From an uncultured Nitrospirales bacterium (GTDB taxonomy: Bacteria > Nitrospirota > Nitrospiria > Nitrospirales > UBA8639), in the NCBI GenBank assembly GCA_951812745.1, contig OX638327.1, positions 930,001 to 994,000 of the forward strand: DNA of 64,000 nucleotides, read 5' to 3'. This document shows positions 1 through 64,000 of the stretch, piece after piece. The stretch's first letter is position 1, and every line of letters begins with the position of its first letter. The notes under the pieces were generated by a model, which was given only the letters and a program-made list of their open reading frames with translations, did not search any database and was not told the DNA's origin. The position numbers and the translations under genes are program-made.

Positions 1-233
1 GAAAAAGGGGAAAACGACCCTTGGACGTCGGCCTGAAACAACCCCTTTAAACTGGTCACATTCGCTTCACGTGCGCGAATGGTTGCAAGCGCTTCCTGGG
101 GAGTCAGCGAGGGACCCGGCGCGACCGGTGGTGAGACCGGCGGTGAAGGAGCACGACCGGCGCACGCGCCAAGACTGAGGAACAACACCCCGCCGGCAAC
201 CCACGCGAAGAGCGGGCTCCTGAAATGCAACAC
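1..233 (-). CDS. Outer-membrane lipoprotein, DUF4292-like (partial, cut by window edge)
   Basis: Reading down from a GTG at 233 gives an open frame to the window edge. It has a hydrophobic signal segment (residues about 8-23) ending in a lipobox, LGAC, followed by a proline-rich linker and the sequence EALATIRAREANVTSLKG. That last stretch resembles the start of the DUF4292/LolA-like lipoproteins, which begin with a helix ending in a V-x-SLKG motif. A GGAGG lies about 10 nt before the GTG. The gene follows radA on the same strand with a 26-nt gap and is probably co-transcribed. The C-terminal part is missing, so the family call rests on the N-terminus only. Confidence 0.65.
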   Translation of the reverse strand, partial: MLHFRSPLFAWVAGGVLFLSLGACAGRAPSPPVSPPVAPGPSLTPQEALATIRAREANVTSLKGLFQADVQGSFSPF

Positions 234-259
234 GTACCGGCACCTCCAACCGATGGATG

Positions 260-1630
260 CTACGAAGCCGACGTCACCACGTGATCGAATACTTCACCGA
301 CTTCGTGCACCCCAAAGAGTTCGATCCCCGGGTTACTCAACTGCTTGGTGATGTTCCCCTGAGGCAACACGCACCGCTGAAAGCCCAGTTTCATGGCTTC
401 ACGAATTCGCAAATCGACCTGACTGACGGGCCGAATCTCCCCTCCCAAGCCGACTTCCCCAATACAACACGTCTGCCCGTCGAGGGCATGGTCGCGAAAA
501 CTGGAGACAATCGCCGCGACGATACCAACGTCTATCGCGGGCTCGTCGAGTCGAAGCCCACCCACCACGTTGAGATACACGTCTTGTCCGGACAGGTGTA
601 ATCCCAATCGTTTTTCCACCACGGCGAGCAACAGGGCCACACGATTCAATTCTATACCATTCGCCATACGCTTGGGCATTGCATACCCCGTGGCCGTGAC
701 CAGGGCTTGCAGTTCAACCAGAATCGGCCGACTGCCTTCCAGACTCGACACCACGACCGACCCCGTGCTCCTGGCAGGCCGTCCCGCCAAAAACAGTTCG
801 GACGGATTTGTCACCTCCTGCAACCCTTCATCGTTCATTTCAAACACGCCGATTTCATTGGTCGCTCCGAACCGATTCTTCACGGCCCGCAGGATACGGT
901 AGGCGTGGCTCTTGTCGCCTTCGAAATACAGGACAGTATCGACGATATGCTCAAGCAGTTTAGGACCGGCAATCATGCCCTCTTTCGTCACGTGCCCGAT
1001 AAGGAAGACCGGCACACCCGTTCGTTTGGCGTACCACATGAGCTGGCACGCCACTTCCTGCACCTGACTGATCGTTCCGGGAGCGGACGTCACCTGGTCG
1101 GTGTGGACGGTCTGGACGGAATCCACCACCAGGGCCGTCGGACAAAGGGTGTCTGCGACCTTGAGCACGCCTTCGAGAGAGGTTTCCGTTAGAATGTACA
1201 ACGAGGAACTCAAGACGCCCAGACGATCCCCGCGCATTTTGATCTGTTGAGCGGATTCTTCTCCCGTCACGTAAAGCACCGGCGGATTGCGTTGCTCCAA
1301 CCCGTGCAGGGTCTGAAGCAGCAAGGTGGTTTTCCCGATGCCGGGATCGCCGCCGACCAGGACGATCGATCCGGGCACGACGCCACCACCGAGAACGCGA
1401 TCCAGTTCAGTCAAGCCGGTAGCAAAACGGATCTCTTTGGTGACGGCCACTTCATTGATCGGCACCGCAGATTCTTTGTCGCCGACCGCTCTCTGCCCAC
1501 GAAGCCGAACCGTGGTTTCCTCTTTCAGGGAATTCCACTGACCGCAATCCGGACAACGCCCGGCCCACCGCGGCGTTTGGCTTCCACACTCCTGGCAGAC
1601 GAAAATCGTGCGAGGTTTACCGGTCTTCAT
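260..1630 (-). CDS. radA: DNA repair protein RadA (Sms)
   Basis: RadA is a RecA-like ATPase/helicase that drives branch migration of recombination intermediates. The 456-residue length is normal. A four-cysteine zinc ribbon (C12, C15, C26, C29) opens the protein, followed by Walker A GGDPGIGKTT near residue 93, the RadA-specific KNRFG motif (VKNRFGATNE) near residue 250, and a C-terminal Lon-protease-like domain (NVVGGLRLDEPAIDVGI). The ATG at 1630 places the zinc ribbon at its usual distance from the N-terminus. The gene lies between an exported HAD-like protein upstream and a lipoprotein gene downstream on the same strand. Confidence 0.96.
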   Translation of the reverse strand: MKTGKPRTIFVCQECGSQTPRWAGRCPDCGQWNSLKEETTVRLRGQRAVGDKESAVPINEVAVTKEIRFATGLTELDRVLGGGVVPGSIVLVGGDPGIGKTTLLLQTLHGLEQRNPPVLYVTGEESAQQIKMRGDRLGVLSSSLYILTETSLEGVLKVADTLCPTALVVDSVQTVHTDQVTSAPGTISQVQEVACQLMWYAKRTGVPVFLIGHVTKEGMIAGPKLLEHIVDTVLYFEGDKSHAYRILRAVKNRFGATNEIGVFEMNDEGLQEVTNPSELFLAGRPARSTGSVVVSSLEGSRPILVELQALVTATGYAMPKRMANGIELNRVALLLAVVEKRLGLHLSGQDVYLNVVGGLRLDEPAIDVGIVAAIVSSFRDHALDGQTCCIGEVGLGGEIRPVSQVDLRIREAMKLGFQRCVLPQGNITKQLSNPGIELFGVHEVGEVFDHVVTSAS

Positions 1631-1663
1631 AAGACGCTGGCATGGTCGTAGAGGCGTCTGAGG

Positions 1664-2512
1664 TCATAATTGTTTTCGGACTTCTTTCCATGAACTGACG
1701 ATCTTTGCACGCCGCGGGTATTTCCTTTTTTCCCTGGGATCGGGGAAGATCACCGTCTTGATCCGGTTTTTCACCAACGTCTGAGCAAACTCCCACGTTC
1801 GTCCGATACCGGCTTCCAGGTTATCCCACCCACCCTCTTTCAACTTTTCCATAAACGCCAACAAAGCTTTAGAATCCTGGGGAACCATTCTCGTAATCCC
1901 GACGGGAAATTCGTGCTGCCTCAACCATTCACGGGTTTCATGCAGCGCCGTGCCTTGATGCTCATGCACGTAAATCACGTTGTAATAAAATTCGGTCAAT
2001 TTCGACAGTGTATGAGCCGCATTCTCCTGAGGTTTTCCCAAGGCCCCAAGTCTCGCGATACCTGGAAGAGCCGGCAATGTGATGGAACTGTCTTTTTGAA
2101 GAAGAGTGTCAAAATCCACCAATAAAATCGGGCGCCGGCGTTCCCAGGACGCCAAATTCCCTTTCCCTTCCGCGGATTCGACACGCGGGCTGGATTCAAC
2201 GCTCGCGACAACCTTGTGATTGCCTCGCATGTGGGTCTTGAATTCCAAAAAGGCCCGGCCGTCGCCACCGGTGAGGGCCGTACCGGCATGCTGGCCCTGA
2301 ACGGTAAAGGTAATGGTTTCTCCTCCCAAGCCCTTGTTGCCCAATAACCCTTTTTCAAACAACGCGGCCTTCAACGTCACGGCGGTCCCCGGTCGAGCCA
2401 GGACGTCCTCGACAATCAGGTGCCCTTTGATTTTATCCTGTGCCGCAATCGTACCGGGGATGAAAAGAAAGCCGATGAAGATCGACCAGACGAAGAGAAA
2501 AACTCCGTTCAC
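1664..2512 (-). CDS. Exported protein with Ig-like and HAD/LNS2-like domains
   Basis: The 282-residue protein starts at GTG 2512 with a signal peptide (VFLFVWSIFIGFLFIPGTIAAQ, cleavage after about residue 24). Residues 30-120 look like a bacterial Ig-like domain (LARPGTAVTLKAALFE, GGETITFTVQG, DGRAFLEF), and residues 130-282 look like a HAD-superfamily/LNS2-type domain beginning ILLVDFDTLL. The first Asp of the DxD motif is present, but I cannot confirm the rest of the catalytic set, so enzymatic activity is uncertain. It precedes radA by 33 nt on the same strand. The architecture resembles App1-type phosphatases with a secretory Ig domain; this assignment is by inspection only. Confidence 0.65.
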   Translation of the reverse strand: MNGVFLFVWSIFIGFLFIPGTIAAQDKIKGHLIVEDVLARPGTAVTLKAALFEKGLLGNKGLGGETITFTVQGQHAGTALTGGDGRAFLEFKTHMRGNHKVVASVESSPRVESAEGKGNLASWERRRPILLVDFDTLLQKDSSITLPALPGIARLGALGKPQENAAHTLSKLTEFYYNVIYVHEHQGTALHETREWLRQHEFPVGITRMVPQDSKALLAFMEKLKEGGWDNLEAGIGRTWEFAQTLVKNRIKTVIFPDPREKRKYPRRAKIVSSWKEVRKQL

Positions 2513-2769
2513 GAAGGGAATCCTAAAGAAGGTCGCACCACAGGCCTGCCAGGCTCATAGTCACTTGGATAATGTAGCACGTCGATCTCGGACAGATCCA
2601 GCCGTGGTTTCTCGCGCCGCGCATTCGATTCGCCTCTATTTTCATTCCCCTCCTTTGATGGAGGGACAGGCCTATGTGCCTGTCCAAGGAGAGGTAGAGA
2701 CTGAAGACATAGGGCCGCCTCATAGGTCCATGCGAGCAGGACATGGTTTCTCGCGCCGCCACTAGCCAA
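2509..2769 (-). CDS. Doubtful small ORF, possibly a gene remnant
   Basis: An 86-codon frame runs from TTG 2769 and its TGA overlaps the GTG start of the downstream exported protein (GTGA), a layout typical of translational coupling. The last 35 codons (RLDLSEIDVLHYPSDYEPG...) have a protein-like composition. The first 45 are encoded by a repeat insertion (2621-2759) and are unlikely to be native. If the insert is removed no obvious start remains. It may be the 3' end of a gene disrupted by the repeat, or noise. Confidence 0.25.
   Translation of the reverse strand: MASGGARNHVLLAWTYEAALCLQSLPLLGQAHRPVPPSKEGNENRGESNARREKPRLDLSEIDVLHYPSDYEPGRPVVRPSLGFPS
2605..2759. repeat. Short insertion flanked by a 16-bp direct repeat
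   Basis: TGGTTTCTCGCGCCGC occurs at 2605-2620 and again at 2744-2759. The intervening 123 bp contain two small palindromes (CCTCCTTTGATGGAGG and GGACAGGCCTATGTGCCTGTCC) and a GGAGAGGTAGAG segment that also occurs, as GGGGAGGTAGAG, in the repeat near 3165. This looks like insertion of a small non-coding repeat with duplication of the target, though 16 bp is long for a transposon target duplication. Confidence 0.5.
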
Positions 2770-3046
2770 GTTGACGCTTGCGAAGCTCTTCCCGATAGGT
2801 TTTCTCGTACAGCACGTCCCATTCAGAAGAGCCTTCGGGAATCCGGCGGGAGTAGGAGAGCAGGCGGGATCGGACCGCCCGATGAATCTGCTCCTCGGCT
2901 TTCATCGAGTCCGCCAGGATGCGTTTGATCTCTTTCAACGCCTGAGTGGACGCCCCGCTCAGCGTCCCTTCAGAGGTCCCTTGAAGAGCCTGAAGAATCA
3001 CGTGAGAAAGATGCGTCTGCTTGTCGTCAGATAAGAGGGGCCCCAT
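2762..3046 (-). CDS. DUF507 family protein
   Basis: A 94-residue, highly charged helical protein, related to its neighbour at 3193-3474. Shared features are an N-terminal helix, a central ALKEIKRILADSMKAEEQIHRAVRSRL segment and a tail like WDVLYEKTYREELRKR. This matches DUF507, a small cytosolic family of unknown function found mainly in Nitrospirota, Aquificota and deltaproteobacterial lineages. The two copies are separated by a repeat (3064-3158) and are probably co-transcribed. Confidence 0.75.
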   Translation of the reverse strand: MGPLLSDDKQTHLSHVILQALQGTSEGTLSGASTQALKEIKRILADSMKAEEQIHRAVRSRLLSYSRRIPEGSSEWDVLYEKTYREELRKRQLG

Positions 3047-3063
3047 AAAAAAACAGATCTAGA

Positions 3064-3158
3064 AGTTCCGTCATTCGTTGACCATTTCCCCCTCACCCCA
3101 GCCCTCTCCCACAATGGGGAGAGGGTGTCTTTTCCTTCCCCTCCTTTGTAAGGAGGGG
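3064..3158. repeat. Compound intergenic repeat (solo MITE end plus two palindromes)
   Basis: This stretch lies between the two DUF507 genes. At 3064-3083 is GTTCCGTCATTCGTTGACCA, which matches one terminal inverted repeat of the MITE-like family seen at 5543, 24166 and 30014. It is followed by a CCCTCACCCCAGCCCTCTCCC...GGGGAGAGGG palindrome (3089-3125) and a CCCCTCCTTTGTAAGGAGGGG hairpin (3138-3158). It reads as a nest of decayed repeats; the hairpins could also act as transcription attenuators. Confidence 0.6.
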
Positions 3159-3192
3159 CGAAGGGGAGGTAGAGCGCAGTGACTGCTTGAGT

Positions 3193-3474
3193 TTACAGGA
3201 CCAGCCCGCGCTCTTTGACCAATTTGTTTTTCACCATCGCAAACATCTTCTGATAATCCGATCGACCGCTTCGAAACTCCGCGTCATACTGTTTCAACAG
3301 CGCCCGAATTTCCTCATGAAGCCGATCTTCCACGGAAAGCTCGTCCGTGATGGCTTTCCGGACGCCATGGATCAACCGCTCCTTCGACCCGGCAATCTCC
3401 AATAGCCCTTGCTCCTGCAAGCGCTCCACGACAGCCGTTGCCAGCAATTGAATGCGTTCCTCGGTCACTCGCAT
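3193..3474 (-). CDS. DUF507 family protein
   Basis: A 93-residue protein starting MRVTEERIQLLATAVVERL, the typical DUF507 N-terminus. Residues 30-60 (ERLIHGVRKAITDELSVEDRLHEEIRALL) and the DYQKMFAMVKNKLVKERGL tail match the family. It starts 4 nt after the stop of the upstream cyclophilin-like gene, so the two are translationally close. Function unknown. It is the more typical member of the tandem pair; the 2762-3046 copy is more diverged. Confidence 0.85.
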   Translation of the reverse strand: MRVTEERIQLLATAVVERLQEQGLLEIAGSKERLIHGVRKAITDELSVEDRLHEEIRALLKQYDAEFRSGRSDYQKMFAMVKNKLVKERGLVL

Positions 3475-3478
3475 CTTG

Positions 3479-3868
3479 TCATGAACCGGCCTTTTCGACT
3501 TTCATCATCGTGGCGCCGGCAGCTTGATGAAGCACCGTTGGATCTCCGATCAACCGTCCGACGACGTTCACCCGATCAGCAGGCACCGGATCCTCTCCGA
3601 TACTCATGGGCGTTCGTCCAAAAAACACAGCCAACGCCCCGCCGAGGCCCCAATACGCGACGTCGCCCACCTTTACGTTCGTCGTCGCGGTTTCACGGTG
3701 GTCCTTGACCCCGGGAAGCTGGCAGTAAAACTCCTCGCCCCATTGATTGACCTTAGCTTCAACCGGCAAGGCGTCATAGATGGCCTGCGCCGTGCGCGTC
3801 GGCTTCAACTCCACTTCCACGGCAACACCGCCAATCGTAATCTTAATCCGCTTCAGTTGCTCTTCCAT
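3479..3868 (-). CDS. Cyclophilin-like fold protein (TM1367 type)
   Basis: 129 residues with the signature of the cyclophilin-like beta-barrel family (PF04126 type): IKITIGGVAVEVEL at the N-terminus, TRTAQAIYDALP, the WGEEFYCQLP segment and VKVGDVAYWGLGGALAVFFGRTPMS. These proteins share the cyclophilin fold but lack proven prolyl isomerase activity. It is the first gene of a minus-strand run with the two DUF507 genes and diverges from the exonuclease gene at 3986, leaving 117 nt for two promoters. Confidence 0.8.
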   Translation of the reverse strand: MEEQLKRIKITIGGVAVEVELKPTRTAQAIYDALPVEAKVNQWGEEFYCQLPGVKDHRETATTNVKVGDVAYWGLGGALAVFFGRTPMSIGEDPVPADRVNVVGRLIGDPTVLHQAAGATMMKVEKAGS

Positions 3869-3985
3869 GTCCGCGTATCACTCCCTTTGCCAAAATGCAT
3901 GCCCCAACTTCTTGAATTTCCTGGAAGCCGACTGTAGCGTGTTGCCAAAAGCGAGCGCAAGAATCAGGAGATACACGACTCGATC

Positions 3986-4747
3986 ATGCTTGAAAGTTCG
4001 TTCATTTTTCTGAATGGTATTGGAGAAACCACGGAACGGCGTCTGTGGGACGACGGCATGACCCACTGGCGGCAATTCCTTGAGACCTCCACTGCCTTGG
4101 GCATCGGTTCCGCACGAAAAGCGCTCTATGATCGTGAAATCGAACGAACGTGGGAGGATTTCCAACGTGCGCAATGGCGCAAGGTCGCCAGGCGTTTCAA
4201 GGCCGCCCATCATTGGCGATTTCTCGAGGCCTATCGCGAACGGACGGTGTTTCTGGATATCGAAACCAACGGATATCCGGCCGGAGAAGGTGAGATCACC
4301 ATGGTGGGCTTGTACGGCAACCATGCGATGACTACCCTGGTTCGTCATCAGAATCTGACACTCGATCGCCTGGAGGAAGAACTGGCCAAGTATGACCTGA
4401 TCGTGACGTTCTTCGGATCAGGGTTCGACCTGCCGTATTTGCGGATGAGTTACCCTCGTTTGGATCTCTCCCATGCCCATTTCGACCTGTGTTTTGCCGC
4501 CAGACGATTAGGCCTGCGAGGCGGATTGAAACACATCGAAACAGAACTCGGGCTGGCTCGCTCCGACGACTTGCAAGGCTTGGATGGCTGGGACGCCGTC
4601 AATCTGTGGCATGCATGGCAAGCCGGGGATGAGCAGGCCGGCGAGACACTACGTGCCTACAACGAGGCGGACGTCCGCAATCTCGAGCCGCTTGCCGAAT
4701 ATCTGTATCAGGCCCTTCGGGAACGGCACGGCCCCGGAGGCGATTGA
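3986..4747 (+). CDS. RNase H-like 3'-5' exonuclease domain protein (YprB type)
   Basis: The 253-residue protein carries an RNase H-fold exonuclease domain (PF13482 type) from about residue 85. The first catalytic motif is FLDIETN (DxE). Further acidic motifs follow: TFFGSGFDLPYLR (second motif, Asp), a GLRGGLKHIETELGL segment, and YNEADVRNLEPLAEYL, which holds the final catalytic Asp. Residues 1-80 form a helical region (FIFLNGIGETTERRLWDDGMTHWRQFL) seen in YprB-like proteins. AGGAG lies 14 nt before the ATG. The phosphatase gene begins 2 nt after its stop, so the two form a bicistron. Confidence 0.85.
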   Translation: MLESSFIFLNGIGETTERRLWDDGMTHWRQFLETSTALGIGSARKALYDREIERTWEDFQRAQWRKVARRFKAAHHWRFLEAYRERTVFLDIETNGYPAGEGEITMVGLYGNHAMTTLVRHQNLTLDRLEEELAKYDLIVTFFGSGFDLPYLRMSYPRLDLSHAHFDLCFAARRLGLRGGLKHIETELGLARSDDLQGLDGWDAVNLWHAWQAGDEQAGETLRAYNEADVRNLEPLAEYLYQALRERHGPGGD

Positions 4748-4749
4748 CC

Positions 4750-5520
4750 ATGGCCCGTACCCCACAATGGCAGGGAACCGGCGTCACGCACGTCGGCTTG
4801 GTCCGCCCCACCAACCAGGACACCTTTTTGGTTTCAAATGAACTGGGGTTATGGATTGTGGCCGACGGCATGGGCGGGCACGCGGGAGGCGACGTGGCCA
4901 GCCAAAAAGCCGTTGAAGCCATTCACAACTACGTCACGGAACGTGCGGAACAAGAAGGGCGACCTGCCGGGACGGACGAAATCCCCTCTTTCTTACGGTC
5001 GGCTCTCAAGCACGCCAACGAAACCGTTCGCGCTTATGCCAAGGCCAACCCCGAATTCACCGGGATGGGAACAACCGTGGTTCTTCTCTATCGGCCTGAC
5101 CCCTTCTCCCCGCTTGCATGGGTCGCCCATGTTGGAGACAGCCGCGCGTATCTCATCCACGATCAACAATTTTCAGCATTGACCAGGGATCACACCGTGC
5201 TCGAAGAACGCATCCAGCAAGGATTACTGCCGAAATCAACACCGGCCAGCCACCCGGACGGGCACGTGCTCACCCGGGGCGTCGGAGTCAGCCCTACGAT
5301 GGAGGCAGACGTCTCGACGATAAAACTTCAACTAATGGATGAAGTTATCCTGTGCAGCGACGGCCTGAACAAAATGCTGAATGATGAAGATATATTGGAC
5401 ATTTTGATGACGATGCGCGCCCACCCCCCGAAACGCAAATGTCAGGCACTCATCGATCAAGCCAATGTTCGGGGAGGCCGGGACAATACAACCGTGGTCC
5501 TGATTGCGGCGGACAAGTGA
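4750..5520 (+). CDS. PP2C-family serine/threonine protein phosphatase
   Basis: A Stp1/PrpC-like metal-dependent phosphatase of about 256 residues. Metal-binding motifs are visible: VRPTNQDTFL and WIVADGMGGHAGG near the N-terminus, GMGTTVV, AHVGDSRAYL, LTRDHT, VILCSDGL and RGGRDNTTVVL near the C-terminus. A TTG six bases upstream is also possible, but ATG 4750 has GGAGG at an ideal 9-nt spacing. Proteins of this kind reverse Hanks-type kinase phosphorylation; no kinase gene is present in the window. Confidence 0.93.
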   Translation: MARTPQWQGTGVTHVGLVRPTNQDTFLVSNELGLWIVADGMGGHAGGDVASQKAVEAIHNYVTERAEQEGRPAGTDEIPSFLRSALKHANETVRAYAKANPEFTGMGTTVVLLYRPDPFSPLAWVAHVGDSRAYLIHDQQFSALTRDHTVLEERIQQGLLPKSTPASHPDGHVLTRGVGVSPTMEADVSTIKLQLMDEVILCSDGLNKMLNDEDILDILMTMRAHPPKRKCQALIDQANVRGGRDNTTVVLIAADK

Positions 5521-5542
5521 GCCCCGCCTCAAGTTCATCTCT

Positions 5543-5787
5543 GTGTTCAGGAATTCGTTGACAGAATGAAGGGTCCGACCACAAGAAGGGAGGGCGGACA
5601 CGCAGGTCCGTCCTACTGAACCCCCCTGCCCCCCTTATCAGGGGGAGAGGCTTGCTGCCGGCTCGCTGCTCCGGGGAGAGCGGGTCTGCCGTCCCCCTGA
5701 GAAGGGGGATTGAGGGGGTTGTCTTCCAAAGACGGGGCACGGGGGCACAAAAGGAAGCGGGAAAATTGTCAACGAATAACTGAACAC
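5543..5787. repeat. MITE-like element, copy A (245 bp)
   Basis: Bounded by imperfect 21-bp terminal inverted repeats, GTGTTCAG..TTCGTTGACA at 5543-5563 and its complement TGTCAACGAA..CTGAACAC at 5767-5787. The interior has CCCCCTTATCAGGGGG and CCCCCTGAGAAGGGGG palindromes. It has no coding capacity. Related copies lie at 20720, 24166 and 30014. It fills most of the gap between the phosphatase and the small membrane protein gene. Confidence 0.8.
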
Positions 5788-5849
5788 ATACAAGGATGAC
5801 ACATTGGGAGAAGGTGGAGACGGCGGACTTCGTTGACGGAACACGACCG

Positions 5850-6014
5850 TCAGTACTGCCCGCCCAGAGGCTCGCACGTGATCCAGGTGGCGCAACTCCA
5901 TACATAGAATTGCACGATCAACCACAACAGCAGCGGGATCGTAATCGCCACAAGCATGGCGAACAACAGGACTCGAACGGGAACCGGAAGTTTCTTGATC
6001 AGCGAAAAAACCAT
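5850..6014 (-). CDS. Small single-pass membrane protein (54 aa)
   Basis: ATG 6014 to TGA 5850 encodes a 54-residue protein with a basic N-terminus (MVFSLIKKLPVPVR), one strongly hydrophobic helix (VLLFAMLVAITIPLLLWLIV) and a short tail containing two Cys (SCATWITC). It starts 14 nt after the ribE stop on the same strand, so it would be co-transcribed with ribE. No Shine-Dalgarno sequence is clear. I do not recognise the family; an inner-membrane location is likely. Confidence 0.55.
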   Translation of the reverse strand: MVFSLIKKLPVPVRVLLFAMLVAITIPLLLWLIVQFYVWSCATWITCEPLGGQY

Positions 6015-6028
6015 CGAATATCGTTGGC

Positions 6029-6685
6029 CTACGTCAGCCCGCGTTTCTGCAGATAGTCCCGGTCAATGACCGGAGATGATTTTTCCGGCAGCTTGCCGCT
6101 ATATTGAAGCAGCCGCTCAACGTACTTGCCGATCAGGTCCGACTCCAGGTTGACGGCGTCTCCGGGCTGCTTGATTCCCAAGGTGGTGACCTTGGCCGTG
6201 TGGGGAATAATCGCCACGGACACTCCCCGCTCCAACACGCTGTTGATCGTCAAACTGACTCCATCCACGGTAATCGATCCTTTGGGAATACAATACCGGA
6301 GAATAGGCTCCGGCACTTCAAACGTCAGCAGCAACGTGTTGCCGGTTTGCGTTCGCTCTCGAAGAAAGCCGGTTCCATCCACGTGACCCGTGACGAGATG
6401 CCCGCCCAGACGGTCGTTCAGTTTCAAGGCCCGCTCCAGGTTCACAGCCGCACCCGCCGTGAGCGTGCCCAGCGTGGTGACGTTCTCGGTCTCCACTGAC
6501 ACGTCAACTGAAAAATCCGTTTCACCAACGGCAGAAGCCGTCAGGCAGGCTCCTGAGATACTCACGCTTTCACCGAGTTGCAGATCCTTGAGAAGATTGC
6601 CCGCCAGAATCGACAGGCGCGTGCCCCCAAGGCCTCGCTCAAGGGATTTGACCACGCCCATTTCTTCAACAATCCCGCTGAACAC
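6029..6685 (-). CDS. ribE: Riboflavin synthase alpha subunit
   Basis: This enzyme dismutates two 6,7-dimethyl-8-ribityllumazine molecules to riboflavin plus the pyrimidinedione substrate. The 218-residue length is normal. Two lumazine-binding barrels are visible: residues 1-90 (MFSGIVEEMG, SISGACLTA) and residues 95-190 (GGHLVTGHVDGTG, VDGVSLTINSV, IPHTAKVTTLG). It starts at GTG 6685, one base after the stop of the 42-residue membrane protein gene upstream, suggesting translational coupling. No FMN riboswitch-like structure is apparent in front of it. Confidence 0.95.
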   Translation of the reverse strand: MFSGIVEEMGVVKSLERGLGGTRLSILAGNLLKDLQLGESVSISGACLTASAVGETDFSVDVSVETENVTTLGTLTAGAAVNLERALKLNDRLGGHLVTGHVDGTGFLRERTQTGNTLLLTFEVPEPILRYCIPKGSITVDGVSLTINSVLERGVSVAIIPHTAKVTTLGIKQPGDAVNLESDLIGKYVERLLQYSGKLPEKSSPVIDRDYLQKRGLT

Positions 6686-6686
6686 C

Positions 6687-6815
6687 TTATTCGTCCTTGT
6701 CGTTGCTCAGAAAAACACTGCGAAACACGATGATAAACACCACGATCAAGACGACGACGCCCGCCGCGGCCAACAAACCAATGACGACGTCGCCCGTTGT
6801 CATCGCTTCTTCCAT
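6687..6815 (-). CDS. Small single-pass membrane protein (42 aa)
   Basis: ATG 6815 to TAA 6687 encodes 42 residues: a short acidic N-terminus (MEEAMTTGD), one transmembrane helix (VVIGLLAAAGVVVLIVVFII) and a charged tail (SNDKDE). The stop is one base from the ribE start, which argues for real translation. The shape resembles the small membrane protein upstream of rph (42031-42159), although the sequences are not alignable by eye. Function unknown. Confidence 0.55.
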   Translation of the reverse strand: MEEAMTTGDVVIGLLAAAGVVVLIVVFIIVFRSVFLSNDKDE

Positions 6816-6852
6816 GCTCGTGTATCCTTTCCGTCGATACGCGACGGTCCCG

Positions 6853-8037
6853 TTAGAAACCCCAGAACCGCCGGCCGGTCGCCATCCAAAAACCTGCTGC
6901 CGCGATCAATTGCAGGCATCCGATAATGGTAAATGCCCCAGTATAACTGATTGCGGCGACGAGCACACCTGCCACGATCGGCCCGGCGGCGTGTCCGATA
7001 TCCATAATGGTGCCGCGCAACCCCATCCCGGCTCCGACGTTCTCGGCTTTTCCCACGTCCGCGATCATCGCGGCCGATGAGGACGTAACGATCGCTTCCC
7101 CAAATCCGAACCCCACCGCGCACAGGGCCAGCCAGCCCAACCGGGTCGTTTGCGGAACGGCCATGATGGCCATGCCGCAAATCAGAAGGCCCAACGTGAT
7201 CAACGGCCGTCGCCCGACGCGATCCGAGACACGCCCCATCACCGGCTTGGAGAGAAACGACGTGAAGCCCTGGATGCCGAACAGCAACCCACTCTCTGAC
7301 AAACTCAGCCCGATGGAAAGCCCGTACAACGGCAGGAACGCCATCAAGGTGCCGTTGGCCATCATCTTCGAGGCTTCCGCCAGGCTCACCGCCACCATCT
7401 GAAGATGACGCAGCACGGTCCGCAAACCTTGCAAAACATTCGAGAGGAGAACCCTGGCCTCCAGCTTCCCCGGGCGAGCCGGGGCGGGATAGCGCCACCA
7501 GAGCGCCAGGTAGAGCGCAAGCCCGACCAGCCCGAACCCGCCACCGGCCAGAAACGTTTCGGTATAACCGGCCGTGTCGATGATCCATCCACCCAGCATC
7601 GGGCCCAACAGCGCTCCACCCTGTGCCGCGGAGGTATACCAGCCCAGGGCCATACCTCTCGCACCAGGATACAATTCGGCAACCATGGCGAGGGCCAACG
7701 GCGTAAACACGGCCGTGGCTAATCCATGAACGACCCGCAACGCCGTCAGGACCTCCAAATTGGAAACCAACGGATACACAAAAGGCGGTAACGCAAAAGC
7801 CAGGACCCCAACCAGCATCAAGCGTGACCGGTTCACAAAGTCGGATAATGCGCCAACCGGAAGTTTCAGAAGAACACCCGTCATGGTTGAAGCGGCGACA
7901 ATGAATCCGACCGTGACCGGTCCCGCACCCAACGTTTCGGCAAACGGAGCCAAAGCCGGCATGCGGACAAGGTTATAGCTGACAAAGGAGCAAAACCCCA
8001 CCCCGGACAACAGCACGAAAATCGGGGTGACGGTCAT
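6853..8037 (-). CDS. Major facilitator superfamily transporter
   Basis: A 394-residue protein with about 12 hydrophobic segments. The MFS cytoplasmic-loop signatures are present in both halves: GALSDFVNRSRLMLVG (loop 2-3) and GRVSDRVGRRPLITLG (loop 8-9). The motif RVVHGLATAVFTPLALAMVAELYPGARGMALGW is typical of drug/metabolite efflux permeases. The substrate cannot be read from the sequence. It is transcribed towards the small gene/ribE cluster with only 37 nt between. Confidence 0.88.
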   Translation of the reverse strand: MTVTPIFVLLSGVGFCSFVSYNLVRMPALAPFAETLGAGPVTVGFIVAASTMTGVLLKLPVGALSDFVNRSRLMLVGVLAFALPPFVYPLVSNLEVLTALRVVHGLATAVFTPLALAMVAELYPGARGMALGWYTSAAQGGALLGPMLGGWIIDTAGYTETFLAGGGFGLVGLALYLALWWRYPAPARPGKLEARVLLSNVLQGLRTVLRHLQMVAVSLAEASKMMANGTLMAFLPLYGLSIGLSLSESGLLFGIQGFTSFLSKPVMGRVSDRVGRRPLITLGLLICGMAIMAVPQTTRLGWLALCAVGFGFGEAIVTSSSAAMIADVGKAENVGAGMGLRGTIMDIGHAAGPIVAGVLVAAISYTGAFTIIGCLQLIAAAGFWMATGRRFWGF

Positions 8038-8070
8038 TTGCGTACGTGGTCTCTCATGTGTTGATAATTC

Positions 8071-8152
8071 CTCCTCACCCCAGCCCTCTCCCGCGGGGAG
8101 AAGGAGTTTGGGACAGCTCCGTAGGTCGGATTAGTGAAGCGTAATCCGACAA
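8071..8152. repeat. CCTCACCCCAGCCC palindrome plus a REP-type palindrome
   Basis: In the 150-bp gap between the ATPase and MFS genes, 8071-8105 carries CCTCACCCCAGCCCTCTCCC followed by GGGGAGAAGG. At 8121-8152 lies the REP-like palindrome GTAGGTCGGATTA..(gtgaag)..TAATCCGAC. Both families recur elsewhere in the window. Confidence 0.7.
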
Positions 8153-8187
8153 TAGCGGACCCCGACGGTAACTTCCCCAACTCCCCC

Positions 8188-9381
8188 TCAAGTGGAACGT
8201 GCCGGAGGGCCGTACCTGGCGCGCAGTTCCGCGGCAAATTCGCGGATGCCGACTGCCTCCAGGGTTCTCGAGATCGGGTAGCGGTCGTCGCCGGCATGGA
8301 CGACAAAGGCACGCGACGGCTCAAGGTCCGCGCAGGCGAGATGGAATCCCCGCTCGACGCTGGCGGACAGCGAACGTTTGATCTCGATCGCCCACAGCGC
8401 GCCGTCGTCATGCTCGATCACAAGGTCAATTTCGGTACCGGTACTCGTTCGGTAGAAGAACGGCTTCACTGATCGCGGCAGGACGCCAAGCAGCGTCTCG
8501 ATCACGAACCCTTCCCAACTCCTGCCAACCACCGGATGCCCCGCGAGCTGCTCCAGCGACGCAATGCCTAACAGGGCATGCACCAGTCCACTGTCTCTTA
8601 CGTACACCTTCGGCGATTTCACGAGACGCTTATCGATATTGATCCGGAAGGGCGGTAACCGGCGCACCAGCAGCAAGTCAGCCAACAGATCGACGTAACG
8701 GGTGACTGATTGCGCGCTCACCTCCAGCGCCCTGGCAAGATCCGAAGCATTCAGGATCGCCCCCTGGCGGTGTGCAAGCATCGTCCACAGCCGATCCAGG
8801 GTCGTGGCCGGGACACGCGAACCGAACGACGCAACGTCACGCTCCAAGTAGGTGCGGATGAAGTCTTTACGCAAGGCCAGACTGTCCCGGTCGCTGTCGG
8901 CCAAATAACTGTCGGGGAACCCGCCACGCAACCACAACCGCTCACGCGACAGGCGTACATCCTTAATCTCAAGTGCGGAAAAAGGGGCCATGTCGATGTA
9001 GGCGATGCGCCCGGCCAGGGTTTCGCCCGATTGGCGCAGTAGATCGATCGAGGCGGACCCCAGAATCAGGAAGCGACCCTTGCCCTTCCTCTTGCGCCTG
9101 CCCCTATCGATAACGCCACGCAGGACCTGAAACAATTCCGGCATCCGGTGGATTTCATCGAGGATGACGAGCCGATCTTCCGCATTGTCGAAGAACAACA
9201 CGGGTTCAGCGAGCCGGTTGCGGTCGTCCCGGTCTTCGAGATCAAGATACAACGCATGACGCGAGCGACCGATTGCCAGCGCCAACGTGGTCTTGCCGAC
9301 CTGCCGCGGCCCAATCAGGGCAACGGCGGCTTGCCGGTGAAGGGCCTCTTCGATGTCACGTGTGATAAGCCTTCTGATCAT
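8188..9381 (-). CDS. AAA family ATPase with C-terminal DUF4143 domain
   Basis: About 397 residues from ATG 9381 (MIRRLITRDIEEAL). The AAA_14 domain holds Walker A GPRQVGKTT, Walker B VILDEIHRMPEL and a sensor region RFLILGSASIDLLRQSGETLAGR. The C-terminal DUF4143 nuclease-like part contains GRSWEGFVIETLL, FYRTSTGTEIDLVIEHDDGALWAIEIK, a PD-(D/E)xK-like motif (D..E-x-K). A frame extends upstream to 9441, but it crosses the palindrome and ATG 9381 matches the family N-terminus. Members are often mobile and behave like accessory genes; their role is unproven. Confidence 0.9.
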   Translation of the reverse strand: MIRRLITRDIEEALHRQAAVALIGPRQVGKTTLALAIGRSRHALYLDLEDRDDRNRLAEPVLFFDNAEDRLVILDEIHRMPELFQVLRGVIDRGRRKRKGKGRFLILGSASIDLLRQSGETLAGRIAYIDMAPFSALEIKDVRLSRERLWLRGGFPDSYLADSDRDSLALRKDFIRTYLERDVASFGSRVPATTLDRLWTMLAHRQGAILNASDLARALEVSAQSVTRYVDLLADLLLVRRLPPFRINIDKRLVKSPKVYVRDSGLVHALLGIASLEQLAGHPVVGRSWEGFVIETLLGVLPRSVKPFFYRTSTGTEIDLVIEHDDGALWAIEIKRSLSASVERGFHLACADLEPSRAFVVHAGDDRYPISRTLEAVGIREFAAELRARYGPPARST

Positions 9382-9382
9382 A

Positions 9383-9421
9383 TTATTGCATTTTATCCAT
9401 GGTATGGATAATTTGCAATAA
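9383..9421. promoter_or_regulatory. 39-nt near-perfect palindrome upstream of the ATPase gene
   Basis: Two 18-nt arms (9383-9400 and 9404-9421) match at 16 of 18 positions around a GGT centre; the core reads TTATCCATGGTATGGATAA. It ends 1 nt before the ATPase start codon, so on the mRNA it would cover the ribosome-binding region, or on DNA it could be an operator. AT-rich compared with its surroundings. Confidence 0.55.
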
Positions 9422-9460
9422 AGGATGTCGTTGGAACTCAACCGAGCCCCGCCGTCAGGC

Positions 9461-9490
9461 TTGTCGGGTTACGCTACGCCAACTCGACCT
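9461..9490. repeat. REP-type palindrome
   Basis: TTGTCGGGTTACGCTACGCCAACTCGACCT, a diverged copy of the GTCGGATTACGCTACGCTAATCCGAC element. It lies in the 256-bp intergenic region between the divergent ATPase and ClC genes; apart from this and the 39-nt palindrome I see nothing else there. Confidence 0.6.
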
Positions 9491-9637
9491 GCCTCGCCTG
9501 GAAGGAAACACAGTGCGTCAAAACCAAAACAACAACCGCAACAAACCCCGCCACGTTTTTGTCGTTTTCGTCTTCAAGCTGTACTATACACGTCTGGTGT
9601 TTTGGCTTTCGTACCCTTTCTCCGGGCCTGACGATTC

Positions 9638-10984
9638 ATGACGACGCGCCTCACGGAACTGTCCATCCTGTTCTTCAGCGTGGCCAAGTGGTTTCTCCTG
9701 GCCAGTGTCGTGGGTTTGATCGTCGGGCTCTCCTCCACCCTGTTTCTCATCCTGCTCCAGAGCAGCATCGCCCTCGCGCAATCATTCCCGTACATCTTTC
9801 TTCTCCTGCCGGTCAGCCTCGCGCTCTCCGGGGTCATGACGCTCAGGCTCGCGCCAAGAGCCCGAGGGTACGGCACGGAACAGGTAATTCGCGCCATTCA
9901 TCAAGAGGGCGGGAAAATCCACCCCCGCACGATTCCCGTCAAATTCATCGCCACGATCGTCACGATTGCGAGCGGCGGGTCGGCAGGCAACGTCGGGCCC
10001 TGCGCGCAAATCGGCGGAGGACTGTGCTCGGCATTCGGACAACTCCTTCGCCTGGAGGACATTGACCGCATACGACTCGTCATCTGTGGAATCAGCGCGG
10101 GCTTCGCCGCGGTGTTCGGCACCCCGGTGGCCGGGGCCCTGTTTGCCATCGAGGTGCTCTCGATCGGGCGACTCTCCTACGGGGCGCTGTTCCCTTCCCT
10201 GGTGGCGGCGTTTGTCGGGTATCAGGTCACCGCCTACTTTGGGGTGGCCCACGTCTGGCCCATCGCGCCGTCGGTCCCGCCGCTGAGCGTGCCCTTCCTG
10301 CTGAGTGTCGGATTGGCAGGGGTGACGTTCGGCGTGGCGTCGTTTCTCTTCGTGGAACTGCTTGGGCTCGGGAAACGGCTGTCGCTGTTGACCAAAACCT
10401 CCCCCGCGGCGACCGGCGTGATCGGCGGGTTGAGCCTCATCGCCGTGGCCCTTCTGTTTTCAGACACCTACCTCGGCCTGGGCTGGACGACCATCACTGA
10501 AGCGCTTAAGGGCGGCGACCTGCCCTGGTACGCCTTTGCCGTCAAGGCTGTCACCACCAGCGTCACGTTGAACTTCGGCGGCAGCGGGGGCATTCTGCTG
10601 CCCCTCTGTTTCTACGGGGCCGCCCTGGGCTCGACCCTGGCCCATGGGCTGGGGGTGGATCCCGCCACCTTTGCCGCACTGGGACTCGTCAGCGTGTTGG
10701 CCGGCGCCACCAATACGCCCATCGCCGGCATTGTCCTGGCCATGGAACTGTTCGGCCCCGCCATTGCACCGTACGCGGCTGCGAGTTGCGCCATGAGTTA
10801 CTTGCTCACGGGTCATCGGAGCGTCATCCCCACGCAACTCCTGCACGAATCCAAGTCCCCGTCGTTTTCACTCGCGTCTCAACAGGAAATCGAAAGGGTC
10901 ACGTGGGCCATCAAGTCCCGACGCTCGACGTTCACGAAAATGTTCTTTGGCAAACGGTCGTCTTCTGAATCGTCCGACGAGTAA
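9638..10984 (+). CDS. ClC-family chloride channel/transporter
   Basis: A 448-residue integral membrane protein of the CLC family. Family motifs can be traced: GYGTEQVIRAIH, GGSAGNVGPCAQIGGGLCS (the GREGP-equivalent selectivity segment), SAGFAAVFGTPVAGALFAIEVL, and GGSGGILLPLCFYGAALG (the GxFxP-equivalent). The proton-glutamate position that defines exchangers is not clear: the usual GREGP glutamate is replaced (GNVGP), so channel versus exchanger behaviour is open. It ends 70 nt before the convergent autotransporter gene. Confidence 0.9.
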   Translation: MTTRLTELSILFFSVAKWFLLASVVGLIVGLSSTLFLILLQSSIALAQSFPYIFLLLPVSLALSGVMTLRLAPRARGYGTEQVIRAIHQEGGKIHPRTIPVKFIATIVTIASGGSAGNVGPCAQIGGGLCSAFGQLLRLEDIDRIRLVICGISAGFAAVFGTPVAGALFAIEVLSIGRLSYGALFPSLVAAFVGYQVTAYFGVAHVWPIAPSVPPLSVPFLLSVGLAGVTFGVASFLFVELLGLGKRLSLLTKTSPAATGVIGGLSLIAVALLFSDTYLGLGWTTITEALKGGDLPWYAFAVKAVTTSVTLNFGGSGGILLPLCFYGAALGSTLAHGLGVDPATFAALGLVSVLAGATNTPIAGIVLAMELFGPAIAPYAAASCAMSYLLTGHRSVIPTQLLHESKSPSFSLASQQEIERVTWAIKSRRSTFTKMFFGKRSSSESSDE

Positions 10985-10985
10985 C

Positions 10986-11015
10986 CGGCGCTCCATCGAC
11001 CCTGGTCGAGCGCCG
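10986..11015. terminator. Hairpin between convergent genes
   Basis: CGGCGCTC..CGAC-CCTG-GTCG..AGCGCCG forms a stable stem-loop just after the ClC stop codon and before the 3' end of the autotransporter gene. No U-tract follows on either strand, so intrinsic termination is only possible, not certain. Confidence 0.4.
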
Positions 11016-11054
11016 ATCGTGTCTCAGTTGAAATTGCCGGGGGACGCCACGCCC

Positions 11055-14000
11055 TCAGAAGCGCCGGTTGGCTTGCAGCCGCACGCCATAGATCGTCGGG
11101 GTCTCGCGGCGCACCTCTCGCGTACCCTCCAGACTGACGTTGAAGGACGACCCGATCCCCAACAGGCCGCCCAGCCGCAGCTGATGCCCTGTGCTTTCCA
11201 GCGTGACCGCGCTGTACGGGGTCAGCAGCCCTTTACCTTCCAGCGTCGGCAGACCGTACCCCACCAGGGCCTCCAGCCGCCCTAAGGCATCCTGCCTCGC
11301 AGTCCCAACCCCGTTTCCCCCCTGCTCCCACAGCCGCGATACCCCGCTCGCCGTCTGCCCATACGTCGGCAGCAAGGTGAACGAGAGCCCTTGACCATCG
11401 GTCCCCGGATCCATCTGGATGAACAGATTCGCGCCCCATTCCCGATACTCCTGCGCCCCATAGGTCACCAGCGCACGGCCACGGCCAGCCACCGTCAGGC
11501 CGCTCGTCTGGTCCACATAGCGCAGGCCGCCGCCGACCTCGAGCCCCGTCCCCTCTATGCCATCGCCGCCGTCATGCCGGACCCCCAACTCCACGGTCGG
11601 GACCAGCCGCGCGCCCGAGGCCAACGGACGCTCATGCGATCCCTCCAACGCCAGTCGGAAGCGCCGCGCATCCAACGCCACCGGCTCGATCGCCCCACCG
11701 TTACCCTCCACCTTGATGTTCGTCAGCAAGGCCTCAGCCTTCAGCCGGAGGCGCGTCGTCCCGCCCGGGAGAAGTCCCGCCACCGACAGCAAGCGGCCAT
11801 TGGCGCCCACCGTGGCGGTCTGCATCGTCGTGTCGCTCGACTTGCGTTGAAGCGCGCCTTGCTCGGCGATCGCGATCTCGCCCCACCCATAGCCCAGCGT
11901 CCCCCAGAGATCCAGCCCTTCCGAGGAGGACCAATTCACATAGGGATGCACGCTGGTCATCCGGGTTGTATAGCTCCCCCCGATGGGGTTCGCGCCGCTC
12001 AGCCCGGCATAGTCCAACGAGCCTTGGGACACGGACGTCGCCAGGCCGACCAACAGGTCGGCGCTCAGGCGTGTATCCACGCCCAGATGCCCGCTAAAGA
12101 TCTCCCCATCCCAGTCCACCGCCTCGCCCCCACCGAGATTCCGGTAATCACCGGTGCCCCAGATCGCCAGACTCCGCCAGCCCGTCTTTGAGCCGTCGTC
12201 CGTGGTATTCAGCGGCAACACAAAGGACGTACCGCCCAGGAGCCGCTCGACCGTGAGACTGCCGCCGTCCCGCAGGCCATCAGACACGGTCTGCATGAGC
12301 CCCGCCAGGGTCCGTTGCGAGGCCACGTTGTAGGCGGGCACCTGGCCCACCCCTGACGTCACCGCATCGATCCGGCGCTTCACCGCCGTCTCCGTATCCG
12401 CCGCCATGGCCTGCGTCACCGGCGGCAGAATCGCCCGATTCACGGCCGTCCCGACCTTCTTCGCCCCACGCACGTCGTCAACAATCGTCACCTCGGTCCC
12501 CGTGACCGTCAAGCCGGCGGCAATGCCGCTGACCGTCACCGTCTCGTCGCCCTCCATAAGAACGTCCAGGATCGGCGTCAGCGTAAAGGTCGCCGTGCCG
12601 CGCAAGGCCAACCGAGGAATGATGACGGGAAAATCCGCCACCGCCGCAAAATCCTCAGCCGAGGCCGTCTTCCCCGCGACCGAGAGGGTCACGATGGTGT
12701 CGGTGAACCGGTAGGCGGAGCCCTGCGGGAAGGCCGCCGTGACCCTCACGCTCTGCGCCCCACCGTCTTCGGCCACGCTCGCCGGGCTCACCGCCAGCGC
12801 CACCCCCGTGGACGCCGCCTCGTCGTCCATGATGGTCAGCGTGGTGCCGGTCACCGTGACCCCCGACAGCGTCCCGCTCACGCTCACCGCTTCCCCCGTG
12901 CCCTCGTCCACCTCGTCCTGGAGCGGGGTAAGGGTGAACGTCCCCGTACCGCTGGTCTGCCCCGCCCCAATCGTCAGCGTCCAGTCGGCCACGGTCGCGT
13001 AGTCCGTGCCCTCGGTCGCCGCATCGTGCAAGGCCCCCACCCTCACCGTCACCACCTGGGCCTGGCTAAACGTCATGCGCCCCCCCACCGTCACCGCCCG
13101 GGCCTGGCTAAACGTCGTGCCGCCCTCCACCGTCACCGCCCGGGCCTGGCTAAACGTCGTGCCGCCCTCCACCGTCGCCGTCACCGTCACCAGCGTGGTC
13201 CCCGCATTCTCCCCCACGCTCGCCGGGCTCACCGCCAGCGCCACCCCCGTGGGCGCCACATCGTCGTCCGTGATGGTCAGGGTCTGACTCGTAGGCGCCC
13301 CCACACCGTTGCCGCCGCTCACCGTCGCCGACACGGTCACGCTCTTGTCCGCCGCGTCCACGTCGTTGTTCACTCCGGTGATGGTCACCGTCCCGGTGCT
13401 CGTGAGCGCGTTGGCCGCAATGGTCAGCGTCTTGTTGGTGCTCAGCGTAAAGTCGCCCGAGACCGCCGGCGACTGCGCCGTGGCCGACACCGTCACCGTG
13501 GTCGCCTGGCTCGTGCTCTCGCTCAGCGTCGCCGTCACCGTGCTCACCCCGCTGTTCTCGCTGATCGACGCCGGCGACACCTCCAGCGTCACCGTCGGCG
13601 CATCGTCGTCGTCCGTCAGCGTCACCGCCACACTCGCCGCACTCACGCTCCCGTAGCCCCCGCCTGCTACCGTGTGGGTCACCGTCGCCGTGCGGTCCGC
13701 GGCATTGTCAATGGCGTCATCCACCCCCGTCACCGTTACCGTCTGCGTCGCGCTCCAGTTGCTGGTGGTGAACGTCAGGGTCGTCGGACTGACCGTCGCC
13801 ACCCCCGTGGCGTCGCTCGCCGGCGTCACCGTCACCACGCCCGTCGGCTGGCTGCCCAGCTTCACCGTGTAGGTGGCCGTCTGCCCCGCGCCGCTCGCCT
13901 CCGTCACCGTCACGTTCGTCTTGCTGACCATCACCGCCGCCGTATCGTCGTCCGTGATGGTCAGGGTCGCCTCGTTCACCGTCAGCCCGCCGCTCGCCGT

Positions 14001-17000
14001 GCCCCGCACCTTCACACTCTTGTCCGCCGCGTCCACGTCGTTGTTCACCCCGGTGATGGTCACCGTCCCGGTGCTCGTGAGCGCGTTGGCCGCAATGGTC
14101 AGCGTCTCGTTGGTGCTCAGCGTAAAGTCGCCCGAGACCGCCGGCGACTGCGCCGTGGCCGACACCGTCACCGTGGTCGCCTGGCTCGTGCTCTCGCTCA
14201 GCGTCGCCGTCACCGTGCTCACCCCGCTGTTCTCGCTGATCGACGCCGGCGACACCTCCAGCGTCACCGTCGGCGCATCGTCGTCGTCCGTCAGCGTCAC
14301 CGCCACACTCGCCGCACTCACGCTCCCGTAGCCCCCGCCTGCTACCGTGTGGGTCACCGTCGCCGTGCGGTCCGCGGCATTGTCAATGGCGTCATCCACC
14401 CCCGTCACCGTTACCGTCTGCGTCGCGCTCCAGTTGCTGGTGGTGAACGTCAGGGTCGTCGGACTGACCGTCGCCACCCCCGTGGCGTCGCTCGCCGGCG
14501 TCACCGTCACCACGCCCGTCGGCTGGCTGCCCAGCTTCACCGTGTAGGTGGCCGTCTGCCCCGCGCCGCTCGCCTCCGTCACCGTCACGTTCGTCTTGCT
14601 GACCATCACCGCCGCCGTATCGTCGTCCGTGATGGTCAGGGTCGCCTCGTTCACCGTCAGCCCGCCGCTCGCCGTGCCCCGCACCTTCACACTCTTGTCC
14701 GCCGCGTCCACGTCGTTGTTCACCCCGGTGATGGTCACCGTCCCGGTGCTCGTGAGCGCGTTGGCCGCAATGGTCAGCGTCTCGTTGGTGCTCAGCGTAA
14801 AGTCGCCCGAGACCGCCGGCGACTGCGCCGCGGCCGACACCGTCACCGTGGTCGCCTGGCTCGTGCTCTCGCTCAGCGTCGCCGTCACCGTGCTCACCCC
14901 GTTGTTCTCGCTGATCGACGCCGGCGACACCTCCAGCGTCACCGTCGGCGCATCGTCGTCATCCGTCAGCGTCACCGCCACACTCGCCGCACTCACGCTC
15001 CCGTAGCCCCCGCCTGCTACCGTGTGGGTCACCGTCGCCGTGCGGTCCGCGGCATTGTCAATGGCGTCATCCACCCCCGTCACCGTTACCGTCTGCGTCG
15101 CGCTCCAGTTGCTGGTGGTGAACGTCAGGGTCGTCGGACTGACCGTCGCCACCCCCGTGGCGTCGCTCGCCGGCGTCACCGTCACCACGCCCGTCGGCTG
15201 GCTGCCCAGCTTCACCGTGTAGGTGGCCGTCTGCCCCGCGCCGCTCGCCTCCGTCACCGTCACGTTCGTCTCGCTGACCATCACCGCCGCCGTATCATCG
15301 TCCGTGATGGTCAGGGTCGCCTCGTTCACCGTCAGCCCGCCGCTCGCCGTGCCCCGCACCTTCACACTCTTGTCCGCCGCGTCCACGTCGTTGTCCACTC
15401 CGGTGATGGTCACCGTCCCGGTGCTCGTGGTCGCCCCTGCGTCGATGGTCAGCGTCTCGTTGGTGCTCAGCGTAAAGTCGCCCGAGACCGCCGGCGACTG
15501 CGCCGTGGCCGACACCGTCACCGTGGTCGCCTGGCTCGTGCTCTCGCTCAGCGTCGCCGTCACCGTGCTCACCCCGCTGTTCTCGCTGATCGACGCCGGC
15601 GACACCTCCAGCGTCACCGTCGGCGCATCGTCGTCGTCCGTCAGCGTCACCGCCACACTCGCCGCACTCACGCTCCCGTAGCCCCCGCCTGCTACCGTGT
15701 GGGTCACCGTCGCCGTGCGGTCTGCGGCATTGTCAATGGCGTCATCCACCCCCGTCACCGTTACCGTCTGCGTCGCGCTCCAGTTGCTGGTGGTGAACGT
15801 CAGGGTCGTCGGACTGACCGTCGCCACCCCCGTGGCGTCGCTCGCCGGCGTCACCGTCACCACGCCCGTCGGCTGGCTGCCCAGCTTCACCGTGTAGGTG
15901 GCCGTCTGCCCCGCGCCGCTCGCCTCCGTCACCGTCACGTTCGTCTTGCTGACCATCACCGCCGCCGTATCATCGTCCGTGATGGTCAGGGTCGCCTCGT
16001 TCACCGTCAGCCCGCCGCTCGCCGTGCCCCGCACCTTCACACTCTTGTCCGCCGCGTCCACGTCGTTGTTCACCCCGGTGATGGTCACCGTCCCGGTGCT
16101 CGTGAGCGCGTTGGCCGCAATGGTCAGCGTCTCGTTGGTGCTCAGCGTAAAGTCGCCCGAGACCGCCGGCGACTGCGCCGTGGCCGACACCGTCACCGTG
16201 GTCGCCTGGCTCGTGCTCTCGCTCAGCGTCGCCGTCACCGTGCTCACCCCGCTGTTCTCGCTGATCGACGCCGGCGACACCTCCAGCGTCACCGTCGGCG
16301 CATCGTCGTCGTCCGTCAGCGTCACCGCCACACTCGCCGCACTCACGCTCCCGTAGCCCCCGCCTGCTACCGTGTGGGTCACCGTCGCCGTGCGGTCTGC
16401 GGCATTGTCAATGGCGTCATCCACCCCCGTCACCGTTACCGTCTGCGTCGCGCTCCAGTTGCTGGTGGTGAACGTCAGGGTCGTCGGACTGACCGTCGCC
16501 ACCCCCGTGGCGTCGCTCGCCGGCGTCACCGTCACCACGCCCGTCGGCTGGCTGCCCAGCTTCACCGTGTAGGTGGCCGTCTGCCCCGCGCCGCTCGCCT
16601 CCGTCACCGTCACGTTCGTCTTGCTGACCATCACCGCCGCCGTATCATCGTCCGTGATGGTCAGGGTCGCCTCGTTCACCGTCAGCCCGCCGCTCGCCGT
16701 GCCCCGCACCTTCACACTCTTGTCCGCCGCGTCCACGTCGTTGTTCACTCCGGTGATGGTCACCGTCCCGGTGCTCGTGAGCGCGTTGGCCGCAATGGTC
16801 AGCGTCTCGTTGGTGCTCAGCGTAAAGTCGCCCGAGACCGCCGGCGACTGCGCCGTGGCCGACACCGTCACCGTGGTCGCCTGGCTCGTGCTCTCGCTCA
16901 GCGTCGCCGTCACCGTGCTCACCCCGCTGTTCTCGCTGATCGACGCCGGCGACACCTCCAGCGTCACCGTCGGCGCATCGTCGTCGTCCGTCAGCGTCAC

Positions 17001-20000
17001 CGCCACACTCGCCGCACTCACGCTCCCGTAGCCCCCGCCTGCTACCGTGTGGGTCACCGTCGCCGTGCGGTCTGCGGCATTGTCAATGGCGTCATCCACC
17101 CCCGTCACCGTTACCGTCTGCGTCGCGCTCCAGTTGCTGGTGGTGAACGTCAGGGTCGTCGGACTGACCGTCGCCACCCCCGTGGCGTCGCTCGCCGGCG
17201 TCACCGTCACCACGCCCGTCGGCTGGCTGCCCAGCTTCACCGTGTAGGTGGCCGTCTGCCCCGCGCCGCTCGCCTCCGTCACCGTCACGTTCGTCTTGCT
17301 GACCATCACCGCCGCCGTATCATCGTCCGTGATGGTCAGGGTCGCCTCGTTCACCGTCAGCCCGCCGCTCGCCGTGCCCCGCACCTTCACACTCTTGTCC
17401 GCCGCGTCCACGTCGTTGTTCACTCCGGTGATGGTCACCGTCCCGGTGCTCGTGAGCGCGTTGGCCGCAATGGTCAGCGTCTTGTTGGTGCTCAGCGTAA
17501 AGTCGCCCGAGACCGCCGGCGACTGCGCCGCGGCCGACACCGTCACCGTGGTCGCCTGGCTCGTGCTCTCGCTCAGCGTCGCCGTCACCGTGCTCACCCC
17601 GCTGTTCTCGCTGATCGACGCCGGCGACACCTCCAGCGTCACCGTCGGTGGTGTCGGTGTCGGTGGCGGTGGCGGTGACGCGTCGTCGTCCGTCAGCGTC
17701 AGGGTCGCCGCGTTCACCGTCTGCCCCCCTGGCACCGTGCCCCGCACCGTGATCGTCTCGTTCACCTCGTCCACCGAGTCGTTGATCGGACTCAGCGTGA
17801 ACGTGCCCGTGCTGCTGGTCTCCCCCGCCCCGAACGTCAGCGTGAAGTCAGAAACCGCCGTAAAGTCCACCGCGTTGTTCGCGCCACTGCCCGCCACCGA
17901 CACCGTCACCGCCGTGTCCGCAGGGAGCGTCACCGTCGTCGGGTCCAGCGTCGCCGTCACCGTCACCGTCGTGGCCCCCGCGTCCTCCGCCACCGTCCCC
18001 GGGGTCACGCTCAGGTCGATCGTAGCCGTATCGTCATCCGTGATGGTCAGGGTCTGACTCAGAGGCGCCTCCACACCGTTGCCGCCGCTCACCGTCGCCG
18101 ACACGATCACGCTCTTGTCCGGCGCGTCCACGTCGTTGTCCACTGGGGTGATGGTTTTCGAGGTGCTGCTCCAGAGAGTGTTGGCCTCAATGATCAGCGT
18201 CGTCCCATAGGTCATCGTAAAGTCGCTCGAGACCGCCGGCGACTGCGCCGTGGCCGTCAGCGTCACCACGATCTGCTGGCTCGAGCGCCCGCTCAGCTCC
18301 GCACTCACCCCGCTGGAAGCGCTGTTCTCGCTGATCGGCGTCGGCCACACCCTCAGCGTCACCGTCGGTAGCGCCTCGTCATCCGTCAGCGTCAGGGTCG
18401 CCGCGTTCACCGTCTGCCCCCCGGGCACCGTGCCCGCCACCGTGATCGTCTCGTTCGCCTCGTGCACCCCGTCGTTGCTCGGCGTCAGCGTGAACGTCCC
18501 CGTGCCGCTGGTTTGCCCCGCCCCGATCGTCAGCCCGAAGTCAGAGACCGCCGTAAAGTCCACCGCGTTGCTCGCGCCACTGCCCGCCACCGACACCGTC
18601 ACCTCCGTGTCCTCAGGGAACGTCACCGTCGTCGGGTCCAGCGTCGCCGTCACCGTCACCGTCGTGGCCCCCGCGTCCTCCGCCACCGTCTCCGGGGTCA
18701 CCGCCAGCGCCACCACCACACTGTCGTCATTGGTGATCATCCCCGTCCCCGTGTCGCTGGCGGTCACCGACACCGTGGTCCCGCTCACGGTCAGGCCCAC
18801 CGTAAACCTCTCGTCCCCCTCCACCACCGCGTCCTCGATCGTCGCCACCGTGAACGTCTGCATCTCGTTCGCCGTCCCCGCGAACGTCAGCGCCCCCGTG
18901 TTCGCCGTGTAGTCACTGTTACTTGTGCTCACATTCGTGTAGGTCGGGGTCACCGTCAGGCCGCCCTGCACCGCCGTGTCCAGCGTGACCGTGAAGGTCA
19001 GGTTGTCGCCTTCTGCGGCGCTCGCGTCGTTCACCGTCACCGCCGCACTGTCGTCATTGCGGATCGTCCCCTTCGCCGTGGCCGTCGGAAAATCCGCGTT
19101 GGTCGGCTGGGAGAGCGTTGCCGTGAAGGTCTCATTACCTTCCACCACATTGTCGTTCGTTGTCGGCACCGTGAAGGTCTGCGTCAACGTCGTCGCCGTA
19201 AAGTTGAGCGTCCCGCTGGTCGTCGTGAAGTCCAGGGCTGCCGCCGTGTCGCCCGCCGCAATCGAGGTCGCATAGTCCACCGCCATGGTCGCCTCCGGAG
19301 AGGCTGAAAGCGTGACCGTGAACGTGACAGAGTCGCCCTCATCGGCGCTGGCGCCCGCGATCCCAATGTCGTCGATGATGGTCCCCTTCGCCGTGGCCTT
19401 CCTAATCAACCCATTCCACGGGTTGCTCACATGGGTGAGCGTTGCCGTGAAGGTCTCACGGCCTTCCACCAGAGTGTTCTTCTCTGTCGGCACCGTGAAG
19501 GTCTGCGTCAACGTCGTCGTGTTCGCCGCAAAGGTGAACGTCCCGCTGGTCGTCGTGAAGTCCGCGGCTTCCGCCGTGTCGTCCGCCGCAATCGAGGTCG
19601 CATAGTCCACAATCGCATCCCGAATCGGAGAGGCTGAAATCGTGACCGAGAACGTGACAGAGCCGCCCTCGTTGGCGCTGGCGTCCGCGATATCAATCCT
19701 CGGTATGTCGTCTTGCCGGAGCGTGATAGTAGCCGTGGGGTTGGGAATCGTCGCGTTGATCGGGTCGGAGAGCTCCATGATGATGGTCTCGCTGAACTCA
19801 GGCGTCGTGTCCCCTAGCACCGTCAATAGGAAGTGCTGGCTGACCTCGCCCGGGGCAAAGGTCAGGGTGCCGTTGGGGATGGCCTCGTAATCGTCCCCCG
19901 AAGTCGCCGTGCCCGTGCCGGTGTCCGCATAGCTCACCTGCATCGTCTTCCCGCTCGGCTTAAGGAAGACAGTGAGAATGGCGATATAAGATCCACGAGT

Positions 20001-20504
20001 AGAATCTCCCTCATTCAAGGAAGTTGTTTGAATTCTCAACTGTTGCTCCGGGTCGTTGTCGGTGATCGTGCCCGTGCCCGTGGCCGTCGTAATCGTCGCG
20101 TTGTTCGGATCGGAGAGCGTCACTTCGATGGTCTCGTCCCATTCGTCCAGTTCGTCTCCCAGCACCGTGACCGTGATCGTCTTGCTGGTCTCGCCCAAGG
20201 CATGGTCAAAGGTCAGGGTGCCGGCGGCGAGAGCCTGGTAATCGCTCCCGGTGGCCGTGCCGGTGCCGGCGTCCGCATAGTTCACCGTCACCGTCTGCCC
20301 GGTCGGCGCGCTCAGGCTCACCGTGTACGTCAGCAACGCGGTCCCGCTGTCGGGCTCGGTCACGCTCGGCGAATTAATCGAGAGGGTTTGCGCCTGGGCA
20401 GTCCCCCAGGGGGCCAGCCACACGACGACGGCTGTCAGCAGGACCGAGGCCCAGCGAATGGAGTTGGGGTGAGCCAGTGGTTGGGGATCAAGGAGTCGAC
20501 GCAC
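11055..20504 (-). CDS. Giant Calx-beta/Ig-repeat autotransporter adhesin
   Basis: A predicted surface protein of about 3149 residues. From GTG 20504 it starts with a signal peptide (RWASVLLTAVVVWLAPWGTAQA, cleavage near residue 38); a longer frame to TTG 20600 adds an unlikely leader. The body is a string of Calx-beta-like repeats, each ending in variants of TLTITDDD, rich in Thr, Val and Asp. Residues about 951-2401 are 6.4 copies of a 225-residue unit. The last 380 residues, from SLAIWGTGDYRNLGG, are alternating strands ending in RRF, the typical terminal aromatic of an autotransporter barrel (type Va). Asp-rich motifs suggest Ca2+ binding. Likely role: adhesion or biofilm. Confidence 0.9.
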   Translation of the reverse strand: MRRLLDPQPLAHPNSIRWASVLLTAVVVWLAPWGTAQAQTLSINSPSVTEPDSGTALLTYTVSLSAPTGQTVTVNYADAGTGTATGSDYQALAAGTLTFDHALGETSKTITVTVLGDELDEWDETIEVTLSDPNNATITTATGTGTITDNDPEQQLRIQTTSLNEGDSTRGSYIAILTVFLKPSGKTMQVSYADTGTGTATSGDDYEAIPNGTLTFAPGEVSQHFLLTVLGDTTPEFSETIIMELSDPINATIPNPTATITLRQDDIPRIDIADASANEGGSVTFSVTISASPIRDAIVDYATSIAADDTAEAADFTTTSGTFTFAANTTTLTQTFTVPTEKNTLVEGRETFTATLTHVSNPWNGLIRKATAKGTIIDDIGIAGASADEGDSVTFTVTLSASPEATMAVDYATSIAAGDTAAALDFTTTSGTLNFTATTLTQTFTVPTTNDNVVEGNETFTATLSQPTNADFPTATAKGTIRNDDSAAVTVNDASAAEGDNLTFTVTLDTAVQGGLTVTPTYTNVSTSNSDYTANTGALTFAGTANEMQTFTVATIEDAVVEGDERFTVGLTVSGTTVSVTASDTGTGMITNDDSVVVALAVTPETVAEDAGATTVTVTATLDPTTVTFPEDTEVTVSVAGSGASNAVDFTAVSDFGLTIGAGQTSGTGTFTLTPSNDGVHEANETITVAGTVPGGQTVNAATLTLTDDEALPTVTLRVWPTPISENSASSGVSAELSGRSSQQIVVTLTATAQSPAVSSDFTMTYGTTLIIEANTLWSSTSKTITPVDNDVDAPDKSVIVSATVSGGNGVEAPLSQTLTITDDDTATIDLSVTPGTVAEDAGATTVTVTATLDPTTVTLPADTAVTVSVAGSGANNAVDFTAVSDFTLTFGAGETSSTGTFTLSPINDSVDEVNETITVRGTVPGGQTVNAATLTLTDDDASPPPPPTPTPPTVTLEVSPASISENSGVSTVTATLSESTSQATTVTVSAAAQSPAVSGDFTLSTNKTLTIAANALTSTGTVTITGVNNDVDAADKSVKVRGTASGGLTVNEATLTITDDDTAAVMVSKTNVTVTEASGAGQTATYTVKLGSQPTGVVTVTPASDATGVATVSPTTLTFTTSNWSATQTVTVTGVDDAIDNAADRTATVTHTVAGGGYGSVSAASVAVTLTDDDDAPTVTLEVSPASISENSGVSTVTATLSESTSQATTVTVSATAQSPAVSGDFTLSTNETLTIAANALTSTGTVTITGVNNDVDAADKSVKVRGTASGGLTVNEATLTITDDDTAAVMVSKTNVTVTEASGAGQTATYTVKLGSQPTGVVTVTPASDATGVATVSPTTLTFTTSNWSATQTVTVTGVDDAIDNAADRTATVTHTVAGGGYGSVSAASVAVTLTDDDDAPTVTLEVSPASISENSGVSTVTATLSESTSQATTVTVSATAQSPAVSGDFTLSTNETLTIAANALTSTGTVTITGVNNDVDAADKSVKVRGTASGGLTVNEATLTITDDDTAAVMVSKTNVTVTEASGAGQTATYTVKLGSQPTGVVTVTPASDATGVATVSPTTLTFTTSNWSATQTVTVTGVDDAIDNAADRTATVTHTVAGGGYGSVSAASVAVTLTDDDDAPTVTLEVSPASISENSGVSTVTATLSESTSQATTVTVSATAQSPAVSGDFTLSTNETLTIDAGATTSTGTVTITGVDNDVDAADKSVKVRGTASGGLTVNEATLTITDDDTAAVMVSETNVTVTEASGAGQTATYTVKLGSQPTGVVTVTPASDATGVATVSPTTLTFTTSNWSATQTVTVTGVDDAIDNAADRTATVTHTVAGGGYGSVSAASVAVTLTDDDDAPTVTLEVSPASISENNGVSTVTATLSESTSQATTVTVSAAAQSPAVSGDFTLSTNETLTIAANALTSTGTVTITGVNNDVDAADKSVKVRGTASGGLTVNEATLTITDDDTAAVMVSKTNVTVTEASGAGQTATYTVKLGSQPTGVVTVTPASDATGVATVSPTTLTFTTSNWSATQTVTVTGVDDAIDNAADRTATVTHTVAGGGYGSVSAASVAVTLTDDDDAPTVTLEVSPASISENSGVSTVTATLSESTSQATTVTVSATAQSPAVSGDFTLSTNETLTIAANALTSTGTVTITGVNNDVDAADKSVKVRGTASGGLTVNEATLTITDDDTAAVMVSKTNVTVTEASGAGQTATYTVKLGSQPTGVVTVTPASDATGVATVSPTTLTFTTSNWSATQTVTVTGVDDAIDNAADRTATVTHTVAGGGYGSVSAASVAVTLTDDDDAPTVTLEVSPASISENSGVSTVTATLSESTSQATTVTVSATAQSPAVSGDFTLSTNKTLTIAANALTSTGTVTITGVNNDVDAADKSVTVSATVSGGNGVGAPTSQTLTITDDDVAPTGVALAVSPASVGENAGTTLVTVTATVEGGTTFSQARAVTVEGGTTFSQARAVTVGGRMTFSQAQVVTVRVGALHDAATEGTDYATVADWTLTIGAGQTSGTGTFTLTPLQDEVDEGTGEAVSVSGTLSGVTVTGTTLTIMDDEAASTGVALAVSPASVAEDGGAQSVRVTAAFPQGSAYRFTDTIVTLSVAGKTASAEDFAAVADFPVIIPRLALRGTATFTLTPILDVLMEGDETVTVSGIAAGLTVTGTEVTIVDDVRGAKKVGTAVNRAILPPVTQAMAADTETAVKRRIDAVTSGVGQVPAYNVASQRTLAGLMQTVSDGLRDGGSLTVERLLGGTSFVLPLNTTDDGSKTGWRSLAIWGTGDYRNLGGGEAVDWDGEIFSGHLGVDTRLSADLLVGLATSVSQGSLDYAGLSGANPIGGSYTTRMTSVHPYVNWSSSEGLDLWGTLGYGWGEIAIAEQGALQRKSSDTTMQTATVGANGRLLSVAGLLPGGTTRLRLKAEALLTNIKVEGNGGAIEPVALDARRFRLALEGSHERPLASGARLVPTVELGVRHDGGDGIEGTGLEVGGGLRYVDQTSGLTVAGRGRALVTYGAQEYREWGANLFIQMDPGTDGQGLSFTLLPTYGQTASGVSRLWEQGGNGVGTARQDALGRLEALVGYGLPTLEGKGLLTPYSAVTLESTGHQLRLGGLLGIGSSFNVSLEGTREVRRETPTIYGVRLQANRRF
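13047..13172 (-). repeat. Three tandem 42-bp units inside the autotransporter gene
   Basis: Three consecutive 42-bp copies at 13047, 13089 and 13131 encode VEGGTTFSQARAVT-type 14-residue units; the 13047 copy, last in translation order, is the most diverged (VGGRMTFSQAQVVT). They interrupt one Calx-beta-like domain between two ordinary repeats. Confidence 0.85.
13300..17650 (-). repeat. 675-bp tandem repeats, about 6.4 copies
   Basis: The same sequence recurs every 675 bp; for example the plus-strand string ACCGTGTGGGTCACC occurs at equivalent positions near 13672, 14347, 15022, 15697, 16372 and 17047. Copies differ by only a few bases (GTG/GCG at one Ala/Thr codon, CTTG/CTCG at Lys/Glu codons, one unit near 15420 with a DAGATTS variant). 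Each unit holds two Calx-beta-like domains. The low divergence shows recent duplication or gene conversion; copy number may be mis-assembled. Confidence 0.92.
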
Positions 20505-20719
20505 AGTTCGGGGATCCGTGCACTTCGCGGGATACCTTCCTGCCAGAGCCAGGCGTGGTACCCACGAAATTTTGTCCTCGTTGTAACGTTGTTGTAACAA
20601 GGCCTAGAACTAAATATGCTCTCTCATTCGGCTTGGCCTTGTCAACTCCCCACCCCGCTCCTTCACGGGGCGCGGACACCCGTTCGCTTCGCTTCCTTCG
20701 GCTACGCTCAGGACAGGCA

Positions 20720-20960
20720 GGGCAGGCTCCGGTCCGCCCCTACTGAACCCCCCTGCCCCCCTTGTCAGGGGGGAAAGGCTTGCTGCTCAGGGGAGAGCGG
20801 GTCTGCCGTCCCCCTGAGAAGGGGGATTGAGGGGGTTGTCTTCCAACGGCGGGGCACGGGGGCACAACCCCCCTGCCCCCCTTGTCAGGGGGGAAAGGTT
20901 TGCTGCTCAGGGGAGAGCGGGTCTGCCGTCCCCCTGAGAAGGGGGATTAAGGGGGTTGCC
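20720..20960. repeat. MITE-like element, copy B, with internal 120-bp tandem duplication
   Basis: The interior of the MITE-like family (CCCCCCTTGTCAGGGGGG, GAGAGCGGGTCTGCCGTC, CCCCCTGAGAAGGGGG) appears twice in tandem with a 120-bp period (20746 and 20866). The terminal repeats are missing. The left flank carries a short CTTCGGCTACGCTCAGGACAGG sequence related to the insert in copy C. Together with the autotransporter upstream region this fills the 20505-21001 gap. Confidence 0.75.
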
Positions 20961-20961
20961 T

Positions 20962-20990
20962 TTGTGCTTCCGATAGGATCCTGTTACACT
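20962..20990 (+). promoter_or_regulatory. Possible sigma-70 promoter for the split helicase operon
   Basis: TTGTGC (20962-20967), a 17-nt spacer and TACACT (20985-20990). The start codon follows 11 nt after the -10 box and there is no Shine-Dalgarno sequence, so the transcript would be leaderless or nearly so. Confidence 0.35.
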
Positions 20991-21001
20991 TTCTTGCATT
21001 C

Positions 21002-22861
21002 ATGCCGCCTGCCATTCACCCAGTCGACCTTGTCCAAGCCCTTCGACACCAACATCTGACCCCGGCCATTGTCTTTCTGACTTCCCGGCGGGCCTGTGAC
21101 GAAGCCATTGACAGCTTCGAACACCGCCATGTCCCTATTCCCACCACGCGGTCGGCAGCCATTACGCAGGTGCTGGACAAGATGATTGCCGAATATCCCA
21201 GTATTACCAACCACCCCCTGATTCCCACGGTTCAACACTATGGCGTGGCGGCCCATCACGCCGGGCACCTGCCGTCCTGGAAAATTGCCGTGGAAGAACT
21301 CATGCGGCGGGGGTGTCTGGACGCGGTCTTCGCCACCACGACCTTGGCCGCGGGTGTGGATTTTCCCGCCCGCACCGTCGTCGTGACCCAATCAAGCGTT
21401 CGCAAGGATCGCGACATCACGGAACTCACCGTCAACGAAATCCAACAACTCGCCGGCCGCGGCGGGCGGCGGGGGAAAGATTACGTGGGCTTCGTCGTGG
21501 TCACGCCGTCGCCGTATATCGACCTCGGCCCCATTGCCAACGGACTCACGAACCACCCGGAACCTATCGACAGCCAATTTCTCATCTCCTATCCCATGGT
21601 CCTCAATCTCTTGAAAGCCCATAGCATCGATCACATTCAGCCCATCCTGGAAAAGAGCTTTGCGCAATTTCAGCTCAACCACCGCGCCGACAGGTATGAA
21701 ACCAAACTGGACGACGTGGAACAGCAACTGGAGGCCTATGGCCAGCGGGAATGCGCCGATTGGATTACGCAGTGGCAATCCTTTACCCTTGCCAAAAAGC
21801 GCCGCTCGCACCATCGCCTGAAAACGCGGCACGACCCGCCGGAAATGTCAGCCCGCTTGGCGTTCCTGACACCGGGCCGGGTCGTCGAACTCTCCAAGGA
21901 CCACGCCATCGTCCTGCGTCAATATCGAAGCCGCGGACAAGGGTACGCCATGTTGACCGTCATTCGACATGGCGGAGGCATTGTGGAATATCCCGCCAAC
22001 GCGGTCACCGCCGTGATCGACGAAGTCGTTGACATCGCGGAAGCCCGCAAATTTCCATGGAGCACGCCTCATAGCCTGGAGCACGCGATCGAAACGTTGG
22101 AAAATTTTCCCACTCGATTGCGCCGCCTCCCTATCCGGGTGGACCAGGACGGCATAGATACCCCGATCCTGACCGAGACGCTCAGCGACGAATTCCCCTG
22201 CCCGACCTGCCCGGCGCGCCCCGCTTGTCAAAAGGATCACCCGCAGGCGCTGAAGCTGCGCCAGGAAGATCATCGACTGACGAAAACCATCCATGCCTTG
22301 CGCACCGAACTCTGGCACCGCTTCCAGCAACACGTGGAAGTGTTGCAAAAATTCGGCTATCTGACCCCCGCGTGCCAGCTTACTCCCGAGGGCGACTGGG
22401 CACGCCTGATTCGCATCAATCATTCGTTACTCATCACGGAATTGATACGAATGGGCGCGTTTGAAGGAATCACTCCCTCGTTACTGGCGGGCGTGTTGGC
22501 GAGCATCGCGCATGACGACGACCGGCCGGCCTCCTTTCCCGGACGCCATCCGGCCCTGGCTTCGACTCTCGGACAAGTCCGGAAAATAGCCCACTCATTG
22601 GCCGCGTATGAAGAACCGCCTCTCCTGCGGTGGGATATCGCAGCGATCGCCGACCGATGGATCGCCGAATCCACCCTGCCCTGGAGCGAACTCATTCGCT
22701 CGACCACCATGGCGGAAGGGGATATCTATCGACTTCTGGCCAGAACCCTGGAATATCTTTCGCAAGTGCATGGATTACGATCGACGCATCCCGGGCTGGC
22801 CGGCGTCGCGAGGGACGCGATGGACCTCATGCGCCGTGACGTGCTGGAGGAATTGCCATGA
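21002..22861 (+). CDS. Ski2/Mtr4-like helicase, RecA2 plus DSHCT half
   Basis: 619 residues matching the C-terminal half of superfamily 2 Ski2/Mtr4-like RNA helicases. It starts in motif IV (PAIVFLTSRRACDEAI), continues with motif V (TTTLAAGVDFPAR) and motif VI (QLAGRGGRRG, arginine fingers), then the winged-helix segment PEPIDSQFLISYPMVLNLL and a C-terminal DSHCT-like helical domain (LIRSTTMAEGDIYRLLARTLEYL). A CPTCPARPAC cluster near residue 400 may bind metal. There is no Walker A or DExH motif: these are in the next gene. ATG 21002 lacks a ribosome-binding site. Confidence 0.88.
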   Translation: MPPAIHPVDLVQALRHQHLTPAIVFLTSRRACDEAIDSFEHRHVPIPTTRSAAITQVLDKMIAEYPSITNHPLIPTVQHYGVAAHHAGHLPSWKIAVEELMRRGCLDAVFATTTLAAGVDFPARTVVVTQSSVRKDRDITELTVNEIQQLAGRGGRRGKDYVGFVVVTPSPYIDLGPIANGLTNHPEPIDSQFLISYPMVLNLLKAHSIDHIQPILEKSFAQFQLNHRADRYETKLDDVEQQLEAYGQRECADWITQWQSFTLAKKRRSHHRLKTRHDPPEMSARLAFLTPGRVVELSKDHAIVLRQYRSRGQGYAMLTVIRHGGGIVEYPANAVTAVIDEVVDIAEARKFPWSTPHSLEHAIETLENFPTRLRRLPIRVDQDGIDTPILTETLSDEFPCPTCPARPACQKDHPQALKLRQEDHRLTKTIHALRTELWHRFQQHVEVLQKFGYLTPACQLTPEGDWARLIRINHSLLITELIRMGAFEGITPSLLAGVLASIAHDDDRPASFPGRHPALASTLGQVRKIAHSLAAYEEPPLLRWDIAAIADRWIAESTLPWSELIRSTTMAEGDIYRLLARTLEYLSQVHGLRSTHPGLAGVARDAMDLMRRDVLEELP

Positions 22862-22903
22862 CAGACGAAGGAGAGAACCACTGACCGTGCAGCGAGCACC
22901 CAC

Positions 22904-23959
22904 ATGACGAACGACACCTTGGCGACACAACTGGCCGGCCTGCCCGTCAGGCTGCTTCACCACCTGGCGAAGAAACGGGTGCCACGACATTTCCGCATGG
23001 GGAAAAACCGGCTGATTCAATCACTCCTGGCCCTGTCATCCGAGCAGCAGGCGGAAGTTGGAACTGCCCTCGCGACCCTCCTTCACGAACCCACTCGCCC
23101 ACCGAAGCCTGAGAAATCTTCCAAGCCGAAACGTCCGCCCGATGCACCCTCCCGGCAGTCCCCGCCCCACCAGCGGCATACCGTACCGGCGGAACCGGCT
23201 GTCAGCGTGAAGACCCTGTTTGAAGGGATCGGTGTACCTCCGCCGCGGCCTTTCAAACCTGACGACTGGCAAAAGGAAGCGATCGACCGCTTGGCGACCA
23301 ATGACGTGATCTTGAGCGTACCTACCGGCAGCGGCAAAACCTACGTGGCCGTGGAAGCCATGCGACGGGCCATCGAAGCCGAGCGCACGGTGATCTACAC
23401 GTCACCCCTGAAGGCGCTCTCGAACACGAAGTTGACGGAGTTTTCGGACATGTTTGGTGCTGATCAGGTTGGTATTCTCACGGGCGATCGGCGTGACAAT
23501 CCTCAGGCGCCCATCCTGATTATGACCACGGAGATCCTGCGGAATCTCTTGTACGATGCCGCCAGCGGTGAGATCGACATGCGGTTGGATACCTTGGGTT
23601 TGATCATTTTGGATGAATCGCAGTTTCTGGCCGATCCGGAACGCGGCGTGGTCTGGGAAGAAACGATCATTTTCGCTCCTTCGCAATCACGGCTCCTGCT
23701 GCTGTCGGCCTCCATCGGAAATCCCGATGAAGTCGCCGCCTGGATCAGTTCGATTCGTTCCACGTCCTGTCACCTGATCCATCATCGGAACCGCTCGGTC
23801 CCGCTTCGCGCGGCCTATCTCGACCCCTCCGGAAAACTCGCACCCTTCTTCCGCACACGGGACATTGCCCACGGCAAAGGCGTCGCCCTCCACCCCGAAA
23901 CCAAACGCCTGTTCGCGAACTACGAAGACCGGACCCTCGGCCCGCGCTATAGACGGTGA
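22904..23959 (+). CDS. Ski2/Mtr4-like helicase, RecA1 (ATP-binding) half
   Basis: 351 residues. Residues 1-105 are a basic, proline-rich region (LLHHLAKKRVPRHFRMGKNRLIQSLLAL, then PPKPEKSSKPKRPP). From residue 110 comes the RecA1 domain: Q-motif region FKPDDWQKEAID, motif I VPTGSGKT, Ia SPLKALSN, Ib MTTEILRN, motif II LDESQF (DESQ), motif III LSASIGN. The protein stops at the RecA1-RecA2 linker. It lies 42 nt after the gene for the other half, so gene order is reversed relative to domain order in single-chain relatives. The two must assemble to form an active enzyme. Confidence 0.88.
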   Translation: MTNDTLATQLAGLPVRLLHHLAKKRVPRHFRMGKNRLIQSLLALSSEQQAEVGTALATLLHEPTRPPKPEKSSKPKRPPDAPSRQSPPHQRHTVPAEPAVSVKTLFEGIGVPPPRPFKPDDWQKEAIDRLATNDVILSVPTGSGKTYVAVEAMRRAIEAERTVIYTSPLKALSNTKLTEFSDMFGADQVGILTGDRRDNPQAPILIMTTEILRNLLYDAASGEIDMRLDTLGLIILDESQFLADPERGVVWEETIIFAPSQSRLLLLSASIGNPDEVAAWISSIRSTSCHLIHHRNRSVPLRAAYLDPSGKLAPFFRTRDIAHGKGVALHPETKRLFANYEDRTLGPRYRR

Positions 23960-24012
23960 AGCCTGAGGCTTCGACCGGCCCATGGGTGATGTTGTTGCGA
24001 ACGTTCCAAACC

Positions 24013-24082
24013 GTACAAAACTCAACAAACTGTACAATTTGTACGTATTGTACAAAACTTTACAAACCGTAACATTTGTAAA
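24013..24082. other. AT-rich cluster of GTACAA boxes
   Basis: Between the convergent helicase and DUF971 genes lie repeated GTACAA/TTGTAC motifs: GTACAAAA at 24013, the perfect palindrome GTACAATTTGTAC at 24032-24044, TTGTACAA at 24049-24056, then TTTACAAA and ATTTGTAAA. The stretch is strikingly AT-rich in a GC-rich setting. No gene is seen. Could be a protein-binding array or a decayed mobile element end. Confidence 0.4.
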
Positions 24083-24101
24083 AAATCTACCTGACGGATT
24101 T

Positions 24102-24140
24102 CTCCCTCTCCCCACCGTGGGAGAGGGCTGGGGTGAGGGG
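24102..24140. repeat. CCCTCACCCCAGCCC-type palindrome (inverted orientation)
   Basis: CTCCCTCTCCCCACCGTGGGAGAGGG followed by CTGGGGTGAGGGG. Same family as the copies at 3089, 8071, 25811 and 53521. Confidence 0.65.
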
Positions 24141-24165
24141 GCTTTGTCCTCTCTTTGTCATCCCT

Positions 24166-24440
24166 GTATGTTTTCAGTCATTCCCTTCGACTTCGCTCAG
24201 GGCAGGCGTTGACAATGTTCCCGCTTCCTTTTGTGCCCCCGTGCCCCGCCTTTGGAAGACAACCCCCTCAGTCCCCCTTCTCAGGGGGACGGCAGACCCG
24301 CTCTCCCCAGAGCAGCGAGCCGGCAGCAAGCCTCTCCCCCCTGATAAGGGGGGCAGGGGGGTTCAGTAGGGGCGGACCCGCGGGTCCGCCCTCCTTTCTT
24401 GTGGGCAGATCCTCATGCTGTCAACGAATGACTGAACATT
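24166..24440. repeat. MITE-like element, copy C, with an insert in one terminal repeat
   Basis: Inverted relative to copy A. The right terminal repeat is TGTCAACGAATGACTGAACA (24419-24438). The left one begins near 24166 but is broken after TTTTCAGTCATTC by the 22-24-bp sequence CCTTCGACTTCGCTCAGGGC.. before resuming at CGTTGACAATG. The interior matches copies A and D. With the GTACAA cluster and palindrome it accounts for most of the 23960-24587 gap. Confidence 0.75.
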
Positions 24441-24587
24441 TACAATCCCCGATCGAGTCGGGGATGACAGGAGGGGAGGTCGGGAATGACGGAAAGGGAA
24501 AAGCAGATTCTTCGCCTGCGGCTCAGAATGACCACGCTGGTGCATTGCTCAGGGAAGGCAAAAGAGGAGAAGTGGCACAGCACCAGC

Positions 24588-24953
24588 TCAGAGAAGCCGG
24601 CGAGAGGATTTCTTTTCCGCGGCCGGATCTTTATTAGGCTGGCAGATGTCGCATTGACACAACTGACGAAGTTTGCCGAACGCATACAACCCGGTGTCAT
24701 GCCCGTCACTCCAGATCAGGCGTAAGGCATAATGCCCTACCGGTTCAATATCCTTCAGCATGATCAGCATCGGGACGTCATCGGGTTTCAGCTTCAACTC
24801 GCCGGTCCATTCATCCGTACAGGCCGCACAGGGGCAGTGTAACCGCAGATACCGAATCGGATAGACGCCTTGGTGCCCATCGCTCCACGCGATGCCGAAC
24901 ACGCCCTTCCCGAGCCACTTCATATCTTTAGGCTGAATGGTTTCCGTGCCCAT
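24588..24953 (-). CDS. DUF971 domain protein
   Basis: 121 residues with the DUF971 pattern (gamma-butyrobetaine hydroxylase-like N-terminal domain): FGIAWSDGHQGVYPIRYLRLHCPCAACTDEWTG, VGHYALRLIWSDGHDTGLYAFGKLRQLC. The second half repeats the WSDGH motif. Cysteines CPCAAC and CQCDIC could bind zinc or an iron-sulfur cluster. It overlaps the 3' end of recO by 26 nt and is last in the eno-recO run. Function of stand-alone DUF971 proteins is unclear; they are often linked to Fe-S metabolism. Confidence 0.88.
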   Translation of the reverse strand: MGTETIQPKDMKWLGKGVFGIAWSDGHQGVYPIRYLRLHCPCAACTDEWTGELKLKPDDVPMLIMLKDIEPVGHYALRLIWSDGHDTGLYAFGKLRQLCQCDICQPNKDPAAEKKSSRRLL

Positions 24954-25761
24954 GTATCGCTCCCCTTCCCTCCATCACGTCTTTCCGCGCAAAACCATAC
25001 GGCACCGGTTCCGGTTCCGCGGCCAAGGGCTCTTTCGCCGGCAACCGTTTCCCGACAACGGCGCTTGCATAGGTTTCGACAATGGCTTCAACCTCTTTTC
25101 GCACCTGGCCCGTCGCCTTCAACCGTGTTGCACGCGCAATGGGTATTCGCCGGGCTTGGCGAAGGAACCCTGTGCTCCCCTGAGACATCGGCAAACAATA
25201 GTCCCAACTGCCCCGGTCGCACGACCCGCACAATCGCCCTCCGGCCGAAGGAGAAAACCTGGAAGATTGTTCTCCGAAATCCTGCCCACAGGATGCACAG
25301 CGATCGATCTGTGGTTGAAACCCCGATTGGCTCAGAATATGAATCTGGAAAATTAACGTGAGTAATCCCGGATCATCCGTTCTGACCAACGACCGCAACC
25401 CATCCAGAAGCGTATGAAAAATCGCGGAACTCGGATCGCGGTCCGCGGTCACACCGTCGACCAAAGCCACCATACGCGCAGCCGCCCAGATGCGGTCCAA
25501 GCTCTCTCGCAATGGGCTGAAGGATTCGAGGCTATCGACTTGGCTGACCGATGCCAGGCCGTCATTGCGTTTGTCAAACAGTGTGAGATTGATCGACGAA
25601 AACGGTTCGAGCATGCCCCCGAAGCGACTTTTCATCCGGCGCGCGCCGCGGGCAATCCCTCGAACCTTGCCGAGTTGGAGAGAAAAAAACGTGAGGATAC
25701 GGTCGGCTTCTCCCCAGCGCATGCTTTTGAGTACAACCGCATTTGTGGTGACAAGAGCCAT
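24928..25761 (-). CDS. recO: DNA repair protein RecO
   Basis: RecO helps load RecA on single-stranded DNA in the RecFOR pathway. The 277-residue protein has the N-terminal OB fold (MALVTTNAVVLKSMRWGEADRILTFFSLQLGKVRGIARGARR), a helical middle, and a four-cysteine zinc site (CASCGQDF.., LCGSC, near residues 150-190). Slightly longer than usual at the C-terminus (RKDVMEGRGAIHGHG). Second to last in the minus-strand run eno-ftsB-era-mgtE-recO-DUF971. Confidence 0.93.
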   Translation of the reverse strand: MALVTTNAVVLKSMRWGEADRILTFFSLQLGKVRGIARGARRMKSRFGGMLEPFSSINLTLFDKRNDGLASVSQVDSLESFSPLRESLDRIWAAARMVALVDGVTADRDPSSAIFHTLLDGLRSLVRTDDPGLLTLIFQIHILSQSGFQPQIDRCASCGQDFGEQSSRFSPSAGGRLCGSCDRGSWDYCLPMSQGSTGFLRQARRIPIARATRLKATGQVRKEVEAIVETYASAVVGKRLPAKEPLAAEPEPVPYGFARKDVMEGRGAIHGHGNHSA

Positions 25762-25810
25762 ACAAGGACGCCACTCGTCAGATTCAGAGGGTAATGACCA
25801 TGATCCCGTT

Positions 25811-25852
25811 CCCCCCTCACCCCAGCCCTCCCCCTCAAGGGGCGAGGGGGGG
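25811..25852. repeat. CCCTCACCCCAGCCC-type palindrome
   Basis: CCCCCTCACCCCAGCCCTCC..CCTCAAGGGGCGAGGGGGG between mgtE and recO. Could attenuate transcription inside the run. Confidence 0.65.
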
Positions 25853-25867
25853 AAGGAGATGACACGA

Positions 25868-27304
25868 TTAACGCAGATACTCCAGCATCATCGTGGCGAA
25901 CCCCAGGTAGATGCTGACCCCCGTGATGTCCATGGCCGTGGTGATAAACGGTCCCGCCGCCACGGCCGGATCAACATGAAACTTTCGTAAAAGCAAGGGG
26001 GTCACCGTGGCCATACTCGAGGAAATAAGAAACGTAATCAGTAAGGCCCCACCAACCACCAATCCCAAATACCCGTTTCCCTGCCACACCCATCCGGTCA
26101 GAAAGAGTAACGTGCCACAAATCACGCCCAGGAGGAGCCCGATACGCAATTCTCGAAACACGACTTTCCAAATGTCACTATGCTCCACGTGACCCGTCGC
26201 AAGTCCCCGAATGATCAGTGTTGAAGATTGAAGCCCCAGGTTCCCACCCATTGCCGCAATCACGGGAATAAAGGCCACCACGGCCACGACCTCCTGAATC
26301 GTGAACCGGAACCACCACAAAATGAGTCCCGACACGAGACTTCCGGCCAAATTCGTAAACAGCCAGGGAAACCGCAGGCCGGCGGCCAAAAGACTGGGGA
26401 TGCGCATCTGTGCGTCTTCTTCGGCGGCTCCGGCCATCTTCAACATATCTTTGGTGTCCTCATCCCGAATGACGTCCACCACGTCGTCGACCGTAATAAT
26501 CCCCACGAGCCGATGCTCGGCATCGACAACCGGAATCGCCAGCAGGTTGTAATTCGCCACCTGTCTGGCGACTTCTTTTTGTGCGGTCTCCACGCTCACA
26601 CTGATGACGTCGCGGAAGAGCATGCTTTTCAGAGGAGTCGTCGGGGCCACCACCAGCAATTCTCGCAACGACACCACGCCGCTGAGCCGTCCTTTACGGT
26701 CTGTCGCGTAAATGTAAAACACGGTCTCGGCCTTGGTGGCCTGTTGCAGGCGCTGGATGGCTTCACGGGCCGTGGTTTCTTCCGGCAGCGAGAAAAACTC
26801 CGTCGTCATGATGCTCCCGGCCGTTCCCTTGGGATACGCCATCAGATTGGCGACTTCCTGCGACTCTTCGGCTTTCATCAGCGGCAAAATATTCTGCGCC
26901 AACTCCTCGGGCAACACGCCTAAAATATCCGCGGAGTCATCAGCCGGCACGGTCCGTAACATCCATGCAATATCGGCGGCGTTCCGGTCTTCGAGCAGTT
27001 CCAGAATCATCTCGTCACTCAACTCGCTCACGACTTTTCCCTGCTCCGCCACTCCTTCGACCAACTCAAAGACTGTCCGCCGTTCTTGAGGTGTATCCAA
27101 ATTCATAATCACCCGGGCAATGTCCGCGGGATGCAACCGGGCGATCAAATTCGTCAGGTTTGAAATGGCACCACGCTTCAAGAGACGGCGCGTTGAGAGC
27201 CGCACCACGTCAAATTTGCTCTGACTATTGGTGGACGCCGAAACGACCTGCTCCTTGGCGGGCACAGCGGCACTTTGAGTCATTGTCTTTACCGGGTCCG
27301 TCAT
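25868..27304 (-). CDS. mgtE: MgtE-type magnesium transporter
   Basis: 478 residues with the full MgtE layout: N-terminal superhelical domain (residues about 20-140, ADIARVIMNLDTPQERRTVFELV, DILGVLPEELA), two CBS domains (about 150-270, AIPVVDAEHRLVGIITVDDVVDVI) that sense cytosolic Mg2+, and five transmembrane helices. Family motifs MGGNLGLQSSTLIIRGLATG and MDITGVSIYLGFATMML line the pore. It overlaps era by 4 nt (ATGA), so the two genes are translationally coupled. Confidence 0.95.
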   Translation of the reverse strand: MTDPVKTMTQSAAVPAKEQVVSASTNSQSKFDVVRLSTRRLLKRGAISNLTNLIARLHPADIARVIMNLDTPQERRTVFELVEGVAEQGKVVSELSDEMILELLEDRNAADIAWMLRTVPADDSADILGVLPEELAQNILPLMKAEESQEVANLMAYPKGTAGSIMTTEFFSLPEETTAREAIQRLQQATKAETVFYIYATDRKGRLSGVVSLRELLVVAPTTPLKSMLFRDVISVSVETAQKEVARQVANYNLLAIPVVDAEHRLVGIITVDDVVDVIRDEDTKDMLKMAGAAEEDAQMRIPSLLAAGLRFPWLFTNLAGSLVSGLILWWFRFTIQEVVAVVAFIPVIAAMGGNLGLQSSTLIIRGLATGHVEHSDIWKVVFRELRIGLLLGVICGTLLFLTGWVWQGNGYLGLVVGGALLITFLISSSMATVTPLLLRKFHVDPAVAAGPFITTAMDITGVSIYLGFATMMLEYLR

Positions 27305-28203
27305 GGCTGAGCTGAGTATCCCAATTCTGCCAACAAGCGGTCATCGTCGCGCCACGCATTTTTCACTTTCACGTGGAGTTCCAAAAAAACCTTGCCTGCC
27401 ATGGCCTCCGCCAACTCCAACCGGGCGGCGGTGCCGATCGCTTTTAACCGCGCCCCGGATTTTCCGATCACTATCGCCTTCTGGCCGGGTTTCTCAACGA
27501 AAATGGATGCGGCAATTTTGGTGACGCGTCCTTCTTCCTGAAAATCGTCTACCTTTACGGCTACGGCATAAGGGAGTTCCGCCTTGGTCGATTCAATGAC
27601 TTTTTCCCGTATGGTCTCCGCCGCCAGATGACGCCATGACTGGTCCGTCACAAAATCTTCATCGAAGGCTTCTTCCTGCTCCACCACTCGATCAAACACC
27701 AGGGATACCAACCGGTCAACGTTCAGCCCGGTTTTGGCCGATACCGGAACGATCTCCATCCATTCCCCCAGTGAACGATACGCCTCGATCACCGGCAACA
27801 CGTGACGTTTCTGAATCAGATCAATTTTATTCACCAACAAAAAGACCGGTAATCCTGAAGGTCGTCCGTGTATCGAGAATATTTGATCTATCACAAATCG
27901 ATCGGCAGGGCCAGGTAAATTTCTTGCATCCACCATGACCGCAAGCACGTCGGCATCGTGCATGGCATCCAACGCCGTTCGCACCATGAGTTTATTGAGC
28001 CGGTGCCAAGGCCGATGCAACCCCGGCGTATCCAACAAGGCCAATTGACCTTGCGGAAAATGTGCTACTCCGAGAATCCGGGAACGCGTGGTCTGAGGTC
28101 TGTCGGAAACTATGGCAACTTTTTGATTGACCAGCGTGTTGACGAGGGTGGATTTCCCCACGTTAGAACAGCCCACGACAGCCATCGTCCCGAATTTCAT
28201 CAC
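27301..28203 (-). CDS. era: GTPase Era
   Basis: Era is the ribosome-assembly GTPase that binds the 3' end of 16S rRNA. The 300-residue protein has G1 GCSNVGKST, G2 TTRSRI, G3 DTPGLH, G4 NKID, G5 SAKTG, then the C-terminal KH domain (IVIGKSGARLKAIGTAARLELAEAM). The Walker A here is GCSNVGKS rather than the usual GRPNVGKS, a minor variation. It follows ftsB on the same strand. Confidence 0.95.
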   Translation of the reverse strand: MMKFGTMAVVGCSNVGKSTLVNTLVNQKVAIVSDRPQTTRSRILGVAHFPQGQLALLDTPGLHRPWHRLNKLMVRTALDAMHDADVLAVMVDARNLPGPADRFVIDQIFSIHGRPSGLPVFLLVNKIDLIQKRHVLPVIEAYRSLGEWMEIVPVSAKTGLNVDRLVSLVFDRVVEQEEAFDEDFVTDQSWRHLAAETIREKVIESTKAELPYAVAVKVDDFQEEGRVTKIAASIFVEKPGQKAIVIGKSGARLKAIGTAARLELAEAMAGKVFLELHVKVKNAWRDDDRLLAELGYSAQP

Positions 28204-28247
28204 GCCACCATAGCGGAAGGGGCAGACATGGGGAGAGGGAGATTCGT

Positions 28248-28574
28248 CTACGGCGACTCAACGAATTGATACACCGTTTCTCCTTCCTTCACGTACCCTA
28301 ACCGTTCTCGCGCCAATCGTTCCAAGGTAAAAGGATCGGATTCCAGAAGATGAATTTCCTCTCGAAGCGCGGTGTTCGCTTGCTCCAACGAGGCAATCTC
28401 TTCTTGCGTCCTGTCCAGTTCTTGAGTCATCATCCAGTACTGAGGTAACCCCGTTCCTTGCAACATCCAAACCAAGCACAGCACGATCCCAATGCTGAGA
28501 CCGAGCGGATAGACCACCGCTCGTGGGATGGACCATCGACTCGGTTTTTCCAGTCTTCGATTCTGACGGACCAT
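28248..28574 (-). CDS. FtsB/DivIC-family septum formation initiator
   Basis: 108 residues with a cytosolic basic N-terminus, one transmembrane helix (VVYPLGLSIGIVLCLVWML) and a periplasmic coiled coil (LDRTQEEIASLEQANTALREEIHLLESD), ending in the conserved ERLARERLGYVKEGETVYQF motif of FtsB/DivIC. It directly follows eno (1-nt gap), the classical eno-ftsB arrangement, which supports the cell-division role. Confidence 0.92.
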   Translation of the reverse strand: MVRQNRRLEKPSRWSIPRAVVYPLGLSIGIVLCLVWMLQGTGLPQYWMMTQELDRTQEEIASLEQANTALREEIHLLESDPFTLERLARERLGYVKEGETVYQFVESP

Positions 28575-28575
28575 C

Positions 28576-29989
<1,414 letters not shown>

Positions 29990-30013
29990 ATGGCTGTTGC
30001 TTGCGCATCGAAA

Positions 30014-30226
30014 TGGTCAGTCATTCGTTGACAATTTCCGCTTCCTTTTGTGCCCCAGTGCCCCGCCTTTGGAAGACAACCCCCTCAATCCCCCTTATCA
30101 GGGGGACGGCAGCGAGCCTTTCCCTCCTGATAAGAGGGGGAAGGGGGGTTCAGGAGGGGCAGACCTGCGTGTCCGCCCTCCCTTCTTGTGAGCAGCCTTT
30201 CATTCTGTCAACGAATGGCCGAACAC
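30014..30226. repeat. MITE-like element, copy D (213 bp)
   Basis: Inverted relative to copy A: left end TGGTCAGTCATTCGTTGACA (30014-30033), right end TGTCAACGAATGGCCGAACAC (30206-30226). Compared with copies A and C the interior lacks the CCGCTCTCCCC..GCTGCCGGCAGC part, a 30-50-bp internal deletion. Confidence 0.78.
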
Positions 30227-30261
30227 ATACAGGAATGACTGATGCGGGACGGCACCCGACG

Positions 30262-31686
30262 TCATGGAGCAAGCCGTGTCTGGAACAAGGCATTCACTTT
30301 TTGCGGATTGGCTTTTCCTCCGGAACGTTTCATGACTTGGCCGACCAGGAACCCGACGACCGTCTCTTTGCCCCCTCGATATTGGGCCACCTGTGCAGGG
30401 TGTTGCTCGATGACTGCGTCGATCAAGGCCAGCAATTCCCCTTCATCCGACAATTGCCTGAGCCCTTTTTCTTCGACGAGCTGCGCCCCCGTCTTATCTC
30501 CGGCGTAGAGTTCGGGAAAAATCTCCTTGGCGACTTTCAAACTGATCGTGTTCTCATGCACGAGCGTCAATAATCCCACCAACCGTTCCGGCGACACGGG
30601 GGATGACGACACAGTCGTCCCGGATTGATGCAATTCCCGCAACAACTCACTCATCATGAAATTGCTGATGAGTTTGGGTTCGGGAAACAACGCCACACAG
30701 CCTTCAAAATAATCGGCCAAGGCACGAGAGCTCGTGAGCACCCCGGCGTCGTAGTCCGGCAAGCCGTAGTCCTTGAGAAATCGTTGATGCCGATCCTTGG
30801 GTAATTCCTGAATCGTGGATTGCAATTCCGCAACCCACTCGTCCGAGATGACAAGCGGAACGAGATCGGGATCAGGGAAATAGCGATAATCATGGGCTTC
30901 TTCTTTGCTTCTCATGACGACGGTCTGGCTGCGCTCAATATCCCACAACCGGGTTTCCTGATGGACCGTTCCTCCCTCCGTGAGGACTTTGGTCTGACGT
31001 TGGATCTCATAGTCAATCGCGTCTTTGACAAACTTGAACGAGTTAATATTTTTGAGTTCCACCTTGGTCCCGAAGCCGTCGGACCCCGCGGGCCTCAGCG
31101 AAAGGTTGGGTTCACAGCGAAGGCTGCCTTGTTCCATGTTGCCGTCACAGACGTCGATATACATCAACACGTCCCGTAAGGACTTCAAATACGAAACGAC
31201 TTCCTCTGCCGAGTGCATGTCGGGTTCGGTCACGATCTCGATCAACGGTGTTCCCGCTCGATTCAGATCGACGAAACTCCGGACACCTGCGTGAGTATTT
31301 TTCCCCGCGTCCTCTTCCAAATGCGCCCGACGGATTCTCACCTTTCTGGGAGTCCCGTTTGCCGTGAACTCCAGCCAACCGTTCTCGCAGATGGGCTGAT
31401 CATATTGGGAGATTTGATAGCCCTTCGGCAGATCCGGGTAAAAATAATTCTTTCGGGCAAATTGGTTCGTTGGCCGAACGGTACAATTCAAAGCCAATCC
31501 TGTTCGAATCGCCATTTCCACTGCACGCTTGTTCACAACCGGCAGGGAACCCGGCAATCCCAGACAGACGGGACAGGTCCGAGTGTTGGCGGGCGATCCG
31601 AACTCCGTCGCACAACCGCAAAACATTTTCGACTGTGTTTGGAGTTGGGCGTGAACCTCCAACCCGATGACGGTCTCGAACGTCAC
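30262..31686 (-). CDS. gatB: Aspartyl/glutamyl-tRNA(Asn/Gln) amidotransferase subunit B
   Basis: GatB binds mischarged tRNA and phosphorylates the Glu or Asp side chain before amidation. Standard length, 474 residues. Motifs: [68 protein letters not shown], the [14 protein letters not shown] signature, and a C-terminal YqeY-like tail domain ([37 protein letters not shown]) that binds the tRNA elbow. It overlaps the upstream YtxH gene by 4 nt. Confidence 0.96.
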
Positions 31687-32012
31687 CGTGACGGATCGGA
31701 TTCTTCTGAAGAAGGACGCCGCATTTGCTGCACCGACTCCCGCCCCGCGTCCACCGCATCCTTGACGACCGTCCCGGCTTCATTCAGAAATTCCCGGCCT
31801 TTGTTCATCACGTCGTCCCAGGTATCCGTGGCTCTTTCCGAAAAATCCCGAACGTCATCGCCCGCCTGTCGCACCGTACGGAACAAGGTCTCCCGCGATT
31901 CCCGTCCGGCTTGCGGAGCCAATAACAAGGCGGCGACGGCGCCGAACGCCATCCCGCTCAAAAACGCCACCATCACGCTGCTGGCCGATGCGCCAGAATT
32001 CTTGTTTCCCAT
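31683..32012 (-). CDS. YtxH domain protein
   Basis: 109 residues: a short N-terminus, one hydrophobic helix ([31 protein letters not shown]) with the YtxH signature GxxxGAxxALLxAPxxGxxxR, then an amphipathic tail ([26 protein letters not shown]). A membrane-anchored protein often linked to stress or envelope functions. It sits between the DUF948 gene (no gap) and gatB (4-nt overlap), so it is part of the gat operon. Confidence 0.85.
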
Positions 32013-32402
32013 TTATCTGCCCTCCCTTTTTTGTGCACGATTTTTTAAGGTGAGTGCCACGGCCCTCATGCCCACCAGCACGCTGACCACATTCTTCATC
32101 AGCGTCGTACCTTGTGCACGAAGAACTCCATGGACTTGATTGACCGTCTCACCCACGTCGCCAATGGCATTCATCAACACCGATGCCCTGCCCACTCCTT
32201 CCCGAGCTTGCGCGGACATGACCCGGACGTTCTCATTCGTCTGCTTGATCTCTTTCAGGATCTCCGGCAATTCGGAATTGATCTGCGATAGTAATCGTTC
32301 GGCTTGAGTCGCGGTCTTCCGCACCTGAATCACGGTCGGAACGACGTAGCCCACAAGGACCACGAAGGCTACGGCCATTACCACTGCGGCAACCTCAATC
32401 AT
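32013..32402 (-). CDS. DUF948 domain protein
   Basis: 129 residues: N-terminal transmembrane helix (VAAVVMAVAFVVLVGYVVPTVIQV) and a coiled-coil-like region (TATQAERLLSQINSELPEILKEIKQTNENVRVMSAQAREGVGRAS), typical of DUF948, followed by a second amphipathic stretch. It is adjacent to a YtxH gene, the usual pairing of these two families in Bacteria. Function unknown. Confidence 0.85.
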   Translation of the reverse strand: MIEVAAVVMAVAFVVLVGYVVPTVIQVRKTATQAERLLSQINSELPEILKEIKQTNENVRVMSAQAREGVGRASVLMNAIGDVGETVNQVHGVLRAQGTTLMKNVVSVLVGMRAVALTLKNRAQKREGR

Positions 32403-32414
32403 ACGTCACCTTCC

Positions 32415-33884
32415 TTAGCGAATAAGTGGTCGTTTTTTGTGCCAGTCCGTGGCCAACTCATACGCCCGTGCGGCCCGAAGCACGACGTCTTCTTCAAAGG
32501 GACGACCCAAAATTTGCATGCCGATCGGCAACTTCTTCCGGCTCAACCCGCAAGGCAAGGCAATCGCCGGAATCCCGGCCAAACTTGCGGAAATGGTATA
32601 CAGATCCGACAAATACATTTGCAGGGGATCTTCGATTTTTTCACCGAGTTGAAACGCCGGGGTCGGCATCACGGGGGTCACGAGCAGATCGACGTCCTGA
32701 AAGACCCGATCAAAATCCTGTCGAATCAGGGTCCGCACTGCTTGAGCTTTGGCATAATAGGCATCATAGTAGCCGCTGCTCAACGCATAGGTGCCGAGCA
32801 TGATCCGTCGTTTCACCTCCGGGCCAAACCCTTCCTGCCTCGTGCTCCGATACATCTCCAGGAGATCAGCGCTTTCTTTGGCCCGGAATCCATATTTGAC
32901 GCCATCATAGCGGGCCAGGTTGGAACTCGCCTCCGCCGTGGCCACGATATAATAGGTCGCCACCGCCACCCCCGTGTGCGGGAGCGAGACCTCTTCAATC
33001 GTCCCGCCCAAATCTTCCAGCACGGCGAGGGCTTCGCCCACGGCGTCGTAGACTTCCTGATCCAGCCCTTCTGCAAAAAATTCGAGCGGGACCCCGATTT
33101 TCAGTTTTTTGACGTCCTTCTTTTTGAACGCCCGCGTAAAGTCGGGAACCGGGTTGTCCGCCGAGGTCGAATCCCGAGGATCATGCCCGGCCAGCACGTT
33201 CAACATCAACGCGGCATCCATGACGTCCTTGGTAATGGGCCCGATTTGATCCAGAGAAGAGGCAAACGCAATGAGCCCATAACGAGACACGCGTCCATAC
33301 GTCGGTTTCAGGCCGACGACCCCACAACACGCGGCCGGTTGGCGGATCGATCCTCCCGTATCCGTCCCCAGCGCCGCCACGCATTCATCGGCAGCCACGG
33401 CCGCGGCCGAGCCGCCACTCGATCCACCGGGCACAGAGGAGAGTTTCCACGGATTTCGACTCGGGCCAAACGCCGAATATTCGGTGGAAGACCCCATCCC
33501 GAATTCATCCAGGTTGGTTTTTCCGATCAGTAAACACTGCTGCGCCTGCAGCGCGTTCACCACGGTGGCGGAATACGGCGGGGTGAACCCGCCAAGAATG
33601 CGAGACCCACACGTCGTGGGCAGGCCTTCCGTGCAAATATTATCCTTGACGGCAATCGGCATCGCCATCATGGGCTCGGTTTTTCTCCAGGCGCGTAACG
33701 AGTCATCCAGGGCTTGGGCCTGAGATAACATGGTCTCTTTGTCATTCAGCGTAATATAGGCTTTGACCTTCGACTCCACGACGCTGATCCGCAGAAAGTA
33801 GGCGCGGACGATCTCCACGGCACTGACGTCTCCACGCGTAAAGCGATCCTGAAGCTCTTTCAGGGTACATTTAACAAGTGACAT
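32415..33884 (-). CDS. gatA: Aspartyl/glutamyl-tRNA(Asn/Gln) amidotransferase subunit A
   Basis: GatA releases ammonia from glutamine. The 489-residue amidase-signature protein has the Ser-cisSer-Lys triad in place: AVKDNICTEG (Lys), PGGSSGGSAAAVAA (cis-Ser) and LGTDTGGSIRQPAACCGVVGLKPTYGRVSRYG (nucleophilic Ser). C-terminal segments SYYDAYYAKAQ-like (SSGYYDAYYAKAQAVRTLI) and GIPAIALPCGLSRKKLPIGMQILG are typical. It is separated from gatC by panD. Confidence 0.97.
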   Translation of the reverse strand: MSLVKCTLKELQDRFTRGDVSAVEIVRAYFLRISVVESKVKAYITLNDKETMLSQAQALDDSLRAWRKTEPMMAMPIAVKDNICTEGLPTTCGSRILGGFTPPYSATVVNALQAQQCLLIGKTNLDEFGMGSSTEYSAFGPSRNPWKLSSVPGGSSGGSAAAVAADECVAALGTDTGGSIRQPAACCGVVGLKPTYGRVSRYGLIAFASSLDQIGPITKDVMDAALMLNVLAGHDPRDSTSADNPVPDFTRAFKKKDVKKLKIGVPLEFFAEGLDQEVYDAVGEALAVLEDLGGTIEEVSLPHTGVAVATYYIVATAEASSNLARYDGVKYGFRAKESADLLEMYRSTRQEGFGPEVKRRIMLGTYALSSGYYDAYYAKAQAVRTLIRQDFDRVFQDVDLLVTPVMPTPAFQLGEKIEDPLQMYLSDLYTISASLAGIPAIALPCGLSRKKLPIGMQILGRPFEEDVVLRAARAYELATDWHKKRPLIR

Positions 33885-33943
33885 GGTTTTGAAACAGGCT
33901 TACGAATGAAGGAAAAAACGACAATCAGAAGCCGCCGCCGGCA

Positions 33944-34300
33944 TTATGAGCAATTGGCGATTCGATTGTCGTCGTCTACTTGAATGATTCGAGGGCAATG
34001 GTGCTTGGCTTCGTCGTCATTGTAATATTCATAACAAAAAATGATGACCCGATCCCCAGTCACCCCTTTTCTGGCCGTGGGTCCATTGAGCACGACTTCG
34101 CCTGATCCCCGTTTGCCATTGATGGCATAGGTCGTGAACCGCTCCCCATTGTTCAAATTCGAGACCATCACGAGTTCATAGGGCAAAATCCCGGCGGCAT
34201 CCAACAAATCTTCATCGACTGTCAGACTGCCCTCATATTCCAGACAGGCATCCGTGACGACCGCCCGGTGGATTTTCGCTCGTAACATGTGCCGTAACAT
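33944..34300 (-). CDS. panD: Aspartate 1-decarboxylase
   Basis: A pyruvoyl enzyme making beta-alanine for pantothenate. From ATG 34300 the protein is 118 residues and begins MLRHMLRAKIHRAVVTDA, the family N-terminus; a frame to 34363 only adds an unlikely extension, and GAGGAAG lies in front of 34300. The self-cleavage site Gly-Ser is in YEGSLTVD, with the catalytic Lys in AKIHR. NGERFTTYAINGKRGSGEVVLNGPTAR completes the signature. Unusually it lies between gatC and gatA. Confidence 0.95.
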   Translation of the reverse strand: MLRHMLRAKIHRAVVTDACLEYEGSLTVDEDLLDAAGILPYELVMVSNLNNGERFTTYAINGKRGSGEVVLNGPTARKGVTGDRVIIFCYEYYNDDEAKHHCPRIIQVDDDNRIANCS

Positions 34301-34322
34301 CGCTTCCTCGACTTCCTCGGAT

Positions 34323-34619
34323 TCACCGATCACTGATAATTTGCGGGACCTGAAACAGGCCATCGACCGCTTCCGGCGCGTTGCTCAACGCGTGCACTTG
34401 TGACAGTGACGGTTGTATCTCATCTTCGCGCAACACGTTGGCCTCACCCGCGACGACCGACGTCGTCCCGGGAACATCCGTCGTATCAACGGCGTTTAAC
34501 TCTTCCATATAGGTCAAGATCCGGCTCAGTTGGGTGCTCAACCGCTCCAGTTCCTCGCGGCTCAGTTGAAGCCGAGCAAGGTCCGCGACGTGTTCCACTT
34601 GACTCATCTCGATGCTCAT
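34323..34619 (-). CDS. gatC: Aspartyl/glutamyl-tRNA(Asn/Gln) amidotransferase subunit C
   Basis: A small stabilising subunit that wraps the GatA-GatB interface, 98 residues from ATG 34619 (an ATG at 34607 is also possible; AGGAG is upstream of 34619). Family motifs: VEHVADLARLQLSREELERLSTQLSRILTYMEELNAVDT, DVPGTTSV, LREDEIQPSL, and the C-terminal FQVPQII. First gene of gatC-panD-gatA-DUF948-YtxH-gatB. Confidence 0.94.
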   Translation of the reverse strand: MSIEMSQVEHVADLARLQLSREELERLSTQLSRILTYMEELNAVDTTDVPGTTSVVAGEANVLREDEIQPSLSQVHALSNAPEAVDGLFQVPQIISDR

Positions 34620-34786
34620 GGACAAGGTCTTCTCCTCTTCGGATCGGCTTCTCCTTCCACTCCAGGGAAGGATTGTACCATTAGGGAGGAAATGCTACAA
34701 AGAGTTTGTAATTTTATCATGGTGGGCGCCGAAAAGCTACGGAAGACCTTCACGGTACGATGACTCTTGGCAAGAACGATTGTGTG

Positions 34787-35518
34787 TCAACGCAGGTATT
34801 TGCTCGATAACGCAGCCATCGGCGGCGACATCCACCCCTCGTCGGCAAAGGAAACATAGCGTCCGTCGCCAATGATCACGTGGTCAAGCACCTGCACGCC
34901 CAGAATATCACCGGCCTCCTGCAAACGTGCCGTCAAGGCACGGTCTTCTTTACTGGGCTTGGGATCCCCGCTCGGATGATTATGCAAGAAGATCACGGCC
35001 GCCGCCGACTCGCGGACGGCTTCATTGAACACCTCCCTGGGATGGACCAAGCTGCTCGTCAGACTCCCTTCGGAGACAGTCTTTTCCCGGATGACCGCAT
35101 GCTTGGCATCGAGGAGAATCACCTTAAACAGTTCGCGCCGCAAATCCCGCATCAGCGGATAATAATGCTCAAAGACCGTGCGACTTTGGGTGATGACCGT
35201 CCCGGTCGTCAGCGGAGTCGACAACGCACGTTTCCCCAGCTCAATGGCTGCTTTGATCTGGGCCACCTTGGCCGGGCCGATACCCGGCACGGCACAGAGT
35301 TCCTGGACGCTTCGATTGGCTAAACCCTGCAATCCGCCCAAGCGCTTCAGAAGATCCATGCCGACCTGGACGGCCGAAGTCTTATGCCGGCCTACCCGAA
35401 GCACGATAGCCAGCAGTTGCGCCTCCGTCAGAGATTCCGGTCCTTCTTCCAACAGACGTTCACGCGGCCGTTCACCTTTTGGCCAATGCAGGATCGCTTT
35501 TGAAGCTTTCTCGTCCAT
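34787..35518 (-). CDS. radC: RadC family (UPF0758) JAB-domain protein
   Basis: 243 residues: an N-terminal helix-hairpin-helix region (RERLLEEGPESLTEAQLLAIVLRVG, LCAVPGIGPAKVAQIKAAIELG) and a C-terminal JAB/MPN metal-binding domain with the EhHNHPSGDPKPSKEDRALT pattern and a DHVIIGDGRYVSFADEG end. Despite the name no role in repair is established. It lies 168 nt upstream of gatC on the same strand. Confidence 0.93.
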   Translation of the reverse strand: MDEKASKAILHWPKGERPRERLLEEGPESLTEAQLLAIVLRVGRHKTSAVQVGMDLLKRLGGLQGLANRSVQELCAVPGIGPAKVAQIKAAIELGKRALSTPLTTGTVITQSRTVFEHYYPLMRDLRRELFKVILLDAKHAVIREKTVSEGSLTSSLVHPREVFNEAVRESAAAVIFLHNHPSGDPKPSKEDRALTARLQEAGDILGVQVLDHVIIGDGRYVSFADEGWMSPPMAALSSKYLR

Positions 35519-35584
35519 TCTTCTCCATTTTCTTGCCGCTCACGAACCAGTATGCTACTTTTTCTCGTCGAAAAGGAGCAAGCC

Positions 35585-36160
35585 ATGCGAGTCGTTGCCG
35601 GCAGACAAAAAGGGCGTCGTCTCAAGAAACCCGAAGGGCAGGACCTTCGTCCGACCCCGGCCAGGGTCCGCGAAGCCTTATTGGCGATTCTGGCCAATCG
35701 CACAGAAGACGCACGCGTGTTGGATCTCTACGCCGGAACCGGGGCATTGGGCCTCGAGGCTTTGAGTCGTGGGGCCCAAAAAGTCGTCTTTGTGGAAAAC
35801 CACGTCGCTTCAGCGCGAATCCTTCGGGAGAACGTCACCCGGTGCGGTCACGACGAACAATGCGTCGTCATCACACAAGACGTTGAGACGTTTTTAGCCG
35901 CACCCCCATCGTTCGGTGAACCACCGGCATTCGATATTGTCTTTGCTGATCCGCCCTATCACACCACCGACCTGATCCGATTACTCGAACGCCTGAGCCT
36001 GAGTGGGAAAATCGCTGCTCAAGGCATGGTCATTCTTGAACATTTTTTCAAACATGCCGTCCCGAGCCGAATCGGCGCACTCACGGAGACGCGTCAATCC
36101 CGATACGGCGACACCATGCTCACCTTCTATCGACGTGCTGCGGAGGAAACATGCGACTAG
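35585..36160 (+). CDS. rsmD: 16S rRNA (guanine966-N2)-methyltransferase RsmD
   Basis: About 191 residues from ATG 35585, which has GGAG 8 nt upstream; the longer frame from 35552 is not supported. Motifs: MRVVAGRQKGRRLKKPEG, RPTPARVREALLAIL, the SAM-binding VLDLYAGTGALGLEALSRGA, and the catalytic FADPPYH. Its end overlaps coaD by 10 nt, the common rsmD-coaD pairing. Confidence 0.94.
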   Translation: MRVVAGRQKGRRLKKPEGQDLRPTPARVREALLAILANRTEDARVLDLYAGTGALGLEALSRGAQKVVFVENHVASARILRENVTRCGHDEQCVVITQDVETFLAAPPSFGEPPAFDIVFADPPYHTTDLIRLLERLSLSGKIAAQGMVILEHFFKHAVPSRIGALTETRQSRYGDTMLTFYRRAAEETCD

Positions 36161-36639
36161 CCGTCTATCCGGGCACGTTCGATCCCATTACCCGTGGGCA
36201 CACGGATATCGTCAGTCGCAGTCTCAGCATCTTCGACCGGCTGATCGTGGCCGTCGCTCCCAATCCACGAAAAGGAGCGCTTCTGTCTATCGAGGAACGA
36301 GTCGAACTGGCGAAAATCGCCACGAAGGACTTTGCCAACGTGGAAGTGGAATCGTTCAACGGCCTGTTGGTGGAATACGTTCGGCAGCGTGGAGCCCATG
36401 CCATTATTCGAGGATTACGCGCGGTTTCCGACTTTGAACACGAGTTTCAAATGGCGCTCCTCAATCGTAAACTGGATGAACGGTTGGAAACGGTCTTTCT
36501 GATGCCGAGCGAAGAGTATTCATATCTGACCTCCAGCATCGTCAAAGAACTCGCCCTGTTCGGAGGCGAATTGGAAGCCTTTCTCATCCCTGAAGTGGCC
36601 AAACGCCTGCGTGAAAAGTATGGGCATGAGACACGATGA
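36151..36639 (+). CDS. coaD: Phosphopantetheine adenylyltransferase
   Basis: Catalyses the penultimate step of CoA synthesis. 162 residues with the nucleotidyltransferase motif AVYPGTFDPITRGHTDI (T-x-G-H), NPRKGALLSIEERVEL, AIIRGLRAVSDFEHEFQMALLNRKL and the EYSYLTSSIVKELA adenylate-binding loop. Together with panD upstream the window carries two steps feeding CoA. Confidence 0.96.
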   Translation: MRLAVYPGTFDPITRGHTDIVSRSLSIFDRLIVAVAPNPRKGALLSIEERVELAKIATKDFANVEVESFNGLLVEYVRQRGAHAIIRGLRAVSDFEHEFQMALLNRKLDERLETVFLMPSEEYSYLTSSIVKELALFGGELEAFLIPEVAKRLREKYGHETR

Positions 36640-36649
36640 AACCGGCGAC

Positions 36650-37843
36650 ATGAAACTGGCCACCCGCACCACTCGAATCGTCCCCTCCCCTACCTTACAC
36701 GTTTCGGCCACCGCCAAATCCATGGCGGCCCAAGGCGTGGACGTCATTGATTTCTCCGCAGGAGAACCGGCATGTGACACGCCTGAGGTTGTGAAGGCGG
36801 CTGCCAAGGCGGCCATCACCGACGGATTTACCAAGTACACCCCGGCCTCGGGCATTGACGATCTCAAACAGGCCATCGTTGAAAAATTTTCGCAGGACCA
36901 GGGCGTCCACTACGAGAAATCGCAAATCCTGGTGTCCTGTGGGGCTAAACATACCCTCTATAACGTCGCGCAGGCCCTTTTGGATCCCGGGGACGAAGTC
37001 ATCATCCCCGCTCCCTATTGGGTCTCCTACCCCGATATCGTGCGACTGGCCGATGGACAACCCGTTATCCTGGAAACAAAGGAAAGCCACGGGTATGCTC
37101 TTGATCCGAAACAATTGGAAGCCAGTGTCACCCCCCGCACCAAGGCGCTGATCCTGAACAGCCCGTGCAACCCGACGGGGACGCTGTATACACGGGAGAC
37201 GCTTGAAGCGGTGGCCGACGTGGCCAAACGTCACGGCTTTCTCGTGATCTCGGACGACATTTATGAACACCTCGTCTACGGAGAAACCCCGTTCCTGAGT
37301 ATCGTGTCCGCCGTGCCCGAGATCGCCGATCAGACCCTGGTGGTCAATGGTGTTTCCAAAGCGTTTTCCATGACGGGATGGCGTATCGGCTACGCAGGAG
37401 GACCAAAAGCGTTAATCGCCGCGATGGCGATGATCCAAAGCCAAAGCACGTCCAATCCCACGTCGATTTCGCAAAAAGCCTCGGTGGCCGCCCTCCGGGA
37501 AGGGACCCCTTTTTTCAAAGAGTTGTTAGCGGACCTCGGCCCCAAGCGTCGCCTCATGGTTGACGCGTTGAACGCCATCCCCGGCATCACCTGTCCATCC
37601 CCTGCAGGAGCCTTTTACGCATTTCCCAACATTTCGGGAATGCTGGGCAAACGGCATACCAATGGAACCATCACGACCTCTGCGGACCTGGCCACCTACT
37701 TACTGCATGAAGCTCACGTGGCGTGTGTGCCCGGTGAACCGTTCGGGAGTCCGCACCATCTGCGGTTGACCTATACCCCGACGCTCGACGCCATTGAGCG
37801 AGGCATGCAGAGGGTCAAAGAGGCGATTCAGGCCCTTGTTTGA
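36650..37843 (+). CDS. Class I pyridoxal-phosphate aminotransferase (aspartate aminotransferase type)
   Basis: About 397 residues from ATG 36650 (MKLATRTTRIVPSPTLHVSATAKSMAAQGVDVI); upstream ATGs at 36620 and 36626 are alternatives that would overlap coaD. Motifs: FSAGEPACDTP, ILVSCGAKHTLYN, PAPYWVSYPDI, LNSPCNPTGT, the PLP lysine in VSKAFSMTGWRIGYAGGP, and the C-terminal arginine in HLRLTYT. The subgroup matches Thermus-type aspartate/prephenate aminotransferases. It starts 10 nt after coaD. Confidence 0.92.
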   Translation: MKLATRTTRIVPSPTLHVSATAKSMAAQGVDVIDFSAGEPACDTPEVVKAAAKAAITDGFTKYTPASGIDDLKQAIVEKFSQDQGVHYEKSQILVSCGAKHTLYNVAQALLDPGDEVIIPAPYWVSYPDIVRLADGQPVILETKESHGYALDPKQLEASVTPRTKALILNSPCNPTGTLYTRETLEAVADVAKRHGFLVISDDIYEHLVYGETPFLSIVSAVPEIADQTLVVNGVSKAFSMTGWRIGYAGGPKALIAAMAMIQSQSTSNPTSISQKASVAALREGTPFFKELLADLGPKRRLMVDALNAIPGITCPSPAGAFYAFPNISGMLGKRHTNGTITTSADLATYLLHEAHVACVPGEPFGSPHHLRLTYTPTLDAIERGMQRVKEAIQALV

Positions 37844-37919
37844 ACTCCGGAAACCCTTGACTTTACCGATGAACAGATTATTTGAAATAGCAAAGTTGTG
37901 AAACGAGAGGATAGGAACG

Positions 37920-38288
37920 ATGCCGCTCTACGAATATCAATGTGAGACCTGTCACCATCAATTCGAGGTCCAGCAAAAGTTTTCCGACCCGTTGGTCGAC
38001 ACATGCATCCGATGCGGGAAGGGGGTCCGAAAACTCATCTCGGCTCCCGGCATCATGTTCAAAGGCAGCGGCTGGTACGTGACGGATTACTCAAATAAGT
38101 TGAAAGATCCCAGCCAAGGGAAACAAGCTGAAAGCCCGGCCAAGGACAAGGACGGGACAGGCGGTGGAGAGGAAAAAGCCCCTGCCAAAAGCGAATCCGG
38201 TTCCACCTCCGACGCGTCGTCATCGGCACCCACGCCGCCCCCGTCGAGTCCCGCATCCTCAGGTTCGTCTTCGGGTTCCACAACCTGA
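37920..38288 (+). CDS. FmdB-type zinc ribbon protein
   Basis: 122 residues. The first 70 are the FmdB/CxxC regulatory domain: MPLYEYQCETCHHQFEVQQKFSDPLVDTCIRCGKGVRKLISAPGIMFKGSGWYVTDY, with two Cys pairs for zinc. The rest is a low-complexity Pro/Ser/Gly/Lys tail (TGGGEEKAPAKSESGSTSDASSSAPTPPPSS), common in this family. Function unknown, probably nucleic-acid binding or regulatory. Confidence 0.9.
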   Translation: MPLYEYQCETCHHQFEVQQKFSDPLVDTCIRCGKGVRKLISAPGIMFKGSGWYVTDYSNKLKDPSQGKQAESPAKDKDGTGGGEEKAPAKSESGSTSDASSSAPTPPPSSPASSGSSSGSTT

Positions 38289-38294
38289 CGCCTC

Positions 38295-38975
38295 TCAGCC
38301 GATAGACTCCGAAGGCAAATCGGGGCAGACGCCGAAACGATCCGCAAATACTTCGTTCCAGACCAAGCGGGCGAACGTCCGATAACCCGCAGCATTGAGA
38401 TGCAGGCCATCACTGGAAAAGTGGAGGGCTAAAAGACAAGAGGAACCTTCCGAGGTCGCCTGAAACAGATCCACACACGGCATGTGACGGCGTTGACACC
38501 GTTCCGTAATCAGGCGATTCAATTCCAAGCGAGACTGAAGATGCGAGCGGAGCCAGGCAGGCAACGCCCCGGTGCCGACACCCTCGGCCCTGAGGGAAGG
38601 GACCGTCACGCCAACGGGCTGGATTCCCGCGTCCAACGCCAACGTATAGAAACGCTCTAAATTCGTGATAATCGTCGAGGGGGCAACGCCCCATCCCAAA
38701 TCGTTCGTTCCGCCTAAAATCACGGTATAAGAAGGGACCACGTCAACGACGTCGCGCGAAAATCGCATCGCCATGTCGGACGTGGTTTCGCCACAAATTC
38801 CTTTCACGGAGACCCTCCCTCGTGTGCCCAACCATTCTTGAAGAAACCCGCTATAGGGAGTATCCGGCAACGGCATTCCCGTTTCAGCCTGAACCTGATA
38901 CCCAGCGGTGAGACTATCCCCAAAACACACGAGTATCGGCGATGAGTCAGCCCGCAACTTCAAACTTTCAGGCAT
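38295..38975 (-). CDS. SGNH/GDSL-family hydrolase (arylesterase type)
   Basis: From ATG 38975 (AGGAGG 9 nt upstream) the protein is 226 residues. The four blocks are visible: block I VCFGDSLTAGYQ (catalytic Ser), block II Gly in VKGICGETTSD, block III LGGTNDLGWG (Asn), block V FSSDGLHLNAAGYRTFARLV (Asp and His). Resembles TesA/acyl-CoA thioesterase I-type lipases but with no signal peptide, so probably cytosolic. Convergent with the FmdB gene, 6 nt apart. Confidence 0.88.
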   Translation of the reverse strand: MPESLKLRADSSPILVCFGDSLTAGYQVQAETGMPLPDTPYSGFLQEWLGTRGRVSVKGICGETTSDMAMRFSRDVVDVVPSYTVILGGTNDLGWGVAPSTIITNLERFYTLALDAGIQPVGVTVPSLRAEGVGTGALPAWLRSHLQSRLELNRLITERCQRRHMPCVDLFQATSEGSSCLLALHFSSDGLHLNAAGYRTFARLVWNEVFADRFGVCPDLPSESIG

Positions 38976-39122
38976 TGCCGGAAATCCTCCTCTTGACATC
39001 GCCCGGCCTCAATGCATAGCCTTAGAATTGTAAAGATAGACCGATCGAGGCAATCCATTTCCATAACAACGTTTGTTTTCCGTTACCGATCATCACCTGT
39101 TTTGAGGAAGGAGTTCTGTCTT

Positions 39123-39698
39123 ATGCAAGGACGTCATCAGCTTACTTCACATACACGCGGCAACGTGATCCTCTCCCTGCTCGCATGGTTCATGGTCCAA
39201 AGCCTGTTTTGCAGCCTCCCCTACGCCTTTGCAGAGGAATCGTTTCAAATAGCCGTCATTGATCCTCAGGCGGTCCTGGAAAATTCCAACGCCGGACAAA
39301 AGGCGCTCGCGACCTTAAAAGAACACGTAATGGTTCGTCAAAAACTGTTGGAAACGGACGAAGCAGAAATACAAAAACTCGAGCAGCAGCTTCAAGGCGG
39401 TACGGGCCGAAGTGAAACCGAAACGCAAATCCTGCGGGAAGAGTTACAAGGCAAAATCCAGGATTATCAACGGCGGCGCCAAACCTTCCAGCAGGAAGTG
39501 CAGGAAAAGCAAAAGAATTTGATGGTGGATTATATGAAGAAAATCGAGGGGGCAACAAAGACCGTTGCCGAACGGCGTGGCTTTTCATTGGTCATTGACA
39601 AGGGCAATGAGGCCATTATGCAAATTGTGCTCTATTCCGCCAAGGGCATGGATATTACCGATGAGGTCGTGAAGGAGTTCAATAAAACCTACAAATAG
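39123..39698 (+). CDS. OmpH/Skp-family periplasmic chaperone
   Basis: From ATG 39123 (GGAAGGAG upstream) the protein has 191 residues. A signal peptide (VILSLLAWFMVQSLFCSLPYAFA) precedes the Skp-like core: IAVIDPQAVLENSNAGQKALATLK, a long coiled coil of tentacle helices rich in Gln/Glu/Lys (residues 70-150), and the closing FSLVIDKGNEAIMQIVLYSAKGMDITDEVVKEFN. Such proteins escort unfolded outer-membrane proteins to the BAM complex. Confidence 0.9.
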   Translation: MQGRHQLTSHTRGNVILSLLAWFMVQSLFCSLPYAFAEESFQIAVIDPQAVLENSNAGQKALATLKEHVMVRQKLLETDEAEIQKLEQQLQGGTGRSETETQILREELQGKIQDYQRRRQTFQQEVQEKQKNLMVDYMKKIEGATKTVAERRGFSLVIDKGNEAIMQIVLYSAKGMDITDEVVKEFNKTYK

Positions 39699-39743
39699 GG
39701 GCTCAACCTTCATGCGAGGGAAGAGTGACGCTACGTTTGTACT

Positions 39744-40130
39744 CTAGTGTCGAGCATCAGGGCCCGGCTCCAGAGGATATCCTGCCTGCCGCCATGCCTT
39801 GATTCCGCCCGCCATTGAAAACACTTGCGTATAACCCATTTCCCGCAAGTTGGCGGCCGACAAGGCCGATCGATAGCCTCCACCGCAATAAAGCACAATT
39901 TCCGCGTTTTTATCAGGAATCATTTCCTCAATGTCACGCTCCAGAATCCCGCGGCCCTTGTGAATCGCCCCACGGGCATACCCCTGAGCAACTTCATGAT
40001 CCTCTCGAACGTCGATGAAATGAAACGCTTCACCGCGCTCGATACGAGCCATAACCTCACTCGGCCCGCACTCACGAATTTCGCTCTTTCGTGTCTCAAC
40101 GAGTCGTTCGAATCCGGGATTATGCCCCAT
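39744..40130 (-). CDS. Rhodanese-domain sulfurtransferase
   Basis: About 128 residues, single rhodanese domain. Substrate/fold motifs: FIDVREDHEVAQGYARGAIHKGRGILERDIE and the active loop LYCGGGYRSALSA with the catalytic Cys. ATG 40130 overlaps the stop of the preceding small ORF. No signal peptide. Sulfur-carrier or persulfide role is likely. Confidence 0.88.
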   Translation of the reverse strand: MGHNPGFERLVETRKSEIRECGPSEVMARIERGEAFHFIDVREDHEVAQGYARGAIHKGRGILERDIEEMIPDKNAEIVLYCGGGYRSALSAANLREMGYTQVFSMAGGIKAWRQAGYPLEPGPDARH

Positions 40131-40321
40131 CACATCTCCAGCCTCTTGTCGGCCCGACGCGCGAGTTCAGAAACGCCGCCCTGCGCCGCCGCCACGTTAT
40201 GAAACGCTTTCATCAACAATCGAGGGTCGCCGTCGAATTCATCAATCGCCGCGTTCAGATAGGCCGCAATATCTTCCGGGGTTTTGAGATAATCGCCGGC
40301 TTTATGGTCTTTTACGGGCAT
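40130..40321 (-). CDS. Small addiction-module-antidote-like protein (C-terminally short)
   Basis: 63 residues beginning with DYLKTPEDIAAYLNAAIDEFDGDPRLLMKAFHNVAAAQGGVSELARRADKRLEM. The first 55 residues match HigA-like putative addiction-module antidotes (TIGR02684 type), but the protein ends where the recognition helix of the HTH should follow, so DNA binding is probably lost. No toxin gene is adjacent. It overlaps the rhodanese gene. Confidence 0.6.
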   Translation of the reverse strand: MPVKDHKAGDYLKTPEDIAAYLNAAIDEFDGDPRLLMKAFHNVAAAQGGVSELARRADKRLEM

Positions 40322-40435
40322 CGCCTTCTCCTCCTCTTGATACGAAACCAGCCAACACCCACCCGGCAGCTAACCCAGGACGACCACCTAAACGCTGACC
40401 CCTTTCCATCAATTCGTGGTTCATCCAGGGTAGAA

Positions 40436-40511
40436 TGGCGCGCCCGGCAGGGGTCGAACCTGCGACCCTCGGCTTAGAAGGCCGATGCTCTGTCCACTGA
40501 GCTACGGGCGC
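40436..40511 (-). tRNA. tRNA-Arg (TCT)
   Basis: On the minus strand: acceptor GCGCCCG..CGGGCGC, D arm AGCTCAGTGGACAGAGC, anticodon stem-loop GGCCTTCTAAGCC with anticodon TCT, T arm GGTTCGACCCC, discriminator G and an encoded CCA. Confidence 0.95.
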
Positions 40512-40613
40512 TCGGCCTTATTCTACGATAAGTGAGGCAAGGTGACGCGTTGACTGAGACGTGGCACGGGCCATCGTTTTCAGCCGCGTGTTTCAGATTT
40601 CTTCCCCAAAAAC

Positions 40614-40667
<54 letters not shown>

Positions 40668-40690
<23 letters not shown>

Positions 40691-41288
40691 ACGTTTCTTC
40701 AACTATGCGTTTCAACACGTTTTTGGCTTTGGCCAATGCTCGTCCACGATGACTGATTTGGTTCTTCTGGTCAAGCGTCAACTCCGCCAGAGTTTTTCCC
40801 AGTTCCGGGACAACAAAGACCGGATCATACCCAAATCCGTGACCCCCGGAACAGTGGTCCGCAATCCGTCCCTGCAACACGCCCTCCACGAACTCGACGG
40901 AAGAAACAGGAGCGGCAATCGCCACGACCGTCAGAAAACGAGCCCCTCGTTGGTCCGCCGGGACACCGGTGAGTTCGTCCAACAGTTTTCGACAATTGTC
41001 CGCGTATGTGGCATGGGCTCCGGCGTATCGCGCGGCAAACACGCCCGGGCGCCCCCCTAACGCGTCGACTTCCAAGCCGGTATCATCGGCGAGGGTCAGC
41101 GTGCCGGTGAACCGGGCAATCTCCCTCGCTTTTTTGCCGGCATTCGCCTGGCACGTCTCGCCATCCTCAATCACAACCGGAGCGGCGGGAAATTGATCCA
41201 GCGTCCGAATGGTCAAACCAAGGTCCTGCAGGAACGCTTTCATCTCCCGCTGTTTATCCCGATTTCCCGTTGCCAACACAAGCTCCAT
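40668..41288 (-). CDS. rdgB: RdgB/HAM1-family non-canonical purine NTP pyrophosphatase
   Basis: Hydrolyses ITP, dITP and XTP to keep them out of nucleic acids. 206 residues: LVLATGNRDKQREMKAFL, the DDTGLEVDALGGRPGVFAARYAGAHA signature with the general-acid Asp, GGHGFGYDPVFVVPELGKTLAELT and SHRGRAL. The 3' end overlaps tRNA-Pro. It starts 6 nt after rph on the same strand, the frequent rph-rdgB pair. Confidence 0.95.
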
Positions 41289-41294
41289 GACGTG

Positions 41295-42044
41295 CTACAC
41301 GAGATTGCCGACACAGTCTTTTTGCAGCTTGATCAATTGCTGGATCCCGTTCCACCCCAACGCCAGGAATTGGTCCAACTCCTCTTTTCCGAACGAACCG
41401 CGTTCGGCTGTCCCTTGCACCTCGACCAAGCGCCCCTTGCCGGTCATCACCAGATTCATGTCCACTTCGGCCCTGGAATCTTCTTCGTAGCACAGGTCCG
41501 CCAAGGCAACCCCTCCGACTCTTCCGACGCTGATGGCGGCAAGATAATCCACCAGCGGCGTCTTCTTCAGCATTTTCTTCTCTTTCAATGAGGCAAACGC
41601 ATCGGCAAGCGCGATAAAGGCTCCGGTAATCGAGGCCGTGCGCGTGCCGCCGTCGGCCTGAATCACGTCACAATCAATCCAAATCGTGCGCTCCCCCATC
41701 GCAGACATATCCGTCACCGCGCGGAGCGCACGGCCCACGAGTCGTTGAATCTCCAGGGTCCGGCCGCTTTGCTTCCCTCGTGAGGCTTCGCGGGGCATGC
41801 GATCATGCGTGGCCCGCGGCAACATGGCATATTCAGCCGTCACCCAGCCTTGTCCCTTATCCCGAAGAAACGGCGGAACCTTTTCCTCAACCGACGCCGT
41901 GCAGATGACCTTGGTTTCGCCCATTTCCATGAGGACGGAGCCATCCGCATACTTGATAAACGGCCGGGTCACCTTGACCGAACGGATTTCATCGACCCGA
42001 CGGCCGTCACTTCGTCGCAATCCTGACGTTTCATTCATCGGCAT
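41295..42044 (-). CDS. rph: Ribonuclease PH
   Basis: Phosphorolytic 3' trimming of tRNA precursors. 249 residues: [81 protein letters not shown] (phosphate-binding loop), [20 protein letters not shown] and [26 protein letters not shown]. The start overlaps a 42-residue membrane protein gene by 14 nt. Confidence 0.96.
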
Positions 42045-42159
42045 CTCTTCCTTTTCCTCTCTGCTTTCTGGCTACGGTCGCTCGCACGAGCAAAAGCCCG
42101 AGGATGACGAACACGATACCCCCGACAAACAGTTCTTCGTATGGAAACAGATAGGGCAT
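42031..42159 (-). CDS. Small single-pass membrane protein (42 aa)
   Basis: ATG 42159 to TGA 42031: [33 protein letters not shown].. with one transmembrane helix and a basic then acidic tail (GKGRDADE). It overlaps the rph start by 14 nt, so translation would be coupled. Similar in size and build to 6687-6815. Unrecognised family. Confidence 0.5.
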
Positions 42160-42281
42160 CGACTCAGAGTAAGAGAAACCACACGCCACTGCAAGTTTAC
42201 CGCCTCGCCGCGTCTTCGTTGACTGCCTCGGAGACTCATGCTAACTTTCATCCGTATTTTCAATAGGTTGGGATTATCTCC

Positions 42282-43565
42282 ATGTATGACCTTCGTTCGC
42301 TCAGAGACCAGTTACCCGCCATCCGCGACCAACTCGGGCCCCGTGGAGCAGACGTGGCATGGGAGGAAGTCGAAAAGCTGTTGCAGGACCGCCTCGACCG
42401 GCTCTCCCAAGTTGAAGCCCTCCGGCATCAACTCAAAAAAGGCTCAGAGGACGTGGCTCGATTAAAGCGTGAGAAACAACCGGCAGAAGAAGCCATGACC
42501 GCCATGCGGGCACTGGGCGACAACATCGCCATTCATGAAGAGCATTTGCGGACCATTGAAACCCGGCTCGAAGAACACGCGCTACGCATTCCCAACGTCC
42601 CGCATGACACGGTTCCTCAAGGAACCGATGCGTCCCGGAACGTCGAAGTTCGTCGATGGGGTGAGCCGCCTTCCTTCGCCTTTCCACCGAAACCGCATTG
42701 GGAAATCGGAGAATCCCTGGGCATTCTGGACTTCAAACGAGCCGGCAAAATCACGGGGGCCCGATTTTCCCTTGCACTCGGCGCAGGCGCCCAACTCGAA
42801 CGCGCGTTAACCGCGTTGATGCTCGATATCCATACCCGGACGCATGGCTATACCGAAGTGCTCCCTCCCTATCTTGTCAATCGGGAGGCCATGACCGGGA
42901 CCGGACAACTTCCGAAATTCGAAAGCGACCTGTTTCACCTCCGTGACGACGAGTACCTCCTCATCCCGACGGCCGAAGTGCCGGTTACCAACATGTACCG
43001 GGATGAAATCCTTCCGGAGACCGCCTTGCCGATCCGGCACGTGGCATCGACCCCTTGTTTCCGGCGAGAAGCCGGCTCCTATGGGCAAGACACCCGCGGC
43101 CTGATTCGCGTGCACCAGTTCCATAAGGTTGAACTCGTGGCGTTCACCACCCCGGAGGATTCGTATGCCGAGCTTGAGCGCCTCACCAACGCGGCCGAAG
43201 CGATTCTGCAGACACTTGAATTACCCTACCGGGTCGTGAGCTTATGCCGCGGCGACCTGGGGTTCGGCGCAGCCAAGACCTATGACCTCGAAGTCTGGGT
43301 GCCTTCGCAAGAGACCTATCGGGAAATCTCGTCGTGCAGCAATTTCGAAGCCTTTCAGGCGCGAAGGGCCAACATACGATTTCGACCCCACGGCGGCAAG
43401 GCGGCGTATCTTCATACACTCAATGGCTCCGGCGTGGCCGTGGGTCGGACAATCGTCGCCATTCTGGAAAACTATCAGCAGGAAGACGGCTCAGTCATCG
43501 TGCCCGAGGCGCTCCGTCCGTACATGAACGGTGTCGAACGACTCACCACAACCCCGGCATTTTGA
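42282..43565 (+). CDS. serS: Seryl-tRNA synthetase
   Basis: 427 residues: the N-terminal tRNA-binding coiled coil (residues about 25-110, [29 protein letters not shown]), then the class II core with motif 1 near GALAAL-type residues, motif 2 [40 protein letters not shown] and motif 3 [20 protein letters not shown]. Standard length and order. Confidence 0.97.
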
Positions 43566-43638
43566 CGTTGCCGACTGGAATTTTGGCGGGTACAAGGCCC
43601 TGCCGTGCGACCATCTCTGCCTGACAAGGAGGTCTGTT

Positions 43639-43881
43639 GTGAAAATTGGGAACCTGATCAGACTATCGACCTGTACGCTGGCCTTATGGGGAATCACGGC
43701 GTGCGGGATGAACCAAGTGGAAACCTCGTGGTCGAAACCCGGCGCCTCTCCCGGTGAGTTTGAACGCGTGAGCGCCGAGTGTGACAACGACCCGGGCATA
43801 ACCGGACTCAAAGGTTACGCGGGTTACCAGGTCTGCATGAAAAAGCACGGCTGGTTCCTGATCGAAGAACCCGTGCAATAA
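43639..43881 (+). CDS. Small lipoprotein
   Basis: 80 residues from GTG 43639, with AGGAGG immediately upstream. The signal peptide (KIGNLIRLSTCTLALWGITAC) ends in a lipobox-like ITAC, followed by GMNQVETSWSKPGASPGEFERVSAECDNDPG and GYAGYQVCMKKHGW. Similar tiny lipoproteins with a CMxxxGW end occur in many Gram-negatives. Function unknown. A longer frame from 43531 overlaps serS and is not supported. Confidence 0.78.
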   Translation: MKIGNLIRLSTCTLALWGITACGMNQVETSWSKPGASPGEFERVSAECDNDPGITGLKGYAGYQVCMKKHGWFLIEEPVQ

Positions 43882-43977
43882 GGGGAAGCTCCTTCTTTCT
43901 CTTTCTTACCCTCGTCTTCTTGCGACCGTTCGATTGGTGTCACTATGCCAATGAGGGAAGACCATCAAGAAATCGTA

Positions 43978-44006
43978 TTGACAATTTATTCGCTACAGGC
44001 GAACAT
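43978..44006 (+). promoter_or_regulatory. Possible promoter of the RelE/XRE pair
   Basis: A consensus -35 TTGACA (43978-43983), 17-nt spacer and a poor -10 GAACAT (44001-44006). The toxin start follows within about 10-20 nt. Confidence 0.35.
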
Positions 44007-44014
44007 GCTGCTAC

Positions 44015-44284
44015 GTGAAACAGGTCATGCAAATCGAATGGGCGACCAAAGCGGTGAAAGATATGCGCCGCCTCGCCGTCCGTGACCGCGAGAGGATCAT
44101 CGTCAAGGTCGAACAGTACGCCAGAGACCCTGCATCGCTTGCCAATCAAGTGATTAGGCTAACTGGGAGTGAATATCGGCGAATGAAGGTTGGCCAGTAT
44201 CGTGTTATTTTCAGAATCGAACATGACACAATTGCCGTCATGATTGTCTTGAGAGTCCGGCATCGGAGGGAGGCTTATGACTGA
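44015..44284 (+). CDS. RelE/ParE-family toxin
   Basis: 89 residues from GTG 44015, or 85 from ATG 44027 (MQIEWATKAVKDMRRL). RelE-fold signature: basic helices with RDRERIIVKVEQYARDPASLANQVIRLTG and the core EYRRMKVGQYRVIFRIEHDTIAVMIVLRVRHRREAYD. Such toxins cleave mRNA at the ribosome. Its stop overlaps the antitoxin start by 8 nt, toxin first. Confidence 0.9.
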   Translation: MKQVMQIEWATKAVKDMRRLAVRDRERIIVKVEQYARDPASLANQVIRLTGSEYRRMKVGQYRVIFRIEHDTIAVMIVLRVRHRREAYD

Positions 44285-44639
44285 CCCCCAAACCATTACC
44301 CTGACGCGGAAAAAATATAATGCAATCCTCACCCGCCAGGAGGAACTTGAGGAGAGGCTGGCCGCACTTGATGCGGACGATGGCAACCGTATCCCCCACG
44401 AAGTGGCCCTCGCTATTATGCGTGGCGAGAGCCCGTTCGTTGCGTTCCGGCACCATCTCGGGATCACGTTGCGCGGCCTGTCCAAACGAACGGGAATCGG
44501 GGTCAGCTACCTTTCCGAGATCGAACGTGGCATCAAATCCGGCTCTCCTGCGGCTTTGTCCCGAATCGCCACTGTGTTCGGCACGACCATCGACACCCTG
44601 ATAAACACGCACCAGCATATGTTTAAGGCTAGACATTAG
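44277..44639 (+). CDS. XRE-type antitoxin of the RelE module
   Basis: 120 residues: an N-terminal helical segment (LTRKKYNAILTRQEELEERLAALDADDG) that probably binds the toxin, then a HTH_XRE domain (FRHHLGITLRGLSKRTGIGVSYLSEIERGIKSGSPAALSRIATVFGTTIDTLI). The toxin-first order and the C-terminal DNA-binding domain resemble HigBA-type modules. Ends 57 nt before tRNA-Ser. Confidence 0.88.
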   Translation: MTDPQTITLTRKKYNAILTRQEELEERLAALDADDGNRIPHEVALAIMRGESPFVAFRHHLGITLRGLSKRTGIGVSYLSEIERGIKSGSPAALSRIATVFGTTIDTLINTHQHMFKARH

Positions 44640-44696
44640 AAACCACTTGTTGCGCGAGGATATAACGATCAATGTGCCTTTCGTAGGGCGTAACCC

Positions 44697-44784
44697 GGAG
44701 GGGTGCTGGAGTGGACGAACAGGCCGGTCTTGAAAACCGGAGTCCTTCACGGGACCGTGGGTTCGAATCCCACCCCCTCCGCCA
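44697..44784 (+). tRNA. tRNA-Ser (TGA)
   Basis: Acceptor GGAGGGG..CCCCTCC, D arm TGGAGTGGACGAACAGG, anticodon stem-loop CCGGTCTTGAAAACCGG with anticodon TGA, a long variable arm (AGTCCTTCACGGGACC), T arm GTGGGTTCGAATCCCAC, discriminator G and encoded CCA. A TATAAC box at 44661 could be its -10 element. Its 3' end is the likely attachment site of the island that follows. Confidence 0.95.
44769..44784 (+). repeat. Left attachment-like repeat (3' end of tRNA-Ser)
   Basis: CCCACCCCCTCCGCCA, identical to 50728-50743; the first base apart, its last 14 bases recur at 49727-49740. Confidence 0.7.
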
Positions 44785-44843
44785 TGACACCGAAAGCCAT
44801 CTGACAAAAGTTGAGCCTGAGCCGCCCCAATAGCTGTAGAAGC

Positions 44844-44890
44844 GGGGGTGGGATTCGAACAGGGGGTTCTGAAGGGGGTGTGCCCCCTTC
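44844..44890. other. Inverted tRNA fragment and perfect hairpin
   Basis: GGGGGTGGGATTCGAAC (44844-44860) is the exact reverse complement of the tRNA-Ser T-arm part GTTCGAATCCCACCCCC at 44761-44777. Just after it, GAAGGGGG-TGTG-CCCCCTTC (44871-44890) is a perfect 8-bp stem-loop. No gene is seen in 44785-45043. Confidence 0.6.
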
Positions 44891-45043
44891 ATGGGGTGAC
44901 CGGCGCCACGCGACGGCGCGAGGGCCGTGATGGAGATGGGTGTGCGTTGCGTGAATGAGGGGGAAGGGGTGGTGGTACGGTGGCCGTGCTGCGGTCACAT
45001 GGTCAAGGCGTGGTGAGGATGGGCGTTCTTTACTTGGGTCTTT

Positions 45044-45403
45044 TCACGAGCTTGCACCGTTGCACCGAGACCGCATACCACGCTTGTCGGACGCCAAAGG
45101 GTTTCTCTCGATCGTGTTGAACAAAGCGGTCTTCCGTTGACCGAAGTATTGTTTCATGAGGGTCGAAATCTGCATATCAAAGTAGTCATCCAACAACGCC
45201 CATTGTTCTGTGCCGGTCGTGACCGCCTTGTTCTCAAAGAATTTCAACACCCCGGCTTTGTCTGCCAAAACCCTCATGCAGGGCCGGATGACATAGGTCC
45301 GAAATTCCTCGTCAAACACCGCTTCCGTGATCGGGTCCGCGAACGCCGTCGTCGGCCCAGTCAGCACGAGCCACGTGGCTAGCAAAATAGTGAAACAGGG
45401 CAT
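45044..45403 (-). CDS. Exported hypothetical protein
   Basis: 119 residues from ATG 45403 with a clear signal peptide (MPCFTILLATWLVLTGPTTAFA, cleavage before DPITEA). The mature part (AVFDEEFRTYVIRPCMRVLADKAGVLKFFENKAVTTGTEQW.., FDMQISTLMKQYF) is helical with a single Cys. A longer frame reaches 45526 but adds no family-like sequence. GGAGA lies upstream of the chosen start. Family not recognised. Confidence 0.7.
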   Translation of the reverse strand: MPCFTILLATWLVLTGPTTAFADPITEAVFDEEFRTYVIRPCMRVLADKAGVLKFFENKAVTTGTEQWALLDDYFDMQISTLMKQYFGQRKTALFNTIERNPLASDKRGMRSRCNGASS

Positions 45404-45599
45404 GGGGGTCTCCTTTTCTGTGGTGGTGAACACTTGGGTTGCTAGTAAACCGAAAATGGAAATGGTCGGAAAGAATGGTGGCGCGGTCACGTGGTCCTTG
45501 GGGGAAGTAAATGCCCTTTTACCCATAACATAGCTCCCTCCCCAACACTTGCGTGTTTTCTCACGATTGTCTATTATCAGAAAAAAGTGATATTTTGAT

Positions 45600-45974
45600 G
45601 TGTGGACATTCCAAGAATATCAGAGTGGGGCAGGCAAATGTCCCGTGTCAGAATGGTATGAGGAACTGTCACCAGTCAGCCAAGCGAGAGTCGACAGATT
45701 TATGGAAATAGCTCGGAAAATAGCTCAGGACCAGGATAAACTTGGGCCGGACTTCCAAAACTTTTGTGAATTGCTTGAAGCGAGATTTTGGGGTGAAAAT
45801 GGAGTCCCACACCGGATATTTTGTTACATCTCATCTCATAGGTCCGTGACATTCCTGTGTGGCTGTACGCATAAGGGGAAGACGTACAAACCGACAAATG
45901 CCTACGAGACAGCATTAAAACGTCGCAACGAAATAAAGGAAAGAAAGGCAAGTACACGTGAACTCTCTTTCTAA
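45600..45974 (+). CDS. HigB-type (Gp49-like) toxin
   Basis: 124 residues from GTG 45600. Phage Gp49/HigB-like RelE-fold signature: CPVSEWYEELSPVSQARVDRFMEIA, GPDFQNFCELLEARFWGENGVPHRIFCYISSHRSVTFLCGCTHKGKTYKPTNAYETALKRRNEI, including the terminal A-x-x-R-x-x-E helix. Expected to cut mRNA or otherwise block translation. Overlaps the XRE gene by 17 nt. Confidence 0.88.
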   Translation: MWTFQEYQSGAGKCPVSEWYEELSPVSQARVDRFMEIARKIAQDQDKLGPDFQNFCELLEARFWGENGVPHRIFCYISSHRSVTFLCGCTHKGKTYKPTNAYETALKRRNEIKERKASTRELSF

Positions 45975-46626
45975 ATCCAAGCTTAAATCTAAGCGATGGC
46001 AAAAGTTACAGACTAAAGAGTACCGGGACGCTTACGCAGAAGCGCAACTCTCAATTGAAATACCATTCCAAATCCGGGCACTCCGAAAGACGCGTGGTTG
46101 GACGCAAGCCAAGCTAGCGGAACTTTGCGGTATTCCGCAAACCCGCATTTCCCATATCGAGCAGCCTGGTCGGAAGCCGCTCTCATTGCGGACGTTGTAC
46201 CGGCTTTCATCTGCTTTTGACGTTGGTTTGTTGGTACAGTTTGTATCGTTCAGCGAGTTGGTACACCGTGAAGCGGCATTTCATCCTGAGACGTTTTACG
46301 TTTCCAGTTTCAAGGATGACCAACTGGACGAGGCTTCTGAAGTTTACGACGTCGCTTATTTGCACCTGCACATCGGTCAAGCGTCCGTAGTTCTTGGCGG
46401 CGAGGATGTCCAACCGACAGAGATTGCGGACTATATGAAATGTTATCAAATACGTCTGTGGAACGCGTCATGGCATAAGGGAACCCCCTATACTCGAATC
46501 GATCCAAGTAGCGAAGAGAACGTGCAGACATGGACTAAGTCCATTCCCCAAGGTACAAAAATGGAGAACCTAAAGACAGCGATGCTCGAACCTCAAAATG
46601 CGTCGAACTCTGCCACTTCTCACTAG
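45958..46626 (+). CDS. XRE-type antitoxin/regulator with long C-terminal extension
   Basis: 222 residues from GTG 45958. The HTH_XRE domain is at about 30-95 (EIPFQIRALRKTRGWTQAKLAELCGIPQTRISHIEQPGRKPLSLRTLYRLSSAFDVGLLVQFVSFSEL), with Tyr/Lys-rich leader. The C-terminal 125 residues (VHREAAFHPETFYVSSFKDDQLDEASE.., IADYMKCYQIRLWNASW) are not recognised. Partner of the HigB-like toxin. Such long C-termini are unusual for HigA antitoxins and may bind another protein. Confidence 0.8.
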   Translation: MNSLSKSKLKSKRWQKLQTKEYRDAYAEAQLSIEIPFQIRALRKTRGWTQAKLAELCGIPQTRISHIEQPGRKPLSLRTLYRLSSAFDVGLLVQFVSFSELVHREAAFHPETFYVSSFKDDQLDEASEVYDVAYLHLHIGQASVVLGGEDVQPTEIADYMKCYQIRLWNASWHKGTPYTRIDPSSEENVQTWTKSIPQGTKMENLKTAMLEPQNASNSATSH

Positions 46627-46659
46627 ACAATCACCTTTTTTCACTTAAGAGGGTCTAAC

Positions 46660-46986
46660 ATGGCTACAAAACGTACCCAACAAAAGAATCCCCCAATTGA
46701 AAATATTTCCGACCTGCCACAACGGCAGGCAGAGGAATATCGTTCGACGTATACAAATTATGTTGAAGTAGGAGCCTCTCCTTGGGATTTCCGACTTCTG
46801 TTTTTTGAGATTGTGGAAGATGCAGACGGAGAGCTTGTACGTGAGAAGAAGGCTCGCGTGGTCATGTCCCCTCAGCATGCGATAGCCTTTACTGAAATCC
46901 TGAAGGCCCATATTGAGAAGTGGCGAAAGCAAACCTCCGATACGGTTGGGCTACTGAAGATCAAAGAAATTGGTGCGAATGAATGA
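46660..46986 (+). CDS. DUF3467 domain protein
   Basis: 108 residues. The family pattern is clear: YTNYVEVGASPWDFRLLFFEIVED, REKKARVVMSPQHAIAFTEILKAHIEKWRKQ, matching the Y-x-N-x-x-x-x-x-x-SxWDFxLxF and MSPxHAKxLxxxLxxxI signatures. Unknown function; commonly found near TA or phage-related loci. It has a GAGGG ribosome site upstream. Confidence 0.85.
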   Translation: MATKRTQQKNPPIENISDLPQRQAEEYRSTYTNYVEVGASPWDFRLLFFEIVEDADGELVREKKARVVMSPQHAIAFTEILKAHIEKWRKQTSDTVGLLKIKEIGANE

Positions 46987-47174
46987 AAGCATTCACGAGA
47001 CTGCCTTTCATCCCAGTTCACTTCTTTCTCTCCATTTGATGGTCGGCGTGTTCCGGCCAAACCCGACCTAGCAAAGTTTCTCTTTTGTGCCCTCCCCTTG
47101 TTTCGTCCGATACGGTTTCAGGTTCGGTGGGTAGTCAGTCACCGGTTATCTTACAATTGGGAGCTTGGAACAAA

Positions 47175-47918
47175 ATGGGCTTTAAATCATGGGATAGCTA
47201 TGGACATTTTTCTCGGGAAGTCACACACAGCAACCGCTATATCTATAGCGATGATGTGAAGGACTTTCTGGCGAATGCCTTGGAAACAAGCCAGTCTCGC
47301 GTGGCGCGTGTTGAATCTGGCAGAGTATTCTGGAGAGCGCAGGTTGGGAGCGATTCGCGTCCCGTAATTTATGATGGTGAAGAAGTCGCGGATGAACCCA
47401 TACCGTTTTCGTCCGAGAGAATGACGCCGCTTCCATATGAAGCTTCGGAAGGCAGAGTCAATCCCAAAGGAATTCGCTGCCTGTATCTGGCAACAACCAA
47501 AGAAACGGCCATGGCTGAAGTACGGCCATGGCTTGATGAAGATATTTCGGTCGCGCGGTTTAAGACCGTAAGGGATTTAAGGTTGATAAATTGTTCTGAG
47601 CATGCCTTCGACGGGATGGTGATCCATTTTGTCGAGCCTGATGATGAGAAAAAAGAGAAGGCGGTTTGGAGCGCCATTGATAGGGCCTTTTCGCAACCGG
47701 TTACTCAAAATGATAAATCATCGGACTATGTTCCAACGCAAATAATCGCCGAGCTATTTAAATGCAACGGTTTCGATGGTGTCATTTACCGGAGTTCTCT
47801 ATCACGTGGTTCGAATGAATATAATGTTGCCCTGTTCGATGTTGACGCTGCCACAATGATGTATTGCTACTTGTCTAGCGTAGAAAAAATTCGGTATTCG
47901 TTTTCGTCACTTCAGTAA
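47175..47918 (+). CDS. RES-domain protein (candidate NADase toxin)
   Basis: 247 residues from ATG 47175 with GGAG about 10 nt upstream (a TTG at 47085 would add 30 odd residues). The RES pattern is present: VFWRAQVG (Arg), GRVNPKGIRCLYLATTKETAMAEVRPW with the Glu, and a C-terminal GVIYRSSLSRGSNEYNVALFD. RES toxins such as MbcT deplete NAD+ and normally sit next to a DUF2384 Xre antitoxin. Here the only XRE gene nearby is separated by DUF3467. Confidence 0.85.
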   Translation: MGFKSWDSYGHFSREVTHSNRYIYSDDVKDFLANALETSQSRVARVESGRVFWRAQVGSDSRPVIYDGEEVADEPIPFSSERMTPLPYEASEGRVNPKGIRCLYLATTKETAMAEVRPWLDEDISVARFKTVRDLRLINCSEHAFDGMVIHFVEPDDEKKEKAVWSAIDRAFSQPVTQNDKSSDYVPTQIIAELFKCNGFDGVIYRSSLSRGSNEYNVALFDVDAATMMYCYLSSVEKIRYSFSSLQ

Positions 47919-47991
47919 TGCCAACTCTTTTGAGAGCGCTTCGGACACGTAAGTCTTATTAAAAGCACATGCCTTCGATTTGAAAATTGTC

Positions 47992-48634
47992 ATGAAACGA
48001 TTACTGATCTGGCTAATCATTTTTCTCATTCCTTCCACGTGTTTTGCTCATAGTGGTCGAACCAACAAGGACGGCTGCCACCATAACCGGAAGACCGGGG
48101 AATGCCACTGCCACGGAAAAAACGCACGACACCTTCACCGGGAAGCCCTTCCAGCACGTATGACCGCAAGCAATTTGGAAACTGGATCGATGCAGACGGC
48201 GATTGTCAAAACACTCGGCATGAAGTGTTAATTGAGGAAAGCCGTATCCCTGTCACCTTCAAAACTTCGAGGCAGTGTGTTGTCATATCCGGGGAGTGGC
48301 ATGCCCCCTATACTGGACGTGTGTTCACCGATCCGTCACTGCTCAATGTGGATCACGTGGTGCCACTCAAGGAAGCCTTTCTTTCGGGGGACAATACGTG
48401 GAGGAGACAAAAGAAAGTTCTGTTTGCCAACGACCTCAAGAATAAGGACCACTTGATTGCGGTCTTCAGAAGTGCAAACTGAAGCAAGGGGCGAGAGACC
48501 CTGCCCGTTGGTTGCCTCCTAATCAGAATTATCGTCGGGAGTACGTCAGCATTTGGCTTGAGATCAAGAAGAAGTGGGGGTTAAAGATCGATCCCGAAGA
48601 AGACAGAGTCATTCAAAGAATGCTCGGGGACTAA
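47992..48634 (+). pseudogene. Secreted HNH nuclease, broken by two frameshifts
   Basis: The gene starts with a signal peptide (MKRLLIWLIIFLIPSTCFAHSG) and a YHYH-like motif (GCHHNRKTGECHCHG), then needs a change of frame at the A6 run near 48117 to continue as YDRKQFGNWIDADGDCQNTRHEVL.., with the HNH core DHVVPLKEAFLSG and FANDLKNKDHL. A second shift near 48480 (AACTGAAG) is needed to reach the family's end, GARDPARWLPPNQNYRREYVSIWLEIKKKWGL. Each shift fits loss of one base. Sequencing error is possible at the first. Confidence 0.8.
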
Positions 48635-49271
48635 GGGAATTGAAAAAGTCTTTGGCATAGTCATTATATTCAGCTATTTTGTGATTAAATTGATCTAAAT
48701 GGTTCGTGGAACTTGAGGCTGAATTCATCCAAAGTCCAGCCAATAAGCCAAGGCCATTTGCAAGATTGAGCATTTGAATGATTTCTTTTTCTGTAAAATT
48801 TGGCTCAATCGTTTTATCCTTGATATGTCGACTAAGTTGCACCATTCCCGTATGAACATAGTCACTCATTCCTGACCATACCTTGCTTTTTAGCGTTGAG
48901 AACACGTCCTTTTCACCCACTTGACTATTTTCAATGTCTTTAATCATATTCCCAAATTTCTTTTTGGACCTATTCTTGACAAGGGCCTCTAAGTCGGTAA
49001 GAGAAGCGGCAGACAGTATCCAAAATCCTTTGACATAGGCTTCTAGTAGAATGCGACCAAGTGAAGAGGCAGAGGCAAAGTGTCGATGTGAAGCGAGGAG
49101 AACTATAGATCTATGATGTTCCAAAGCGACATAGAAGTGACTGACCGCAAGTTTGCCTCTTGGTTCATTAGGAATACTAAATTCATAGGCGTGCTCATTA
49201 AGCCATTCAGCCACTTCATCACTTTTTGAGATAAATTTCTCTAACTTGGCTTGATCACTTCCCGAGTCCAT
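48609..49271 (-). CDS. Hypothetical protein, DUF6988/DUF5677-like
   Basis: About 220 residues, all helical, no signal peptide. The segment VALEHHRSIVLLASHRHFASASSLGRILLEAYVKGFWIL resembles the DUF6988/DUF5677 group of unknown proteins. I chose ATG 49271 (GGGGAG upstream) because the codons before it (from ATG 49319) are GC-rich and non-family-like, and composition changes sharply there. AT-rich, consistent with transfer. Function unknown. Confidence 0.7.
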   Translation of the reverse strand: MDSGSDQAKLEKFISKSDEVAEWLNEHAYEFSIPNEPRGKLAVSHFYVALEHHRSIVLLASHRHFASASSLGRILLEAYVKGFWILSAASLTDLEALVKNRSKKKFGNMIKDIENSQVGEKDVFSTLKSKVWSGMSDYVHTGMVQLSRHIKDKTIEPNFTEKEIIQMLNLANGLGLLAGLWMNSASSSTNHLDQFNHKIAEYNDYAKDFFNSLSPRAFFE

Positions 49272-49323
49272 TACACGTTTAACTCCCCTCGCCCCTCTGC
49301 CTTCATGCGAGCGTCCCATTCAT

Positions 49324-49551
49324 TCAGGAACCGCTCCCGATCATCCGGGGGATGGACATGACGACCGCTCGCTTGGTGGCGACAAAGAGAATGAATCCGG
49401 CCAGGGCGTCACGGTCAAAGGCGTGGCCCTGTTCCCGGCAGATCTTCTTCACAATGCCGACCACCGCGTCCACGTCCACCTCCATGACCTTGAACCCATG
49501 CTCGCGTTCCATACGTTGAATGACGGAATAGGGGAAGGGATCGTCGGACAT
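49324..49551 (-). CDS. Hypothetical protein (75 aa)
   Basis: From ATG 49551 (MSDDPFPYSVIQRMEREHGFKVMEVDVDAVVGIVKKICREQGHAFDRDALAGFILFVATKRAVVMSIPRM). It could bind metal or nucleotide but no motif is diagnostic. A longer frame to 49713 enters the low-complexity region 49600-49680 and is not credible. It is upstream of the helical protein gene on the same strand. Confidence 0.55.
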   Translation of the reverse strand: MSDDPFPYSVIQRMEREHGFKVMEVDVDAVVGIVKKICREQGHAFDRDALAGFILFVATKRAVVMSIPRMIGSGS

Positions 49552-49726
49552 GATGGTGACGTTCTGCCGGATGGGGAAAACCGTGTCAAGAGGTCCGCGC
49601 CCGGTGCGTCTTGTGTTCCATGCCCCCCCACCCCTTTTTTTCAAAAGGGGACGAATAAGGGGACGGCGAAATCTCAATGCCATTAAAACCCTATGAATAA
49701 AGGTGATTCTCATATCGTACGATGGA

Positions 49727-49740
49727 CACCCCCTCCGCCA
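49727..49740 (+). repeat. Internal attachment-like repeat
   Basis: CACCCCCTCCGCCA, the last 14 bases of the tRNA-Ser 3' end, in direct orientation. Confidence 0.6.
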
Positions 49741-49906
49741 ATGATTGCATGCTTACAGGAAGGTCTCCCCACATGTTTTCTATCGACCTTCAGGAATGTG
49801 AAGTCTGGTCTTTCAGCGAACGGCAAGTGAAGCCACGCAGTTGACAACGATTCCAGGAATTCGCAATCGTGTTTTCAGGACTTTGTTGTGCGAGTTGGTG
49901 CCTACA

Positions 49907-50254
49907 TTGGAAATCATCATTGTTCGAGATACCATAGGCAGGGCCATGTTGCGAGACATGGCCGGCCTGCAGTTCGGGGATATGGTCAAGGCGGTTGTGG
50001 ATGTCGAAGCGGGCATTATGGCGATTGGCGGTGAACTCCATTCGGATGAAGAGGCCATTCTTCTTGATGCAGGTTCGCGCCAATCAAATCTCTGGGGAAT
50101 CAACTTGTATCCGGAAAAGCCGTCCGAAGAATGGATCGAATTTGATGCGATGATTAACGTGCGTCCATCCCAAGGAAATCGCTCTCGTTTTGTGGAAAGT
50201 GGGGAGATTCGCGAAGCGGTCACTCAGATAGTTCAACGGTTAGTAGAAGATTGA
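49907..50254 (+). CDS. DUF5674 family protein
   Basis: Conserved: LEIIIVRDTIGRAMLRDMAGLQFGDMVKAVVDVEAGIMAIGGELHSDEEAILLDAGSRQSNLWGINLYPEKPSEEWIEFDAMINVRPSQGNRSRFVE. This is the DUF5674 pattern. I placed the start at TTG 49907 to match the family's N-terminus; an upstream TTG at 49841 would add 22 residues. Partnered with the next gene. Function unknown. Confidence 0.8.
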   Translation: MEIIIVRDTIGRAMLRDMAGLQFGDMVKAVVDVEAGIMAIGGELHSDEEAILLDAGSRQSNLWGINLYPEKPSEEWIEFDAMINVRPSQGNRSRFVESGEIREAVTQIVQRLVED

Positions 50255-50259
50255 GCGGC

Positions 50260-50589
50260 ATGTCCTATCAGCATACAAGCCTGGCGGGAGGGAGATGGTT
50301 CACCATGCCATTGGTGGAGCAATTGGCCCATGTCGGCAGTGAGGTCGGACGCATTCTCCGTTGGAAGGAAAAAAACCCGCAGGACTGTGAAAAGGCTTTC
50401 ATACGGGCGCTGGAATTGCTTGACCTGACCATACAAGATCCACGCTGGAAGGGTCGTCGAAAGGAACTGACCCGTGCTCGAGAGTTCCTCTGTGATGCGA
50501 TGTCGGGAGGGAACGCTTACAGGAGCGACCTGATCGATCTCGATCGGTATTTCTACCATTATGCCTTGGCCTCCAGAATCGGTCGATAA
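50260..50589 (+). CDS. Conserved hypothetical partner of DUF5674
   Basis: About 109 residues starting MSYQHTSLAGGRWFTMPLVEQLAHVGSEVGRILRWKEKN, with EKAFIRALELLDLTIQDPRWKGRRKELTRAREFLCDA and YFYHYALASR. The MSYQHxSLAGGRW start recurs in small proteins of many poorly studied bacteria, often next to DUF5674 (from memory). The frame starts 5 nt after the DUF5674 stop. Function unknown. Confidence 0.78.
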   Translation: MSYQHTSLAGGRWFTMPLVEQLAHVGSEVGRILRWKEKNPQDCEKAFIRALELLDLTIQDPRWKGRRKELTRAREFLCDAMSGGNAYRSDLIDLDRYFYHYALASRIGR

Positions 50590-50727
50590 ATGACTGTTGA
50601 GTGAGTTTGCCTTACCTGCCGAACCTGTGAGGACGTCCCTCGGCTATTTGTGTTCCTGCTGCAGGAAGATCTTTCCAATGCGCCCCTTGGCGGGAGCACG
50701 GCGGTTTCCGTCGGGCGACTTCGAATG

Positions 50728-50743
50728 CCCACCCCCTCCGCCA
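50728..50743 (+). repeat. Right attachment-like repeat
   Basis: CCCACCCCCTCCGCCA, identical to the tRNA-Ser 3' end; preceded by TTCGAATG instead of TTCGAAT. Confidence 0.7.
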
Positions 50744-50913
50744 AACTTCAAGTATTGTAGCCTGAGAATCGAGGCGCCATCTCAATTTATTGCCGTTATT
50801 TACCGGGCCTGCTGAATAGACCTTTCAGTCAAACTCCTTGACTTCCCATCTGCATTTGTTTTTGCTATCTTTTACCGTTTTTCATATCAAATATGAGACA
50901 AGGAGAACGTGCC

Positions 50914-53502
50914 ATGCCTTTCAGAAATCTGTTTATCACTGTCTTGATTATTTGCGTATTGGCGCCTGTGGTTTCAGCGCAGCAACCCGATCCCGAGGAG
51001 GCACCGATCAGACTTGAGGAGATCGTCGTGATCGGCAGCAGGATTCAGGGAAGAAGCATCACGGATTCCCCCGTCCCGGTCGACCTCATCAAATCGGAGG
51101 ACATGCGCAACACGGGGCAACTGGAGGTAGGCCGGGCCATCCAGCGGTTGATCCCCTCGTTCAATTTCTCAAGTTCGTCGATCAGCGACGGAACGGACGC
51201 CGTGCGCCCCGCGACGCTCAGGGGCATGGGCCCTGACCAAGTGCTCGTGCTTCTGAACGGAAAACGTCGTCACGGCAGCGCGCTCATCCACGTCAACAGG
51301 TCGGTAGGACGCGGTACCGCGGGCACTGACATGAACGCGATACCCATGGGCGCAATCAAACGTATCGAAGTTCTGCGAGACGGGGCCTCGGCCCAATACG
51401 GGTCGGACGCCATAGCCGGCGTCATCAACGTCATCCTCAAGGACGATTATGAGGGCGGCTTCCGCACGAACTATGGAACGACCTACAAGGGAGACGGCGA
51501 TCAGTTCGTCGCCAGCCTGGACAAGGGCTTCAAGATCGGAGAAGGCGGCACGTTACACACGACGTTCGAATACCGTAACCGGCAGCGAACCAACCGAGCG
51601 GGCCTGTTCGGAATTCCCAATTACCCCGGCACGACCTGTACACTAAGTGACAGTAACTGTGCGTCCGGGGCATCCTGGAAGCAAGCCGCCTTGGATACAT
51701 ACGGAGGAGATACCAAAGTCATTACGAATGACCCCGGCGACAGAGAGAGAAATTTCAATCGCCGCAACTTCCGCGTCGGAGATTCCGACTCGGAACAATT
51801 CAGCGGCGCACTCAACTTTGAAAAATCCATTGGGCGTGGAGTCGATCTCTACTCCTTTGCCGACGTATCAAGACGACAGAACGAAAGCGGTGGTTTTTGG
51901 AGACAGGGAAATTCTGACAGAGACAACCCTCCTTTTGGAAACCCTCCCGTCCGTGCTTATCCCGACGGATTTCTCCCGTTGATCAACACGACCATCTGGG
52001 ATTATTCCTTCGGAGCGGGCATCGTCAAAGAATTCGATAATGGAATAACCGCAGACCTTGGGGTGGTCCACGGCGGCAATACGTTCAATTTCGATATCAG
52101 AAACTCTCAAAATGCCTCATGGGTTGCGGCCAATCAAGAGCCCGGGGCAACGTCCGCAAATGCCGGAACCCTGGAACTCTACCTCACCACCGTGAACCTG
52201 GATTTCTCCTTGCCGATACCCGACAAGAACATGAACCTGGCATGGGGAGCGGGATATAGGCGTGACAACTACCAGATCCAAGCCGGAGAGGAGTACTCGT
52301 ACTCAGACTACGATGGACCGGGAGGGGGAGACGCAGGCATTGAAGTCTTTAACGGCTTCAAACCTGAAAATGAAGTCAACGAATCGCGGCACGCCTTCTC
52401 CCTCTATACGGACGCGGAGATGTTTGTGAATGATCTTGGTGTGTTCGATAGGATCGTGGTCAGTCCCGCGGTGCGTTACGAGCATTACAGCGACTTCGGC
52501 CATACCGTCAACGGCAAACTCGCCACGAAGCTGGATTTCTCCAGAGCATTTGCCCTCAGAGGCTCCATGAGCAGCGGGTTTCGAGCCCCGTCCATGCAGC
52601 AGCTCTACTTCAACAACGTGAGCACCCAATTTGTCACTGGACAGACAGTGGCTAACCAGACAGGTACCTTCAGGAACGACAGCGCCATCGCAAAGGCCAT
52701 CGGTATTCCCGAACTCAAACAGGAAACCACAACCAACCTGAGCGTCGGGGTCGTGTACCATCCGACATCTTCGTTCACTCTCACCGCGGATGTCTACCGA
52801 ATCGAAGTCAAGGACAGGATCATCATAAGCGGAGATCTGAAACCCAACGCCGATTGCTCGAATCTTCCATCCAGCGTATGTGCCGCATTCTATAATGAAG
52901 GCGTCACCGCGGGACAATTCTTCATGAATGCGGCGGACACCGAAACCCGGGGCGGAGAGATCGTCGCTTCGTGGAATGTACCGTTCGTCAATCGCGGGAA
53001 CCTGGAGTTGAATTTCCTGGGAGCCCTCATGCAGACCCAGATCAGGGACGTCAAACTTCCTGCCGGTCTTGATCCTGCACTCTTTCAAGACCGTGAACGC
53101 TCGATCATAGAAGAATGGCAACCGAACAACCGTTTGACGCTGTCAGGTTTGTACCAGCTGGACCAATTCTCCGCATCGGTGATGGTACACCGTTACGGCT
53201 CATACACGGTGAGCGGCGATGGCAATAATCCTGCCAAGCAAAAATTCGACCCCCAATACGTCACCGACGTACAGGCAAGCTACAACTTCGGATCATTCGG
53301 GATTTTCAAAATCGGTGCCAATAACCTGTTCGACGTGACGCCTGATGAAGACACAATTGATGGACATCGGCAAGGAACGATCGTTGACAGCCAGGGTAAT
53401 CTCATCGTGAACTCCCCAGGCGTATTCCAGTACTCGCGCCGGTCCGCGCCCTTCGGCTTCAACGGCGGGTTCTACTACGTGGCGCTTGAATACAAGTTTT
53501 AG
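50914..53502 (+). CDS. TonB-dependent outer-membrane receptor
   Basis: About 862 residues from ATG 50914 (GGAG 8 nt upstream). Signal peptide NLFITVLIICVLAPVVSAQ; TonB-box region EEIVVIGSR; plug domain with RPATLRGMGPDQVLVLLNGKRRHG and IPMGAIKRIEVLRDGASAQYGSDAIAGVINVILK; then a 22-strand barrel ending in ALEYKF. The ligand cannot be predicted: no regulator or ABC genes are near. A TTGACT box at 50838 with a weak -10 near 50863-50870 may be its promoter. It lies just outside the tRNA-Ser island. Confidence 0.93.
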   Translation: MPFRNLFITVLIICVLAPVVSAQQPDPEEAPIRLEEIVVIGSRIQGRSITDSPVPVDLIKSEDMRNTGQLEVGRAIQRLIPSFNFSSSSISDGTDAVRPATLRGMGPDQVLVLLNGKRRHGSALIHVNRSVGRGTAGTDMNAIPMGAIKRIEVLRDGASAQYGSDAIAGVINVILKDDYEGGFRTNYGTTYKGDGDQFVASLDKGFKIGEGGTLHTTFEYRNRQRTNRAGLFGIPNYPGTTCTLSDSNCASGASWKQAALDTYGGDTKVITNDPGDRERNFNRRNFRVGDSDSEQFSGALNFEKSIGRGVDLYSFADVSRRQNESGGFWRQGNSDRDNPPFGNPPVRAYPDGFLPLINTTIWDYSFGAGIVKEFDNGITADLGVVHGGNTFNFDIRNSQNASWVAANQEPGATSANAGTLELYLTTVNLDFSLPIPDKNMNLAWGAGYRRDNYQIQAGEEYSYSDYDGPGGGDAGIEVFNGFKPENEVNESRHAFSLYTDAEMFVNDLGVFDRIVVSPAVRYEHYSDFGHTVNGKLATKLDFSRAFALRGSMSSGFRAPSMQQLYFNNVSTQFVTGQTVANQTGTFRNDSAIAKAIGIPELKQETTTNLSVGVVYHPTSSFTLTADVYRIEVKDRIIISGDLKPNADCSNLPSSVCAAFYNEGVTAGQFFMNAADTETRGGEIVASWNVPFVNRGNLELNFLGALMQTQIRDVKLPAGLDPALFQDRERSIIEEWQPNNRLTLSGLYQLDQFSASVMVHRYGSYTVSGDGNNPAKQKFDPQYVTDVQASYNFGSFGIFKIGANNLFDVTPDEDTIDGHRQGTIVDSQGNLIVNSPGVFQYSRRSAPFGFNGGFYYVALEYKF

Positions 53503-53520
53503 GAGTCTAACCGGAAAGGA

Positions 53521-53556
53521 AACCCTCACCCCACCCCTCTCCCATAGGGAGAGGGA
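53521..53556. repeat. CCCTCACCCCACCCC-type palindrome
   Basis: CCCTCACCCCACCCCTCTCCC..AGGGAGAGGGAG after the TonB receptor gene; could terminate transcription. Confidence 0.6.
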
Positions 53557-53589
53557 GTGCGCCAAAACTGGAGCGCCCCTGCCAACAGG

Positions 53590-54258
53590 CTACCTTCTAA
53601 CATAGAGCAGCTCACAGGCTTCACAATAACCGTCCACCCGACCTCGCTGGAACGCGGCGGCCAATTGCCGTGTGACCCATTCCGCGCCTTCCCGGCCGCC
53701 GCGGCCGTCGACCCCTTGGGACAACATCATGTGTAAGGCCACGTCCAGCAACCGTTCTTTCCGTTCTTCCATTTCAGGGGTCACGATTTCACCGATGGCG
53801 TGTTTGGCATACATCTTTACAATCTCTTCATGAAATTTGTCGTAGCCCAATTTGGCAACCGTGGCTTTGCGAATTGCTGCCAATGCCTCTTTCACCAAGG
53901 CGAGGTCTTGCATCAATTTTCGAAAAATTTCCACTCGCCCTTCCTCCCACAATTTTTTCTCCATGGCTTCGAGAATAACGCCCGGATTAACCGTTTCAGT
54001 GGGTTCCTCGACAAAATCCGATTTCCTGCCATGCCCCCCAAACCGAAGCCGCTCGTAGGATTTCCGGGTTTCAGGATCGCCCAGCACTTCATACGCGGCA
54101 TTGATTTCCCGAATCTTTTCTTCGGCCTTCTTGTTTCCCTGGTTACGGTCGGGATGATATTGGAGCGCAAGTTTCCGATAAGCCCGTTTAATCTCCTCGT
54201 CCGAGGCCTGCGGCGTTACTTCCAGGGTGGCGTAGTAGTCGAGATGATATTGTGCCAT
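53590..54258 (-). CDS. J-domain (DnaJ-like) protein
   Basis: 222 residues. The J domain is residues 5-70 (DYYATLEVTPQASDEEIKRAYRKLALQYHPDRNQGNKKAEEKIREINAAYEVLGDPETRKSYER) with the HPD motif, which stimulates DnaK. The C-terminal 150 residues have none of the usual DnaJ zinc or client domains and are helical (LWEEGRVEIFRKLMQDLALVKEALAAIRKATVAKLGYDKF, QLAAAFQRGRVDGYCEACELLYV). A dedicated co-chaperone of unknown client. Confidence 0.88.
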   Translation of the reverse strand: MAQYHLDYYATLEVTPQASDEEIKRAYRKLALQYHPDRNQGNKKAEEKIREINAAYEVLGDPETRKSYERLRFGGHGRKSDFVEEPTETVNPGVILEAMEKKLWEEGRVEIFRKLMQDLALVKEALAAIRKATVAKLGYDKFHEEIVKMYAKHAIGEIVTPEMEERKERLLDVALHMMLSQGVDGRGGREGAEWVTRQLAAAFQRGRVDGYCEACELLYVRR

Positions 54259-54394
54259 CTGTTCTCACCAATTGAATCGATCATAGCGGGGGACGGGGTT
54301 GCAGAACAACCAGCACCTGTGCCTCCTTTGAACGCTATGGTATAACCCGGGACGTTCGTCTTCCTTACTCTGACGCATTGGGGCGTCTATCGCC

Positions 54395-54865
54395 GTGTCA
54401 CACGTTCTTCTTTCCAAATTGATTTCAGGCGGACAAACAGGAGTCGATCGGGCGGCCCTGGATATTGCCCTGGCTGCCGGCCTGCCAATTGGAGGTTGGT
54501 GCCCGAAGGGGCGTCTGGCCGAAGACGGCATGATCCCGATGACGTACCCGTTGCAGGAAACGCCTTCCCCGCAGTATGCCCAGCGAACACGATGGAACGT
54601 ACGCGATGCGGATGCCTCGTTGATCCTGACGCGCAACGAGCCCACGGGCGGCACAGCCCTGACGATCCATGCCGCCCGGCGTCTCCACAAGCCCTATCGC
54701 GTCATCGATTTGACGACAAAACCGGACCCCCATGCCGTCGCTTCGTGGGTTTCTCAAGCGGGGATGATCGTTCTGAACGTGGCCGGACCCCGAGAAAGTA
54801 CCTGCCCGGGCATTTATCATGAAGCCTTCGACTGGTTACAGGAAATGTTGGAGATCCACTTCTGA
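54395..54865 (+). CDS. Putative molybdenum-cofactor carrier (SLOG-type fold)
   Basis: 156 residues of the PF12694 type: KLISGGQTGVDRAALDIALAAGLPIGGWCPKGRLAEDG, then YPLQETPSPQYAQRTRWNVRDADASLILTRNEPTGGTALTIHAARR and PHAVASWVSQAGMIVLNVAGPRES. A Rossmann-like SLOG fold related to Moco carrier protein and nucleotide-binding proteins. Molybdenum role is by family name only. Confidence 0.83.
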   Translation: MSHVLLSKLISGGQTGVDRAALDIALAAGLPIGGWCPKGRLAEDGMIPMTYPLQETPSPQYAQRTRWNVRDADASLILTRNEPTGGTALTIHAARRLHKPYRVIDLTTKPDPHAVASWVSQAGMIVLNVAGPRESTCPGIYHEAFDWLQEMLEIHF

Positions 54866-54976
54866 GAACGGATTGCCCGCATGCCGCTGAGACAACGTTT
54901 TGTTCATTCGCAGTGAGGCTGGGAAACGCATACGTGGCGGGCAGAAGAACGTAGCTCGAAAAGCCCGATCGTTCCC

Positions 54977-55180
54977 TCAGGCCGGACGCGATCGTCTGGT
55001 GAGAGGCGGACGCCCAGGCCCGCCGGGATGCCAGGGACGACTGCCCTTACGCACCCGCATCAATGTCCGCCGTTTCTTCAAGTGAAGCGCACAAAACCAC
55101 TGGCTGACGGCTTTTCTGGGACAATAAATGCACAGGCCGGCTTCCTTGTGACGCCGCTGATACCGTTGTTGCCGTGTCAT
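54977..55180 (-). CDS. Small Cys/His-rich hypothetical protein
   Basis: 67 basic residues: RYQRRHKEAGLCIYCPRKAVSQWFCALHLKKRR, with C-x2-C and C-x2-H spaced like a zinc knuckle. Could be a small zinc-binding protein. Not confirmed by synteny. Confidence 0.55.
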   Translation of the reverse strand: MTRQQRYQRRHKEAGLCIYCPRKAVSQWFCALHLKKRRTLMRVRKGSRPWHPGGPGRPPLTRRSRPA

Positions 55181-55334
55181 AGAAACAATCTACCGACTTT
55201 GTGTTAGTTATATTTAAGGGAAACCTTCTGATTTTAGTCTATACTACAACCTGATTCCCTTCAAGATATCCTACTCTTGCTCTGGAAAAATATACATGAG
55301 ACAGTGCGTCAAATCCGTGAAGGTACAGTAAAAT

Positions 55335-55811
55335 ATGTGTATCCTCTGGTTGGGGCTCATCGTATCAGGCCTGTCTGGACACTTGATCGATGGCCGTTTC
55401 CCATCTCACGAACTTTCACAACATATTGAAAGTAAAGAGTTTATTGAAATTGTCACCATCACGCAACTCCTTCAGACCCCCAACCAATACCATCAAAAAC
55501 GAATCCGGGTCCGGGGCACCGTCACGCGTTTGGAACTGCACCTCGACGACTCGAAACATTTCATCAATTTTGTGTTCTACCTCAAAAAAGGACCAGACCG
55601 CGTGCTGGTATTCGGTCGACATGATCGAACCGTAGGGGACATCCAGATGACCACCGGTCGAACCGTTGAGGTTGAGGGCATCTTCTGGCAAGAACGAGAA
55701 GCCAATGGCCACAGGTTATTGAACAATATCGAAGCCGGTCGGGTCCTATTCCATCCTCCGCTGACCCCGGATCACGCCGGCCTCACTTCTCCTCTGCTGA
55801 CGAGCTATTGA
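55335..55811 (+). CDS. Exported hypothetical protein, OB-fold-like
   Basis: 158 residues. A short hydrophobic N-terminus (CILWLGLIVSGLSGHLI) could be an uncleaved signal anchor. The core (ITQLLQTPNQYHQKRIRVRGTVTRLELHLDDSKHFINFVFYLKKGPDRVLVFGRHDRTVGDIQMTTGRTVEVEGIFWQE) has the alternating strands of an OB-like fold that binds nucleic acid or ligand. Family not identified. Upstream 55181-55334 is AT-rich with no gene. Confidence 0.7.
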   Translation: MCILWLGLIVSGLSGHLIDGRFPSHELSQHIESKEFIEIVTITQLLQTPNQYHQKRIRVRGTVTRLELHLDDSKHFINFVFYLKKGPDRVLVFGRHDRTVGDIQMTTGRTVEVEGIFWQEREANGHRLLNNIEAGRVLFHPPLTPDHAGLTSPLLTSY

Positions 55812-55821
55812 CGCGAGACCG

Positions 55822-56736
55822 TCACCACGTTTCAGACCGAAAACTGAGCGGGACCAGTTGTGCTTGCTCCATCCCCAGGACGAGTTGATCCTTTGCCAGC
55901 ACATTTCCACAAAACCGGACGTGACATTGCCGCAGGTTGGGCTCCAGCGCAACGAGCGACGCCAAGTTCACACGCGTTTCCTGCCCCCCGTTCGTCTGTT
56001 CTTGCATGATTCGCCCTTTCACATAAGACCAATCCTCCGGCCATTCCCGGGTCAACACGGGATGATACGAAAAGTGTTCCGGCGATGCCTTGGCCAGATC
56101 CAGCAATGCCTGATGTTCCATTAACTGACGAGGCGTTTTGACACTCACGATCAGAGTCAAATGCCCACCTTTTGTGCCGTCCAGAGTTCCGAACGCTCTG
56201 GTTTTCATATACCGCAGATATGACAAAAACGGCGTAATGCCCGTCGAAAGCGCCACCGCTACGATCCGCATGGAACGCCATTCGTGATCGTCCTCCAAAA
56301 CTAAGGTCGTCGGGTCAACTGTCTCGCTGTTTTGATACACCACCAATTCCGAACGGGTTTCGTCATAATTCACGCACACGTCGATTGAGCCGCCCGTGCG
56401 GTAACGCTGCACGAGATCGTCAGTTTGCCACCAGGGAGACGTATCGGCTTTTTCCTTATGGGTGTCATTGATAATGGTTTCCAACACGCGCGGGCTTTCA
56501 TCGGAACAATTGGAGCGCGTATACATTCTGCGGCGATATTTTTGCGTCCGAACACCAAATGGTTTCACCAAAAACGCCGATCCTGGTCGCATGCGATCAC
56601 CAACCGGAACGGGCCGTCCGTCGACCTCGAAGGTCTCCGGCAGCGTCAATGCGACCTTTCTCACTTCGCCCTGGTCATAGGTACACACGTCGGTGATCCT
56701 CGCCGGGACAAAGAGTTCGCGTGGCCGATTCATCAA
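55822..56736 (-). CDS. Ferredoxin-NADP reductase-like flavoprotein
   Basis: 304 residues. FAD-binding and NAD(P)-binding FNR-type motifs: RRRMYTRSN (RxYS-like), VALSTGITPFLSYLRYM (GTGITP-like nucleotide-binding loop), HLTLIVSVKTPRQLMEHQALLDLA and HVRFCGNVLAKDQLV (CGxxxM-like). The electron partner is unknown; no iron-sulfur cysteines are seen. The N-terminal part (RPRELFVPARITDVCTYDQGEVRKVALTLPETFEVDG) is a typical Greek-key start. Confidence 0.8.
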   Translation of the reverse strand: MMNRPRELFVPARITDVCTYDQGEVRKVALTLPETFEVDGRPVPVGDRMRPGSAFLVKPFGVRTQKYRRRMYTRSNCSDESPRVLETIINDTHKEKADTSPWWQTDDLVQRYRTGGSIDVCVNYDETRSELVVYQNSETVDPTTLVLEDDHEWRSMRIVAVALSTGITPFLSYLRYMKTRAFGTLDGTKGGHLTLIVSVKTPRQLMEHQALLDLAKASPEHFSYHPVLTREWPEDWSYVKGRIMQEQTNGGQETRVNLASLVALEPNLRQCHVRFCGNVLAKDQLVLGMEQAQLVPLSFRSETW

Positions 56737-57059
56737 CTCACTCCTTTCCTTTCTGCCATCACGGTTTCTTGGGCACTCGTGCCATTGTCTATACCCCTCT
56801 TATCCTTTAACAGTATAGGAAATTGCGAGACTCCGCCAACTGCGGTCAACCGGAACGAAAATCGCCGACACCGCTCCTCCATGGCCTTGGCTGACAATCT
56901 GCGTTACCATTCCTGCTTCAACAGCAACCCCGAGTACAAACGTGGTGCCCCCATACCGTCTCTTGCGAGGAATTTTCATTTCCGCTACCCTATGTAGGCA
57001 ATTGTACGAGCGTTATTTTCTTTTAGGAGCCTCTCGCATTTCTCAGGAAGGTCGTTTTC
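56737..57059. other. Intergenic region before the DAHP synthase gene
   Basis: About 320 bp between the divergent flavoprotein and DAHP synthase genes. A minus-strand 59-codon frame (56800-56979, MKIPRKRRYGGTTFVLGVAVEAGMV..) is open but not recognised; I would not call it. The promoters of both genes must lie here, but none is clear by eye. Confidence 0.3.
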
Positions 57060-58136
57060 ATGACAGAACCTCTCAATAATCGACACGTCATTGAAGTCAA
57101 AGAACTGGTGACCCCACGGCAGATCAAGGAACAACTTCCGGTCACCACGGCCGCGGAAGCCACGGTCCTGCAAACCCGTCAGGCCATCAGAGATATCCTC
57201 TATGGACGAGACCAGCACCGGCTCCTCGTGGTCATCGGACCGTGCTCCATTCATGACCCTGAAGCGGCCTATGCCTACGGGTCCGCACTCAAAAAGGTGG
57301 GGGAGGCTACCAAAGACCACCTGCTGATCGTCATGCGGACCTACTTTGAAAAACCGCGAACAACGGTCGGGTGGAAAGGACTTATCAATGATCCTCATCT
57401 GGACGGCAGTTGTGACATTGCCGAAGGATTCAGGCAAGCCCGAACCATTCTCCTTAACCTGAATGATCGCGGTGTGCCCTGCGCCACCGAATTGCTCGAC
57501 CCGGTCACTCCCCAATATCTTTCCGACCTCATCAGTTGGTCAGCCATCGGTGCACGGACCACCGAAAGCCAGACCCATCGAGAAATGGCGAGTGGATTAT
57601 CCATGCCGGTCGGCTTCAAAAACGGAACGGATGGCAGTCTGCAAGTCGCCCTCAATGCCATGGTGGCAGCGCGGCAGCCCCACAGTTTTGTCGGGATTAG
57701 TCTCGATGGCGTCACATCCATGATTAAGACCAATGGAAATCCCGATCGACACATCGTGTTGCGCGGCGGGGGCGGAAAGACGAATTACAGCCGGGAACAC
57801 ATTCTTCAAGCCCGAGACGGGTTGGTGGATGAAGAGATTACGAGACCCATTATGGTTGATTGCTCACATGGAAATTCCGACAAAGATCACACTCGCCAAA
57901 TTCCAGTCGCTCACTCAGTCGTAAAACAATATTACGAAGGGCAGCGATATATCTTAGGACTTTTGTTGGAAAGCAATCTGAAACCGGGCAAGCAATCCTG
58001 GAAGATAGACAGACCATTGGAATACGGGATCTCGATCACCGATGCCTGCATCGGGTGGGAGGACACGGAAACCCTGTTGTACGAACTCGCGGAGACGTTG
58101 GCAACGCCATCGCCCATGCATGTGAGCCTCCCTTAA
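57060..58136 (+). CDS. DAHP synthase, class I (AroG/AroF/AroH type)
   Basis: 3-deoxy-D-arabino-heptulosonate 7-phosphate synthase, first step of the shikimate pathway: phosphoenolpyruvate plus erythrose-4-phosphate. 358 residues with VVIGPCSIHDPEAAYAYG, MRTYFEKPRTTVGWKGLINDPHLDGS, KNGTDGSLQVALNAM, HIVLRGGGGKTNY and MVDCSHGNSDKDH, the E. coli-type (alpha) family. GGAAGG precedes the ATG. Feedback type cannot be assigned. Confidence 0.95.
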   Translation: MTEPLNNRHVIEVKELVTPRQIKEQLPVTTAAEATVLQTRQAIRDILYGRDQHRLLVVIGPCSIHDPEAAYAYGSALKKVGEATKDHLLIVMRTYFEKPRTTVGWKGLINDPHLDGSCDIAEGFRQARTILLNLNDRGVPCATELLDPVTPQYLSDLISWSAIGARTTESQTHREMASGLSMPVGFKNGTDGSLQVALNAMVAARQPHSFVGISLDGVTSMIKTNGNPDRHIVLRGGGGKTNYSREHILQARDGLVDEEITRPIMVDCSHGNSDKDHTRQIPVAHSVVKQYYEGQRYILGLLLESNLKPGKQSWKIDRPLEYGISITDACIGWEDTETLLYELAETLATPSPMHVSLP

Positions 58137-58315
58137 AGAAGGCCACGACACGAGTCACCTCGCGCCGACATCCATACCCCCGGATACCACTGTGGCCCTC
58201 CCAAGCGTCACCACGCCGGCCGCACCACTTTTCTTGTCGAAGGGCGTCTGCACGTGGCCATCACGACCCGTGCCACGACGTTCCGTCATGCGCCGAACCG
58301 TCGTGCAGCGGTCCC

Positions 58316-60646
58316 TTACTCAACAGCCCACGGTAGATCCGGTTCATCGTCAAGAAGCGGACCTAAGATGCGCTGAATGAGTTGAGTGCCTAATCCGGCG
58401 GTCGCCCCCAGGCCACGCAACGTGAGGACAAAATTGAATTGCGTGCGTTCGGGGAGACCGTTTCCGCCGGACAAACGAATATGATACAGGCCGAGCGACC
58501 AACATTTGCAGGGGTTTTGATACAACCCCACGACGTCCCATTCCGGGGTCTGTCCCGTGACAAAATTATGATAGGCCTTTGTCCCCACCGTCCATCCCAA
58601 GGGCAGACGAATGGCACCACCCACCGTAAAAAAGTTAATTTCCGATTGAGCCGCCAACACTTCGTTAAAGGACACCGGATTCCAGAGATCGCCGCGGCGT
58701 GGGATAAGGCCCGATCGTGCATAGCGGTGCCCCACTTGCACGTATGCCTGCCGGTGCGCCTGCACCGTGATGTCCGAATTGAATTGCGTCAATTCATGCT
58801 CGTCCGGATCATAGAACGTATCAAGACTCAGGCTGAGGCGACTCAGCCAACCCGGCAATTGCGTCCCCGGAAGTTCGAACGTCGCCCTTCCCCACAAATC
58901 GGATAACCTATTCGCCGAACCCGGTCCGTCGGCGAGATGGTAACTTTGGGCGATCATGACATCCACCAACGTTGCAGATCGTTGACCGCTCCCCTCATCC
59001 CGCAATTTGGATCTCAGGGAATAGGTCACCAGGTGTTTCTTCAGAAGATTATCGGTGGCATCGATCTGCGGGAGGTCGGACTGCCTGGTAGCCGGCACGT
59101 ATTCGTAGAACAATCGCGGCTCGATCGTGTGACGCAATCGACGCCCGGTCCCGGCCTGAAAGGCGCGTGACACGTTCGAGACCGCCTCCAAGCCAAGCCA
59201 AAACGTCCCACGATCACGGGCATCGTCTTGAACCTGTCCCCGAGAGTAGAGGATCTCTCTGATTTTGAATTGCGGACGAAGACCGATCATGTGCCCCAGG
59301 TGCAACCCCTGAACGGCCAGGGTCGGCATGACGTCGAAACGACTGACGTTGAACCCTTGCTCACGAGCAAAGTGCACGAACGTCGAGTCCAATCCGATAT
59401 CGAGACTGACCGTCTCCGCACCCACGGTGAATCGACGCCCGTACCGGTGTCCGATTTCCGGCAGCCGTTGAAACGTGCCTCGGCCTCCGGAGTCCAATGG
59501 TTGTAAATATTGAGCCCTGAGATACGCGGCGCCTCCCGGCAAGCGACGCGTCACGTTCAGCACGGATTCCTGGCTGGGCAGCGCCCGGGAAATGCCGGAA
59601 GCACTCAGATCCCGTAAGAGTCTCCGATCTGTCGCATAGTTGATATTAGCTTGAATCAGAAGGTCGTCCTGCGCGTGGTGTACGTGGGCACCCGTTATTT
59701 GCGCACGAGCCTGATCCGCCACGGTGTCATTAAACGCATTGAGTAACCATCGTCCCCTCGAACGGCGACTCAGGACGTAACGATACCTCACGCCACCCCC
59801 TTGTCCTCGTTTGGATAAAATTTGCGGTGCAACAGTCAGGTCCTGACTGGGAGAAAACGCCCAATAGAACCCTTGTCGATATTGAACGCCCAACACATTG
59901 TCGTACCCGATCGTCGGCACCAAAAATCCGGTTTTTCTGGCGCCCGGCATCGGATAGCGCAACGCGGGAATCGGGACAATCGGCTGATTGCGAACGTTCA
60001 ACCACGCATTTTTGGCAAAGACGCTATCGCCTTGTTCCACCTCCACGTCCTGAAACGAAAAACTCCAATCGGGAATTTGCCCGTCATCCGCTTCACAATT
60101 CGTAAATGTGCCGTCCTTTACGCGATAATGGGTTTCGGAAAACCGTTGAAAGAGACGGCCGCGGAGCCACGTGCCCGTGTCTTTCAGAAAGATCTTTCCG
60201 TTGACGACGAGAACGGACTCCGTATTCACGTTGATGGTCAACTCGTCCGCCCACATGTCAGTCACCTGATCCTTGAGGTGAACATGATCCGTCGCCGTCA
60301 AACGGCCGGACAGTTTGTGAAGGACGGCTTGGTCGGCAGTCAACCGAACGGCACCCTGCGTCACCACCACTGTGCCGACGGCTTTGAACTCCTCCGTGAC
60401 CTGATCGAATTCGGTTCGTTCGGCCGTGATGCGAAGCGTGGAGGAAGCTTGGGACTGCTCAGACGTAGCGGGAAGTGGAGAAGAGGTCTCCGATGCCATG
60501 GGCTCGGACACGGGAAACATGGGCAACGCATGGGCCGCACTCGCCATCGCAAACACAATCAGGCCGGCAACCAGCAAACCAACCGCATTGACCAACAGGG
60601 CGTCACGTGAACGGCCTCGACTACCCCAGAACCGGTTCATAGGCAT
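58316..60646 (-). CDS. lptD: LPS-assembly protein LptD
   Basis: 776 residues. An N-terminal hydrophobic segment (ALLVNAVGLLVAGLIVFAMASAAHA) is the signal peptide, followed by the LptA-like/OstA domain (EFDQVTEEFKAVGTVVVTQGAVRLTADQAVLHKLSGRLTATDHVHLKDQVTDMWADELTINV), the linking part (GTWLRGRLFQRFSETHYRVKDGTFTNCEADDGQIPDWSFSF) and the C-terminal beta-barrel. Inserts LPS into the outer leaflet together with LptE. Its start overlaps folC by 26 nt. Confidence 0.92.
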   Translation of the reverse strand: MPMNRFWGSRGRSRDALLVNAVGLLVAGLIVFAMASAAHALPMFPVSEPMASETSSPLPATSEQSQASSTLRITAERTEFDQVTEEFKAVGTVVVTQGAVRLTADQAVLHKLSGRLTATDHVHLKDQVTDMWADELTINVNTESVLVVNGKIFLKDTGTWLRGRLFQRFSETHYRVKDGTFTNCEADDGQIPDWSFSFQDVEVEQGDSVFAKNAWLNVRNQPIVPIPALRYPMPGARKTGFLVPTIGYDNVLGVQYRQGFYWAFSPSQDLTVAPQILSKRGQGGGVRYRYVLSRRSRGRWLLNAFNDTVADQARAQITGAHVHHAQDDLLIQANINYATDRRLLRDLSASGISRALPSQESVLNVTRRLPGGAAYLRAQYLQPLDSGGRGTFQRLPEIGHRYGRRFTVGAETVSLDIGLDSTFVHFAREQGFNVSRFDVMPTLAVQGLHLGHMIGLRPQFKIREILYSRGQVQDDARDRGTFWLGLEAVSNVSRAFQAGTGRRLRHTIEPRLFYEYVPATRQSDLPQIDATDNLLKKHLVTYSLRSKLRDEGSGQRSATLVDVMIAQSYHLADGPGSANRLSDLWGRATFELPGTQLPGWLSRLSLSLDTFYDPDEHELTQFNSDITVQAHRQAYVQVGHRYARSGLIPRRGDLWNPVSFNEVLAAQSEINFFTVGGAIRLPLGWTVGTKAYHNFVTGQTPEWDVVGLYQNPCKCWSLGLYHIRLSGGNGLPERTQFNFVLTLRGLGATAGLGTQLIQRILGPLLDDEPDLPWAVE

Positions 60647-61922
60647 TTCCCGCCATCAGGCTTTTCACGTGCCCGACAAGAAACAATGATCCCGTAATAC
60701 AGATCAGGTCATTTTCATTCGCCAAATACGTTGCCAGATCCATTGCCGCCTCAGGCGTGTCGCGCTCATACAACGGATGCTCCATGACCGGCAGGGCCTC
60801 TTTCAAGGCACGCACCGTGGCTGCCCGGGGAGAATTGATCTTCGTCAAGATCACCACATCGGCCAGCGGGATCAACGTGTTCAAAAAAGCGCGAAGGTTC
60901 TTGTCCTGCATCATCCCGACCACCAAAATAAGACGACGCTCCGGTTGTTCGGAAACGGTCCGCTGCAATGAAATCCTGAGGCATGCTGCCGCAGCCGGGT
61001 TGTGAGCTCCGTCACAGAGGATCAAAGGATGGCGCCGAAGTCGTTCGAGCCGACCCGGCCAGGACACCTGCTCCAGGCCCTGCCTGATGGCCCACTCGGG
61101 AATCGAGGTTCGGGGCATGACACTGGCTTCGAGGACGGCCAAGGCACAGGCAGCGTTGACTGTTTGATGCTCGCCTTCCAGCGCGCACCGAAGATTCACG
61201 TAGTTTCGATGCATCCCGACGAAATCAAACGCCCCGGATGGATGGGAAACACTCAGAAACGCGCTACCGAATTTGAACGTCGGAACCTGCTTTTGTCTCG
61301 CCTGCTCCTGTAAAACGCAATCGACTGATTGTTCGACCGGCCCTATGACCAGCGGAATGTTCTCTTTCAGAATCCCCGCTTTCTCAAACGCAATCGCCTC
61401 CAGGGAAGAGCCCAGGTATTTCTCATGATCGAATGACACGTTGGTCATGACCGTCCCGACCGGCCGGCACACGTTCGTCGCGTCGAATCTCCCTCCCAAC
61501 CCGACTTCCAGCACGACAATTTCCACCCGTTCTTCGGCAAAATACTGAAAGGCCATGGCGGTAGCCACTTCAAAAAATGTCGGCGGTACGGCGAATGAAG
61601 GCAGCGTTTGGATTGTGTCGAACAGTTCAACGACTCGACCTTCTGGAATGCACTTACCTCGAACCTGGATGCGTTCCCGAAAATCAAGAAGATGCGGAGA
61701 GGTATATAAACCCACGCGGATTCCGGCAGCCTGCAAAATCGAAGCCGTGATGGCGGCCACGGACCCCTTCCCGTTGGTTCCGGCCACGTGCAGGACCGGG
61801 AAACGCCGTTGGGGATTCCCGAGTTCCGACAACAACGAAGAAATCGTTTCAAGGCCCAGGTGGATGCCGAATTGTTGCAACGCGTAGAGACGTTCTCGTG
61901 TGGCTTCGTAGGAACGCTTCAT
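60621..61922 (-). CDS. folC: Bifunctional folylpolyglutamate/dihydrofolate synthase
   Basis: Adds glutamate to folate and makes dihydrofolate. From ATG 61922 (MKRSYEATRERLYALQQFGIHLGLETI, the family start), 433 residues. Mur-ligase-type motifs: HVAGTNGKGSVAAITA (P-loop), EVATAMAFQYFAEERVEIVVLEVGLGGRFDATNV, TNVSFDHEKYLGSSLEAIAFEKAGI and LCDGAHNPAAAA. A frame extends to 61949 but lacks family-like sequence. Overlaps lptD. Confidence 0.94.
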   Translation of the reverse strand: MKRSYEATRERLYALQQFGIHLGLETISSLLSELGNPQRRFPVLHVAGTNGKGSVAAITASILQAAGIRVGLYTSPHLLDFRERIQVRGKCIPEGRVVELFDTIQTLPSFAVPPTFFEVATAMAFQYFAEERVEIVVLEVGLGGRFDATNVCRPVGTVMTNVSFDHEKYLGSSLEAIAFEKAGILKENIPLVIGPVEQSVDCVLQEQARQKQVPTFKFGSAFLSVSHPSGAFDFVGMHRNYVNLRCALEGEHQTVNAACALAVLEASVMPRTSIPEWAIRQGLEQVSWPGRLERLRRHPLILCDGAHNPAAAACLRISLQRTVSEQPERRLILVVGMMQDKNLRAFLNTLIPLADVVILTKINSPRAATVRALKEALPVMEHPLYERDTPEAAMDLATYLANENDLICITGSLFLVGHVKSLMAGNAYEPVLG

Positions 61923-61950
61923 CGACGATCCCCATGACCAGCCTGCCAAC

Positions 61951-61980
61951 GTCGGATTACGCTACGCTAATCCGACCTAC
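61951..61980. repeat. REP-type palindrome
   Basis: GTCGGATTACGCTACGCTAA..TCCGACCTAC in the 135-bp gap between folC and accD; a cleaner copy than that at 9461. Confidence 0.75.
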
Positions 61981-62057
61981 GCCCTGCTCCATGTTCACCT
62001 CTTGGTATGCAGACGGCAGGACTGCATCGCGGTGAGACGGCAGCTTTCAACAGCCTA

Positions 62058-62903
62058 TTAGACACTGGCACTCAGGTGCCGTATAACGGTGTGAAGCGTC
62101 TGCCGAAGGCGGGGCCGACTCACAATGGCGTCAATCATACCATGTTCAAGTAAAAATTCCGCGCGCTGAAACCCGTCCGGCAACCGCTGTTTGATGGTTT
62201 GTTCGATGACGCGTGGCCCGGCAAACCCGATCAGGGCTCCCGGTTCAGCCAGGATGACGTCCCCTAACATGGCCACGCTCGCAGTCACGCCCCCGAAGGT
62301 TGGGTCCGTCAGGAGGGAAATGAACGGCACGCCGGCTTCATGAAGCCTCGCCATGGCCGCCGAAGTCCGTGCCATTTGCATGAGAGAGAGGATGCCTTCC
62401 TGCATTCTCGCCCCACCGGACGTGGTCACGAGCAAAAACGGCGTGTTTCCCTCCATGGCCCGACCGGCGGCACGACAGATCTTTTCTCCCACCACGGACC
62501 CCATGCTGCCTCCCATGAATCCAAAATCAAAGATGCCCACGATAACCGGGCGGGTATGGAGCCTGCCTTCTCCCGTGACGATGGCATCGCGTCTGCCGGT
62601 TTTCTTCTGATAGATCTCGAGTCGTCCGGGGTAGGAGCGCGTATCGACAAAGGCCAAGGGATCGCCCGGAGACAATTCGGCATCCCACTCCTGAAAACTG
62701 TCCGGATCGAGCAGGACGTCAATCCGTTCCGGAACCGACAGGGGAAAATGGTAGCCGCACTTGGGACACATTTTAAAATTTTGATCGACCTCTTTCCGAT
62801 AGACGACGGCGCGGCACGAGGCACATTTGACCCACATGCCCTCAACGATCTTCAGCTTGGTTTTTTCCCGTTCTTCCGACGAGCTTTTCTTAAACCAACC
62901 CAT
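62058..62903 (-). CDS. accD: Acetyl-CoA carboxylase carboxyltransferase subunit beta
   Basis: 281 residues. N-terminal four-cysteine zinc ribbon (VKCASCRAVVYRKEVDQNFKMCPKCGYHFPL), then the crotonase-fold core with RDAIVTGEGRL, GIFDFGFMGGSMGSVVGEK, TTSGGARMQEGILSLMQMARTSAA, LTDPTFGGVTASVAMLGDV and GFAGPRVIEQTIKQRLPDGFQRAEFLLEHGMID. Works with AccA to carboxylate acetyl-CoA. Lies 135 nt upstream of folC, a common accD-folC pairing. Confidence 0.95.
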   Translation of the reverse strand: MGWFKKSSSEEREKTKLKIVEGMWVKCASCRAVVYRKEVDQNFKMCPKCGYHFPLSVPERIDVLLDPDSFQEWDAELSPGDPLAFVDTRSYPGRLEIYQKKTGRRDAIVTGEGRLHTRPVIVGIFDFGFMGGSMGSVVGEKICRAAGRAMEGNTPFLLVTTSGGARMQEGILSLMQMARTSAAMARLHEAGVPFISLLTDPTFGGVTASVAMLGDVILAEPGALIGFAGPRVIEQTIKQRLPDGFQRAEFLLEHGMIDAIVSRPRLRQTLHTVIRHLSASV

Positions 62904-62951
62904 CGAGACGTTTCCTCAGAAAGGTGGGGGATAACACAGCGGCGGGGACAA

Positions 62952-64000
62952 TCAGCCGCCGCGCGCGTGCATTTCCAAATGTGGATCCTGGCGAAGTTCT
63001 TCGATCTGAATAAATTGGCCGCGCCCGCTTGAAGACTCCAGCGCCTTGCGTTCTTCGGCGCCGCGATCAATCCGTTGCTGCCATCCCGAACGAATACGGG
63101 CCCGCACGGTTGACTCATCGTTCATCCGAAGCGGTTCCCGCAGGTCCAAGCCCTGCCTGGCGTAAAGACACAGGTACCACATGCCGTCAGCCGTCAACCG
63201 GCTCCGATCACACGTGGCACAAAACGGCGCCGTCGTGGAGGGAATGATGCCGAACGTGGTCCCGTCGGGTAAGCGAAACCGACTGGCCGGAGCCGAACTG
63301 TTTTCCCGAACGGGCTCGATCGGGCCATAGGCCTGCCGGAGGGTCTCCAGGATCTCCGCCTGAGAAAAGACTTTGTCCATACCCCAATCATTCGCACCGC
63401 CCACGTCCATGTACTCGATAAATCGGACTTCCGCCTCGACGCTCTTTCCATATTCGATCAACTCGACCAGTTCATCGTCATTGAAGCCCTTGATCGCGAC
63501 GGTGTCGATTTTGAGTCCGGTCAATCCGACCGTCCTGACGTGCGCAATGCCCTGTAAGACCCGATCAAAGGAATCACGTTTGGTCAGTTGTTTAAACCTG
63601 TCAGGCTTTAGGGTATCAAGGCTGACCGTGATGCGATGCAATCCGGCGTCACGAAGCGATTCGGCTTGTTCATCCAACAAAATGCCATTGGTGGTCAAGG
63701 CGATATCCTGAATGGCCGCCTGTTGCTTCAACAGGCGGATGAGGGTGGGCAGGTCACGGCGCAGCAGGGGTTCTCCTCCGGTCAACCGGACTTTGTCCAC
63801 GCCGAACTCCGCAAAGATCTCCACCAACCTGTTGATTTCTTCAAAACTCAGGAGGGTTTCACGGGGAAGCCACGTATACTCATCCTCCGGCATACAATAG
63901 CGACAACGCAGGTTGCACCGGTCCGTCACCGACACGCGTAAACTCCGCAAGGGACGACCGAACGTGTCAAAAAGATCCGAACCTGTCGGCTCGACGTTCA
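62952..64000 (-). CDS. moaA: GTP 3',8-cyclase MoaA (partial, cut by window edge)
   Basis: Radical-SAM enzyme of molybdenum-cofactor synthesis. The cluster motif is RVSVTDRCNLRCRYCMPEDE (C-x3-C-x2-C), and the second cluster cysteines are in FCATCDRSRLTADGMWYLCLYA; the C-terminal di-glycine GG ends the protein. The frame is open beyond TTG 63950 and reads SDLFDTFGRPLRSLRVS, matching the family N-terminus, so the gene continues off the right edge; the true start is not in the window. Confidence 0.94.
   Translation of the reverse strand, partial: NVEPTGSDLFDTFGRPLRSLRVSVTDRCNLRCRYCMPEDEYTWLPRETLLSFEEINRLVEIFAEFGVDKVRLTGGEPLLRRDLPTLIRLLKQQAAIQDIALTTNGILLDEQAESLRDAGLHRITVSLDTLKPDRFKQLTKRDSFDRVLQGIAHVRTVGLTGLKIDTVAIKGFNDDELVELIEYGKSVEAEVRFIEYMDVGGANDWGMDKVFSQAEILETLRQAYGPIEPVRENSSAPASRFRLPDGTTFGIIPSTTAPFCATCDRSRLTADGMWYLCLYARQGLDLREPLRMNDESTVRARIRSGWQQRIDRGAEERKALESSSGRGQFIQIEELRQDPHLEMHARGG

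Follow-up and report, generated by a model that had tools for sequence, protein, structure and literature searches.

The genes P0001 and P0002 probably encode the two subunits of one nucleic-acid helicase of the Mtr4/Ski2 type, which would have arisen by an ancient fission and would have come into swapped gene order only later. In superfamily 2 helicases, the ATPase site is formed jointly by two RecA domains, which, to our knowledge, almost always reside in one chain. Their very long existence as separate proteins in one lineage suggests that the covalent linker is dispensable, and the pair offers a natural two-component system for studying domain closure, ATPase coupling and translocation with mixed and mutated subunits. 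The fission has also outlasted a reversal of gene order and a loss of linkage. The helicase family itself is known; for a form with RecA1 and RecA2 on different subunits, no description was found in the one paper collection that was searched.

The two genes and their match to Mtr4 and Ski2

Both open reading frames (ORFs) lie on the forward strand of the window, the whole 64,000-nt stretch of DNA that was analysed. Pfam searches and motif reading bore out the initial annotation, which had placed a RecA2-tail half without Walker A motif upstream and a RecA1 half downstream at the coordinates given here:

21002..22861, + strand: P0001, RecA2-tail subunit (619 aa) with RecA2, putative stalk/winged-helix region, KOW-like beta domain and DSHCT helical bundle
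21002..21631, + strand: RecA2 domain of P0001, motifs IV-VI (aa 1-210)
21335..21373, + strand: motif V of P0001, TTTLAAGVDFPAR (aa 112-124; in 54/54 loci)
21443..21475, + strand: motif VI of P0001, QQLAGRGGRRG, arginine fingers (aa 148-158; in 54/54 loci)
21632..22036, + strand: putative stalk/winged-helix region and five-stranded KOW-like beta domain of P0001 (aa 211-345; approximate boundaries)
22199..22228, + strand: invariant C-x2-C-x5-C of P0001 (Cys400, Cys403, Cys409), possible metal site
22379..22846, + strand: DSHCT domain of P0001 (aa 460-615; PF08148, E 6e-25, 88 bits, cut-off 22.7 bits)
22904..23959, + strand: P0002, RecA1 subunit (351 aa)
22904..23083, + strand: helical N-terminal domain of P0002 (aa 1-60; missing from family f4 of the order)
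23216..23803, + strand: RecA1 domain of P0002, motifs I-III (aa 105-300)
23321..23341, + strand: motif I (Walker A) of P0002, PTGSGKT (aa 140-146)
23612..23623, + strand: motif II of P0002, DESQ (aa 237-240)
23804..23908, + strand: stub of the RecA1-RecA2 linker remaining on P0002 after the proposed fission

The Pfam matches of P0001 were Helicase_C (above the cut-off), DSHCT and a weak MTR4-like stalk (17.3 bits, cut-off 24.2), and the structural model predicts a short helical stalk and a five-stranded beta domain in this protein. P0002 matched DEAD (E 7e-21), and a search with its N-terminal domain gave no Pfam match. The invariant C-x2-C-x5-C of P0001 precedes the DSHCT bundle; a related CxxC is present in HelY.

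Among solved structures, Mtr4 and Ski2 were the best matches of the family profiles of both halves. In the profile alignments to yeast Mtr4 (chain 4u4c), P0001 aligned to positions 322-608 and 777-991 and P0002 to positions 45-258. The P0001 part of the pseudo-fusion model described below covered Mtr4 residues 334-1071 of chain 5ooq (Z 28.9) with an rmsd of 10.4 that reflects differently placed domains, and it superimposed on Ski2 (chain 4buj) with an rmsd of 2.8 across 406 residues. When P0002 was folded alone with AlphaFold2, its RecA1 domain reached a pLDDT of around 95 and matched Mtr4 residues 146-326 with Z 24.5, an rmsd of 1.6 over 180 residues and 45% identity; the match to chain 5ooq extended over 147-361, with an overall cover of 146-361. 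P0001 and P0002 thus map to complementary parts of Mtr4 and together account for the entire enzyme.

Alignment to single-chain relatives placed the cut in the poorly conserved linker between RecA1 and RecA2. P0002 retains the first part of this linker, and P0001 starts at the helix preceding the first RecA2 strand. The halves are complete and cleanly bounded, as had been proposed: no conserved domain residue is lost or doubled and no core motif is missing. An AlphaFold2 model of a pseudo-fusion, in which the TGA between the ORFs was read as W, had a pTM of only 0.50 with a RecA1 part that was poor owing to the small number of alignable RecA1 sequences (MAFFT). Since the pair model was poor, it is from their conservation that we infer a physical assembly of the two halves.

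The pair has the features of the Ski2/Mtr4 (DSHCT) family, namely motifs I-III on RecA1, motifs IV-VI on RecA2 and the DSHCT bundle, except that two ORFs take the place of one polypeptide in every sampled gene-bearing genome of the order. Because the single-chain feature fails, the pair should be named Mtr4/Ski2-like and not be treated as a standard member. Mtr4 (Dob1), which both halves match best in structure as well as in sequence, shares RecA1, RecA2, helical bundle and a predicted stalk with them, but is one chain of about 1000 residues, whereas the window encodes two chains with the helical domain before RecA1; Mtr4 carries a DExH box where P0002 has DESQ. Ski2/SKI2W gave a strong profile match and has the same domain order once the halves are combined, but is a single chain within the Ski2-Ski3-Ski8 complex. 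The actinobacterial HelY is a single-chain bacterial DSHCT helicase of about 900 residues, and a HelY protein from Nonomuraea aligned to 98% of P0001 at 27.5% identity; in trees, the split halves formed their own clade separate from the actinobacterial one, and orthology to HelY is not indicated. The top summed scores to both halves among single chains came from DSHCT helicases of Cyanobacteria and Gastranaerophilales, which are one chain of about 750-940 residues with RecA1 first. Among other helicase-containing enzymes, the reverse gyrase of Nanoarchaeum equitans is reportedly cut between its helicase and topoisomerase parts, not between two RecA domains. Split reverse gyrase, which N. equitans and Methanopyrus kandleri make from two genes (PMC6878951), is likewise a two-gene helicase enzyme, but belongs to a different family.

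Gene order and origin of the split

A single-chain query was scanned against 84,980 species, and the best 80 loci, which were kept, belonged to Cyanobacteria, Actinomycetota, Planctomycetota, Omnitrophota, archaea and others. RecA1 preceded RecA2 in all 101 single chains that were read outside the split clade (the scan loci plus cyanobacterial and other loci), in agreement with the view that the normal relative is one chain in the order RecA1-RecA2-tail. The helicase was present in 243 of 244 sampled genomes of the cyanobacterial-type phylum, as a single chain among the matches listed, and the Chloroflexi and Planctomycetota samples held single chains save for contig-edge or weak partial matches. 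The sampling of other phyla covered a subset of them, with 79-296 genomes per phylum.

Within the order of the window genome, P0001 was followed by P0002 on the same strand in 54/54 loci read in detail, with a gap of -4 to 195 nt. About 7 kb separate the halves in one further genome (G012), and in family f4 they lie on different contigs or far apart, the RecA1 half lacking the N-terminal domain. The flanking genes vary by family while the pair persists, and the neighbours give no functional clue.

A split confined to this order was overturned by split halves in a second phylum, that of an Aminicenantes genome, which we take to be Acidobacteriota in GTDB. There, the RecA2-tail half formed its own ORF of 547-621 aa in 5/80 genomes. 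Two of them (G682 and G732) have the RecA1 half first, i.e. in normal order, with 293 and 291 aa and with a 4-nt ATGA overlap and a 144-nt gap, respectively. The remaining three (G695, G720 and G708) have no RecA1 half on the contig bearing the RecA2 half, and that of G695 was not found in the searched 1.77 of 4.2 Mb (about 42%). In P0002, the helical N-terminal domain and the proline- and lysine-rich linker that follows it together occupy 22904-23215, a region in which the RecA1 halves of the second phylum are shorter.

The cut point is identical in both phyla, and in separate, unrooted trees of each half all split sequences formed one clade (SH-aLRT 100) apart from every single chain. Trees in which the split sequences came from the window's order alone had long stems, which the second phylum broke up. 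The one clade in both trees and the shared cut point indicate a single ancient fission, followed by descent or by transfer between phyla. An ancestral single chain RecA1-RecA2-stalk-DSHCT would have undergone a single cut in the linker between RecA1 and RecA2, probably in place with the order still normal, and in the window lineage the two genes would later have come into swapped order. Normal order, known from two genomes only, with an overlap as in G682, is inferred to be the ancestral, in-place state and the swap a later, lineage-specific event.

The swapped pair may instead have originated by tandem duplication of a full gene with opposite losses, a route that would give the order RecA2-tail-then-RecA1 in one step and of which no duplicate remnant was seen. 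We regard it as a rather unlikely origin: the sister split lineage shares the cut point but has normal order with an ATGA overlap, and the split genes are one clade, so that a fission preceding the swap is the simplest course of events. A duplication could nonetheless have been involved in the swap itself.

The initial annotation had described a two-subunit enzyme, not a simple frameshift, and had made the swapped order its hallmark. The split is upheld and a two-subunit enzyme is probable, but the emphasis on order does not hold, since the split is also found with the genes in normal order (G682, G732) or unlinked (f4). The swapped order, for whose conservation across phyla a search of homologous pairs had been suggested, was constant in the 54 loci of the order but reversed in the two adjacent pairs of the second phylum. 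Gene order is therefore incidental to a fission that is shared by normal-order and unlinked genes of one clade.

A probable motor of two conserved chains

In superfamily 2 helicases, ATP bound on RecA1 is hydrolysed when the motif VI arginines of RecA2 close on it. Because both sides of this ATPase site are conserved on separate chains, a two-subunit motor is the simplest reading, and the pair very probably functions as a single enzyme. The RecA1 subunit would bind ATP through motifs I and II, and the RecA2-tail subunit would contribute the motif VI arginine fingers and the greater part of the nucleic-acid path; the ATPase site, shared between the chains, would form only once both come together. 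The tail would comprise stalk, KOW-like domain and DSHCT bundle, parts of the kind that line the RNA path in Mtr4, and the assembled motor would translocate 3'-5' as Mtr4 does. Subunit binding, ATPase activity, 3'-5' polarity and an RNA substrate are proposed by analogy to Mtr4, Ski2 and HelY. A role on RNA is plausible because the single-chain relative HelY of Streptomyces is described as a ribosome-associated RNA helicase that occurs on ribosomes during antibiotic stress (PMC7157823) and because exosomes are supplied with RNA by Ski2-like helicases (PMC5818665). More speculatively, RecA1 might be a detachable motor half, the helicase being assembled and dismantled or its ATP-binding subunit exchanged in order to switch RNA unwinding on and off. 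We consider this doubtful; if true, it would explain the long separation, the tolerance of any gene order and the unlinking.

The window genome is a single contig (100% complete) and contains neither a second copy of either half nor a full-length relative elsewhere. A reading as decayed duplicates of a full-length Ski2-like gene, which the initial annotation had raised, is not upheld, and none of the sampled genomes of the order has a single ORF instead. P0001 was found in 57/60 relatives and P0002 in 55/60; the two counts differ by G047, in which P0002 is missing since the contig ends, and by G027, a fragmentary genome (64% complete). Within the sampled phylum, the RecA2 half was present in 97 of the order's genomes, with an open frame never as long as a fused chain, and one member (G149, 99% complete) lacked both halves. 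Within these sampling limits, the halves are kept or lost together. The motifs, whose conservation in relatives the initial annotation had named as support, are intact in all 54/54 RecA2 halves and in every RecA1 half not cut by a contig end, the sole gap in a core motif among the 54 loci being in such a cut one (L096). Values of dN/dS were 0.02-0.15 for P0001 and 0.06-0.22 for P0002, and both halves are under strong purifying selection. Pairwise distances of the two halves correlated (r = 0.93), which adds little as it is expected for two vertically inherited genes.

The halves might also have ceased to act as one motor, with a RecA2-tail protein that turned into an ATP-independent RNA-binding factor and a RecA1 protein that acts alone or with another partner. 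The three genomes of the second phylum with a RecA2-tail half but without adjacent RecA1 half, in which the former may lack a partner altogether, are compatible with such separate functions, as are the unlinked halves of family f4 with their RecA1 lacking the N-terminal domain. An ATP-independent factor would, however, not need motifs V and VI, which act on RecA1-bound ATP and are invariant, and the joint retention or loss of the halves likewise speaks for a common function. Separate functions are therefore unlikely, and the two-subunit motor is preferred.

In the window, the ORFs share a frame and are separated by one in-frame TGA and 14 codons, an arrangement that would also fit a normal gene altered by decay, sequencing error or assembly rearrangement, or stop readthrough fusing both ORFs into one permuted chain. 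The first of these explanations has a negligible probability and is ruled out by conservation across the order, where nearly all genomes have both ORFs, identically bounded, at about 50-93% identity, with low dN/dS, no full-length copy and a shared frame in just 9/54 loci. Readthrough is rejected as practically out of the question, given that the frame relation varies, that in several relatives additional stops intervene or the ORFs overlap by 4 nt in another frame, that one family is unlinked and that sister lineages have the reverse order. The shared frame of the window is a matter of chance, because few relatives share it and others have extra stops.

Surroundings of the gene pair

One candidate promoter was recognized by eye across genus relatives:

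20962..20990, + strand: candidate promoter, TTGTGC - 17 nt - TACACT

This pair is conserved in the genus of the window genome; a consensus promoter scan did not list it. Because it ends 11 nt upstream of the P0001 start codon, the sequence suggests a nearly leaderless mRNA for P0001.

On either side of the gene pair (20731-20962 and 24231-24378) lie copies, inverted relative to each other, of a dispersed G+C-rich repeat about 100 nt long; the genome contains 42 matches to this repeat, of which nine are nearly full length. Short imperfect repeats of the GTACAAAACT type occupy positions 24004-24080 just 3' of P0002. An ORF of 3181 aa on the reverse strand (11055-20600) contains long repeats that are nearly identical (EVSPASISENSG...) and has an end that looks like an outer-membrane barrel. 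In family f3 (L050, L051, L074 and others), an upstream ORF ending in ...ESGLVVISKGMKLHA crosses the start codon of the RecA2 half, and the genes overlap.
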